Assembly (NCBI GenBank): GCA_022818135.1
Contig: JAFMSR010000003.1
Coordinates: 12,600,549-12,664,548 of the forward strand
Direction of reading: 5' to 3'
Source of the DNA: Saxidomus purpurata
Lineage: Eukaryota; Mollusca; Bivalvia; Venerida; Veneridae
DNA length: 64,000 bases
Positions 1-64,000 of the stretch are shown here, piece by piece; the stretch's first letter is position 1, and the number at the start of each line of letters is the position of its first letter. The position numbers and the translations under genes are program-made. The notes beneath the pieces were generated by a model, which worked only from the letters and a program-made list of their open reading frames with translations, was not told where the DNA came from and made no database searches.

Positions 1-544
1 TTTCTGTCAGAATCAGCATACATGAAATTTAAACAACATAATTCACGGCCAAAATAAAACACTATATTAAATCACATTAAACATCATTATTGCGTTAAAC
101 GAATCAACAGTAATACATGTACCAAGATAAACTTACTAGTAACAGAGATAACTGGATAGCAGATGTGGCAGAGAATTCCGCAATTTTCACTTATATCAAG
201 AACAAAACACTGCATTTTATTTGACATTTTATATGTTTTTAGGTCTTCATGCCCGAGTCATTAAACGGTCCGTGCAGTACTACACAACATATGTATCTAC
301 ATGCGATGTTGTTGATTATTTAGTGAAACTTTTAAAAATATAAATGTAATTGTTACATGTGTGTCCAATACTCAAAACGCCATCGACGATTTTAGACGTG
401 TCTGCAAGTAATAAAATATTCAAATAAGCTAAAACTAATTCGTAATTTTTTTTTTTATTTCTTTTTAGTCTAAAATCAATATAAACATATGAAGAAAAGT
501 GAAAAATAATGAAAATAAAGAAGAAAAAGTTTTTAAAAAAATTG

Positions 545-640
545 GTTCCGGCTGGATTCGAACCTACGCCCCCAAAAACCTCAAAAGATCTTCAGTCCAA
601 TGCTTAACAACGTAGGCTAGCTCATTAAAATTGAAGAGTT
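545..640 (-). repeat. tRNA-like sequence (SINE head or tRNA pseudogene)
   Basis: On the minus strand there is a perfect B-box (GGTTCGAATCC) preceded by an anticodon-arm-like GGACTGAAGATC and a long variable-arm-like stretch, then a T-run. A 5' acceptor strand complementary to the 3' GGAACCA end is not visible, so a functional tRNA is unlikely. A tRNA-derived SINE fragment is the simplest reading. Confidence 0.4.
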
Positions 641-1639
641 TCAAGTGGAGGTTTTTATTAGGGGTGTACTACCTTAAAACGTTTAATAAGACTTGTACAA
701 AGCAAAACGCCTCCTGGTTGTATATATATCTTCAACTGATAACAATTTAAAACATTTCCCGTTTCCGAAATTTTATTTTTTACTCATTTCTTGATGCAAT
801 TCTCAGTACAGTAAATTTACTCAGTACACATTTAACCAATACCCAGTACTGTAACTGATATGTTTCAGCAGGAACCGTCTCTTCGCTATACGTTTATCTA
901 AATTGATGGAATTTGGAACATTAACTAAAGTTTAGTATGTTGTCTTTGGGCGAATGAATCACTCAATTCCGAATATTCACATGTAAACGATTTCCATAAA
1001 ATGGCGGAATTTGCCAACGGTCTAGATTTTTCGAGTGAGCAGGCGATCTTTTTTGGATATTTTCAACATTTAAACGTATATCTGTTGCACCTCGGGAATA
1101 CATTCGGCTGGGATTGTCATTGAAGTATCTAAAAACGCACTTATAAACACACAATGATATGCATCTGAGCGAAAATCGGATTTTAACTTATACCCCGGTT
1201 GTAACACGTCCCTCTGGAAACTAATTATCTGTGCTCAATTTCAGGCCAATATCCGGTAGCCGCTCATTCGCAGTGTTCTCGAGTAGAAAAAATGTTTCCA
1301 AACGTAATCTGAATTTAAAATAGTTGTCGCTGTTTATATCCGTATTTGGTCAGCTTTTATTCTCGACTTAGCATTGACACACGCAGTAGATGTGAACAAT
1401 TATGGCCAGTCATTAAGGATGACACAATTTTACATGATTACTGTCAAGTTTTAGTGAATATACAGGTCTAGTAAAACATGAAATAAGTGAAATAAAGGTA
1501 CTCTGAATTGACTTGAATATACAGAGTTGTATGAAACAAGTATGTTCTTCTAGTTGATATGTGATACACCAAAAGTGCGTAAATACAACACTGTAAGGAG
1601 TTTAAGCTCATATAATCAGTTGCATTCTACAGGCTTGCA

Positions 1640-1876
1640 GTTCGTACATATCGGCATTGTTTAAATCATGACCTCCGGGTCAAAATTAACCCTTCTCTAC
1701 TGATATAGGGAAAACTAAAAAAACCACAAGGCTCACAGACAGAGCTTAGATATTTGGAATGTAACTATGCATTTGTGTAGTGGACCTCTACGAATTATGC
1801 TAAAATCATGACCCCTTGTATTTTAGTCAATGGTAGTCAGGTGAGCGATATAGGGCCATGTTGGCCCTCTTGTTTA
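1640..1876 (-). repeat. Interspersed repeat ending in AAACAAGAGGGCC hairpin
   Basis: Read on the minus strand the element begins AAACAAGAGGGCC, followed by a short inverted repeat (AGGGCCAT..TTGGCCCT on plus) and GCTCACCTG. The body (words such as ccacaaggctcacag and gagcttagatatttgg) recurs at 25880-26313 and in weaker form at 3880-4220. No coding potential. Class uncertain. Confidence 0.55.
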
Positions 1877-2837
1877 AAGCTACTTCGTGTTATACAAATC
1901 TATTTACGTATATGACAATAGTTTTATAAGGCGTTCATTGTGTTAAAATGTATCGGAATAGCATTTCGTTTTCGTTTGTTGGTGAGGTGACACATTCCCG
2001 TATATTCACAAATTTCCATAAAGGTTTCGTATTACGAAAATTGAAACTGATTTGAATAAGACAACAATTATAGAAAGAAAGAAAAATGCAAACCATTGAA
2101 CAAAAAATATTGCGTATAACACAATTAAATCTGATTTCTTTTTTTAAAAGCAATTTTCCTCAACAACAGTCGGACGCGATGCGGATAACTACTGATATTT
2201 TCCTTGGATGCAAAAACTCGCCAAAGTCTCGTTACTCACGACAAAAACGAAAATTCGAGAGTTGCCAATCCATGTGTATAGGTCCGTGGTTTTATCAAAT
2301 TCATTTGGATATAGGATTTTTGGTATGTATTTTGCATTATTATGGTTTGGAGTAATAATGATGTGTATGTTTATGCAACATTAGACTAGTATTGTTTAAC
2401 ATGTAAACGAATAGATTAGATGTGACATTCTGAATGACAGTACGTTCAGTAACAGTAACAGGGATGTTACCGACATAGAATTTATTTATCAAAAGACATC
2501 TCTTGAGCAGTAAATGAACCTGATCCTAACCTTTATGCATGAATAAACTATTATTCAATGATTGCACTAAATAAATCAATTTTCGTGATCAAATCGTGCA
2601 TTAGCGGTAGTGGTACTTTTCAGATGTATTGTCCACCGTAGGTATGTGGCTAGAGTTCAGAATCCTGGACTGAAAAAATGACGGATCGAATCACGTAAAC
2701 TGATTTTCTTTAATACACGGAATACAGTCGAACATGGAATGCACGAGCACATCGAGGTTTTGTTTTGTTTTTGAAAAAGATACAATATCAAAAATAAAAA
2801 ATAAGATGAAATCATTTTACGTAAAAATGATTTTTCA

Positions 2838-2910
2838 CTGCCGTTTACAGGACTCGAATACCATAAATCAAGTTCGCTACCAACTGAGCAATCAAACCAA
2901 TCGGTATCAT
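2838..2910 (-). repeat. tRNA-like sequence (degenerate)
   Basis: The minus strand reads TTGCTCAGTTGGTAGCG (A-box/D-arm like), then GGTATTCGAGTCC (B-box with one extra base), about 73 bp in all, the size of a tRNA. The arms do not pair well by eye. A tRNA pseudogene or SINE head. Confidence 0.35.
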
Positions 2911-3288
2911 CATTCGATCTGAACGTTGGTATTAGTAATGGACCTTTAACAATTATTCTAACACTATTGAAAATTTCTCCTATATAGTCAAAGAAGGATT
3001 TGAGCGTGATATACGTACCAAGTATATCACGCTAGGCGTCCGGAACTATTTTTGACTGCTGAAATTCCCTCCCGCGTAATTTTCACACAACATCTATGAG
3101 TGTCCATGCGCTAATACGCTTGGATTTGTATTGTTGTGAATGAATTGATGTGATGTAAAACAAATCGTAGTTTAATTTTCTACACTTCCGGTATCGCCAG
3201 CAATATCAGCAACAACAAAAATAAGAGGAATAGTGTTTTATTTGAGGAGTAAAAAAGAACAGCGAAAATGTCATGAAATGCAAGGAAT

Positions 3289-3545
3289 GCACGAAATACT
3301 ACAAGTTCAAGGCAGCGTTTTCGTGTAAGCGCATCAAATAGTACCCGTTCCAACAATTTTTGTTTAGATGAACGTGTTAGAATGGAAATAAATTTCCTTT
3401 TGAGTGATATACCGGTTAGTATATCACCGTGTGTCGTTTAGATGCTTCGGCCTTCGTAATTAGATTACTACGCATCTACACTCCACACAGTGATATACTA
3501 ACCGGTATATCACTCAAATGTGAAATCTATTTCCTAATTATACCA
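3289..3545 (+). repeat. Palindromic interspersed element, copy 1
   Basis: Contains gtgatataccggttagtat and its inverse around a centre with cttcggccttcgtaatt. The same element in opposite orientation is at 19980-20285, including the flanking word tactacaagttcaaggcagc, so the homologous unit is about 260-300 bp, wider than the palindrome. No reading frame; a MITE-like non-autonomous element is likely. Confidence 0.65.
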
Positions 3546-3879
3546 GTGTATATATACAGCTTACCACGTGCATTTTCGTAAAATATTAGCCGAAGATAAA
3601 TGTAGAAAATATATCGACCGTGAAATTATGCTAATAGAGGTTAGGAGGACCAGGTTAATTTGTCCGAGTAATACCAGAACAGAACAGAACAGAACATTTT
3701 ATTTGTGATAATTTAATACCGAGTAATAACATCGCTTAAAACAGATAAATTATTACACACAATATCCCATGACAGTAGAGTATGATCTGGAGTACTTGTA
3801 GGTACTATTGTTGACTCGTCCCAAGTACTATTTTATAAGATCTGTAGTACGAAATACAGGAAAATTCTGGAAGTATTCA

Positions 3880-4900
3880 AGACTATCATACCAGACTTAT
3901 ATAGGAGAAACTTAAAAAAAAACTTATTCTCTAAAACCACAAGGTCCAAAACTTAGATATTTTTAAAGAAGCATTCGATACTGGTTCTCTTCCGAGTTTG
4001 TAGAAATCATTCACGAGATATTAAATTTGGCACACCCAGTTGGTCCATTTGTACACAGAGTTATATAGGAAAAACTTTTACAATCTTCTTGTTCGTAACC
4101 ACAGCGTACAAAGCTTAGTCATTTGGCATTTAGCACTGTCTAGAGGCTATTTACCAAGTTTGTTCAAAGCATGCACCTGGGGTTAAAATTTACCACGTCT
4201 GGGTGTTACTTTTGTTATATATATATCCAACAGCTTTTTCTTCCTCAAATTTGAGCCACAGCAGTAAGATTTTTTTTAAACTGTATAAATGTACATCAGA
4301 AAGATGCAGAAGCTTCGCCACATATGGGTTTATGCTTTGACAAACGAGTATAGTGAGGTAAAGATAAATTATTATATACTTTGTTGTATCCTAAATTTTC
4401 CAGTTATATGAATTAGAGGAACAATGCGATTTCCCCAAATTTGTCCGGATCCGCACCCCTCTATAAAATGTTAAAAAAAAATCGCTGTTATTTGAGTCAA
4501 TAGTGCATTGACAGAGGGTATAGATCTCCTTCAGTGATAACTCTAGTTGAAAGTACATCTAACAACATGCAAAACATAATTAATTCAATATTACTTTAAA
4601 ACCAAATTAGCATAGATGAAAATAAAGATATTGCATGAGTTATGATGCAGTAAGTTATGGATGGATGGCAGAGATGTAAACGTGCAGATAGGCGATAGTA
4701 TGCAAATGTCAGGAAAATTATGCATTTTTGGCATGTGTTTGTGCATACAAACATATCAGGAATAAAATTGATAATCGCGTCGTCTTCAATGTTTTGCAAA
4801 TACAGGTAATTGTATAGACAAATATATTGCGCAATTATATCCAACTTGTACGTGTTTTACAAAAAGAAGATTAAATCCTTTTAGACAATTAGTTCTGACA
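3880..4900. other. Non-coding repeat-derived sequence
   Basis: Part (3880-4220) resembles the repeat family at 1640 and 25880 (cttattctctaaaaccacaag, aaacttagatattt). The rest shows no gene or motif that I can support. Confidence 0.45.
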
Positions 4901-4944
4901 TGAAGAATCCTTGTAAGCAGTTTTTATACCTCCTCGACTGCCTC

Positions 4945-5130
4945 TTCAAGGGATGCGGTGGTGTAGAGGTTATCCCGGAGGTTGCGGGTTCGAGCCCCAC
5001 TGGAGTCACGACTGTACCTCCTCATGTGACACCAGTACTAGTTTTTCCAGGAAGCGGAGTCGAGTGACTCGATAAGCTAAAAGCTTTCTTCACAATCGAG
5101 CTAAAATAAATTAGTATAAACTAAAAGATC
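4945..5130 (+). repeat. tRNA-derived SINE
   Basis: The head has an A-box-like tggtgtagaggttatcc and a B-box gggttcgagcccc, followed by tggagtcacgactgtac and a tail with cacaatcgagctaaaataaa. This head-to-tail layout is typical of pol III SINEs. A related head and mid-part is embedded in both arms of the fold-back element FB1 (about 6043-6108 and 6451-6560). Confidence 0.65.
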
Positions 5131-5579
5131 CTTCATGCTATAGTTTGTGAAATACACAGTGAACATTCACAGAGGTTCTTTGTCAAATGAATAACAATTG
5201 CCAAACTTTTTCAATTAGGTTAAATCGCGTGCATAGTTGAATATTTGACGTTAATACTTTCTTATTCGTGTGCAATAGATATCAATTGATGCGTTATATG
5301 TTTATCTTGGTATTCAGCGTTTTGAAATTTTGTTCCCATATGAGTTTATTTCTTTTTTGTAAATTCATGTTCAATTTAAAGTTATGGAGTGTTCATCACC
5401 TTGTTGGAGTCTCGTTCAGTGTAAACATCATTAATTATGCAAAAAATATGCCTGAATCCGCTTTGCAACACATGAAAGCCCCTGAAACATTTATACATTA
5501 ACTCATAAGCAACATGTTAACGTTCCGGATTGAGAGAGCTAGGCAGTTTGTATCAAGAAGTTTTAAGTACATTGTATTA

Positions 5580-7194
5580 CAAAAGTACGGTGGCACAGAG
5601 GTGACATCCGCAACATTTTATTTATATTGTGGCCACAAGTTAGTAAGTTGTGGCCTCAACTTAATAAGTTGTGGCCACAACTTTTAAGTTGAGGCCACAA
5701 CTTACCAAACTTATTAAATTGAGGCCACAAGTTAATAACTTGTGGCCACTACTTATTATTGATAGCAGGGGACACGGGCTTACTCATTCAGGCGGGGATG
5801 TTTTTTACAAACGGTGTTTTCAGTGCTTAGGGCACAAGGCTGAGGGCTGAGTTCTTGTTAATCAGGGTGTTATCAAAGATTGGTAGCACTATAAGTAGAA
5901 CTGTATTGAGTGCAGGGGACAAGGGACAGAGTACAAATGTATGTGAAGCGGGGATGATACTTATATCAACAATATCACCAGGGTTGCATTGATACTAGAA
6001 GGCACGAGACTGAGAAAATAGAACTGATGACATATGAGAAGGTACGGTTGTGACCCCAGTGAGGTTCTAACCCGAAACCTCCGGTATAAGCGGCAGACAT
6101 CTTTACCCATCAACACCACTGCGTTTGTTCGTTGTCCTGTGGTGATGTATGCATAGGTTAATTCAAGGACTTTGAGGAAACCATCTAGTTACCCTGCATC
6201 CCCGTGAAGTTAGCCCCGTGGCACCTAGTTACCCCGCATCCCCGTGAAGTCAGCCCCGTAGCACCTAGTTACACCGCATCCCCGTGAAGTAAGCCCCGCA
6301 GCACTTAGTTACCCCGCAGCCCCGCTATGTTATCCCTATGCCACCAAGTCTCAACACGCCTCGTGGCATATGGTTTCCTCAAAGTACCGCTTGAATTAAC
6401 CTATGCATACATCACCACAGGACAACGAACAAACGCAGTGGTGTTGATGGGTAAAGATGTCTGCCGCTTATACCGGAGGTTTCGGGTTAGAACCCCACTG
6501 GGGTCACAACCGTACCGTACCTTCTCATATGTCATCAGTTCTATTTTCTCAGTCCCGTGCCCTCTAGTATCAATGCAACCCTGGTGATATTGTTGATATA
6601 AGTATCATCCCCGCTTCACATACTCTGTCCCGTGTCCCCTGCACTCAATACAGTTCTACTTATAGTGCTACCAATCTTTGATAACACCCTGATTAACATA
6701 AGCTCAGCCCTCTGCCCTGTGCCCTAAGCACTGAAAACACCGTTTGTAGAAGTAGCATCCCCGCCTGAATGAGTTAGCCCCGTGTCCCCTGCTATCAATA
6801 ATAAGTTGTGGCCACAAGTTATTAAGTTGTGGCCTCAATATAATAAGTTGTGGCCACAAGTTAGTAAGTTGTGGCCACAAGTTAGTAAGTTGTGGCCACA
6901 AGTTAGTAAGTTGTGGCCTCAACTTAATAAGTTGTGGCCACAAGTTAGTAAGTTGTGGCCTCAACTAATAATTGTGGCCACAAGTTAATAAGTTGTGGCC
7001 ACAAGTTAATAAGTTGAGGCCACAACTTATTAGTTGAGGCCACAACTTACTACTTGTGGCCACAACTTATTAACTTGGCCACAACTTATTAAGTTGAGGC
7101 CACAACTTACTAACTTGTGGCCACAACTTACTAACTTGTGGCCACAATATAAATAAAGTGTTGCGGATGTCACCTCTGTGCCACCGTACTTTTG
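5580..7194. mobile_element. FB1: 1.6-kb fold-back element with 21-bp-phased octamers
   Basis: The ends are inverted copies of each other: caaaagtacggtggcacaga at left and its reverse complement at right, nearly perfect for over 60 bp. The outer arms are arrays of GTGGCCAC, GTGGCCTC or GAGGCCAC separated by 13-bp AT-rich spacers. In the right arm 17 octamers start at 6808, 6829, 6850, 6871, 6892, 6913, 6934, 6955, 6974, 6995, 7016, 7036, 7056, 7076, 7096, 7117 and 7138; the left arm has six (5629, 5650, 5671, 5691, 5721, 5742). Further in, both arms contain inverted SINE-derived sequence, and the centre (about 6185-6340) is a 40-bp direct repeat (period between cccgtgaagt at 6201, 6241, 6281). 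Frames read through it (KLWPQVS repeats) are artefacts of the array. No transposase and no clear target duplication. Confidence 0.9.
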
Positions 7195-8119
7195 GACCTA
7201 AATTTTTCCTCCATTCTGAAGAAATTATGAACACTTGTATATTAAATAAAAAAAATAGATTACAGAAAAATCTGTGAGTTTATTAAAGAAATTATCTGTT
7301 TGTTCTAGAATTTCTAGAAAAAACTTTACACAAAAGCAATGATTTGGTTTCTCTCCCACATTCTTTTAAAACTGTTATCGTATTGATATTATCTATCGAC
7401 CCTCATTGAGTAGTATAATAGCCTCGATTTATATAAGATGATTCAGTTTGTTTACCTCATATTGTCATTTATTTACATGACTTGAGTGAAATCAACTATT
7501 TGTATTTGTAAAAGGAGGCTATAATTGAATGAAATCATGGAAATAAATGTAGAAACCAGTAAAACAATACACTGTTCTTTATTTGCATAATTCATCATAA
7601 TAATGATTGATTAGTATAAGTATGATTTACTCTTCATTTTATTTTAACTCTTATTCATAGTTGTTCTTAATACTGTATCATTCTATAGGTCACTGAATGA
7701 AATGGAGATTTAGGACAGCACAGTTCATACAGAACTCCGGAGTCTATCCATGGATTAGTTTGACAGTCTATGACATTGCAGACTCACAACAGTAGACCAC
7801 AGTGTAAATTGTATTTTGCGATTAGAATGGAGAGTAAACATACTGAAATGGAATTGGAGTTGTGTTGTGAGAGTGTTTTAAAATAATGAGGGTAATTGGA
7901 ACCCACCGAATTTTGCCGTATCATGTATGAGCTGTTGCCAAGTGTCAGTAACAGTGTCAGATTTACAATCCGCACATGGACAAATATCGCTTGTTTCATA
8001 AAAGTACAGCATTTTGCTTGGCAAACAGAATTTGGAACTGGTTAAAATATGTCTCTTGTATAGCAATGTACTGTTGTTAGCTAGGTGAACAGTGTACCGG
8101 TATATATCATCTCTAATAG
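7195..8119. other. Intergenic, upstream of the sulfotransferase-like gene
   Basis: AT-rich, with no supported frame or repeat. It would contain the promoter of the gene starting at 8120, but I cannot point to a specific TATA box or initiator with confidence. Confidence 0.4.
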
Positions 8120-9382
8120 ATGTACATTCGTGCGTTTGAAATGTCTTGTCTCATCGATATTGTTTCTTATTTAACGCTTTGTTTGAGATATGTTATATAT
8201 TGCATTGCTTGGAAAATAGCATTCCATGTTCAGAACATATTGTATTCAAAAAGGACGAGTTTCAACGAGGGCTGTCGTGTTTTCAACATTCTATGGCGGT
8301 GTAAATTCGAAATAATAGATGAAAGCTCTCCAAAGGATTTCATAGCTTTTCACGACATGTATACAACTCAACAGTATGTTCTCAAAGAAACTATATCGTT
8401 GTACTGTTTGACAAAGGACAGTGCGTTTTTTGTCGAGACGGACGTGCTGCATAATGTTCTCCAGTCTGAATGTTGTCCATTTCAGTACATGGGTCAGTTT
8501 AAGCATGCTCATAAACTGATAGAACTGCCTTTGGCTTCGTTTTACCAACTGTCCGATCGTCTTGGTGATCCGGAGGTTAATGTGTGTTTTCTTCTGAATA
8601 CAGGTAGATGTGGCTCCACTGTCCTTGCTCGGGCTTTGGAAAATATACCCGGTACCCTCCTGCATGCGGAGCCCGACTGTCTAACGAACCTCGTCAACCT
8701 TTGGAAACGGAAGTCTGTGTCGCAATCTGAGTATGAGCAAAGTCTTAAAGCTTCAATTCGATTTCTGTGTAAACCGGGACAAAGCGTGGACAGAATTTGT
8801 ATAAAGCCAAGAGACTGTGGCACTTGTCACATTTCAGCTATAAATGAATTGTTCCCTAGATTTAAAATAATTTTCCTTTACAGAAACATATTTCAAACGA
8901 TATTGTCGTGTCTTAGTGTGCCCGAGGTATCACAGACTATAAAAAGTATTAGGCTGTTCCTTATAAATAATGACACAGTTGCATATTACTTCCCATATTT
9001 TCGCCGACAAAACTGCCCTCCTGGACCAGTCGTTTCGACAGGCCATCTCAGCTTTGTAGAACTCTTGGCGATTACCTGGGCTGTTTACATTTCGCTGGTG
9101 AGAGATTTCAAACGACAAGGTGGCAAGGTCGTGACAGTTCGTTACGAAGAAATGACTGCGGACAAAGTCAAAACCTTGGAAAAGTTGTTTCAACTGTTGG
9201 CCATTGACATAAACTTTATAACGGATGCATTGGAAGCGTTCGATCGCGATTCTCAAGCGGGGACATTACTAAGCAGAGAAAATAAAAGAAGTCGGAAGAT
9301 CTCAGCCATGGATAGGATAAAAGCTAATAAAATACTTGCTAAATACGATCTACTAGGTCTAGAAGAGGATTTTATACTGTGA
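8120..9382 (+). CDS. Intronless sulfotransferase-like protein (420 aa)
   Basis: One uninterrupted frame from ATG to TGA. Residues about 8-38 are hydrophobic, consistent with an N-terminal membrane anchor (type II topology as in Golgi sulfotransferases, inferred). Residues about 155-170 read FLLNTGRCGSTVLAR, the PSB-loop form that binds the 5'-phosphate of PAPS in sulfotransferases. KPRDCGTCHIS (229-239) is followed by a hydrophobic strand and IFLYRN at 251-256, resembling the 3'-phosphate-binding region. TVRYEEMT lies further on. The family transfers sulfate from PAPS to carbohydrate or protein; the acceptor here cannot be told. The fold is clear, but a highly diverged kinase-like P-loop protein cannot be excluded. 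Lack of introns among spliced neighbours could mean an old retrogene or a naturally single-exon family. Confidence 0.8.
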   Translation: MYIRAFEMSCLIDIVSYLTLCLRYVIYCIAWKIAFHVQNILYSKRTSFNEGCRVFNILWRCKFEIIDESSPKDFIAFHDMYTTQQYVLKETISLYCLTKDSAFFVETDVLHNVLQSECCPFQYMGQFKHAHKLIELPLASFYQLSDRLGDPEVNVCFLLNTGRCGSTVLARALENIPGTLLHAEPDCLTNLVNLWKRKSVSQSEYEQSLKASIRFLCKPGQSVDRICIKPRDCGTCHISAINELFPRFKIIFLYRNIFQTILSCLSVPEVSQTIKSIRLFLINNDTVAYYFPYFRRQNCPPGPVVSTGHLSFVELLAITWAVYISLVRDFKRQGGKVVTVRYEEMTADKVKTLEKLFQLLAIDINFITDALEAFDRDSQAGTLLSRENKRSRKISAMDRIKANKILAKYDLLGLEEDFIL

Positions 9383-11561
9383 GGAGCTGATAGTCTCTGA
9401 GACACTAGTTCACTGCGATTTTTTTCAGCCTAAAGACATTAAGATTTATATATCAAATTGAAATAATGTAACATCAAAAGTTGCGACCCGCGCTAACTTA
9501 ATCCAAAACATCAGTTTATTTTATGAATAACTATTTGTTACTGTGCGTAACGAATATACAGATTTTCATCCTAGCGGATTTCGATTTCAATTGAATGATA
9601 CGTAAAGGCAACTCGGATGGACTTTAATGGATTACATTGACGTTCATTTTTATTTATCATTTATGTCCACCAGAAAAGCAATTATGATTTAAGTCATTAA
9701 ATGTATTTTAATGCATACTGTCACGTAAGCACATACCATACTGTATGCGTTAGGTCTAGACTATATATACATGTAGCTTAAATGTATGCCACATTTTAAA
9801 GTTGCAGGTACATAACTTGATGCATCATTTGGAATATTCATATACATTTTGTATTCTCGGCTTCGCCGTGACGTCATAATAGCCAGTTAACCAATCGGAT
9901 TACTAGATCGCGTTTATTTCTAGATTCTTTTGTTCACTGACAAAACAGTGTTGTGGTTGTGGTGGGGAGGGGTATAATAAGTCAGTTCTTGGAAGAATAA
10001 GAAAATATGCCATGTAAACAAACCACTTTCATTATTTAAATCATTTTCTTTCAAATTTCATATTTCATACAAAATAAAACAAACTTTGGAATGTAACGCA
10101 ATGCTTCTCATATGCAGTAGCAAATAGCTAGATTTGCAGTTTTTATCAAACATTTTGCTGTTACATGTATATTTATTTGAATGAGGTGTATTCTTTAGCA
10201 GACTCATTAGCAGAGTATGAATATAAAAAAAGTAAGATGTAATGTTTAAGGTAATATGCGACCAGTCTCCGACGTCAGACGTCCAAAAATAGTTTTTCGA
10301 ATTGTTGAGAAATTTTGCATAATGGTACTCTAACATGCTGTTAATTAAAAAGAAACACCATATGTTAGCTCTCTATCTGTGGAATAAAAACATACCAGAT
10401 TTAATATGATATTGCCGTCATTACTTCCAACGCGAAACTTTTAATATTGAAAATCTGCCCATTCGTCACCAAGAACGATAACCCCTGACACACTTTAAGG
10501 GTAGTTTTGGTCAAGAGAACGAGAACCAACCAACTAAAGACTCGCATTGGGATTAAGCCTAGTTCCTAACAAATAACATAAAACATCGTAAAGGGTGGTC
10601 TTCGCGCATTGAAGTTCGGACATCAAGAATACTGATGTCAATGAGCGCATTTTGTCACCATGAAGGTCTGCGTAGACAAAGATGAACGTTGAAGCAGCCA
10701 TCTTTTGATACGCAAAAGCAGACGCAGAATAATCATTATGGAACAAATAAAAACAGATAGTGATACCCATAATTAACAAAATTATATTGACTATATAGGC
10801 GCCGTTGTAAAATGGAGCGCAGACGAGAATGAACGTTTCAAGTTGGAGAAATTGAGAAAACACAATTCTCGCGGAGTAGAAGGTAATGTCTGGGCAAGTG
10901 GTGATAATTAGGGGAGCTGTCATGGTCAAAGCAATGACCTTTACTTGGAGAGGTTACAGTGATTTCAAATCATTTTGACTTGATATGAAGAAGTAGCATA
11001 ATATACAAATACATCCTACCGTCGAAATTGGTCGTTATTTGAACAAAAAACTATATAAACAAATCATTCCTAACTTTGTAGTTTAAATCGAAGTACATGT
11101 TTCAAATTCACCCCTCACGGTATTTCTTCTTCATTTCTATCGTCAACAATAACAAACACCTGGCAACACTATTTCTTGAGGAAACAACTTTGATATGCCA
11201 TGAAAGAAAAGCATAGTTACGTGAAAATTGTTTATGAATAAATCAATTTCTATCACTATTCTATTAGTAATTCTAACATGACTCACGATTTTGTCTCTTT
11301 ATACAAATAGTAGAAAAATTATGTTATATTAATTAAACCATAAAGCCACACGAAATTAATGACTTGGTCAACGGATTTCCCGCTCCATTATTTTTCAAAA
11401 TCAAAAAAAAAAAATTTTTTTTCAATTTGAGCTTCCGCCCGCATCAATTTTATAAACCAAGACCAAAAATTCAAAGCGGGCCTTTTTGTCGCAGAAAACT
11501 CGTAAATTTAGTACTTTCAAACCTACAATTCGATTATAAACGCCAGCAGAACATGTTCCCT
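9383..11561. other. Non-coding stretch
   Basis: No gene supported. A 131-codon minus frame at 10534-10929 has hydrophobic stretches but opens with TTG and has no recognisable domain. The A-run/T-run at about 11398-11425 followed by gcttccgcccgcatcaattt resembles 14230-14350, so it is probably repeat-derived. Confidence 0.5.
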
Positions 11562-13354
11562 ATGGAATGCGGGTTGGGACATGCCAAACTTGCTAATTGC
11601 TACTTGCGGATTGCCACTTACTTATTGATAAATGCTGGTGGAAACATGCCATTTAGTAATTGCTAATTGCCACTTGCTTCTTGCTACTTGTTTATTGCTA
11701 TAGTTACTTGCCACTTGCTTATTGGTCAATGCTGGTTGAAACATGCTACTTGCTAATTGCCACTTGCTTAACTCGGTTTTGCCAATTGTCACTTGCTACT
11801 TGCTTATTGCTAAATGCTTGTTGAAACATGCGTCTTGCTAATTGCCACTTGCTTATAGTGGTTTTGTCAATTGCACTTGCCTATTGCCAATTGCCACTTG
11901 CTAATTGCTACATGCTACTTTCCACATGCTAATTGCTACTTGCTTATTGTTAATTGTGGGTTAGGACTTGCTATTTGCCACTTGCTTATTGCGGTTTTGC
12001 TAATTGCAACTTGCCACTTGCTAATTGTCACTTGCTAAATGCCAATTGCCATTTGCTAGTTGGGACATGCCACTTGCTAATACTTACTTGCCACTTGCTT
12101 ATTGCTAGTTGGGACATGTCACTTGCTAACTGTCACTTGCTTATTGTTAATTGCTTATTGCCACTTACTTTTTTTTTAAAAAATTTTTTTTTTTTTCTTT
12201 TGCTTGCTTGTTACTAATCACTAGTTGCCAATCGGTTATCGGTATGACTACCGAACATGGCTAGGAAATAACGAACATTAGCTATTATCATTTTATTGAA
12301 GTCAAATATTAAGTTTTTGATGTTAAAATGGAACATGCATACCAAAAATATATTATATTCAATCACATTCAAGCTTTTAATTTATACAATTTCAAAACGC
12401 GTGATCTGATTCATGTTCATAAACATTGAACATGAGTTACTATTAAAAGTAAACAAGACATCTATAGTGGTGTATGTATAGATTATAATGTTATAAGTAT
12501 ATTATGAATTATTAATAATATTTCATACTGAAAATATATTTAATATAAATAATCTTGCAGCTGAAGTCTGAACAAATTAGACGAGCAAACACCGAGCATA
12601 AACTATCATCTGATCATTTTATATTTAAAATATATATTTTTTATTTAACTAGATCAAATTCATACTTTATATAAATTCGTGTTTGTTCTAAATATGTGAT
12701 ATAATACACGTTGTGTATTAATTTTTGTCTCGCTCTCGCAATCAAAAGCGTTTGAACGACTCCAAAGGTAACTGGCAAGTAGTAACAAGTGGCAAAAGCA
12801 AATAGCAAGTAGAAATTAGCAAAAAGCAATTAGCAAGTGGCAATTAGAAAATGATAATTGGCAATGAGAAAATGGCAAGTAGCAAGTGTCAATAAGCATG
12901 TAGCAATGAGCAAGTGGCAATTAGCAAATGCCAATTGGCAATTATCAAGTGACATGTCCCAAGTAGCAATTAGCAAGTCAAGTGGCATGTCCCAAGTAGT
13001 GCAATAAGAAAATGGCAGGTGGCAATTAGCAAGTGTCCCAATTGGCAAATGGCAAGTGGCAATTAGCAAGTGGCATGTCCCAACTAGCAAAGCAAGTCAA
13101 TAAGCAAGGGAGGCGACATCCCAAGTAGCAATTAAGTATGAGCAAGTGGCAATTAACAAGTGGCATGTATCAACTAGCAATTAGCAAGTGGCAAGTGACA
13201 ATAAGCAAGGGCAAGTGACAATTAGCAACTAGCAATGGCAAACGGATAAGGGTTGCAAATAACAAGTGGCATGTCCAAACCTGCAATCAGCAATAAGCAA
13301 GTGGCAATTAGCAAGTAGCAATTAGCAAGTGGCATGTCCCAACCCGCATTCCAT
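11562..13354. mobile_element. FB2: 1.8-kb fold-back element with heptamer arms
   Basis: The left end starts atggaatgcgggttgggaca and the right end is its reverse complement. Flanks are atgttccct (11553-11561) and atgttcccg (13355-13363), a probable 8-9 bp target duplication with one mismatch at the last base. The left arm (to about 12235) is a quasi-period-7 array of words such as CTTGCTA, ATTGCCA, CTTGCTT and ATTGCGG; the right arm (about 12770 on) is the inverse (TAGCAAG, TGGCAAT). The middle 500 bp is unique AT-rich sequence. No transposase. Open frames here (NCHLLIATCHL repeats) are artefacts. Confidence 0.88.
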
Positions 13355-13363
13355 ATGTTCCCG

Positions 13364-14925
13364 CTACTTTAGAAATTCCTGCATTTATTTAATACTTAAG
13401 TTATAAACCGTACATTATCTTTTGAAACAAAGTTGTTTTCGGTAAAGACAGGGTCGTATATACGGACCCTGGTAAAGATAAATCATTTTTCGGTTCTTTT
13501 TCGGTCTTTTTTTGTATTTTACCGTCTTTTTCGGTCTTTCTATGCACCCACATTTTTTATTGTTAACATAAACCAAGGAAACGTCGGTGGAAGACGAGTT
13601 GCTGTCCAGACAGACAACTCGGAAACATTTAAAGACATTTAGTGTGCTCTCTGTGTAAAAATTGTATTGATAATGGCGCTGAGGCTAAAACTTTGGGAAG
13701 GAAAAAATCAAGAAATTAGCAATTTTTTAGCATTGTGAAATTGAACAATTATCTCTAGTCAAAACACATATGGTCAGAAGAAGTACAGTAAAAGAGCATA
13801 TGCCTTGACTTAACTAAAGAAGTTGTTCTGTGGGTTATTTTGATATGACTAACAAATGGGTTTCATTACAAAGTGTTTGGGCATAAATTGAAATACACAT
13901 TAGTCTGATGGTTTATTAAATGATAAAAACATTGTCTCTCTTTCAAAAGATTTGTTGTATTGGCTGTACATGTATGTAAGAAAACAAAATATGGTCTTTT
14001 AAAAAGATCATATTTTGTTTTAAATAGAATAAAAATATTTTCTTGCAAGAAACACTGTTATACCCCTGTAAACTTAGTACTGGTGTATATAGGAGTCACT
14101 TTGTGGTCTGCACCTTTTTGGCAGTTTATATTTAAGGTGTCTGTAGCTCTTTTATAATCTGTTTCCAAGTCTTTTTTACCTGTTTTGACAGCGAATATTT
14201 GTTTTTGTGAGGGGTTTTTATTTTTTTTTAACAAATCGCTCTTCGCCCGCTCCAAAAGTGGTTGAATTGGAAAAAAAATATTTTTATTTTTTTTTCGCTC
14301 GCTCGCTCCTACTTTTTTTGGATATATTCCGATGACCAAGAAATTAAATTGGTGTGGCCTAAACAATGCTGTAAGCATGACGTCATATAATATTGCGCCG
14401 CATGACGTTAAATGAGCGTTCGCGTAGAAAATAACGCTTTTCATTTATTCACCTATTGTAATATCTGGTCATGTTAGAATCGCAATAACATGCTTTTCAA
14501 CGCTGTTATCGTCTAATAAACAATAATTTGTCGTACTGATGCGCAGTTATTAACCACTCAGGTATCCGGCCTTCGTGGCTAATTATTGCGTATCAGTACT
14601 CCAAATCATTGTTTAAATTAACTAAACGATGGACACCGCTAGAACGGATGTTATTTTATAAATGAATTACTATTAATCAGCACAAATTCAAAAAGATCAT
14701 TGATTACAAAGTAACACTAATTAAGAAATTAATTAGATTTCTTAACTGGACTTGTCTGTCTGATAATATTAATATTAACATCAGTTTAAAGGTTTTAACT
14801 TATACAAACTGAAAAAGTAAAGAATAAATAGTCAACTAACATAGTAAATCGTGACCAGACTGCATATATGTGTCGGTTGGCCATGGCCTGCATTGGTCAA
14901 AATTATTTGCTTAAATCACAGCTCA
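13364..14925. other. Non-coding stretch
   Basis: No gene supported. About 14230-14350 (cgcccgctccaaaagtgg with long A and T runs) recurs in weaker form near 11400-11480, suggesting an interspersed repeat. The rest is plain AT-rich sequence. Confidence 0.45.
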
Positions 14926-15874
14926 AAACGTTTCTGTCCTGTATATGTTGCAACGTGCCTCATTAATTAACAGCTCGAAATGTTTCTGGCATGTGTGTTG
15001 CAACGTGCTTCATTAACTCCAATCTCCAAACGTTTTAGTCATGTGTGTGTTGCAACGTGCCTTCATTAACTCCCATCTGCAAATGTTTCTGTCCTGTATG
15101 GGTTGCAACGTGCGTCACTTAACTCCCATCTCCAAACGTTTTAGTCCTGTGTGTGCTGCAACGTGCCCCATGAAATCACAGCTACGAACGTTTCTGTCCT
15201 GTATGTGTTGCAACGTGCCTCATTAACTCCCACCTCCAAACGTTTTAGTCATGTATGTGTTGCAACGTGCCTCATTAAATTACAGCTCCAACTAGACGTT
15301 TTTGTCATGTGTGTGTTGCAACGTGCCTCATGAAATCACAGCCCAATACGTTTCTGTCCTGTATGTGTTGCAACGTGCCTCATTAATTCACAGCTCAAAA
15401 TGTTTCTGTCTTTGTGTTGCAACGTGCCTGATTATCTCCCATCTCCAAACGTTTTAGTCCTGTATGTGTTGCAACGTGCCTCATGAAATCACAGCTACGA
15501 ACTTTCTGTCCTGTATGTGTTGCAACGTGCCTCATTAACTCCCATCTCCAAACGTTTTAGTCATGTATGTGTTGCAACGTGCCTCATTAAATTACAGCTC
15601 CAACTTGACGTTTGTGTCCTGTATGTCTTGCAATGTACCTCATTAATTCACAGCTCAAAAGATTTTGTCTTGAATGTTTTGCAACATACCTCATTAAATC
15701 ACAGCTACAAACGTGTTAGTCCTATATGTGCTGCAACGTGCCTCATTAATGCACAGCTCCAAAAGAGTTTGTCATGTGTGTGTTGCAATGTGCCTCATAA
15801 AATCACTGATCAAAACGTTTTGTCCTGTTTGTGTTGCAACATGCCTCATTAGATCACAGCTCCAAACGTTTCTG
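14926..15874 (-). repeat. 52-bp minisatellite derived from a C2H2 zinc-finger unit
   Basis: About 18 head-to-tail copies of a 52-53 bp unit; the word tgcaacgtgc starts at 15051, 15104, 15157, 15209 and 15261. The minus strand of the unit contains codons for LMRHVATHTGQKRF: the end of a C2H2 recognition helix, the two zinc histidines and a TGEK-type linker. The part encoding the CxxC knuckle is missing (84 bp reduced to 52). The array directly abuts the last codon of the zinc-finger gene at 15875, so it most likely arose by deletion and amplification of that gene's terminal finger. Because 52 is not a multiple of 3 it is not coding across units. Plus-strand frames here (VLQRASLTPISK and similar) are artefacts. 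Confidence 0.85.
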
Positions 15875-16999
15875 TCATGTATGAGTTTTACTGTGCCTTT
15901 TTAAATCCGAGCTCATATAACATGCAAATTTGCAGAGATGACACTTGAAGCGTTTTTCACCAGTATGGGTGGCTATATGACGCCTCAAACCATGGCTGTG
16001 GTTACATGCATAACTACAGAAATGACATTTGTAACTTTTCTCTTGAGAGTGTGTTCTCATGTGATTTTTTAAATTACCGCTTTGATTACATCCGAAGTTA
16101 CACAAAGAACACTTAAAGCGTTTTTCTCCAGTGTGAACAGCAATGTGACCCTTAAGGGAACCTCTTGTGTTGCATGAGTAGTCACACAAATTACACTTGA
16201 AACTTTTCTGTTCAATATGCGCTGTTCGTTTATGTTTCTTTAGATAATCAAAATGATGAGTCTCAAAACTACACTGGTCACACTTTCTTTTTTCACCCGT
16301 GTGTTTTCTTTTATGTGCAATCAAGTCGCTTCTAACATAGGCTGCATAGTCACATTCTTCACACTTAAACGTCTTCTCTCCTACGTGTCTTTGCATATGA
16401 ATTTTCAAAAGATAACTTGTATCAATGGCGTAATTACATACGTCACACTTGAAGCGTTTCTCGCCCGTATGGATCTTCAAATGCCCCTTCAATTGGTATA
16501 TGTCACTGAATACATAAGCACAGACATTGCACTTAAATTCGGTCTCTCCCATATGGTCCCTTAAATGCTTCTCCAAGTCAAAAATAGATCTACTTGCATA
16601 ACTACAGAGGTCACACTTATTTGTCTCTTCAATCACGTCATGTTTTCTTTTATGTCTAATCAAGTTTGCACTATCTCTATATGCAAACGTACACTTATCA
16701 CATTTGAAAGGTTTCTCACCCGTGTGTTTTCGATTATGAATTGCCATAGCACCACTGTTGCGACACTGGTAACTACATAAACTACATTTAAAGGGTTTTT
16801 CTAATGCATGCTTACTTTTATGTAACTTCAAACTCTTCCTATAGTGGCTCGCAAATGTGCAAATTGTACATTTGAATGGCTTTTCTCCGATATGCGCATA
16901 AATATGTTCAAACAGCATGCGTTTATTGGTACTTTTATGGTTACAAATGTCACATGTGAACTTATCCTTCTCTGATTTAGCTAGTCTTGCTTCTGCCAT
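15875..16999 (-). CDS. C2H2 zinc-finger protein, 13 fingers (374 aa)
   Basis: The ATG at 16999 sits in a strong context (GGCAAGATGGCAG) and begins MAEARLAKSEKDKFTCD; the open frame extends 15 codons upstream but has no ATG there. Thirteen C2H2 fingers follow with almost no other sequence, mostly with TGEK-type linkers, of the form CxxC-x-[YF]-x-[CS]-x5-L-x2-H-x3-4-H. Finger 5 has a non-standard lead-in (IEETNKC) and finger 10 a longer AHIEQKSF linker. Likely a sequence-specific DNA-binding protein in the nucleus; no KRAB, BTB or SCAN domain is visible. The stop (TGA at 15877-15875) falls exactly where the glycine of the next linker would be, and out-of-frame finger remnants continue downstream, so the reading frame was probably longer once. 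Finger order parallels the two genes at 23224 and 27682 (for example LEKHLRDHMGE against LEKHLREHMGE), so these are paralogues. A 5' non-coding exon is likely but not located. Confidence 0.88.
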   Translation of the reverse strand: MAEARLAKSEKDKFTCDICNHKSTNKRMLFEHIYAHIGEKPFKCTICTFASHYRKSLKLHKSKHALEKPFKCSLCSYQCRNSGAMAIHNRKHTGEKPFKCDKCTFAYRDSANLIRHKRKHDVIEETNKCDLCSYASRSIFDLEKHLRDHMGETEFKCNVCAYVFSDIYQLKGHLKIHTGEKRFKCDVCNYAIDTSYLLKIHMQRHVGEKTFKCEECDYAAYVRSDLIAHKRKHTGEKRKCDQCSFETHHFDYLKKHKRTAHIEQKSFKCNLCDYSCNTRGSLKGHIAVHTGEKRFKCSLCNFGCNQSGNLKNHMRTHSQEKSYKCHFCSYACNHSHGLRRHIATHTGEKRFKCHLCKFACYMSSDLKRHSKTHT

Positions 17000-17044
17000 C
17001 TTGCCGGTATTGCAATACAGGTCAATACAATAAAATAACCACAC

Positions 17045-18420
17045 TCTCCGAAAGTCTCAACAATGTCACTGTTTTCTTTATTTTTTGGAATGAGAGTTTG
17101 TATGCTAAAATATATATTTTTTAATATGTTGAATAGGCAAGTCAAACAACAAAATGTTGATTTGTCTTTGTGTATTGTTGGATGCGCTAATCAATTCGAC
17201 GGTATTCACCATAAAATACTTCCGTTACTCTCGGAATGTAAGTTCACTACGCTGCGATGAAAGAGTAACTTGGAAATTTGATGATGAAGTAAGCGCAGTA
17301 ATGGAAAATTTCAATGTACAAGAAAAGCAACACACACCTTATGTGGGGAGACAGTTTAATATCCTTGTGTACCCATAGATGGTCGAAATGTGTGTGATTT
17401 ACTCGAGACAGAGACAGATATTTTATCAATTTTACCAGATCTACGTGACCTTCAAGAATTTCGGATATTTCTTGATGTTGCCCAAGGCCACGTCTATACT
17501 GATTAATGATAATTAATGTATCCTTTTGTTATAAATACTCCGACATCAATGATCAATGACGTCATTTTAATTGATATGAATGTGAAACCGGAAATGTCAT
17601 CAGGTGATAACGGAATATGACAATTATTGTCTTATTATATCAGTCACAAATAGTTTTTCGAACAATCCAATATTTTGAAAGTGCGAAAATCAAAGAAAGG
17701 ATCTGTCAGCAGGTTTGGTGTGTGTCGATTCCAATGTCATCGTTATAAAGTGACTGTATAATAGTCTATTGCAGACGAGGAACTGTATTTGTTCATGTCT
17801 TATATAAATAAAATCCTGTTCTGTTCTGTTATTGATTCGACTTATGCCTTAACCAGGGATCTTTCTGGCAGTTTGACAGGTACTGTACATTTTCACGGCG
17901 TTTTAATAGTTTTGAAAACCATGTCCTATGTCATTTAAATGGAGAATCTGTTTGTAGGTCAGGTCTATATCCGCCTTTAAATGTTTTTTGTATTGATCTG
18001 TAAGCCAACCTGTCTTTTTATCAAAAGTCACATTTCACTGTGACAACTCCCTCTGAGCTGGTTGTCATTATGACCTAGATCCTACAGAGTAAAATAAAAT
18101 CAGAATTAAGACAATGGGATATTAAAGTCCTTGCAAGTACCGATGGAATGTGAATTAAAAAAAAAAAGACAAGTTACCCTATAGATCAATACCAACACCA
18201 ATTTTTATGATATAAGTGTACAAAACCTCAGATCTAACGCTTATCACGTAGTTATTCTATTACTTAAATTCCAGTGTAATTCACCTTTCAATTATTCCAT
18301 CAATTAAGCACTAATGCGCAATCATCATTGTCGCATAGTTACTTAAACTCGCACCAAGCAGTATCTTCACAGTAGGCTATTCAGTTAAAAAGCATTGCCA
18401 AAGTAACAACAACAAAAAAA
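17045..18420. other. Non-coding stretch
   Basis: Upstream of the 13-finger gene. No supported frame and no strong repeat; the promoter and 5' exon of that gene should lie here. Confidence 0.4.
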
Positions 18421-18814
18421 CCTGGCCCCGATTTCACGAAAATACGTAAGTATTACTCAGTAACATGCTCAACTTGTTTCAACACCCCTTACATAGAATT
18501 TAAATTTGTCAGAATCGTATTTACCCATTTATTACATTTGTCAGTATTTGTGAAGGAAATGTTGTTTTATAGCAAGTAATTTATTGAAGTAAATTCTTAA
18601 AATTCTTGAGTTGTACTCAAATTAATTTTTCTCTGTATCTGACTTGCATTTAGTATTATACACATTTCTTTTCTTTCAACATGTTAATTTCATTAAAAAT
18701 AGACTCCGGCGTTAAATATGACAACAATAAATATCCTTATTTTAAGTGACAATTTGACTTTGAAATAACACTCAGCTGAGCAATTACTAAGTATTTTCGT
18801 GAAATCAGGGCCTG
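18421..18814. mobile_element. MITE with about 37-bp terminal inverted repeats
   Basis: The left end reads gatttcacgaaaatacgtaa and on to ttactcag at 18459; the right end (18776-18813) is its reverse complement with a few mismatches. The element is about 390 bp, AT-rich and non-coding. A non-autonomous DNA transposon. Confidence 0.75.
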
Positions 18815-18828
18815 ACATACGACGTTTT

Positions 18829-19606
18829 CTTGCATATCGGATCGGCATTTCCGGTGATTTTGCCCATGCCGGAAAAACCGGTCTGGCACCCCTCCTATGC
18901 CAGACGACTCTCGTGAATCACTTATGACGTAACGTTATAAACATTGTGACGTCAATTTCCCAAACACAACGTCGGAAAATCGTTTGTTTTTCATGATAAT
19001 TCATCATTTTGATAAGTTTGCATTAAGAAATCTACTTTAAAATGCAAGACGGCATGCAAGAAAAAGTTTCCATCATGAGACACTTGGCTCAAATGGAATA
19101 TCCGTCACCTCTGGTAACTTTTTACGGGAACTCGGCAGAGCCTCGTTCCCGCCAAAACAGTTACCCTCGGTGACGGATATTTCGATCTGAACCTCGTGCT
19201 CATGACAGAAATTATTATTCTTGCATATCGGATCGGCATTTCCGGTGATTTTGCCCATGCCGGAAAAACCGGTCTGGCACACCTCCTATGCCAGACGACT
19301 TTCGTGAATTACTGATGACGTAACGTTATAAACATTGTGACGTCAATTTCCCGAACACAACGTCGGAAAATCGTTTGTTTTTCATGATAATTCATCATTT
19401 TGATAAGTTTGCATATAGAAATCTACTTTAAAGTGCAAGACGGTATGCAAGAAAAAGTTTCCATCATGAGACACTTGGCTCAGATGGAAATATCCGTCAC
19501 CTCGGGTAACTGTTTACGGGAACTCGGCAGAGCCTCGTTCCCGCCAAAACAGTTACCCTCGATGACGGATATTTCGATCTGAACCTCGCGCTCATGACAG
19601 AAACTA
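18829..19606. repeat. Two tandem 391-bp units, each ending in a hairpin
   Basis: The word tgcatatcggatcggcattt begins at 18831 and again at 19222, and the two units are nearly identical. Each contains a hairpin whose arms include atatccgtcacc and its inverse ggtgacggatat and whose loop carries aactcggcagagcctcgttc (19129-19148 and 19521-19540). A third, internally deleted relative is at 62761-62880. No coding sequence is supported. Confidence 0.8.
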
Positions 19607-19979
19607 TTAATCTGTCAAAAAACGTGACGTTCGTTGGCATATTGCCGCAATACATCAAGTTCCATGCATTTATTCGCCATGCGATATAGTTCGATAACAT
19701 GCAAGAAAACCATTCAAGCCTGTCTCCAGGAATCAATATGTAAGATTAGTTCTGCTAAGAATTAAACTTTAAACATTTGTAAACAATTCAACAAGTCACT
19801 ATTAGTTGGCTGAGGCGCAAGAATTTGTCTTTTCCTAGTATCGCGATACCGACTACAATATCGTGATACATTGTAACTTTCTGTTGTCCGTTTTATAATG
19901 GTATTCTGATGAAGGCTTTCGCCGAAACGTTATATAATGATGATGATATAAATACGTTGTTGTAATAATGTGTTGTGTA

Positions 19980-20285
19980 GGAAATAGATTTCACATTTGA
20001 GTGATATACAGGTTAGTATATCACTGTGTGGAGTGTAGATGCGTAGTAGTCTAATCACGAAGGGCGAAGGCCTGAGTGATTAATTTCGAAGCATCTAAAC
20101 GACACACAGTGATATACTCATCGGTATATCACTCAAAAGAAAAATCTATTTCCATTCTAACACGATAATTTAAACAAAAAAATGTTTGAAGAGGTACTAT
20201 TTGATGCGCTTACACGAAGTCGCTGCCTTGAACTTGTAGTATTCCGTGCATTCCTTGCAGTTCATGACATTTTTGCATGATATTC
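19980..20285 (-). repeat. Palindromic interspersed element, copy 2
   Basis: Inverse-orientation homologue of 3289-3545, including the flanking word gctgccttgaacttgtagta. The paired gtgatatactcatcggtata/inverse arms flank a centre with gaaggcctgagtgatt. Two copies in opposite orientation in one 64-kb window support dispersal. Confidence 0.65.
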
Positions 20286-20995
20286 GCACCACTAAAATTA
20301 ATGCATAGTCCAATCTAAAATACTACAGACATTCTTGATTGGGATATTTGACGTTAATGAATTTGAAACGACAGTTATTGTACAAATTGTTTAAACCAGA
20401 TAACTCTTACAATAATTTATTGTTCAACTTCATAATATTTTGGCATAATTTATCTGCCAGATTTTATTTTCATTATTCAACCATTTCAATTGTTTTCATT
20501 CAAGCCACTGAAATGAAACTGGAATGTTTTTTGATTGTGTGCGACATATTATGATATATACTTTTCTTGCCTCATGCACTCTCTAGACTTATTTTCAAGT
20601 CAAATTCCCATACTCTGCACATGTAATCTTCTAGGGCAAACTAAAATTGCTTTAAAAGTCTAGATTTCAGATGATAAAGGGAATCCATTCAAAATGAGGC
20701 GATGTAGAGTTAAGATCATCATAGACACTGCACTTTCACCGTGTGTATAATTTAAAGTATCCGGTGTTTCCGTGATGGTTTTGACATAATTCCGACAAGT
20801 TCATACAATAAAGGACGATACTTATAAATAGAGCCAGTTAGAGTTCTTAGACACTGCAATTCCTCCTACTGTACTCTATCAATGTGTCGGAAATGTCAGC
20901 TCAATCACTTACATAGTTTTCCAGCACAAATGGGGAAAGCTAGAGTTATGATTCTTTGTCCTTGCTCTTAGTCTCAATAACTGCATTTTCTCTAG

Positions 20996-21000
20996 CAATG

Positions 21001-21040
<40 letters not shown>

Positions 21041-21165
21041 GATGATGATGATAATGATAATGATAATAAAAATAATATCTTTATTTAAAGAAGGTTTACA
21101 CATAAAGCAAGGCTCAAAACATACAAAACTTATTTACAATGTGGCCTTCTAGAAAAGAAACAAAA
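20996..21165 (-). mobile_element. LINE 3'-end fragment
   Basis: On the minus strand aatgtggccttct and ctttaaataaagatatt are followed by a run of ATT/ATC-type triplets (TAATGA repeats on plus). The same junction of 3'-UTR and (ATT)n tail occurs at the end of the LINE fragment at 61029-61955, so this is a short 5'-truncated copy. It starts exactly where the left and right segmental copies stop matching. Confidence 0.75.
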
Positions 21166-21174
21166 AAGGCAAAG

Positions 21175-22432
21175 AAACAAGAGCTGTCCCTCACAAGTGA
21201 CGAATGCCCCCGAAAGAGGTGCCTCAGTCTGTGTCCTCTCTATGTACTCAATTAATGTGCTATGTCATTTTAAAATCCTTCCATGCATGACAGAATAACC
21301 ATGCATACAGTATTCCATTACTTTAAACACTAAGTGTGACCTTGACCTTTGAGGTAGGGACTTGGGTCTTGCACGCAACACATCCGCTTGATGTGCTAGA
21401 CATTTTTGCAAAGTTATTTTAAAATCCTTCGAAGCATGATAAAGTTATAGTCCGGACACAAATGTATGCATATATACAGGATTCCATTACCTATAAACTC
21501 TAAGTGTGACCTTGACCTTTGTGGTAGGGATGTTGGTCTTGCACGCGACACGTCGTCTTGATGTGCTAGACATTTGTGCCAAATTATTTTAAAATCCTTC
21601 AATGCATGACAAAGTTACAGTCCGGACACGAATGTGTGCATATATGCATATATAGAGGAAGCCATTACCTTCAAACTCTAAGTATGACCTTGACCTTTGA
21701 GCTAGGGACAAGGGTCTTGCACGTGACACGTCGTCTTGATGTGCTAGACATTTGTGCCAAGTTATTTTAAAATCCTTCAATGCATGACAAAGTTACAGTC
21801 CGGACTAGAATGTGTGTATATATGGATATATAGAGGAATCCATTACCTTCAAACTCTAAGTATGACCTTGACCTTTGAGCTAGGGACGTGGGTCTTGCAA
21901 GCGACACGTCGTCTTAATGTGCTAGACATTTGTGCCACGTTATTTTAAAATCCTTCAATGCATGACAAAGTTACAGTCCAGACACGAATGTGTGCATATA
22001 TGCATATATAGAGGAAGCCATTACCTTCAAACTCTAAGTATGACCTTGACCTTTGAGCTAGGGACGTGGGTCTTGCACGCGACACGTCGTCTTAATGTGC
22101 TAGACATTTGTGCCAAGTTATTTTAAAATCCTTCAATGCATGACAAAGTTACAGTCCGGACACGAATGTGTGCATATATCGAGGATTCCATAACCTTCAT
22201 ACTCCAAGTGTGACCTTGACCATTGAGATAGCACGCGACACGTCGTCTTGATGTGCTAGACATGTGTGTCAAGTTCTTTAAAATCCTTCAATGCATGACA
22301 GAGTTACGGTTCGGACACGAATTTGTAAGTGAGGACGCACAGACGGACGGACGGACAGACAGACGGACGGATAGATGGACAGACGGACGGTGCGATTTTT
22401 ATATGCCGCCCTTCGGGGGCATAAAAAGGTAA
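21175..22432 (+). mobile_element. Non-autonomous element with 178-bp tandem core
   Basis: Begins AAACAAGAGCTGTCC and ends with a hairpin cgcccttcgggggcataaaa; atgcccccgaa near the start is the inverse of ttcgggggcat at the end. The core is about six tandem units; the word caatgcatgac recurs at 21600, 21778, 21956 and 22134 (exactly 178 bp apart), with variants at 21429 and 22289. A GACG/GACA microsatellite follows (about 22333-22390). The layout (terminal repeats, satellite-like core, microsatellite) matches the pearl-type elements described from bivalves; that assignment is from memory of the architecture only. Each unit holds TGACCTTGACCTTT. Confidence 0.78.
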
Positions 22433-23223
22433 ATGAAACAACAATATTCATTTATGCAAATATACATCCGACCCGACAAACACTCGCCATTACCGCAATA
22501 AGTGAAATTATAATTATCAGTTATACAGAACACATAATTTATGTAGACGTAGCACATGTAGAATTTATATTCTTGATATGGTAGATAATTGCTGCTGTTT
22601 TTGAAAAAGGAAGTTCTTGTATTTGTATTTGAAAGATGATATTGAAGAGATATTTCTGATAAATGAATAGTTTTGTATGAGTAACAAGCTCCATGAGCTC
22701 AGCCCGTTCAATATTTTTCTAGTTATGTTCCGGACAGGTATCGGACGGACAGACGGACAAAGCGGCGGCTTCAGGAGGGAGAATAAAAAAAGTATCGTAA
22801 ACTGTTCCATTCCTGCGTTTACTTTCATCAATGTACATGTACACAATTATCAGAATCAAACACAGAACTTGCGTCAGAAGCTATGTATTGATCATAATTT
22901 TAATGTTAAAACTGTTTATTTCTTGTTTTAAATGGTTTGGATCGATACCTTGAGCGATACTGAGTACTTGCAAGTAGTAAAAAATTCCCTTCAATTTGCA
23001 TCCGAGGCATCGGAGAAGCGGTCTGCATGAAAAAGTATTGTTCATGACGTAGTTTAGTCTAATGATTTCTCCCTTAAAAAATATTGTCCCTGGTTGTCTG
23101 GGGGGGCGCACCTTGCCAAAAACTATCTGAAACAACGGTTTAAACCTAATACCCCTGTCCTGTATGCGTTAAACGTAATTGGCACCACGTAAAAATCCAC
23201 GTATGTCTCACATGTATGCAACA

Positions 23224-24129
23224 TCACATGATTTTTGCATGATTTTCATGCATTTCACGCGTTTCTTTTGAATGTTTTCTTCCCAAGTGCCCCTTAAGAG
23301 CACTGCTAGTATAAGTTGAATAACTACAATGGTGACACATGTAGCGTTTCAAGCTGTCCCCTTCACTATGCGCGAGTTTATGTTTCTTCAGATAAGCAAA
23401 CTGATGAGTTTCATAGTTGCATTTGTCACACTTCATTTTTTCACCAGTGTGTTTTCTTTTATGTGTTACCAATAGACCTCGCCTACAACATGTATACGAA
23501 CATTCGTCACATTTAAAGGGTTTTTCTTCTGCGTGTATTTTATAATGTCTGGTCAAATTACTTTCGAAGCGAAAGGAAACACTACATACGTCACATTTAA
23601 AGCTTTTTTCACCCGTATGGATCCGTTCGTGTCTCTTCAGTCGAGGTAGGTCAGCAGATTCATAATTACAGACACCACACTTAAAGAGTTTCTCTCCCAT
23701 GTGTTCCCGTAAGTGTTTCTCCAATTCCAATAATGAAAGACAGACATAACTACACAAGTCACACTTATAATACAAATCCATTAAATGTTTTCTCCGATGT
23801 CTCCTCAAGCCATTATGAGTCGTACTCGCATATGTGCACTTATCGCATTTGTAAGGTTTTTCCCCTGTATGTGTGCGCTTATGCATTTTCAAATGACCGC
23901 TGTAACCAGTTTCGTAAGTGCATAAATTACACTTATAAGGCTTTTCTTCCGCATGTTTTTTTCTAATATGTAACTTCAAACTCATTTTAAAGCTACATGC
24001 GAACCCGCAGATATCACATGTAAATGGTTTCTCTCCCAGGTGCGCGTTTATGTGCTGAACCAGGCCTCCTATGTAATCACTTTTGAAGTTACAAGTATCA
24101 CAAGTAAAGCCATTTTCCACCGCATCCAT
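23224..24129 (-). CDS. C2H2 zinc-finger protein, 10 fingers (301 aa), left paralogue
   Basis: The ATG at 24129 begins MDAVENGFTCDTC. An excellent splice acceptor (TATATATTGTAG/CACTGG, exon 5' base at 24154) lies 25 bp upstream and is shared with the right paralogue, so the in-frame codons upstream (from 24174, TTG) are taken as intron. Ten C2H2 fingers follow, then a basic tail ending MHENHAKIM. Finger 5 has a non-canonical lead-in (LMDLYYKC) and finger 10 a long SEGDSLKRYMC linker. Likely a nuclear DNA-binding protein; no effector domain visible. Against the right paralogue it differs at about 20 of 301 residues, several at helix contact positions (finger 4 position 6 R versus G; finger 10 position 6 G versus R). 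Intact. Confidence 0.88.
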   Translation of the reverse strand: MDAVENGFTCDTCNFKSDYIGGLVQHINAHLGEKPFTCDICGFACSFKMSLKLHIRKKHAEEKPYKCNLCTYETGYSGHLKMHKRTHTGEKPYKCDKCTYASTTHNGLRRHRRKHLMDLYYKCDLCSYVCLSLLELEKHLREHMGEKLFKCGVCNYESADLPRLKRHERIHTGEKSFKCDVCSVSFRFESNLTRHYKIHAEEKPFKCDECSYTCCRRGLLVTHKRKHTGEKMKCDKCNYETHQFAYLKKHKLAHSEGDSLKRYMCHHCSYSTYTSSALKGHLGRKHSKETREMHENHAKIM

Positions 24130-24169
24130 ACTTGAGTGTCTTATCCAGCCAGTGCTACAATATATACAA

Positions 24170-24860
24170 GACAAAACAGTAATGCAGAGATAAAATACTA
24201 TTCTGATTTTTCAAGACCTATCTCTAAGGTTGATATTGTAAAAGAAATTGAGCAAGTTATGTTTAATGAATATAAACATGATTGGTCAGATAATATAAAT
24301 GCTGGTAATGGTACATCGAGGAGAGGAGGAAATAAACTAAGAACGTAGTTTTAGTTTTAAACAAGAATATGGTGTTGAAAAATACTATACGCTTATCATA
24401 GGTCTGTACTTTGTAAATTTCGATGCGGGATAGCCCCACTGCGCATTGAAGCGGGAAGATATGAAGGTTTACCTGTTGATATAAAGCGTAAATTCTAAAA
24501 TGCAGTTGAGAATGAAAGGCATGTTCTGTTAGAGAACAACATGTACATGATGTATAATGATTTGAGAGATACACTATTCAGAAAAGCTTTAGTTTCTGCT
24601 CCAGATTATCTTGTACTGATAAGCTGAAATATTTATTCAGTGAGGATGGGTTGACAAGAATTTTAGCCAAAACCTGTTTTTTTATAATACAGAGAAGACA
24701 GTTTTACCTCTGTAAATAATGTATTGAATTGTTTTTAATGACGACTGTGAAACTTATTTAACATTATCGTGAGAAGTAATTGCTAGTAAATGGCCAAAGG
24801 CAAATGTATTGCTGATTGCTAATAAACTTGATTGCTATTATAGCCGTAAATGCATATCAA
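24170..24860 (+). pseudogene. Decayed LINE 3' fragment (C-terminal region of ORF2)
   Basis: Successive frames give GGNKLRT, then RIEAGRYEGLPVD, HVLLE, NDLRDTLFRKALVSAP, LFSEDGLTRILAKTCFFI and QRRQFYLCK before a stop. This is the order I know from the C-terminal tail of a common invertebrate LINE reverse transcriptase, after the RT core. Several frameshifts and stops show it is dead. It starts immediately upstream of the left zinc-finger gene's acceptor region and is absent at the same place in the right segmental copy. Confidence 0.7.
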
Positions 24861-25179
24861 ATCATACACTTAACAGGTTTAGAAACGCAAAGGTGACAAA
24901 ATATTCACTTAACAATGTTATCGTGTTTCAAATTTATTAAAATTTCATACACAACAAAAACAATATAAAATTGAATTCTAGTAAATGTTTCAATAATTCA
25001 TCGCAAAAAAAGAATTATAGATAGAAATAAAAACAATAGCGTCATTCAAATAGAAATGTTCAACAGGGGAAATCTTTGCGTTTCTAAACCTGTTGAGTGT
25101 ACTGTGCAATACTGGTTTCTATTTTATCGTCATGTGATGTAAACAAAGGTTTTCAATTGGTTAAAATCATACAGGTGTG

Positions 25180-26313
25180 AAATAATATTTCTTACCTCAA
25201 ACGTTGTATTCAATAAACAAAATTGAGATATACGATAACACAATAAAGATTGATCGTGTAGAGCTAACACGTGTTGTGTTATTTATTCACATTTGTGATA
25301 TACTAGATCTACTTGATAAACTTTGTTACAAAAACCCACACCATTACAATTAGTATAAAATACAAGAAAAAGTATTAACAAACTGGTAAATGAAAAACAA
25401 CTTACCCAGTCCCGTATTAAATATATGAACGAAGTCCGCAGAAACTATTAATGAAGCGCACACGTGCTGATATAAATAACTGACATTTAAGAGATTCTGT
25501 GGCTTCTACGGGGCGTATCGATTATACACCTCGGATCCAAAAAGCACAAATACAAACAAACTTTTTTGTTGCTTTAAACCAATACAACAACAGCGCATTT
25601 AACGCTCAGGTTAATTTGCGGTCAACTTTCTTGTCCCTGGTCAAACTTTAAAAATTAAGCTGCGGGATATATAACAATTAAATTAGAATGTACAATATGT
25701 GTCATCAGGTGGTAATAAGATTGTATTAAATGATATCAGAAACCATCAGGTAAGCAATTGCACTAACGATTACCATAAGACACAAAACCCGCATATCCGA
25801 TTATTTGCACTATACGAAAGTTTCAATGAACTTATAACAGGAAGTTACAATGTTTACAAAAATGATAAAAAATAAAAGGACATGTCAGACCAAGGTCTTT
25901 CAAATACAAAATTAGATATTTGGCTTGCAGCATTGTCTAGTGGACTTCTACCAAGACTGTTCCAATTATGCCCCTGGGATCAAAATTGACCCTGCCCGGG
26001 GGGGTCACTTAGTTTTACACAGGCTTAAATAGGAAAAACTTTAAAAATCTTTTTCTCTGAAACAGTAAGGCCTAGAGCTTAGATATTTGGCATGTAATAT
26101 TGCCTGGTAGACCTCTTCAAAGCTTTTTAAATTATGCCCCTGTGGTCAAATTTGGCCTTCCAGGAGGGGGGGGGGGGGGCGTCATTTGTTTTACAAAGAT
26201 GTATATAGGAAAACCTATTTGGTATATAACATTATCTAGACTTGTGATCTTCCACCAGGCAAGTGGACTTGTACCAAGGTGAGCGATATAGGGCCATCTT
26301 CGCCCTCTTGTAA
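25180..26313. repeat. BAAT upstream homology (left copy) interrupted by an interspersed repeat
   Basis: 25180-25880 matches about 32080-33070 (shared words gagatatacgataacacaat, ttatttattcacatttttgat, gaagttacaatgtttacaaa), i.e. DNA upstream of the BAAT-like gene. 25880-26313 is a copy of the 1640-1876 repeat family, ending gggccatcttcgccctcttg, with a G-run at about 26165-26180. Confidence 0.7.
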
Positions 26314-26463
26314 TTATTTACCTACATAGGCCTACAAAATGCAAGATCCGAACGTGTTTAAATGTACCATTACATCTTGACAGCAAAATAATGATATGGA
26401 AACATAAAAACTTTCGATCTAAACTAGGTTATTCTTTTCTCAATAAATAGGTCTAGACAAAAA

Positions 26464-27060
26464 ATGAAAAGCCAAATGAGTTATAACGTTATTAAAGATC
26501 TTAACGGCGTCTCACCGTGTTAAACAGTCATTTAACTCCTCGAACTAGAGCTTGCTCGGATAGCACCCGTCGTGCCCAGGATCCATGCATCACAGTGGAT
26601 GGAATGAAGATCATGATCAGACTGCATGAACGTACTGACTGATCATGATCAGCATTGATCGTAAAGGCTCACGCACTTGCGGCTTAAACTTGATACAAGT
26701 ACACGTATTCTCATTTATTGCTGATTTATTTTTGCGACTTATAATAACAGTTCTGATGACTTCTTCCTGAAGATCTGACCTCCGGGTTACATGTCCTATG
26801 ATGCTACATTCTTTTTTATAGTAGAAATTCCACATGGTGATCGAACTCAGAACTGAAGTGATCAAGATGGACTGTGGAGGAGCAAGGCACGGAGCAAAAC
26901 AATTTCCGGTACCTAGATTAGTCCAACATCTTGGCGACCTCGAAACCATTAAGAATATACATGTTTTATATATTTTGGGACTAAATCTTACAGTTGAAAT
27001 TGTGCACGTGTTTTTTATTTCTATAACCCTATCTGGATTTTAACCTGTCTGATCATTGTG
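26464..27060 (+). pseudogene. Broken copy of BAAT-like exon 1 plus intron 2
   Basis: Starts ATGAAAAGCCAAATGAG, matching exon 1 at 33523, but an indel in gttattaaagatc against gttctaagatc shifts the frame and gives a stop after about 19 codons. Similarity to exon 1 continues to catcacag near 26600, then jumps to sequence matching 35320-35815 (after exon 2). The rest of exon 1, intron 1 and exon 2 are missing. A non-functional leftover of the tandem duplication. Confidence 0.8.
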
Positions 27061-27681
27061 TCAGTGTCATAGATCGGCATACAGTCAAACCTGTGATAAA
27101 GACCACCTCCAAATAGAGACCAACCTGTCTATAATTGCATTTTCTCTAGCAATGTATGAATGACCAGCTCCATGAGCTCAGCCCCTTCAATTCTTTTCGA
27201 GTTATATTCCGGACAGGTATTGGACGGACAGGGCTTAAGGAGGGAGAATAAAAAAGTATCATAAACTGTTCCATTCCTGCGTTTACTTTCATCAATGTAC
27301 ATGTACACAATTATCAGAATCAAACACAGAACTTGCGTCAGAAGGGTAAGTATTGATTTCATATTGTCTGAATTGACTATAATTTTAATATAAACTGTTA
27401 ATTTCTTGTTTCCAATGATTCGGATCGATACCTTGAGCGATAATTGCAAGTAGAAAAAACTTCCCTTCAATTTTCATCTGAGGTAGAAGCGGCCTTCATG
27501 AAAAAGTATTGTTAAGGTCAATGATTTATCGCTTTAAAAATCTCATTGTCCCTGGTTGTCTGGCCGCACCTTGCCAAAAACTATCTGAAACAACGGTTTA
27601 AACCTAATACCCCTGTCCTGTATGCGTTAAACGTGATTGGCACCACGTAAAAATCCACGTATGTCTCACCTGTATGCAACA

Positions 27682-28587
27682 TCACATGATTTTTTCATGC
27701 TTTTCATGCATTTCACGCGTTTCTTTTGAATGTTTTCTTCCCAAGTGCCTCTTAAGAGCATAGCCAGTACAACTTGAGTAACTACAATGGTGACACATGT
27801 AGCGTTTCAAGCTGCCCCCTTCCCTATGCGCGAGTTTATGTTTCTTTAGATAAGCAAACTGATGAGTTTCATAGCTGCATTTGTCACACTTCATTTTTTC
27901 ACCCGTGTGTTTTCTTTTATGTGTTACCAATAGACCTCGCCTATAACACGTATACGAACATTCGTCACATTTAAAGGGTTTTTCTTCTGCGTGTCTTTTA
28001 TAATGTCTGGTCAAATTACTTTTGAAGCGAAAGGAAACACTACATACGTCACATTTAAAACTTTTTTCACCCGTATGGATCCGTTCGTGTCTCTTCAGTC
28101 GAGGTAGGTCAGCAGATTCATAATTACAGACACCACACTTAAAGAGTTTCTCTCCCATATGTTCCCGTAAGTGTTTCTCCAATTCTAATAATGAAAGACA
28201 GACATAACTACACAAGTCACACTTATAATACAAATCCATTAAATGTTTTCTCCGATGTCCCCTCAAGCCATTATGAGTCGTACTCGCATATGTGCACTTA
28301 TCGCATTTGTAAGGTTTTTCCCCTGTATGTGTGCGCTTATGCATTTTCAAATGACCGCTGTAACCAGTTTCGTAACTGCATAAATTACACTTAAAAGGCT
28401 TTTCTTTCCCGTGTTTTCTTCTAATATGTAACTTCAAACTCATTTTAAAGCTACATGCGAACCCGCAGATATCACATGTAAATGGTTTCTCTCCCAGGTG
28501 CGCGTTTATGTGCTGAACCAGGCCTCCTATGTAATCACTTTTGAAGTTACAAGTGTCACAAGTAAAGCCATTTTCCACTGCATCCAT
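27682..28587 (-). CDS. C2H2 zinc-finger protein, 10 fingers (301 aa), right paralogue
   Basis: Same structure as 23224-24129: MDAVENGF start at 28587, ten fingers, tail ending MHEKHEKIM. The frame continues to an ATG at 28647 (MGDNSLTS), but the acceptor TATATATTGTAG (exon 5' base 28612) shared with the left copy falls between, and homology between the copies ends there, so the inner ATG is preferred; a 321-residue form is the alternative. The coding sequence of both copies is uninterrupted despite obvious decay of flanking DNA, suggesting both are kept by selection (inference). Function as for the left copy: probable sequence-specific DNA binding. Confidence 0.87.
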   Translation of the reverse strand: MDAVENGFTCDTCNFKSDYIGGLVQHINAHLGEKPFTCDICGFACSFKMSLKLHIRRKHGKEKPFKCNLCSYETGYSGHLKMHKRTHTGEKPYKCDKCTYASTTHNGLRGHRRKHLMDLYYKCDLCSYVCLSLLELEKHLREHMGEKLFKCGVCNYESADLPRLKRHERIHTGEKSFKCDVCSVSFRFKSNLTRHYKRHAEEKPFKCDECSYTCYRRGLLVTHKRKHTGEKMKCDKCSYETHQFAYLKKHKLAHREGGSLKRYMCHHCSYSSCTGYALKRHLGRKHSKETREMHEKHEKIM

Positions 28588-29255
28588 TCCTGCGTGTCTT
28601 ATCCAGCCAGTGCTACAATATATAGAAGTTAGTGAGTTATCTCCCATTCAAACTCTCTGGTCATCTCATTTGGATTACTCTCCTTTTAGGCTTTGGATAG
28701 TGCAAATATTATTTACTGTTTTCAATTTAGAATTGCGTAAGCGCAGTTAATTTTCACATGATAGTCAAATAACTTGAAGAAAGTTCAAGGTGGTAAAATA
28801 ATAAAAATGAAACTACACTTGCAAATGTGAGTTTCTGGTTGTATACCATGAAACAACTCTTAAAGAAATGTACCCTTGTTGACTCTTATAGCAGGACTTA
28901 ATTTCGACAGAAAACAACCCTTATGTTCATTATGTTTGAGCGATTTTGCTTGGTTTTTTTTTTCAAACCGTAAATTAGATTTTTTCCATCTGACTGGGAA
29001 AATATATCCTCTTGGAATAGGAAACACGGCTATATTTCTATACATATTTACCCCCTATTTTCCCTAATAATTGAGATAAATACATTTTTGTCTGAAATAT
29101 GTATGCAAAAGACCCTTTTTGCGTCAACTTCACAATTTACATGTGTGTAGCTTCTGCGTTGATCAAATTTAGATTAAAAATTAGATACAGTTTTTATTTA
29201 TTAAGTCTCTGTTTAAAACGGTGATATATTTCAGTTGTATATCTGTAAAATAGTA

Positions 29256-29509
29256 TATACTCAGTTCCAAAAGAAAGTGTGCACTTTTTTTATTTCTTCA
29301 TTTCGATAAGACGTATCGGTCTCGAATTTCGAACACTACCTTTATACATGTACACAATTTTGCTATCGATTTAATGTGCTGTCAATGCACAGGCAATTGA
29401 GCATAAATTGCTCTAAATTTTGATGCCAAACATCATAATATTTCTGTTAAAAGTAATACATAAAATTAACAAAAGCCTAAGTGCACACTTTCTTTTGGAA
29501 CTGAGTATA
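29256..29509. mobile_element. 254-bp MITE with perfect 30-bp inverted ends
   Basis: Left end tatactcagttccaaaagaa (29256 on) and right end (29480-29509) are exact reverse complements over 30 bp including outer TA. TA-bounded ends and a 250-bp body without coding sequence fit a Tc1/mariner-type non-autonomous element. It directly precedes a LINE fragment. Confidence 0.85.
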
Positions 29510-29911
29510 CATTATTATTCAACTTTACAATATTACCACTTCCTGTTAATATGCGTTCATTATACAGATTTACGCAAAAAGTATTTGAAACCTTTTTATT
29601 ATACTTGGCCAACGTTAAATAAGTTTGATATACTAATGATGCCAAGAAATAAAAAAGAAATAGTTAACCTGTCAAATTTTTTTTATTTTGCGAATAAACG
29701 TAGACAAGAAGTGATTTTTAATTTTAATATATCTAGATATATAAGTCAAAACAACTAATTATTTGAAATAGAGGCTTCTCTATATATTTCATTTTCCCTT
29801 GAATTAGGTGATCTTTTTTCACCTTTTTCATGTTTTATCATTTGTCAACCTTATGTTAGGCTAGAAGCTTTGTAATTTTGCTTAATGCCGAATAAATGTT
29901 GTTGTTGTTGT
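29510..29911 (+). pseudogene. LINE 3' fragment with (GTT)n tail
   Basis: The frame reads YHFLLICVHYTDLRKKYL, then TWPTLNKFDILMM, IVNLSNFFYFANKRRQ and stop, matching the C-terminal CP.Y..LR..Y/W motif series of a second LINE family; the same series occurs on the minus strand at 30680-31320. It ends in gaataaatgttgttgttgtt, a typical simple-repeat tail. The 5' part is missing. Confidence 0.7.
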
Positions 29912-30345
29912 TATATTACACTCAGTATTTGCACACATTATATGAAACAGGTAGAGCTAATACAAAGCATAACTGAGCCAATATGAGAAAAGCAGGGCCA
30001 ATACGAGAAAACAGGGCCAATATGGAATTCAAGCATTCTGATTGGTTTAAAAGAGAGGGCCAATACGGAGAAGTCACTTCCGTTAGATTTTTAAACGACG
30101 CCATTTTGTTTTTAGACTCATGCTGATATCGAAAAATGACTGTAAAATTTTTATTGAAATAAACATAGGGTTATGGGTATTCATTTTCTTAGTTAGATCA
30201 TTTTCTATCCATCCATAACAGTTTTGAAGTAAAATTCGAGAAAAAGTTGATTTTCATTTTTTCATCCCCTCCTTTATATTTATTTCTTCTTATATGTGTG
30301 AAAATGCGATTCAAACGGTGCGAAAATAAATCTACCATGTCCATT

Positions 30346-30468
30346 GAGTTGTGGATAAGGAAATCCCACCCTCGGGTTGAGATACGTCCAAAACAACTCG
30401 GCAGAGCCTCATTCTTGTCAAATGTGACGTATCTCAACCCTTTGGTGGGATTTCCTTATCCACAACTC
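30346..30468. mobile_element. Hairpin MITE, 42-bp arms, conserved loop
   Basis: Arms gagttgtggataaggaaatc...gatacgtc (30346-30387) and the inverse (30427-30468) pair almost fully. The loop contains aactcggcagagcctcattc (30395-30414), 19 of 20 identical to the loops at 19129 and 19521 although the arms are unrelated. Confidence 0.75.
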
Positions 30469-30546
30469 ATGAACATGTTAGATTCTCTTTATGTTCTTGT
30501 TTATTTAGCCAATATTGTAAAGTTGAATAATAAAATTATCATTTAT

Positions 30547-30669
30547 CAAGTGATTTCATATTGGCCTTGTTATTTGTCCTCGGGCAGTCGTATTGGCCCT
30601 CGGCCTTCGGCCTTGGGCCAATACGACCACCCTCGGACAAATAACAAGGCCAATATGAAATCACTTGAT
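30547..30669. mobile_element. Hairpin MITE (perfect 30+ bp stem)
   Basis: tcaagtgatttcatattggc...ttatttgtcc at the left pairs with its inverse at the right; inside, gtattggccctcggcc pairs with ggccaatac-type sequence around ggccttcggcc. Almost the whole 123 bp is self-complementary. Non-coding. Confidence 0.75.
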
Positions 30670-30679
30670 TAATAACAAA

Positions 30680-31320
30680 AAAGTCAAAGTCAAATAGTTT
30701 ATTGGCATAAACATTACAATGTTCATCGCCACAATATACCGAGGCGGCTCAATATAACATAGATACATCAAATTTACAGAAAAGTATGAAAACATGTATG
30801 GTATGAGTTTCAACATATATAGTTATAATACACACATAATCAATGTCTTACAATGTCGCTAATTCAGCCATTTCTTTTACACGTTGCTTCATAAATATAT
30901 TTAGCTAAATTTACAATAGTGGCTTTTTTGGATGACATCATAATTGATTTGAATTTATGGATATTTGGCCATGCACAAAAATACCTTGGTAAATATTTCC
31001 TTCTTAACTCTATAATTATAAAGTGGACAAACGAGTAAAAAATGGTACTCAGATTCAACTTGATTCATGTTACATTTAGTACATATACGTTGGCTTCTTT
31101 CTATATTTCGGAATCTGCCTTCTTCTATAGCTAATTTATGAGCAGAACATCTACATCTGGATAAAGCAATTCGATGTTTAACATTATCAACACAGCTTAA
31201 GTATTTTTCTTGTATTAAGTCGTTTTTAAATAATTTATAACTTTCCAATTTCGAGGATGAATTTAATTCAAAGCACCATTGTTGCAAATGTTGATCATAG
31301 ATTCTTTGTATAATATCCTG
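30680..31320 (-). pseudogene. LINE 3' fragment, minus strand, frameshifted
   Basis: One frame (31287 to 30955) gives RCRCSAHKLAIEEGRF, RICTKCNMNQVESEYHFLL and VCPLYNYRVK; after a frameshift near 31010 a second frame gives LRRKYLPRYFCAWPNIHKF and IVNLAKYIYEATCKR then stop. This is the cysteine-containing C-terminal region of a LINE ORF2, same family as 29510-29911. Its 3' UTR reaches about 30680. Confidence 0.72.
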
Positions 31321-31737
31321 ATAACATTATAGTATAAATTTAATAAATCTGTTAAACCTTGAATCGTGAAAAAAAATTTAAAAAAATTCTAAGACGAAAA
31401 TGGTGCAGATTAATTGTTTGTAATTTTCTGCGAATAAAAGAATACAAATTGGCCATCGGGGACATTAAATGGTAGAGAAAGAATTGGCGTCATTGGATGA
31501 CAAAATATTTATTATGAGCACGTTGGCTATGGTGCCAATCAAAATGAAAAATAATGTGCGGAAATAGCCGCACTGGTTCGGGAATACTCTAGATATTTGG
31601 TCGATTTCGCTGTTTGGGATAGTGCACTGTTTCTTCCCAGGAATGATGGTTATGTTAACTGCCGGTTTGAACTAACCGAAAAACTCGGATGCTTTTGTAC
31701 TTACTTATTTAATCTCGATTGGAAGATATTAGTTATT

Positions 31738-31805
31738 ACAATTGGATCTGGATCGAACCCGGGAACCTCCGATCTTCCACAGCGCCACTGTGACTCACCA
31801 AGTGT
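31738..31805 (-). repeat. tRNA-like SINE head
   Basis: The minus strand reads GTCACAGTGGCGCTGTGG...GGTTCCCGGGTTCGATCC, with a perfect B-box. Too diverged at the acceptor stem for a working tRNA. Confidence 0.35.
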
Positions 31806-33522
31806 AACATAACAACATATTAAAATTAGCAAATAGTCATTTCCAATCATTAGTGTAGTGTAATGGTGTGTGTTTATGAAACAAAGTTTATCAAGTAGTA
31901 TATCACAAATATTAGCTATGCAATATCAATCTTTATTGGGTCTCAAGCCTTAACAAAAAACGGGGGTTTTCTATGATGCGCGTGAGTATTAGCCTGGTAA
32001 TACTACATCTCCTTACTTTTGAAAACAATAAAAATCTTATATTTTCAAAATGATATTAATATAAGCATGTATATTGTATACTACGGTATTCAGTAAACAA
32101 AATTGAGATATACGATAACACAATAAAGATTGAACTAACACGTGTTCAGGTGTTGTGTTATTTATTCACATTTTTGATATACTACTTGGTAAACTTTGTT
32201 ACAAAAAAACCCACACCATTACAATTAGTATTAGAAAGAAATATCTGAAAAATACATCATTTCCTACAGTAAATAAATTTCTTAATATCATATGTCATCA
32301 AATAAAAAGTCTGTGTTGTTGAATGTTATATTATGGATTTAGGCATGGTAATGCTGTGGTCGAAAGTATGAATGCTCGTTAGTTTTTTCAATCATTAGGT
32401 CACATTTATGCATGTTTTGTACATGTACTTAGATTATGCCGTAACGTTCTTCTTTTTCAAATTATTTTTTTTCTTTTCTGTTTGCCATATTTCATATATG
32501 TTTATAGTATTGCCATAGGCAAGATATTTGACGATTTGCAAATAAAGAATGAAAAAAAAGTATAAAATACAAGAAAAAGTATTAACAAACTGGTAAATGA
32601 AAAGCAACTTACCCGGTCGCGGTGAAAATTATATGAACGAGGTCCGCAGAAACTGTTAATAAATGACTGAGTTTTTGTGGCCTTTACGGCGCATACCGAT
32701 AAAACACCTTGGACGAGGTTGGTGGACCCAAAAAGCACAAATACAAAGTTTTTGTGGCTTTAAACCCATACAACAACAGGGCATTTAACGCTCATGTTAA
32801 TTTGCTGATAACCTAGGCCTATTTTCCCCTGCTCAAGCTTTAAAAATCAAGATGCGGAATCTACACCAATTAAAAGAAATTTGAATGCAAAATATGTGTC
32901 ACCAGGTGGTAATTAGATTAAATTATATGATAACAGTAACAATCAGTAAAGCAATTGCACTAGCGATGACAATTGATAAGACATATCCGATTATTTGCAC
33001 TATCCGAAAGTTTCAATGAACTTAACAGGAAGTTACAATGTTTACAAAAGTGATAAAAAATAGGACATGTCAGGAGTTAGAGGTATATGCTTTTAATTAA
33101 CCTCTATATCTAGTAGATCTACACCATAAGATCTACATTACTTAGATCTGTCAAAATATACTTACATACCGCCTGACTAGGGCACAAAGTCGATGACTGA
33201 ATAGTTTTTAAGTAAATTATGCTTTTGATCGATGAAATCACACTGAACACTAGTAGCAGTTCAGTATGTCAGTTCATGTGTTTTTCAGTGGCTCTTGTTA
33301 CTGTTTGACATACCATAAGGGCCAGTATTAAAAAGGTATTTTTAAACCAGGAAATTAGACCTGCTCGTACCAAAAGTCACAAACGTTATATTTATTAACC
33401 CCTACTTGTTAACATATAGGCCTACAAAATGCAAGATCACAAACGTGTTTACATGTATTTGACAGCGGAAAAACTTTCGCTCTAAACTAGGTTATTCTCA
33501 ATATATATGTCTAGATAAAGAA

Positions 33523-36500
33523 ATGAAAAGCAAAATGAGTTATGCCGTTCTAAGATCTTTGCGGCGTCTCACCGTGTTAAACAGTCATTTAACTGCTCAA
33601 ACAAGAGCCTGCTCGGATAGCACCCATCGTGCCCAGGATCCATGCATCACAGTCACGCCCTCTACTGGTATGGTGGACGAAAAGGTCAAAATTCTTATCC
33701 GTGGATTAAATGCCGAGCAGAAAGTAACTGTGGTAGCGGATGTAGTGGAGAATGGAATGAAGTTCGAATCTCGGTCTATACACAAGGCTGATTCTAATGG
33801 AGAAATTGATAACTCTTCAAATGAATCGTTGGATGGAACGTTTAAAGGTAGGCCTAAGGATATACTTTTTTCTACTTCACCGGCGAAATAGACAAAATTA
33901 TTTGATCGAAAAAATATTCCTTAACTGATATTGATTTCAGGATGTCATTTATTAAGTAAGCAACTGGCATTTGGAGAATTAATAATTCAAATAAATGATA
34001 ATATATGAGCAACTCAGCATACCTGCAAGCTCTCAGTCTATTGAGCAACAGAGGTAGGTAGGCCTGCATGAATGTAACATTCGACTGGCTGCAACCTTTT
34101 TTATGAAATATAGTTACTCACCTGCCAAACACGAAAATCAATGGGAAAGCGTGCAAACAAAGTAATTAACGAATGTCAATTTTTCTAGTAGGGCTTTCTG
34201 TTTAAAGCACATGTAGCTGGGTATGTCAAAGGCCCTTAAACATAGCCACAATTACAGCAGCAAGTGAGTAGAAATAAATTAGTACCTGTGTATAAATAAT
34301 AAGGTGTGATAAATGAATTATTAACTAATTTTAAATGTCTGAAAATTAAAACCTAGAATGATATTGAGATATGTTAATACTGTATATGTTGCCTCATTTA
34401 TTCATGCACAACATGAAATGAGTGTAAGAAAGAAATTTGACATGACTTCGGTGAATTAGAATATGGTCACAAATATGAAATAATTTTACCGCAGTATACT
34501 ACCATATCTAGCCCTACATCTGCTTTCCACATTTGTTGACATTTTTTGCATCACATTTGAGTTAGGGTTTCACAATTGTCAAAAGTTTTATATATGGAGC
34601 TAAACCTTTTCATATTTTTTTTTATAATTTTCACATTTGCGGGTCCAATTAGTGTATTCGTAAATTTTACAAGGCCGCCGGGCCTAAGTTAGATATGATG
34701 GTTATCAATACGCGTGGACCCGGATATATTAGCTACAATACATACATGTGTGGACATTTATTGTCTTAGTAACATTTAATTGATTCATTGGAACTTTCAT
34801 TTGTAATCACGTGACATTTAAGTCACGGCAAAATACATAGGACCAAACGTTGCCGTTGCCGCAAACTTCTACGATCGGAAAACCCTTGATATATATAAAA
34901 TGTAGATTTGCATGGTCGTTTGTATATTGTAAAGGCATCATTTGACCTAGAAGTATTCAGCAAAGTGTTTCGCATCCATATCATTTTAAATACGTACTAT
35001 AATTTTGTTATTCACCAGGTGTAGATCCAATGGGATTATTCTGGAGTCTTAAATGTGTATCCACATCAGGACAGTCTGCTAGATTAGTGAAGAAGAATGT
35101 TTGTACACCAATGGACTTTAGCCTAAAAGTTTACCCTGACGCACGAAAGGAAAACCCTATATCTTGCCAGCCTATCTTGGAGACAAAAGTTCAAAGGTTA
35201 TACAAGAAACCTGGAGTCAAAAGAATACCGCTTACAGGGAGATTTAAGGGAGCTATATTTGTCCCTGAAGGTAATTCTACAGTTATGATACACATTAAGA
35301 CCTTTTTAAGACTGCGTGAATGAAATGAAGTTCATGATCAGGCTGCATGAACGTACAGACTGATCATGATCTGCATTGGTCGTAAAGGCTCACGCACTTG
35401 CGGCTTAAACTTAATACATGTATTTCTCATTTATTGCTGATTTTGTTTTTGCGACTTACAATAACAGTTCTGATGACTTCTTCCTGAAGATCTGACCATT
35501 ACTTCAAATTTCATTGACGACATTCGAATCCGTGACCTCCGGGTTAGATGTCCTATTATGCTACATTCTTTTTTATGGTAAAATTCCACATGGCGATCGA
35601 ACTCAGAACTTAAGTGATCCAAATGGTCTATGGAGGAGCAAGGCACGGAGCAAAACAATTTCCGGCACATAGATTAGTCCAACATCTTGGCGACCTCGAA
35701 ACCATTAAGAATATACATGTTTCATATATTTTGGGACTAAATCTTACAGTTGAAATTGTGCACGTGTTTTTTATTTCTATAACCCTATCTAGATTTGGAC
35801 CTGTCTGATCATTGTGTGTAAGTGTTCATCGACATATTATATATTTTAAGCGTCATAAAAAAGAGTATTTATACATAGTCATAAACATCATTGAATTCTG
35901 TATCTTGTGTTGGTGGTTTTATAGGAGAGGGGCCGTTCCCAGGTTTAATTGATATGTTTGGAGGCGTGGTCAGTATTATTGAAACACGTGCGGCGCTTCT
36001 TGCATCCCATGGCTATGCCACGATGGCGTTATCATATTTATACCAAGATGGACTGCCAGAAAATCTAATGGGCGCCGATTTTAACTACGTGAAGGTATGA
36101 AAGCTCCGATCCTTATATACTTTTTCGATTGTTTCTACGTCACTAAGACGTAATCAAATCTCACGTGACGTTGATTCTTGTCAGACAAAAAGTAATCGTT
36201 TATACCATATATACCATATACGTGCCGTTAAATTTACCGTGGTACCGTGGAAGTTTGTCAACTATCAAGTTTGCAGTGTACCCAAGTTTTAATCTTACTA
36301 TACTTGTAGCAAATGGACCCGACTTTGCGACCACTGTATGTATATCCACAGTCTGATCATAATTTGCACTGTTTGCTATTTAGTCAGTAAATTTTAGTGT
36401 GCATCCCTGAACAACTAATGGCGCTGTCCGAGTAGAGGTGGACAAACCAATTTAAGATATTTAGCTGAATTTTTCGTTAATACTGATCAACGACCAATGT

Positions 36501-39500
36501 TTACATTACTACCCTGTGTCTTATAAAAGTAACAATTCCGTTTCACGACAGGATGCTTACGAATGGTTTACTGAGCAAGATTATGTAGACAAAAACAGAC
36601 TTGGGGCGGTCGGGCTTTGTTTTGGAGGATTTCTCTGCCTGGGTTTAGCGTCTCGGTTACCAGAGGTGAGCCTTCTGTTTCATACTTAGTAATTTTACAA
36701 AAATGATGGACGATGATCTAATTACGAGAAATTTCCGGCATCCAGACTATAACAGCACTATTCAAGATAAATACGGTATAGATTGACCTCTGACCAATTT
36801 CTGTCACGCAATATACATGTAGATATTTCGATGCGATGGCTGAGTGGGCTATGGCATTCTTACTTTGCTACATGCTGTTTGATAACGCCGTGCACTACAG
36901 GTTCGAATCCTGGTATATGCCCTGAAAAAATATTATTTCACTGTTTCATTGAGTCTACCATTAGCCTACAGCTTTTATAAGGCCAAAACTTTCCAAATCT
37001 GAGATTAAGAGCAGACAATTTGAATCTTACGTGAACTTTTAAAAATGAATGCATGTACTTTGCAAATCGTTCTGATAAAATGACCAGTTCTGGCATGCAG
37101 TTAAAATCCTAAACAGTTTTAGATAAGTATCACATTTATTTACGATTTTCGATTCATGAAGCCTTCCCATCTAGAAACTTCAGAAGAAAATTAAGAAATA
37201 TGCTCTTATGTTATTCCTTTATCCACACTTCCCTCATTTCTGTAGAAACCCAAAACGTTATGAATTTTTTGATAAGTATCACATTTATTTACGATTTTCG
37301 ATTCATGAAGCTTTCCCGCCAAGAAACCTCAGAAGAAAATTAAGAAATATGCTATTATGTTATTCTTTTACCCATGCTTCCCTCATTTCTGTAGAAACCC
37401 AAAACGTTATGAATTTTTTGATAAGTATCACATTTATTTACGATTTTCGATTCATGAAGCCTTCCCATTTAGAAACTTCAGAAGAAAATTAAGAAATATG
37501 CTCTTATGTTATTCTTTTACCCATGCTTCCCTCATTTCTGTAGACACCCTAAAAGAGCTAAATGTGCTGATGACTTGTGGTTCTTTATACTTAATAGATT
37601 AGAGCCGTTGTAAATATCAATGGAATTTCCATCACACCGGAAGCTAACATGATCACAAGCGTTTCTAGTAACTGGTAAGTCATTCAATTTGAGTATGTGT
37701 TTTCTAAAATATATTTCAGTAGGAGCTCTTGGTAGTTCAATTATTTAAGGTAGTCGGCTTTCGTAACTTCGGGGTCGTCGGGAGGACCGGTACTATAGAC
37801 TAGAGTAGCATCGGTAGCCGGGCTCGAGCACACGGCCCTCACTCAGTGAAAGGTTTAAAATGACTAAGTTGCCGACCTCAACCACTCAAGATCAAGGCAG
37901 GTCAGTTCATGGAATCCTATTTGCAAGTAGATTCATCTTACTGGGATTTGTTTGATCATTGGAGGGTGGCGCCGGTGGGACGAGGGGGCTCGAGAGCTTA
38001 AAAAAGTTGATCCCTTCACACATTTAACCTTTCCGTCTCGTTCTTTAACTGTGACATCATTAGACGGACTAATTACAATGCGGTTAGGCAATCAGAATGC
38101 TTGCATTACCTATTTAACTGAGCCAGTAAGCGATAGTGGCCCTTAGACAAGGGAGTAGCTGTCTAGGCAGAATTTGCCACAGCTGCTCTCTTCCTTTGGC
38201 ATTATAATTTACAAACTTTTGAACAAAAAAGGAGGGTGGCATCTCCTAATAAAAATCTCCTATTTAGACAAAAAACAAACATTCACAGCATCAAGGGTCG
38301 GTCACAAGTAGATTTGTGAGCACAACCAGGAATACTCTATAGACGGTTCCTGGCACAACCGACCTTTTAATTCACTTAATATAACATAATGGCCTTTAGA
38401 TGATCAGTAAATATAGTGGTAACGCACTAGACTGATAATCCAGGGATCACCTGTTCGACTTTACGATCCTCCACTTACATAAATAATGATCCTTCTGACA
38501 AGATCGGAAACCGAGATCCCGCTATACACCGGGCATGTAAAAGAATCAGTCAGAGGTTTCTGTTGAAATGGGACGCGTTCTGTATCTATTCCTCTAGAAG
38601 GTAAAATACCGGTAACTAACCTTTTCGGGCGTTGGTCATACTCGTATGGATTATCCGGTCACAACGACAGCAGTCTAAAATACGTACATATTATATTGGC
38701 CCTATGTCCAGTAATTCATACATGTATGTGTATTTATTGATCTGAGACGTTTAATCCTAAGCGATGTTGTACAATGGGAACTTATGATTAAATGTCGCCA
38801 CAGAAAGAAAATTCCTGTACGTTTCACTGATTCAGTTTATTCAGATCCACATCTCAACAAACTACATTGTAACATGTTAGAAAAAAGAAACACTTTTCTT
38901 TAATGTTTCTTGTTGCACTGATTGGTCTTTTTTCTGTATTTTAAGGCTCGATAAAGACAAGGTGTTCAAGACGGACGAAGGAATTGTTATCACTGATGTT
39001 TACGACTGTAATAACCCCTTGCCAGTTCCGGTAAGGAACGGTATTGTTCATTTACTGCCTGCTACTGCGGCTTTCATTATTGTCCGTCCGACGGTGTCGG
39101 GAGATAGGGTGTTTAAATGGATCATCGGCCGGGCAACCGCTAATTTTTCCACGCTCCAACTTGAACAGTGTGTGCTTGATCATCAACAAAAACCTAAAAT
39201 ACCGTATCACCAAACTGTAGTTTACAATATCAGTGGACATAGTATCTCGACCAAATTCTGAAACCAGATATCATTGCCTTAGAATTGGTGAAATTCAAAT
39301 TAGCCAATGCCCAATTCAGTCATTTTAAAACTAACGTTGCAATGTTTATTTGTATGATAGTATTATTATATAAGTAGCAGCAAAGTTTTATTTTTAGCCC
39401 TATCACTTTTGGCCCTTGAATCGGCGAAATTTGCAAACTTAGCGTTTTGTCCAGTATCTATATTTAGAAACTCTTATAGAGTCTTTGTCAAACCTAGCCA

Positions 39501-41211
39501 CACTGTGTAATTAGGGATGAAAAAGAATGAGCTCATAATGTCTGTCAGGTGAGACCGCCTGTCTGTACGCGAATTCACGAAATGAACAAGAGGCCGACAT
39601 TCTTGTCAAAGACCAGATTGTTTACTTACTAGTAATTAAAACTTGATCTATTTCAATACCGATGAATGTCTAGATAAGGACGAAACCGGTAGATTATTAA
39701 AATTTAAGTTAATTTACCCTGGTCTTCACGCGTTGTTCCTCTGTTTTTAATTATATAGTAAGGTTATTTTAATACCTAGTTAACTGCATTATAAGTAGAT
39801 TTTGCACCCGTTTTATCTTCTTGTTTTAAAATATTCAATCTTTGGATTAACTTTTGTCCTGCAGATGGCAAGTGATTCTAACTTTGCGGCCTCGGTCCTT
39901 ATTCATAAAGCTCACATTCTTGCAGTCTGATCATGATCTGCACTCTTTGCAATTCAGTCAGCAGTTTTTAAGGAGCACCACTTTGAGTGATGATTGGTAT
40001 TGTCCAAATTCAAAGATGGACAAGTTCATTTTAGAAATTTAGCGGATTTAGAATTGTAAAAAATCTCTAAACATTGCAGGCGTGGACGCATGGTGCTAAG
40101 ATTTTAGTGATTGTTGGCGAAGATGATAAACAAGTCCATCCAAAATGGCATACATTTTTCTACGAAAATTGCCCGGCACGGTTCAAACAAAACATACAGG
40201 TCCACCGTTACCCGGGGGCTGGTCACATGATAGAACCGCCTTATTCTCCTCATACAAGGGTCCTCTCTCCTGGTCGGAAAAGAATGAGTACAATCGACTT
40301 TATTCCAGAAAAGTTTTATGGTAATTATTATTTAGATATTTTTTAAAGAAGATATTTGTCATTAAACTGAGTTTGTTGCATAACATCAAACACTACCATT
40401 TGCCTCAAGTCATGGAGCGGCCATGGCTCAAGGTAAACACTTTGACGTCAGGATCAGAGGGTCATGAGGCAAGAATAAAATTGTATAACTTTATAATTAT
40501 GATTGGCAATTTTCTTAATATTCTGCAGTTTACCAGAGATAACCAAAGGTAATACAAACTATCAAGAGTTTGGTGCATTTGCCCAGGAGTGTCACGAATG
40601 CCAGTTTTTCATTGCCTTTAACCGAAAGACTGTTTGAAATACGCTCTCGTGTTATTTCAGTACAAAATATGTACAGTGTACATGTACAGTAAAAATATTT
40701 GATGCATTTTGTAAACGGCCAAAGCTTGTGACAAAGGTACATGACGTTAGAATAAGTTCTAACTTTACACCCGATTATTTTAGGTCTGGTATTATTCAGT
40801 GAAGGATTTTGTTCGTTCAAACGAGCACTTTTTACAACTTGCTATGGAGGATAACTAGTGACATACTTTCAAATATAGCTGTTATGTTTTGTACCTATTT
40901 ATTTAAATTTGCACGTGAATTATACGCCGTAGTTGTACATTGTACAATCATGTATCCCCCCATTTCGGTCCATTTTAGCAAGTATGAAATGGCATTTACT
41001 CCGATTATACACGAAAGCGGTGTATTTATAGGTAACATTGTGTCAGATATGAAATAAACATATATTTCTATATTTATCCAATTGTGTTGTTTTCATCTTA
41101 GAGGAAAACTTCATGGCGGGTGGATGGCCGGCTCAGCATTCCCATGCACAGGAAGACTCTTGGAAGAAAGTCCTAGCGTTCTTGGAGAAAAATGTGAAAA
41201 ACGTGAGTTGA
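33523..41211 (+). CDS. Acyl-CoA thioesterase / BAAT-family enzyme, 8 exons, 457 aa
   Basis: Coding exons by GT/AG sites and phase: 33523-33847, 35019-35270, 35925-36094, 36552-36665, 37598-37674, 38946-39030, 40080-40320, 41102-41211 (1374 nt, phases all consistent). Domains: an N-terminal acyl-CoA thioester hydrolase/bile acid-CoA transferase beta-sandwich (about 40-195), then an alpha/beta-hydrolase BAAT_C domain. Catalytic triad: nucleophile Cys272 in GLCFGG, Asp356/357 in VGEDDKQV, His390 in YPGAGHMIEPPY. The family hydrolyses acyl-CoA or transfers the acyl group to glycine/taurine; in vertebrates Ser is used by the thioesterases and Cys by BAAT. The N-terminus (MKSKMSYAVLRSLRRL) is basic and could be a mitochondrial presequence; there is no SKL-type peroxisomal end. 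A second ATG at 33535 is possible. AATAAA lies at 41415. The last codons overlap a good donor (AAC/GTGAGT), so an extra terminal exon is possible. Confidence 0.88.
36828..36928 (+). repeat. tRNA-derived SINE head in BAAT intron 4
   Basis: A-box tggctgagtgg and B-box ggttcgaatcc are both near perfect, about 60 bp apart, inside the intron between exons 4 and 5. The anticodon region does not fold to a standard tRNA by eye. Confidence 0.5.
37110..37560 (+). repeat. Three tandem copies of a 149-bp unit in BAAT intron 4
   Basis: gataagtatcacatttattt begins at 37122, 37271 and 37420, exactly 149 bp apart; units differ by only a few bases. The array ends just before the acceptor of exon 5 (37598). 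Frames through it (CRNPKRYEFFDKYHI repeats) are artefacts. Confidence 0.85.
38395..38480 (+). repeat. tRNA-derived SINE head in BAAT intron 5
   Basis: tagtggtaacgcactagact followed by gataatccag and ctgttcgactttacgatcc resembles an A-box, anticodon arm and degenerate B-box of a tRNA-Ile-like head. Confidence 0.4.
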
Positions 41212-41469
41212 TACGAGAAATTATAAGATATACTGTTTTGAAATTAGTGTGACCAACGCAGACGTATAAAATATACTGTTTTGAAATTAGTGTGACCACT
41301 GCAGACGATAATTTGAAGTGTCCACGGTACAGGCGTATAGTACTGATAGAAACAGGAAGTTAGTGCAGCGCGTTATGGCTGGACCTTTTATATAAAGGAT
41401 ACTGTTAACACGGAAATAAACGGAGTATTTAAAAGTGCCATATAAATTTTTACTGTTGAAAGCGTTGTT

Positions 41470-42487
41470 TTTAGCTCGACTATTCGGAGAATATGGAGAG
41501 CTATTACAGTCACTTGTGTGTCGGCGTCGGCGTCGGCGTTGCTTCTTTGGTTAAAGTTTTGCCTGCTAAGTACTATCATGCACATATCTCAGTAACCACT
41601 TATGATATTGACTTGAAACTTTGTTCATGTCTTTAGGGGTGTCATACAATCAAGGCAGATAACTCTTGAAAAAATTTAGTTCAAATTATGGCCCTTGTTT
41701 GACTTTGAAAATTTGGTTAAAGTTTTGCCTGCTAGGTACTATCATGCACATATCTCAGTAACCACTTATGATATTGACTTGAAACTTCGTTAATGTCTCT
41801 AGGGGTGTCACACAGTCAAGTCAGATAACTCTTGTATAAATTTAGTCCAAATTATGGCCCTTGTTTGACTTTGAATATTTGGTTAAAGTTTTGCCTGCTA
41901 GGTACTATCATGCACATATCTCAGTAACCACTTATGATATTGACTTGAAACTTCGTTAATGTCTCTAGGGGTGTCACACAGTCAAGTCAGATAACTCTTG
42001 TATAAATTTAGTACTAATTATGGCCCTTGTTTGACTTTGAAAATTTGGTTAAAGTTTTGCCTGCTAGGTACTATCATGCACAAACCTCAGTAACCACTTA
42101 TGATATTGACTTGAAACTTTTTTAATGTCTTAAGAGGTGTCACACAGTCAAGACAGATAACTCTTGTTTAAATTTAGTGCAAATTATGGCCCTTGTTTGA
42201 CTTTGAAAATTTGGTAAAGTTTTGCATGCAAGGTACTATCATGCACACACTTATGGTAGTTATATCAAATCTTGCAATAGTGTTCAGGGTAAATTTGTAT
42301 CAAACAATTAATTTACCAAAAATGAAATCTATAGTTATAGATTTTGACTTTTTTTATGATTCAACTTTCCTAGTTTATACTTAATAGTTAGCAGAATTTT
42401 GTTTTGCTATTATACTGATAAAAGTTTTGTTTTATTAGCAAACACCCACAATAGTCGAGCGTGCTGTCTTATGGACAGCTCTTGTTT
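41470..42487 (-). mobile_element. Non-autonomous element with 166-bp tandem core
   Basis: On the minus strand it starts AAACAAGAGCTGTCC (42487-42473), identical for 15 nt to the start of the element at 21175. agctcgactatt near 41474 is the inverse of aatagtcgagc near 42450. The core has about 4.5 tandem units; atttggttaaag recurs at 41711, 41877, 42043 and 42209 (166 bp apart). A GGCGTC microsatellite (41521-41540) is at the end. It sits 260 bp downstream of the BAAT-like gene stop. Confidence 0.78.
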
Positions 42488-44354
42488 GCTTTTACATTTT
42501 GAGGCCCTGCCTAGGTAACCCCTGATTGTATGAGAAAGTGCCAAACATAACATTGGAGTTACAAAATACCTCGTATTTTACCAATATGGGATTATCTACT
42601 TTTGTGAAATTCACAGTTATTTGTTAACTATTTTTGGCATTATACCTCTATTTTATATTTATGTTATTGTTTCATGCTAACTAAGCGATTCTACTGATAG
42701 GATTTCGTAGATTAGAAGTGTGTACAATGTATGTTAATTTCCTGGAAATGCATGTGTATGCAACAAGAATGAATGTTCAAGACTTATTCATAAGCCTCTT
42801 GTACAATCATTGATATATTGAGAAATAAAAAAGATATAAAACAGAAATATGTTTGTAAACAGAAAACTCTTATAAGAAAAGAAAACAACTGAATCAAATC
42901 ATAGGTATGAACTTATACACCGTTGGAGTCAATCGATTCTGCCTTTTGGATCGGTGCATCTGCACTGTTAGTCCCCATATATATGGACAGCGTGTTTACG
43001 GTCCACAAACAGAAGAGCAAAAAAAGTTAAACAGAAACTTTTATTTTAACTGGACGGATAATTCAAAAGTTCATATTATAATAACACATACAATGTATCT
43101 AGAGTTAAAAACACGGTCTGTCTTCAAAATTTGTCAATTTTTTTTTCGAAAGCGCCTGATTTTCAAGTTCAATAGTTCTATCGAGAATCTCTGTGCCAAA
43201 ACCTACAATGGTTAGGTCTAGATCTGTCGTCATTGTGAAAAGAATGTCATTCACGTACTGGTTCTGGATGTATATTGGATAAGCGGAGCCAAATTTTGGT
43301 GGAAAATATATTTTAAATAGAATTATGTGTAGAAACAAATACCATTAACATGAAATCACGGACAGGAGATCAGCGCGAATATTGCAAAAATTACTAACTG
43401 GCACAGTGAATATATCCGCACTTACAGAAGATGGCATGAGAATCATAAATTAGTTTGCTGATGTGCAGACTGTTTGGCAGCCATACTTGCAAAGGTGTTT
43501 TTTTGCTCAGTGGCATGGCTATATACATTGTCCGAACATTGCTACAGAGTACAGCAACGCCGGGTTCACCTGTGACGTACTGATTTCATTTTCTTGCGTA
43601 TAGTGCCGATTCATTCTTCGTCACTGAAGTCAGATCACGTGGTATATTTTGACTTCTTTAATAGAAAACGCTTTAAATCCTAATAAAGATGCATGAACCT
43701 GATGTGTTAAGAGCACTTCGTATTCATTGTTGTTATCAAAGCTCAATTCGAGTTGCTACTTTAGTTCAGCAGCCAGAAGTTAGCCGTGACTTTAATACAC
43801 GTTCTACTCGGAATTTACCGTTGTATATTTCAGTGAGCTTACGGTGCAAACATGATTCACTTTAACAAAGGTATTCATCACAGGAGTTTGACACATTGCG
43901 ACATGATCGTTTTCTTTGATTATATCATGTATATGTATAGTAAAACAAGGAATCTCACTCACACTCGCAAATAAACTTTGCAAATGAATCATTAATTGTA
44001 GTAACACAATAACCCACTACTGTACCACCACGTTGGGAGGAAGTTAAAACATGAATGATATCATGGCGACCACCACGCACGGAGTATTATCTGTTGAATA
44101 ATCTTGCTCAAATTGCAGGATATTTATTGGCGAGGTATACAATTCAGGCTTGTTGTAAGTTAGAGCCCTTGTTTTACTTACCAAAGAAAGCGAATATGTG
44201 ACGAACATATATGATCACTCGGAAAAGATCAAAAGCGCTTAGTGAGCTGTATCGGCGCTTTTAGCTTATTTGAATACAAAATCAAATACCGAGAAAAGCG
44301 TGCAGGCTGTGCTTCATTAGTGGGTGTTAAGCTATAAGTATGGGCAATAGTTTG
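42488..44354. other. Non-coding stretch with one unexplained minus-strand frame
   Basis: A frame on the minus strand, about 43338-43105, reads PPKFGSAYPIYIQNQYVND, then LDLTIVGFGTEILDRTIELE, ending naturally, with an AATAAA about 60 bp downstream. It lacks an upstream ATG or clear acceptor and I do not recognise it; it could be a terminal exon or a fragment of a dead gene. Nothing else is supported here. Confidence 0.3.
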
Positions 44355-47300
44355 TTACTGTGTTTTGTTGAACAAAAGCCCAGGGATCTGGCCTACACTG
44401 ATGTCTGTGCCGTTTGAGCTTCTGTTACTGTTGCTGAACTCGAACTGCACCCCGTCGACTACGTGCACCGCCTCACCGTCAACACCTTTGTGGGTGGGGC
44501 GGCCTTTCATTATCACCTTCACGGTAAATACCCTTCGGGCGGGGATACGAATTGAGTTTGATAGATAGACTTCATAAGTTTGTTTGATACTATTTGTAAA
44601 TATAGAGAATTCATTTTGATGAACATCTTTACGTGTAATTTCATCATATACGAGTATCGCCGACTTCGGATAGGAATCATTACCGCTTGCTACCCCAAAT
44701 ACTTCAATGCCGTAAAGTTGTATAGGCTGGGTAACTGTGAATGAAATTGAATCTGCTGGGCCGTTTTGTTTCCACTGTCCATCGACGGACTGGAACCGGT
44801 GAACGCGCGTCATATTGCGATTGCGTGATGCGAGCATCAGCGGTTCTACGTTATCTTTGATATCACGTGGAAACCGGTTTCGTTCGTTTCTGCTAAACCT
44901 GTTCGGAAGCTGTTGCTCCTCCCCGTGAAAGTATTGAAAAATAGAAAGAGTTTCATCGTGCGAGAGCAATTGTCCGAGCGACACCTTTTGTGTAAAGTAT
45001 GTGACATCCATTACAGGGAATCGTATAAGGTAGAGAAGTTTACCGAGAACCTCACGCCGCGCTTCGTCCGTCGGCTGTTTCTTTTGTCGTCTGCATTCGG
45101 CATTTGCCCACGTGATACAACCTTCAAATACTGCTTCTTCACTAGCTCGCAGGTCGTCAGCTTTAATAATTCGTGCAACACATTCGTAACAAAGTTCCGC
45201 AAATCCTGGTTTACGGAGGACCGTGTTACCATTAGTAAGGGTGTATCTTACACATTTTTCGTACAATCCGGTTTCGTTGTAGATATGCGCTTGCTCCATG
45301 ATTTTAGACACGGTTTCATCGTGCATTTCGGCGTCTAAGTACTGGAAGCAGAGATTCGTTAAACCTTTAAGTTGAAACTTCTTGGCGGCATACAACATAG
45401 TGGCCACGTTGTCCGAATGGATATCGAACTCGTCGGTGTACATGTACCTGTTGAGGAAAAACAATGGAATTACAAGCATGGTAAATGACGAGTTTATCAA
45501 ACCTGCTTGAAACATTATCAGCTGGTACTTGCAGATTTTAAGCAATGTTTTCACTATATAATTAACCATATCGTAATATGATTACTAGCATATTGGTATC
45601 GACGGGAAGTTTGCACCGACATATTTCAATTCAACGCGCTCTATTAAGATAGAGTCAAGTGAAAGTTTTAAAGCGATTTATTTTAAAACTACAAGGTGGA
45701 CTAGAAGTCATTTTTTCAGACCGGCGGAAGTGGGCTAAGCATTGTTAAATAAGGCTGAAAAGCGTGCGTATCCCGGGAACCATCGTACAAGGTACCGGCA
45801 TGCGCATGCGTCAACAAGAAGCAACGATTTGAAATTTTACAAGAGGTATAACTTATACAAAATTCTTGTACATTGTACAATCATGTATTCCCCCCCCCCG
45901 TCCGTCCGTCCGTCCGTCCGTCACACTTTTGTCCTAAACATAACTATAAAAAGTATTCAAGGGAATTTATTCAAACTTTACTTACAGACAGGGGACATTG
46001 AGAGAAACTGCAGTGTACACGGACCTTAAATCTTGCTTGTCCTATTTTTGAATAATATCCCTTTTTTGAATTTTCTTGTCCGGGCTATAACTCCTTAAGA
46101 ACGGAACCGAAATGATTCAAATTGCATACACTTACAGAGGACATAAAGACGCAGGGCAGTGTTGAAGAACCATAACCGTTCCTAACTCAATTTTTGATGA
46201 GCGTCAATTTGGTAGGTAGTAGGTAGTTGGTAGTTGGATATTCGAATAACCAACTACCTTCTAGTTGGTAGTTGGTTATTCGTAATTCCAAACTATAAAT
46301 AACTGGTAGTTGGTAATTCAATACACTATCACCAGAATGAAATGTTCAAACACACCATACCCCTTCCTTAACACAGAATAAAGCAGAAGACCTAGTTGGT
46401 TATTGGTGTGAATCTCCAACTACCAACCAGAAGGTAGTTGGTAATTCGAACTTTGCATGTATTTCTCTCAAAATAGAAAGTATTTTCCCGGAAGAAATGT
46501 AACTGATATATAACAAGATAGATGTGTTCTACAACATGGCAACATCCTCTTCTCCCTATGTGCACTAGGGGACTCAGTTGGTTATTCGCGTGAATCCCCA
46601 ACTACCAACCAGAAGGTAGTTGGTAATTCGAACTTTACATGTATTCCTCTAAGAAAGGAAAGTATTTTTCCGGAAGAAATGTAACGGATATATAACAAGA
46701 TACATGTGTTCTACAACATGATACACGCCCTTCTCCCTACGTCCACCAGGGGACTCGTTGGTTATTTGCGTGAATCCCCAACTACCAACCAGAAGGTAGT
46801 TGGCAATTCGAACTTTGCATGTTTTCCCGTCAAAATAGAGAGCATTTTTCCGGAATAAAGTAACTGATATATAACAAGATAGATGTGTTCTACAACATGG
46901 TAACACCCCTTCTCCCTACATCCACCAGGGGACTCAGTTGGTTATTCGCGTGAATCCCCAACTACCAACCAGACGGTAGTTGGTAATTCGAACTTTGCAT
47001 GTATTCCTCTCAAAAAAGAAAGAATTTTTCCGGAAGAAATGTAACTGATATATAACAAGATAGATGTGTTCTACAACATGGTAACACCCCTTCTCCGTAC
47101 ATCCACCAGGGGACTCAGTTGGTTATTCGCGTGAATCCCCAACTACCAACCAGAAGGTAGTGGTAATTCGAAATTTGCAGTATTCCTCTTAAAAAAGAAA
47201 GTATTTTCCCGAAAGAAAGTAACTCATATATACAAGATAGATGTGTTCTACAACATGGCAACATCCTCTTCTCCCTATGTGCACTAGGGGACTCAGTTGG

Positions 47301-50300
47301 TTATTCGCGTGAATCCCCAACTACCAACCAGAAGGTAGTTGGTAATTCGAACTTTGCATGTATTCCTCTAAAAAAGGAAAGTATTTTTCCGGAAGAAATG
47401 TAACAGATATATAACAAGATACGTGTGTTCTACAACATGGTAACACGCCCTTCTCCCTACGTCCACCAGGGGACTCAGTTGGTTATTCGCGTGAATCCCC
47501 AACTACCAACCAGAAGGTAGTTGGTAATTCGAACTTTGCATGTTTTCCCGTCGAAATAAAAAGTATTTTTTTCGGAATAAATCTAACTGATATATAACAA
47601 TATACATGTGTTCTACAACATGGCAACAACCCCTTCTGCCTACGTCCACCAGGGGACTCAGTTGGTTATTCGCGTGAATCCCCAACTACCAACCAGAAGG
47701 TAGTTGGTAATTCGAACTTTGCATGTTTCCCGTCAAAATAGAAAAGCATTTTCCCGGAATAAATGTAACGGATATATAACAAGTATAACAAGATAGATGT
47801 GTTCTACAACATGGTACACCCCCTTCTCCGTACATCCACCAGGGGACTCAGTTGGTTATTCGCGTGAATCCCCAACTACCAACCAGAAGGTAGTTGGTAA
47901 TTCGAAATTTGCATGTTTTCCCGTCGAAATAAAAAGTATTTTTTCGGAATAAATGTAACGGATATTTAACAATATACATGTGTTCTACAACATGGCAACA
48001 CCCCTTCTCCCTATGTGCACTTGGGGACTCTGTTGGTTATTCGGTGAATCCCCAACAACCAACCAGAAGGTAGTTGGTAATTCGAACTTTGCATGTTTTC
48101 CCGTTAAAATAGAAAAGTATTTTTCCGGAAGAAAGTAACTGATATATAACAAGATAGATGTGTTCTGCAACATGGTAACACCCCTTTCTGCCTACGTCCA
48201 CCAGGGGACTCAGTTGGTTATTCGGTGAATCCCCAACTACCAACCAGAAGGTAGTTGGTTATTCGGATTTTGAATGTTTTTTTACTGAAAACAGAAAAGT
48301 TTTTTTCAGTAATTACTATAGGGGATATATTACCAGATAAAGTTTTACTGTCATTTGCATCATCTTTAAAGAGCATGCACCACGAGCAATAATCATAATT
48401 CAAATACGCAGTACGTTATCAAGTATAAATTTCACCTATATAGCGCCGAGCTTTTTAGAATTTGAGCACAAAGTGCTGCGAATTTTAAAGAAGTCTGTCT
48501 GACTAAGATCTAGGATTGTCCAGTGCTAGCCGTGTACATTTAGCACTTCCCATGTACTAACCTTTTCCTTTTGGATGAATATAATGGTACCAACACGAAA
48601 AAGGAAGTGAAAAGGGCTTCAAGTTCACTACCATTATTTCATATCTTGTTAAAATCAAATGTTCTATATGTTTCAACTACGTTACTATCACTAACAACTG
48701 GATGTACATTTAATTCCAAGTAATATTTGTAATTATGTACTTTTACGTCAGAAAAAATGACGTGCGTTAATATTTGTTTGGAAATCAAACATTACATTTA
48801 CTTGATTACAATAAAAGGACAGCTGTTATTTAGACAAGAACCATCTATCACGGTGCTGACAGTATGTGTTGATTATGAGAAATTTAGTAGTAACACAGGC
48901 CATTTTTAAGTTGATGTAGCATGAATTTAACCGACGACATCGTGGAAAAAAACAAAAGTCAAAAATATTTTGTTCCGCTAGTTCCAATTCAATACAACAA
49001 TAACAACAACAACAACCATTTTACAATAAACCCAGTCTTGGCTTGCCAACCCTGTTTCTCTCATGTAGCTGTACTGCATATTATCAAACGCACTCGTAAA
49101 TACTTTACAGACGTAAAGCATGTCTGCTTTAATCCCTGTACGAAAAAAATACGAATATCAGTGTGTTGTAATTATTTGATACATATATAATCACTATTTC
49201 GAAAATGAATGATATATCTCAGCAGTAATCCGTTGTTATTAAATGATTAACAAGTATCTTATAACATGCAAAGTTCGAATAACCTACTACCTTCTGGTCG
49301 GTAGATCTAGTTGGGGATTCACGCGAATAACCAACTGAGTCCCCTGGTGGAAGTAGGAGAAAGGAGGTGTTACCATGAATACATTTATCTGGTTATAGAT
49401 CAGTTACAGTTATTATTGAAAAAAGCTATCTGTTTTCCTTGAAATACATTCAAAATCCGAATTACCAACTACCTTCTGGTAGGTAGTTGGGGATTCACGC
49501 GAATAACCAACTGAGTCATCTGGTGGATGTAGGGAGAAGGGAGTGTTCCCATGTTGTAGAACACATCTATCTTGTTATAAATTAGTAACATTTATTTCAG
49601 ATAAATACTGTCTGTTTTGACGGGAAAACAGCACAGTTCGAATTACCAACTGGGGGGGGGGGGTTACCATGTTGTAGAACACATCCATCTTGTTATATAT
49701 TCGTTAATATTTTTCCGGATAAATACTTTCTATATTGACGGGAATACATGCAAAGTTCGAATTACCAACTACCTTCTGGTTGGTAGTTGGGGATTCACGC
49801 GAATAACCAACTGAGTCCCCTAGTGCACATAGGGAGAAGGGGGTCTTGCCATGTTGTAGAACACATCTATCTTGTTATATGTCAGTAAAATTTATTCCGG
49901 AAAAATACTTTCTATTGTAACAGGAAAACATGCAAAGTTCGAATTACCAACTACCTTCTGGTTGGTAGTTGGGGATTCACGCGAATAACCAACTGAGTCC
50001 CCAAGTGCACACAGGAAAAAGGGGGTGTTACCATGTTGTAGAACACATCTATCTTGTTATATATCAGTAACATTTATTCCGGAAAAATACTTTCTTTTTT
50101 GAGAGGAATACATGCAAAGTTCGAATTACCAACTACCTTCTGGTTGGTAGTTGGGGATTCACGCGAATAACCAACAGAGTCCCCTGGTGGACGTAGGGAG
50201 AAGGGGTGTTACCATGTTGTAGAACACATCTATCTTGTTATATTTCCGTTACATTTCTTCCGGAAAAATACTTTCTTTTTTGAGAGGAAAACATGCAAAG

Positions 50301-53300
50301 TTCGAATTACCAACTACCTTCTGGTTGGTAGTTGGGGATTCACGCGAATAACCAACTGAGTCCCCTGGTGGATGTACGGAGAAGGGGGTGTTACCATGTT
50401 GTAGAACACATCTATCTTGTTATATATCAGTTACATTTCTTCCGGAAAAATACTTTCTATTTTGAGAGGAATACAGCAAAGTTCGAATTACCAACTACCT
50501 TCTGGTTGGTAGTTGGGGATTCACGCGAATAACCAACTGAGTCCCCTGGTGGACGTAGGGAGAAGGGGGTGTTACCATGTTGTAGAACACATGTATCTTG
50601 TTATATATCCGTAACATTTATTCCGGAAAAATACTTTTTATTTTGAGAGGAAAACATGCGAAGTTCGAATTACCAACTACCTTCTGGTTGGTAGTTGGGG
50701 ATTCACGCGAATAACCAACTGAGTCCCCTGGAGGACGTAGAGAGAAAGGGGTGATACCATGTTGTAGAACACATCTATCTTGTTATATATCCGTTACATT
50801 TATTCCGGAAAAATACTTTCTTTTTTGACGGGAATACATGCAAAGCTCGAATTACCAACTACCTTCTGGTTGGTAGTTGGGGATTCACGTGAATAACCAA
50901 CTAAGTCCCCTAGTGCACACAATGAAAAGGGGGTGTTGCCATGTTGTAGAACACATGTATATTGTTATATATCCGTTACATTTATTCCGGAAAAATACTT
51001 TCTTTTTTGAGAGGAATACATGCAAAGTTCGAATTACCAACTACCTTCTGGTTGGTAGTTGGGGATTCACGCGAATAACCAACTAAGTCCCCTAGTGCAC
51101 ACAATGAAAAGGGGGTGTTGCCATGTTGTAGAACACATGTATATTGTTATATATCCGTTACATTTATTCCGGAAAAATACTTTCTATTTTGACGGAAAAA
51201 CATGCCAAGTTCAAATTGCCAACTACCTTTTGGTTGGTAGTTGGGGATTCACGCGAATAACCAACTGAGTCCCCAGTGCACACAGGGAAAAGGGGGTGTT
51301 ACCATGTTGTAGAACACATCTATCTTGTTATATATCAGTTACATTTCTTCCGGAAAAATACTTTCTTTTTTGAGAGGAATACATGCAAAGTTCGAATTAC
51401 CAACTACCTTCTGGTTGGTAGTTGGGGATTCACGCGAATAACCAACTGAGTCCCCTGGTGGACGTAGGGAGAAGGGGGTGTTACCATGTTGTAGAACACA
51501 TCTATCTTGTTATATTTCCGTTACATTTCTTCCGGAAAAATACTTTCTTTTTTGAGAGGAAAACATAGAAAGTTCGAATTACCAACTACCTTCTGGTTGG
51601 TAGTTGGGGATTCACGCGAATAACCAACTAGGCCCCCTGCTTTATTCTGTGTTAAGGAAGGGGTAGTGTGTGTTTGAAAATTTCATTCTGGTGATAGTGT
51701 ATTGAGTTACCAACTACCAGCTGTTATATAGTTACTAATAACCAACTACCAACTAGAAGGTAGTTGGTTATTCGAATATCCAACTACCAACTACCTACTA
51801 CCTACCAAATTGACGCTCATCAATTTTTGAGTTATAGCCCCTTATTGATTTTTCACATAACACTTTTTGTATGAAACATAATTCCGAAAGTATGAATGGG
51901 AATTTTAAACTTTACACAGAGAAAGAGGACATTGAGAGAAAGTGCAGTGTACAAAGACCTCAACTCTAGCTTGTCCTATTTTTTAATTATCTCCCTTTAT
52001 TACTTTTTCTTGTCCGGGCCATAACTCCTTAAGAATGGAACTGAATTGATTCAAATTGCATACAGTCATAGAGGACATTATGATGCAGTGCAGCGTCCAA
52101 GAACCATTACTTAAACTACTCTGTGTTTGAGTTATTCCCCTTGATTGATTTTTTGCATAAAACGTTTGTGTAGAGCATAAATTTCAGACTTTTAGAGTAG
52201 AAGTGCGAAACGGGTCGCACCGATTATAGCCTCTTTAGAGGATGGTGGACCCAATAAGCACGATTACAAACAAACAAAACTAGAAGTGTGAACACAGAGA
52301 AAGTGCAGGTGAATAACCCTCATCATGTAATGCATAATTACTTATATGTTTTAACCTATACCATATCCATTCCTCTCACCTCAAATTTCTTGGTCATAGA
52401 AAGAGCACTCGGCGGGGGGATGGCCATGTCTAACATGGCTGTTGTTTTACATGCTAAGGGTCTTCACAGGTGCATCTTGGGAGAAATCCCAGGCTCGGCC
52501 GGAACTCCTACATCAGCGGCTTGCCGAGCTTTCAGACAAACTTGAATATAATGTATGCTCTGGATGAAGATAATGGCCGTGACTATTAACAATCTAAATT
52601 ACGAGGGTATTCATTTGCCCGCAGTACTTGAACGCCTTGCCGATCTCTCACTTTGTTTCAAGTTTTTGTGTCACCTTTTCGGAGAAAAGGCAATACATAG
52701 GGATCGCTTTGTTCGTCCGTCAAACAAACTTAACGTTGGCTATGACTTTGCCATTTCTTAAGATTTCTTTAAACTATACAAATTGTATTGCTTATGACAA
52801 AACGGTTATGATGCCGCCAGATGTTGTAGGTCAAGGTCATATTTGACAGAGTTATGCCCCTTTTTGTTCTTAGATTTTATCACGAAAACTTAACGTTGGC
52901 TATAACTGTGCCATTTCTTAAGATTTCTTCATCAAACTTTCAAATTGCATTGCTTATGACATAAGGGTCATGATGCCGCCAAATTGTGTTGGTCAAGGTC
53001 ATATTTGATAGAGTTATGCCCCTTTTTGTGCTTTGATATTGTCACAAAATTATTGGTTATTCTGAGAAAGCGTAAGAGGGCGACACAAGTGTTCTACTGA
53101 ACACCCATCTAGTTATTGATCGAATGAACTCCTATTTTCTCCCCATGTAATCATGTATGTATATCAAAACCTATTAGCTATTAAATATTCACATTCTTCC
53201 ATTATTTAATTTAACCATCGGTATGTGAAAGAATTATTGACTCTTTAAACATTTGTTGTATGCCGAATCAATTATTCCTACGGATGTAGGCGAAACCGCC

Positions 53301-54606
53301 AGAGTCTTCAGTTTTTGCCGCTTCAGTAATTAGTGATCAAATTATGATGTTTATTTTATTATGTGTATTTTTATTTTTCTACGAAAAAAGATTTATTTGA
53401 TACATACTGCTAGTATCTTTTTCATCTTGTGTTGTGTACACAAGAGGTTTTTGATTTTGCATTTACATTGTACTTATCAGCATTTAGCTATTGTTACAAC
53501 ATATTACAGACGTTGTTTCATGACCCTTATAATTCTACTCAGATTCACATTCAGTAAGTGTTTAACTGATGGCCTTCCATATAAGCAACTCCTCGTTTTT
53601 TTAATGAAATCCCGGAAACACACCTCCAGCACCATATCTATTCATCCACTACATCAAGAAAGGTCACCCATTTGTCATAACCAAGCTGCCTTCTGAAGGA
53701 CAAACAGTTTTTTCAAAAACTTTTTTTTTTTGTCGAAAGCCGTTTGCTCCCTCAAGGCACGTTTACCGACTGACACACCTAAAAAACCGACAGGCGTCTT
53801 ACGGTCATGTTTGACAAGCCTACAAAATTTGAGGATCCCAGGACTAGAAACTATTTTTAACTACAGACCACCACGACCTTGACCTTTGACCTACTAAGGC
53901 TCATCATCAAGGCTTCATACACATGCTGGACTCATTCGTTGTTCAGTTATAGAGTAGAAACTGTTTTATGATTAAAGGTTACCGTTACCTTGACCCTTGA
54001 CCTACTGTTCTCAAATATGAAGGGCTGTCCTTTGGTAATGTCCAATGAGCCTACCAAGTTTGATTAGCACAGGACCAACATTTCTTCAGTTATAGATCGG
54101 AAGCAGTTTGTGACGGACAGACAGACAGACATCCAGGGCAATACGATAAGTCTCCGTCCCATTCGTGGCGGGAGGGACATAATCAGGAAGCCATCCAGGA
54201 AGCTGTTAACACTCCGTCCTAACGTATCCCAGTTGGCGATTTTTATATAGCTTATACCGGTATTAAGGCTTAAAGTGGCTGCTAAGTGGAGACGTGATTG
54301 TTGGTTACAATACTAGTAAACAATAGTTTCAAAAATAGATACTGCAGCATATCTGCAACATACTCACTGCAACATATCTCTGAAACAGTCGGGCTTGATG
54401 TCTGGAACCCCAATTCTCACGTCCATATTGCCCAAATGTTTAATAAGTGACTTGAACAGAACTGGACTGCGAGCCATTAGCATATATTTGTGAGCTCGAA
54501 TCTCTTCTTTGGAATCACCGACTGAAAATGTGACGTCACAAGCCACCTCATATTTCAACATATAGTTGTTAGCCTGGGGTACCGTTTTGTTTCCTTGCCA
54601 ATCCTC
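44355..54606 (-). CDS. BTB-BACK-PHR protein (BTBD1/2/3/6 type), 5' end missing
   Basis: Two coding exons: 54606-54368 and 45447-44355 (stop TAA at 44357-44355). The first has acceptor TTTCAG/GAGGAT and donor GTGAGTA and ends two bases into a codon; the second has acceptor CAACAG and starts with the missing G. The join reads RDMLQ-YMYTDEFDIHSDN, so the junction is secure. Exon 1 shown carries most of a BTB fold (VACDVTFSVGD, RAHKYMLMARSPVLF); exon 2 completes it, then a BACK domain (GLYEKCVRYTL to GCITWANAECRRQ) and a C-terminal PHR domain (NMTRVHRFQS to DGVQFEFSN), ending GQIPGLLFNKTQ. Proteins of this type act as substrate adaptors for Cullin-3 ubiquitin ligases. The start codon must be in an upstream exon beyond 54606, not identified. 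The 8,920-bp intron holds the FB3 element. The start of the long frame at 45569 is intronic. Confidence 0.88.
45885..46187 (+). repeat. Host repeat split by FB3, left part
   Basis: A C-run and (GTCC)n microsatellite (45893-45922) lead into sequence (acattgagagaaactgcagt, tgtccgggctataactcctt) that recurs at 51930-52090 on the other side of FB3. FB3 therefore jumped into an older tandem-core repeat. Confidence 0.7.
46187..51830. mobile_element. FB3: 5.6-kb fold-back element with 11-bp target duplication
   Basis: The element is 46198-51819; flanks TCAATTTTTGA at 46187-46197 and 51820-51830 are identical direct repeats. Ends are tgagcgtcaatttggtagg and its inverse, with a repeat-rich TIR of about 190 bp. 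Each arm is a tandem array of units of about 180 bp in opposite orientation: about 11 on the left (to about 48260) and about 13 on the right (from about 49270). Every unit contains a small palindrome ccaactacc..ggtagttgg and the words attcgaactttgcatg and ggggactcagttgg. The middle (48260-49260) is unique and non-coding. No transposase. Long arrays of inverted ends with 9-11 bp duplications suggest a Mutator-like, Galileo/FB-like class (inference). Short frames (VVEHIYLVIYQLHF repeats) are artefacts. Confidence 0.9.
51831..52270 (+). repeat. Host repeat split by FB3, right part
   Basis: Continues the repeat interrupted at 46187: shared words tttgagttat, gaggacattgagagaaa, cttgtccgggc and ataactccttaagaa with 45960-46150. 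Ends near tggtggacccaataagcacg, a word also present at about 32720 upstream of the BAAT-like gene. Confidence 0.6.
52620..53112 (+). mobile_element. Short tandem-core repeat with Helitron-like 3' end
   Basis: Two 159-bp tandem units (ttaacgttggctat at 52731 and 52890) followed by a hairpin gtgttc-tact-gaacac (53089-53104), then ccatCTAG (53109-53112) and T. A hairpin a few bases before CTAG followed by T is the Helitron 3' signature. No Rep/helicase; a non-autonomous copy. Confidence 0.6.
53740..54190 (+). repeat. Interspersed repeat with DR1-like motif
   Basis: Non-coding repeat with a GACA microsatellite (about 54115-54130) and an end hairpin cgtcccattcgtggcggga. It contains TGACCTTTGACCT (53880-53892), the reverse complement of a perfect AGGTCA-A-AGGTCA, and a second similar block near 53990. 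Confidence 0.5.
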
Positions 54607-54619
54607 CTGAAAGATCAAG

Positions 54620-57600
54620 TTAATATTTATACATATTGTATATTTTTAATTGGGTTAAATGTCCGTTTCTGTCATGTTTCAGTTTTTATGACTTTAATAT
54701 CGCTCCTTGGAAGAACAAGTACTAGACCCCTATCCTCCGTAAGAATTTTCTAGCATAAAGAGACACAGTCAGTATCGGTCGAATCAGTGAGCGGTTACAC
54801 CGACTCTAGCATATCGACTACGTCATATATTATTTCATATTGTTCTATAATACATGTGTTCAGAACACATGCAAAATAAATGACAGTCTGGAATTTGATT
54901 TGCGCTGTCAAACGATCCAATGTCAGCGTCCTCAAATCGTCCACTAGTTTGTTAAATATGCATTGAAATAACTGGGTCACTGTAGGAAGTACATTATTAC
55001 ATATTAACCCTATAACTAGTTTATGCTAATTTCTATCAGCTCGTTGGTGCGGATAGGTGACCCATGATTGCTGGAGCTAATGAAATAATAAAACGATACC
55101 GAGAGAATAATGATAGAACTTCATTACATGTTTACTTTAAAACCAAATGTTGAAGGATGCTTTTCTTTTGTATTCGTTTATTCATCTCATGTCTTCACGA
55201 CAAAAACTTCTTGCTATTATGTTACATATATATAACGAGTACTTTCGATTTGATGTTTAGGACTTTTTAAATACATTAATAAAGGTAGACATATGGTAGA
55301 TATACATGCTATGAGTACATGTAATGGTAACATCTAAAAATAGCCATGTGCTTTAAATCGCAAGAGACACTCTGATGGCATATTAGAGCCAGCAGTATTC
55401 CATACTGATACCCATTTACAATCGAGTGTCTTTCCAAAACACACACCTCTGATGCCCTGACAGAGGATCGAATCCGGGTCCTCTAGGTTGCTAACCATTA
55501 CATTACAAGCCAATTTGGCAATAGCTTCTTTTATTACTATGAAACCATTTCTGTTCGCGGGAAACTAATTTTCGTCGTTTTCGTGCGCAGGTCAACTAGA
55601 AGAATCTAATAACCCGATGAAAACCCGCCTTTCATTACCATTTTCTGAAAAATATCAAAATCCACTAATTCAATGACCCACGAAATTGCATTTTATTATA
55701 CATACACGAACTTTTACGCCCACGCAATTAAATGCATGGACATTATTAAAAAGTTTGTAGTTGATGACCTAGATCTCCACAAACTTGCTTCACGTTATAT
55801 TCATATACAATATAGTTTCAAACAATGATTTATGTTAATGGCAAAATGATTGGCTACAGGATATTTTTTATTGTAAAGAACAAAACAAATAATCATAAAA
55901 TAAAACTAGTAAATAGCTGAGCAAAAAAATATTGACATTTTGTTTCAAGTCCTCGGTGATGGGCATTGTTACATTTCATTGTGCTTCGTAATATTTATAA
56001 CAGCCATGGGGTTGCATTACCATATGAAAGAAAACATTTCAAACTTATTTTATTGATTGTGCCTCATTTGCCACAGTTACTAGTAAACGAACCGTTGCTG
56101 ATAGAATTTTATTGGCTCAACTGGGCAGGAAGTGTTCAACCTGAGATGTATCTATCGTCTGTCCCTATTTACCATGTGGACATTCTAAAGGCCTCAATTT
56201 GTGTTAGACTGTTTTTTAATAGTCCGGACCGACCCTGGGATTTCTCCCCAATAGGACTTGCCAAGACTCCTGACTGGTGTAGGTTAAAAGAGACAGATGC
56301 AGATACAAGGGAATCCGGGTACCAGACCATAGCTCTTTTACGAATAGACCCTTTGGTTCTTTTACGTACCCGGAGTATAGCACCGATACTGGCAATACTA
56401 TCTCTGGGTTTCATACCAGTTCATCTCTAGATGGGTGGGAAATACTGAAAAGCTTTTCTTAAATTTCCAGTGCCCCGGCCGGGACTCGAAACGGGGACCT
56501 CCGGATTGGTACCACCTCAGTTTGTATAAAATCGTCGTGAAGATTTGTCAAAATGTTTGTCTTGATTGATTTTAGGCCAAGTTGGAAGTAGGTCCCATAT
56601 TTGTCCAAAACTAGGTCACTATGTCAAATATTAATTAATTACAGGTCAAGTTTGAAAGTTGGTCAGATTTTGGTCCAAAACTAGGTCACTAAGTCAAATA
56701 TTATGATAAATCATTGAAAGAAAATAATCAAACGGAACACAGACTTTTCATCACGTTCTGATATACCTTATGTGCGTAAAATTAGTCTTCTTCTATTTTG
56801 CACCTCTGTCGTTAATTAATATAGGTCAATGCGGAAAGCCTCGTACAAACCTGTCGCTTGCACGGTTGTAGCTTAAGATAGATGTACAATGTATGTTCTT
56901 GTTTGCCTCTACATATCGAACTCTTCTTAAATTAAACGTAAAATTAATATGCGATATGATACCTGTATTCCAACTAAAATGCGAGTCTACATCTGTTTTG
57001 AACATCCGTCAAAAGTGTATCCTTTTTATATCGAACAAATGCAACCAAAACAAGTGTTGTAGTAACTACTTTAATGAGGAGGCCTGGGGGCTATAGGTTT
57101 ACCCCGAAAAACAACTTTGACCTACGTGTTTTGCGCTGAACCTTACCTAAAGCGCGGGTCGAAAGTGCAGAGGACGAAATTCAAATATGACACAGAATGA
57201 TTCACAAATATATGGGAGGCAGGAAGTTTGTTTTATTATAAAACGTACGGTAAAAGAAAACTAATCACATAGTCAACATTATAAATTGTTTAAGCCAATA
57301 AAAAAATTCGATCTGCGCTTTGTACAACTTCAAGGATATGATCTGATGATGTGGATCGAAAATTATGGTACCAAGTTATTGTGTACCAAGGACAAGACCT
57401 TGAAACAGAAATAAACAAAGCAATACCAGCAATGAAATATAAATACAGTACTGTACAAGTGATAACAGAGAAAACCAAAAATGATTCTGGGTTACCTTGT
57501 AGTTGTAATCGGCGAAAGCGTTCACTGGGCCTTGAAAGTAGCGTCCTCGATAAAGGCGGGGATTTTGATCGCGTGAGTTCTTTCTCGGGAATGTACGTAA

Positions 57601-58652
57601 ATATATCTTTTTTTAGAAATTTATTTTTAGGTAAATATATATGTAATCGTTCGTAAATAACAAAGTTGTCAATGAAATAACATCGGAAATTTGAAAATCC
57701 AACTACAAACTCTTATATCGAGCCCGTACGTTTCCGTAAATTTCCGTAAAATCCGTACTTTTCCGTGATAGCATATGATTATCTTCCGTAATCAGCTAAC
57801 AGCGCTTTAATTTCTAAACCAGAAAAAAATGTGTAATGCAGCCCGTAAGCTATACACCTTCCTGCAATCGTTTAAAGTTGTATGCACTCTTTTTATTTGT
57901 AATATGATCTTATCATATGCGACATGATCTGGTCTGTCTTGCACTACTTTCGCATAGCGCATGTTTACAGTTGTTATTCGCACATAGCACAGTTAAATTT
58001 CTTGCAGTGTTTGAAATGTGGTATGCTAACTTAGGCCTAGGGGACTTTCAGTCCCCAGGCCAAAAACTGTTTGTACAATGTTTTCAAGATTCTGAATAGA
58101 TCTCAAAAGTGACATGTAGGTTTAATGTTGTTTAAGTCTTGAGAACCGCAACAAACCAAACAAAGTCATATATTCATGTTCTTGATTCTAACGTACATTT
58201 TGATCCAAGAAAATATTGAAAGTTGAAACTTATTTTGAATACATGTATATATATATGTCGAATTTGCGACATCTTTCTCATACCAGCTTATTTACGAGTC
58301 TCTTTCAATATGTAGTGATTTATGGCTTATTTTTGAGATATACTTATTATCGAAACATGTTCAATTTCGATAATTTATGATATGTTTGTGCTGTAATGGC
58401 AAGAAAAAATACGCGCAAATTCTTTGTAGTTAATTCTCTGGCAAGTCGTGTCACGTTTAACTTAACGAAATACAACGGTAAAGTCCGAGGATGATGTGTG
58501 AGATACGACTCATTGTAGTACAAAGATGTAACACTAAAAAAGCAAGATTTGTGTAAACACATTAGAAATCCACTTCTATTCGTGGTCATGAAATTTTATT
58601 GCTTCAAGAAAACTTGCAGTACTGTTTACTCGTACAATGTATATCCATGGCG
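54620..58652. other. Upstream region of the BTB gene; no further gene supported
   Basis: Should contain the 5' exon(s) of the BTB-BACK-PHR gene, which I could not identify. Contains tRNA-like B-boxes on the minus strand (ggattcgatcc near 55465; gtttcgagtcccgg near 56480), i.e. SINE pieces. Frames at 55966-56430 and 57351-57656 are open for 100-150 codons but resemble nothing known to me and overlap repeats, so they are not called. Confidence 0.45.
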
Positions 58653-60061
58653 TTAATATATGGAACGCCAAATCTACATATACTCAAATATTTGAAGAGG
58701 TCTTTAAATATTTGGAGAGCTCTTCAAATAATATTAGAGGTCTCAATTTCAATTAGAGATATCTCCAAATAATTATAGCGCGCAAAAATTGTAATAGAGA
58801 GGTCTTTAAATAATTGGAGAGCTCTCTAATTCAATTATTGATATCAAAAATTGATTTAAAGCGCGCAATAAATGAATTGAAGACCTCTCCAATTCAATTG
58901 AAGATATCAAAAATTAAGGTGTATTTCAGCTGTTTTTAAGAGCTCTGTAATTGAATTGAAGAGGTCTCTAATTGATTTGAAGACCTCTGTAATTGTTTTA
59001 TAGCGCGCTACAAATTAATTTATAGAGGTCTTGAATTCAATTAGAGACCTCTCTAAATCTATTTGAGCGCGGTGAAATTCAATTTTAGATATCTTGAAAT
59101 CGATGTTAATACATGCCAAATCTACATATACTGAAGTATTTAAAGAGGTCTTTAAATATTTGGAGAGCTCTGTAAAATATTTGGAGAGGTCTACAAATTA
59201 ATTAAAAACATCAAAAATCCGCTTGTAGCGCGGTTTAAATCCATTGATTTAGAGACATCTATAATTCAATTGAAGAGGTCTCCAATTGAATTAGAGACCT
59301 CTATAATTGTTTTACAGCACGCAAGAAATGAATTAATGGTATCAAAAATTTATTTAGAGAGGTCTCTTATTCATTTATACCGCGCTTCAATATAATCCAT
59401 GTACAACCTTGAAATAGAGAGCTCTCAAATAAAACAATTGAAGCGCGGTACAATTCAATTATAGACCTCTCAAAATCATTTTTGATATCATTAATTCATT
59501 TCTTGCGCGCTATAAAACAATTATAGAGGTCTACAATTTAAATGGAGACCTCTTCAATTGAATTATAGATGTCTCCAAATTAATGGATTTAAACCGCGCT
59601 ACAAACGAATTTTTGATATCAAAAATTGATTTATAGACCTCTCCAAATATTTTACAGAGCTCTCCAAATATTTGAAGACCTCTTCAAATAATTGAGTATA
59701 TGTAAATTTGGTATGAATTCAAGACAATTAAAATTGAATTTCACCGCGCTCAAATTGATTTAGGGAGGTCTCTAATTGAATTCAAGACCTCTATAAATTA
59801 ATTTGTAGCGCGCTATAAAACAATTACAGAGGTCTTCAAATCAATTAGAGACCTCTTCAATTCAATTACAGAGCTCTTAAAAACAGCTGAAATACACCTT
59901 AATTTTTGATATCTTCAATTGAATTGGAGAGGTCTTCAATTCATTTATTGCGCGCTTTAAATCAATTTTTGATATCAATAATTGAATTGGAGAGCTCTCC
60001 AATTATTTAAAGACCTCTTCAAATATTTGAGTATATGTAGATTTGGCGTTCCATATTAATA
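58653..60061. mobile_element. FB4: 1.4-kb fold-back element, array of 21-bp-phased octamers
   Basis: The element is 58659-60055, flanked by TTAATA (58653-58658 and 60056-60061). Ends are tatggaacgccaaatctaca and its inverse. The body is about 59 octamers of form AG-NNNN-CT, mainly AGAGGTCT, AGACCTCT, AGAGCTCT, AGATATCT (or TGATATCA) and AGCGCGCT (or ACCGCGCT), separated by 12-14 bp of nearly pure A/T. Left-arm starts: 58696, 58716, 58736, 58757, 58777, 58798, 58818, 58839, 58860, 58881, 58902, then 58939, 58960, 58981, 59002, 59024, 59045, 59066, 59087; a second module runs 59144-59379 and the right arm mirrors both (59418-59676, 59743-60011). Each arm has two modules, each introduced by ccaaatctacatatact or a variant. 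No coding sequence. Confidence 0.93.
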
Positions 60062-60778
60062 CCTGTAACAACTGACAAAACTGGTTTTCACGAGGATCTC
60101 AAATTCGCGCGAAACTTTTCTCACATTTAATCAACAGTATTATAATACATGTAATCATCATTAAGTATTACTATATTGAAGCTATGAATTAAGCAAATTT
60201 CTTTCCTTTTTTACTTAGCTTATTTTGTGATTTTATACAAGCCATCGGTTGTAAAGGAATCTGAAGCGCTAGAAATGGACTCTATGGAGAAGATAAAAAA
60301 AAGATGAACATGTTTTCCATAATATACTGCGTTATTGTCTACTCAGCAAATATTAGTACTCGGAAAATTATCTTACCATTGTATTTTATCAATATTCATA
60401 TATCCAGTTTATACATGCACAGAATTAGATAGATTATTGTACAGTTCACTATTAAATTGTTTCTATATAAGTTTTATCTGAATGCAAATAATGAATATTT
60501 TTCCCCATATAAAATACAGCAAATTATGTCGAAACACTCTTGTAAATCAATAATATTTATGATCCCTTGTGGAATTAAATTATGTTTAAACAAAAGCCGA
60601 ACGATTAGATTGAAGAATGCCATCGATCAGACTCCGTTAGAGAACAGTGTGTGAATAAAGACAACAAACGATGATTTATATTGATCAAATGTAACCTGAT
60701 TCCGTGGTTGATTTTTTTTCTAGCTCACCTGAGTGAGAAGCGCTCATGGTGATTTATTGTGATCGCCCCATGTGGGAA

Positions 60779-60990
60779 ACTGCCGTAGCGCAGTGGCTGC
60801 ACATTTTTCTCAGGATCGGATGGTTTTTGGTTCGAACCCCGAAACAGTGTCATGGTGGCAGTGGCCTTAGGAGTAGTATAAACGCCTCTGCCTCTTTATA
60901 CGCCTCTTATGAAAGACGTATTAATTCTACATTGCCTCTCCAACTCTCTCTTCGAGGTTCATTCCATATGTAGTGAATCTGAAGAGCGGT
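60779..60990 (+). repeat. tRNA-derived SINE
   Basis: gccgtagcgcagtggctgc (A-box like) and ggttcgaaccccga (B-box) head a 200-bp non-coding unit ending cttatgaaagacg. Flanked directly by a LINE fragment. Confidence 0.5.
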
Positions 60991-61028
60991 CAATATAAGT
61001 TGTATGATTTGTTTCGCTTTGAGACTGA

Positions 61029-61955
61029 TGTGACCATTTCAGTACCAAGGTCGTTGAAGAGATTTCAATTGATAAATGTCTCTCATGGAATGTACACATA
61101 ACCAAAACACGTGCGCTGATAAATTCTAAAATTGCACTCCTGAAACGAATATCATACTACTTAAAGGCTGATATGAGAATGATGTTTTATAATGCCTACA
61201 TTTTACCAAAGTTTGATTATTGTGTCACAGTATGGGGAAAGGGAAATGGTTGTGCAAATAAAATGAATAAACTTCAATTGAGGGCTTTAAAACTTGTTAT
61301 AGATAGGCAGAATTTCACCACTAATGCAGCAATCCTTTGCAATTTAAAATGCTTGTCTTTTTCAGATAGGTATGCATATCATACGGCTGTGTTAGTATAT
61401 AAGGCTATACATTTCCTTGCTCCAAACTATATATATAATTTAATGGCATTTTCCAGTAACAATAATTATAGCTTACGCTCTGTAACTAACAATAACCTAT
61501 TGATACCAAAATTTCGTACCAATTATCTAAAAGCTAGTTTTACTTTCTCCAGTGTACACATATGGAACAGTACACCAACAAATATAAGAACAGCTAAATC
61601 ACTGTTATCGTTTAAAAAAAAATACAAACAATACTTGCTGAAGCAATACAAACTTAAGTCGGATGAATGAATATTTACTTTATATGATATGTCTTTAATT
61701 ATGAGTGTTTGTCGTAGTATATATGTTTTTTCATTCAGCAATCATTTTATCAAAGATGTTAAATAGATTTGCCGTTACATAGTAGAACAATTTATATGAA
61801 TGTGTGCATCAATATTTCTTATCATCGTTTTGTTAATGCTTGTTAATATAATTTCTTAAGAAGGCCACATTGAAATATTAGATATATGTATGTTTATGTG
61901 TGTCTAAATGTGTACCCTTCTTTAAATAAAGATATTATTATTATTATTATTATAG
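61029..61955 (+). pseudogene. 5'-truncated LINE: end of reverse transcriptase ORF and 3' tail
   Basis: An open frame from 61029 to the TGA at 61668-61670 reads STKVVEEISIDKCLSWNVHI, then LLKRISYYL, MRMMFYNAYILPKFDYCVTV, NKLQLRALKLVI and SSVHIWNSTPTNIRTA. These are the thumb and C-terminal motifs of Jockey/CR1-type LINE reverse transcriptases (LSW..HI, LP.FDY....W, LQ.RA, WN..P..IR). Catalytic palm motifs are absent, so it is inactive. A 3' UTR of about 260 bp ends in ctttaaataaagatatt(ATT)n, shared with the fragment at 20996-21165. Confidence 0.82.
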
Positions 61956-61959
61956 ATGT

Positions 61960-62220
61960 TTATTTGACAAAAAAACACAAGGCCGCCGGCCGGAGGGTGT
62001 GGCTTGTCTCTTCTTTTGTAATTTTAGTAAACTTTAAAATATACTTTCCTCGGAAACAATTCGTCAGATTTTCAAACAGTTTCCCAGCAATGCATTTCAT
62101 TGGTCAAATTTTCAAATTATTTCTCAAAAGATATGACACCCCAATGTGGTTGAAGAAGTTGTCATGGAACTACCATTGAACTCAGGTGAGCGATACATGC
62201 CAATCTCGTCCCTCTTGCTT
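61960..62220 (+). repeat. Degenerate interspersed repeat
   Basis: Ends caggtgagcgatacatgcca and ccctcttgc, a mutated version of the AAACAAGAG-hairpin end seen at 1862 and 26302. Non-coding. Confidence 0.4.
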
Positions 62221-62679
62221 TAGAATTGGCCTACATTGATACCGTTGCTAATGATCATTGACAAATGTTTGAGACCAAAGCAAAATAAACTGATAGATTC
62301 GAGAACACTCCCAGGAGTCTTCAAAACAGTATAGTTCAACAGGAGTAAACGTGACGTAAATTAAACTAGGTCTATTCGGCATTTACGCGAAGACATGTAC
62401 GTAGCTTTTGTTTTAAAAATCCGCATAACATAGAAGAATTCAGTATCACGTCATGTTCCGCTTCGAAGGATGGGTATTTTGCGTCAAAGAGAAATCAAAA
62501 CACACGCTGATTTTAATTGAGAAAACATAACCTGTGCGATTACCTCCCTTCGACGGTAATTGTAAATTACAAGGTCGATGTTTTTTTTTCTTAAAAAAAA
62601 AAGAAAATAAAGAAGAAAAGCCGCTTTCACGTTACTGCTCGGATAAAAGACCGGATGAGAATATCTGGCATACGCTTGC

Positions 62680-63082
62680 ATGGTGGGTGAGCCTTTCTGG
62701 CCTATGCCGGCAAGGCGGATGAGCTTATTTGGCCTTCACCGGCAAAGCGGGTAAGCCTTTTTTACACATCTGATCGGCATTTCCGGTGATTTTACCCATG
62801 CCTCGTTCCCACCAAAACAGTTTCCCTCGGTGACGGATGTTACGATCTGGACCGCGTGCTCGTGACAAAAACTATTAATCTAGTTTACGCAGGCAAGGTG
62901 GGTGAGCCTATCTGGCCTATGCTGTCAAAGCGGGTGAGACCATCTGGCCTATGCTATCAAAGCGGGTGAGCCTATCTGGCCTATGCTGTCAAAATGCGTG
63001 AGCCTATCTGGCCTATGCTGTCAAAGCGGGTGAGCCTATCTGGCCTAAGCGCGTGAGCCTATCTGGCCTATGCCGGCAAGGC
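62680..63082 (+). repeat. Minisatellite of about 31 bp interrupted by a hairpin-unit remnant
   Basis: Repeated gtgagcctatctggcctatg plus ctgtcaaagcg-type spacer, about ten imperfect copies. 62761-62880 inside it is a deleted relative of the 391-bp units at 18829 (gatcggcatttccggtgatt, tccctcggtgacggat). Confidence 0.7.
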
Positions 63083-64000
63083 ATGGTATTCAAATGAATT
63101 AACGATTAATCAATCGGCTGCTCGCACCAAAGTAGCACACGCCGTATATTTGCAGCATTTTAATTAAAATTAATGAAGAATTAAAACCCTTTAAAGAAAA
63201 GATAACTTTGTGACTAACTTTCCATACTATTTTAAGAATTATACTCCGAAGTCAGTCAACCAAATAATGCCAGGAAATAATTACTATAGTCTTTAGTTAG
63301 GTCATAATTCGCCGAAAGTCACACCAAATTTATTGAAATCCGCTTATCACATTGAAAGCCGATGTCGGTCAAGATATCGCCCTCATGTCACTTTGGCCAA
63401 CATCTGAGGCAGACGACAAAAATGGCGATACTCGAATTTTCGGGAAAAAAATCGTTATTCAGGTATTGACAGGTATACCTCATATTCATTTTTGGAATCT
63501 GAGCGTAAGCGGATTTTCCCAAAGCTATTATGGAACGACAGAGCTGCTTTGTTTGCGTATTTTGTGTTATGTCATTGCAAACAGTCAATATATTAAATCG
63601 TTATGTCATGACGTGTGACAATGCTTTCAATATATATTTTGACATGTTCCTTATATTTTTTCAGAATTTAATTATGTTATAACATACAGTCAATATGTAT
63701 ATGTAGCCGTTTAATTATGATGTGTGGTTTTACCTTCAGTATATGATATGGCACTTTCCTTGTGTCTTATTGGCATTTCCGTACGTTAGAACTATAAATA
63801 CGCAAATAAGACAGCCCTTGCGTTCCATAAACTTCATCGTCCGATTTGAAGTCATTCAATGTGAAACATAGCAAAGCACACTCGTATTTTTTTCTGTAAC
63901 CGATGGCCAGCAACTCTCGTAGTTTTCCTATACAAAACCGATGAGCGATGACAGACGAACATTTCCGAAAATCACAGATTATGGGTAAATTGAAATGACC
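63083..64000. other. Non-coding stretch
   Basis: No gene, RNA or recognisable repeat. An 88-codon plus frame at 63352-63618 has no recognisable features. Confidence 0.4.

Follow-up and report, generated by a model that had tools for sequence, protein, structure and literature searches.

The reason for the very long, repetitive inverted ends of some transposons is an old open question, to which multiple transposase sites are the standing guess; so far this has been demonstrated for few sites, in Galileo. Drosophila FB elements have arms of short repeats, approximately one, two and three helical turns long, whilst the TnsB/MuA end arrays are rows of ~22-bp sites under an RNase-H-fold transposase. 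Galileo, a P superfamily element of Drosophila, is described as having very long, internally repetitive, foldback-like inverted repeats, in which the THAP domain of its transposase binds several sites in vitro, and its authors suggest that the specificity of the transposase arises from many short sites (PMC3688188). The non-autonomous Tetris element of Drosophila virilis is reported to carry repeats of ~220 bp within its long inverted ends, suggested to be extra transposase sites (PMC4079207). IS3EU and GingerRoot elements are marked by TA..TA ends and target duplications that are usually 6 bp long (PMC10045372). IS3EU and foldback elements also appear together in a further account, the cited part of which lists IS3EU only in a satellite table (PMC8268682).

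Here we describe FB4, a ~1.4-kb foldback (giant-palindrome) element of the bivalve Saxidomus purpurata, one copy of which lies at positions 58659–60055 of a 64-kb window, the whole stretch of DNA that was analysed. Its short-repeat arms are like those of the Drosophila FB elements, although the words and the superfamily differ; the likeness to TnsB/MuA, which are bacterial and have few sites per end, is one of analogy only. With Galileo it shares very long, internally repetitive inverted repeats, but the Galileo-G repeat was found to contain three sites, whereas each half of FB4 contains 29 of the 58 consensus sites at a near-21-bp pitch, and the ends differ (PMC3688188). The FB4 array would be an extreme case of such Galileo-like site arrays. 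FB4 resembles Tetris in being non-autonomous and in having repeats within long inverted ends, whereas the cited part of the Tetris report describes no 21-bp lattice of changing words (PMC4079207). It is like IS3EU and GingerRoot in its TA..TA termini and 6-bp duplications, but is non-coding and nearly all arm, and the cited part of their description does not mention long site arrays (PMC10045372). Literature searches on foldback, bivalve, IS3EU, GingerRoot, subterminal sites and 21-bp palindromes, mostly outside subscription journals, returned no such lattice in the titles or starts of abstracts of the matches listed, and a search on Drosophila repeat lengths returned no match.

The FB4 element and its copies

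The window copy is exactly 1397 bp long and is set between two 6-bp TTAATA duplications (58653–58658 and 60056–60061), other copies being flanked by other 6-mers; its ends are TATGGAACGCC..GGCGTTCCATA. Most of the element consists of long, internally repetitive inverted repeats, as expected of a foldback element, with an arm complementarity of 97–98% in the outer parts and 90% in the inner parts, and no open reading frame of at least 100 aa is present in this copy. On the forward strand, the left terminal inverted repeat (TATGGAACGCCAAATCTACATATACTC...; 58659–58695), defined by end mapping, arm alignment and the genome count of its terminal 27-mer, is followed by an outer arm (58696–59094) with phased sites in two blocks (58696–58909, pitch 20.6 bp; 58939–59094, pitch 21.1 bp), an internal relic of the terminus (TTAATACATGCCAAATCTACATATACT; 59106–59132), and an inner arm (59144–59386) with phased sites and weaker symmetry (90%). 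The palindrome centre (59387–59441) contains one site, irregular gaps of 39 and 24 bp, and a 10-bp subfamily indel. The reverse-strand features comprise the right inner arm (59442–59683), the mate of the relic terminus (59695–59719), the right outer arm with its phased sites (59743–60018), and the right terminal inverted repeat (...GGCGTTCCATA; 60019–60055). The two internal terminus-like copies, which were recognised by eye and again in the arm-to-arm alignment, suggest that the outer arms may be a later layer round an older, smaller element. Long zinc-finger frames and a sulfotransferase-like frame, noted by eye, mark the source as an animal.

In the genome assembly (1.135 Gb; 4232 contigs), the terminal 27-mer of FB4, allowing up to three mismatches, has 749 matches (387 forward and 362 reverse), compared with none in either orientation for a reversed 27-mer control; all 749 were counted, and further copies were drawn from the approximately 100 matches listed. 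A search with the whole element gave 744 first-look candidates, the best 40 of which were scored (97–100% identity, in the query's direction). Amongst these most similar copies 36 are complete, with 6-bp duplications of varied sequence that are exact in 32 and match at five of six positions in the other four. L022 and L027, which have common flanks, were taken as one insertion and L027 was dropped. Mean pairwise divergence among 39 copies is 1.6%, and a tree of 35 copies is almost star-like, with 26 of its 32 inner branches open. FB4 is a young, non-coding transposon; its transposon character, its palindrome and the site lattice described below are all demonstrated.

The termini of FB4, TATGGAACG..CGTTCCATA, have the TA..TA form of IS3EU and GingerRoot, and the duplications of complete copies have the 6-bp length of that group. 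By ends and duplication length only, we provisionally assign FB4 to the IS3EU/GingerRoot type, as a foldback DNA transposon that is non-autonomous, the membership being provisional because its transposase was not found. Target duplications of the P superfamily, including Galileo, are 7–8 bp long, and thus differ from the 6 bp of FB4.

Perfect duplications flank all seven odd-length relatives (L071–L077), including five internally deleted derivatives of 367–538 bp (L072–L076), each with its own; the full array may therefore not be necessary. The deletion junction of L073 preserves a 21-bp interval. A 38-bp remnant seen by eye (L095), comprising one terminus and TA between two copies of TGAAAC, resembles the product of an abortive excision.

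Among the FB4 copies and odd-length relatives examined, neither an autonomous relative nor a transposase was found, and no coding copy was found among the approximately 100 listed of the 749 termini. A 4461-bp pair of termini (L071) was considered as an autonomous partner and rejected, as it is an FB4 copy with a foreign insert; the left (~360 bp, 86%) and right (~500 bp, 79%) parts of this insert recur in L063, elsewhere within FB4. The 249-aa frame of the L071 insert gave no Pfam match above cut-off. By eye, the insert in L071 and L063 has TTAAAGAC-like ends, and the 249-aa frame is DIRS-gag-like in look.

Words, spacing and phase of the site array

A preliminary description of this locus, made from its letters, reported an array of approximately 59 octamers of the form AG-NNNN-CT, nearly all 20–22 bp apart. 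The regular array is present at 58659–60055. Counted with a list of ten core hexamers, the window copy contains 55 sites, with 44 of the 54 intervals at 20–22 bp and 34 at exactly 21 bp, and the 1398-bp consensus contains 58, with 49 of 57 intervals in that range. The outer letters AG..CT, said to be nearly fixed, are strictly so in only 37 of the 55 window-copy sites, and the form WGMNNKCW, which fits 48, is the better one. WGMNNKCW occurs 54 times in the window copy, whereas 1000 first-order shuffles contained it 7.3 times on average and 17 times at most. Over the first half of the consensus, the autocorrelation of G+C at lags 20–22 reaches 0.31, a value that did not exceed 0.16 in any of 2000 shuffles, and the top identity lags of the window copy are 21, 42 and 63. 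Because each arm is the reverse complement of the other, the second half is mostly a repeat of the first, and only about half of the sites count as independent.

The column profile of the consensus over 21 bp reads WGMNNKCW, two free bases, AAWTSAWTT, and two free bases, such that each unit contains two symmetric motifs one turn apart. AAWTSAWTT is a near-fixed second motif in the consensus spacers, and the spacers are not composed of A/T only, as had been claimed; at least one G or C is present in each of the 44 regular spacers of the window copy (18% of their letters).

The sites were also held to face one side of the helix over the whole element. Phase is kept within blocks (mean pitch 20.6–21.1 bp) but is lost between them, at consensus gaps of 37, 57, 26, 39, 24, 26, 46 and 37 bp, six of which are 0.38–0.52 turn off. 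At 10.5 bp the phase vector over the whole element has a length of 0.11 in the consensus and 0.09 in the window copy; other trial pitches gave 0.38 (10.4 bp) and 0.43 (21.0 bp) for the consensus, and at no pitch did the element as a whole come close to full coherence, whilst the first half of the consensus alone gave 0.75 at 20.5 bp. A same-face scaffold over the full length of FB4 is rejected by this loss of phase between blocks.

Substitutions and indels in the array

When the arms are compared with each other over the first half of the consensus, with a looser 69-word site mask and 113 gapped positions set aside, they differ at 4 of 232 site positions and 22 of 354 others. In the 39 young copies, non-CpG substitution amounts to 0.50% in sites, 0.75% in the nonamer and 1.13% at free bases. 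The rate ratio corrected for three-base context is 0.58 when substitutions are counted (z −3.4; the copies are not independent), and 0.75 when events are counted (z −1.6, not significant). Of the 414 site positions, 10 are variable in at least two young copies, compared with 51 of the 924 other positions (p = 0.011); singletons number 54 in sites and 158 elsewhere (p = 0.063). As the tree is almost star-like, selection is tested weakly by the young copies, and their use as the sole test was rejected. CpG positions within sites change at 0.0213 per site and copy, compared with 0.0049 at non-CpG site positions (30 copies), which would fit methylated copies.

An older subfamily was drawn from 54 loci of the listed terminus matches (L041–L070 and L078–L101; some represent the same element), with old copies defined as more than 5% from the young consensus. 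Seven complete copies lie at 6.5–8.3%, and their duplications are perfect in six, the seventh (L097) having lost its first base in the alignment and so not being scored as exact. Two of nine copies, L098 (1.2% from the consensus) and L100 (1.8%), were not counted as old, and the rearranged L041 was left out. L099 and L101 are two of four copies chosen for a length departing from 1398 bp. An early count over five old copies, in which L041 is still included, gave non-CpG differences of 5.0% in sites, 7.5% in the nonamer and 10.9% at free bases.

Non-CpG changes common to at least 60% of the seven old copies are found at 5 of 414 site positions and 47 of 924 others (p = 3.4 × 10−4), whilst private events number 77 in sites and 218 outside; the ratio of shared to private changes is thus lower in sites (odds ratio 0.30, p = 0.008). 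On rotation of the site mask a ratio as low was obtained in 0.2% of shifts, and global alignment with another aligner, at four thresholds, gave p = 0.001–0.014 for the same comparison. When fragments are included (14 old copies), the ratio test gives p = 0.027 at a cut-off of 0.6 and p = 0.22 at 0.75. Within these 14 copies private changes, too, are scarcer in sites (p = 0.027 and 0.004 at the two cut-offs), so mutation may account for some of the shortage. The shortage of shared changes at FB4 sites is real; we infer that it reflects selection in the lineage that moves.

The changes that are shared inside sites, with CpG included, are nine (four at CpG), seven of them at the two centre bases and two being outer A/T swaps. 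Hence all nine lie at centre or outer-W positions, compared with 46 of 90 private events, and none lies at the G, M, K or C of a site, where 44 of the 90 private events fall (p = 0.004). Of the indels in the seven old copies, only one is common to at least four, a 10-bp insertion in an already irregular gap, and none is shared within the regular grid; the 38 private or minor indels are scattered, three of them starting in a site. The preliminary description would have been refuted by relatives whose octamers drift as fast as their spacers or whose spacing varies freely. Neither pattern was seen, octamers changing less than spacers in the transposing lineage.

These patterns bear on whether the sites are read at all. 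The arms might be a degenerate 21-bp tandem array between functional 37-bp ends, unread by any protein, that spread through slippage, unequal exchange and conversion between the arms. Segments do recur inside the arms, the outer arms are homogenised to 98%, and both the fewer private changes in sites of the 14 old copies and the non-significant event-based ratio of the young copies are in keeping with such a passive origin. However, sites are avoided far more strongly by shared than by private changes, the shared changes within sites spare exactly G, M, K and C, and the regular grid is without an indel common to the old copies. We regard a passive repeat as rather unlikely.

A protein for the array, and other foldback families

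We consider it reasonably probable that the FB4 arms are arrays of predicted binding sites for the protein that mobilises the element, probably its transposase, FB4 itself being a non-autonomous member of the IS3EU/GingerRoot type. The transposase would come from another source, cut at TATGGAACG..CGTTCCATA and insert the element with a 6-bp staggered duplication. Each 21-bp unit would present the two-fold-symmetric WGMNNKCW, with AAWTSAWTT half a unit off, and neighbouring molecules in a block would consequently be spaced by two helical turns. By binding many sites, the transposase, or a partner protein of the missing autonomous element, may find and pair both ends. Duplication of units, inverted duplication included, may have enlarged the array, which may be maintained because copies with damaged sites move less. 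The suggestion in the preliminary description of a scaffold for a cooperative protein was fair in outline, but the object is a transposon dispersed through the genome, with ends and duplications of its own, which that description omitted. If a protein binds the sites, a transposase is likelier than a structural scaffold protein.

An array of the same function could belong to an element of another superfamily with duplications of ~6 bp, for which Dada- or Polinton-like lineages provide examples. The transposase was not seen, which leaves room for such a placement, but the combination of TA..TA ends with 6-bp duplications matches that described for IS3EU/GingerRoot (PMC10045372), and we think a different superfamily unlikely.

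A second foldback family is represented in the window at 11561–13355; it starts with TATGGAATGCGGG and closes with the inverse of this sequence. The family is multicopy (631 candidates, the best 40 of which were scored), and its duplications are exact in all ten copies checked, being 6 bp long in seven and 7 bp in three. A 7-bp word, TTGCYAM, is repeated along its arms, and in both arms the top identity lags include peaks at 7, 14, 21 and 28. FB4 and this family have the same first seven terminal bases, TATGGAA, with different arm alphabets. In three of the 12 rows ending at query position 1146, the extra internal DNA of the family contains no stop-to-stop frame longer than 72 aa.

This second family also informs on whether a host protein could be the reader of the array, as when an animal repressor, architectural or silencing factor occupies it and the element either profits or is silenced. 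A two-fold-symmetric site at a near-21-bp pitch within blocks, and the constraint on sites, would suit such a factor; however, an unrelated word is used by a family that shares its first 7 bp with FB4 and has similar duplications, such that element-specific proteins fit better than one host factor, and phase is lost between blocks. A host platform therefore appears improbable. That FB4 is a source of dsRNA, its read-through transcripts folding to a long hairpin and its 21-bp pitch reflecting small-RNA processing, would fit the long near-perfect palindrome but is highly improbable, as a hairpin needs complementarity only, constrained octamer bases with a free centre are not expected, and the pitch varies (20–22 bp) with irregular gaps.

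The window contains two further inverted structures. A third foldback (5580–7194) comprises a 21-bp array of GTTGTGGCCACAACT, with ends that differ from those of FB4; by eye, no target duplication was seen. It gave 2319 first-look candidates; among the scored copies, the match mostly begins only at about position 48, and some copies lie close together in clusters. A large inverted pair of ~180-bp tandem arrays is present at 46298–51725.

The two families with common terminal bases may indicate a modular organisation in this superfamily. Tentatively, and short of an even chance, the ends (TATGGAAYGC) and the arm word would be separate modules, in which the same cutting ends are combined with family-specific alphabets on a common 7/21-bp pitch, each element being a multivalent address for its own protein and the alphabets diverging in an arms race. 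Such a race, if it occurs, would be between transposases or against non-autonomous parasites. FB4 has hundreds of ends within a single genome, an older and a younger subfamily, and dozens of sites that vary among themselves, and thereby allows a site requirement to be read from evolution. The shared changes already indicate which four letters per octamer matter, and because the neighbouring second family combines identical first seven terminal bases with another word, the modular idea can be tested directly.
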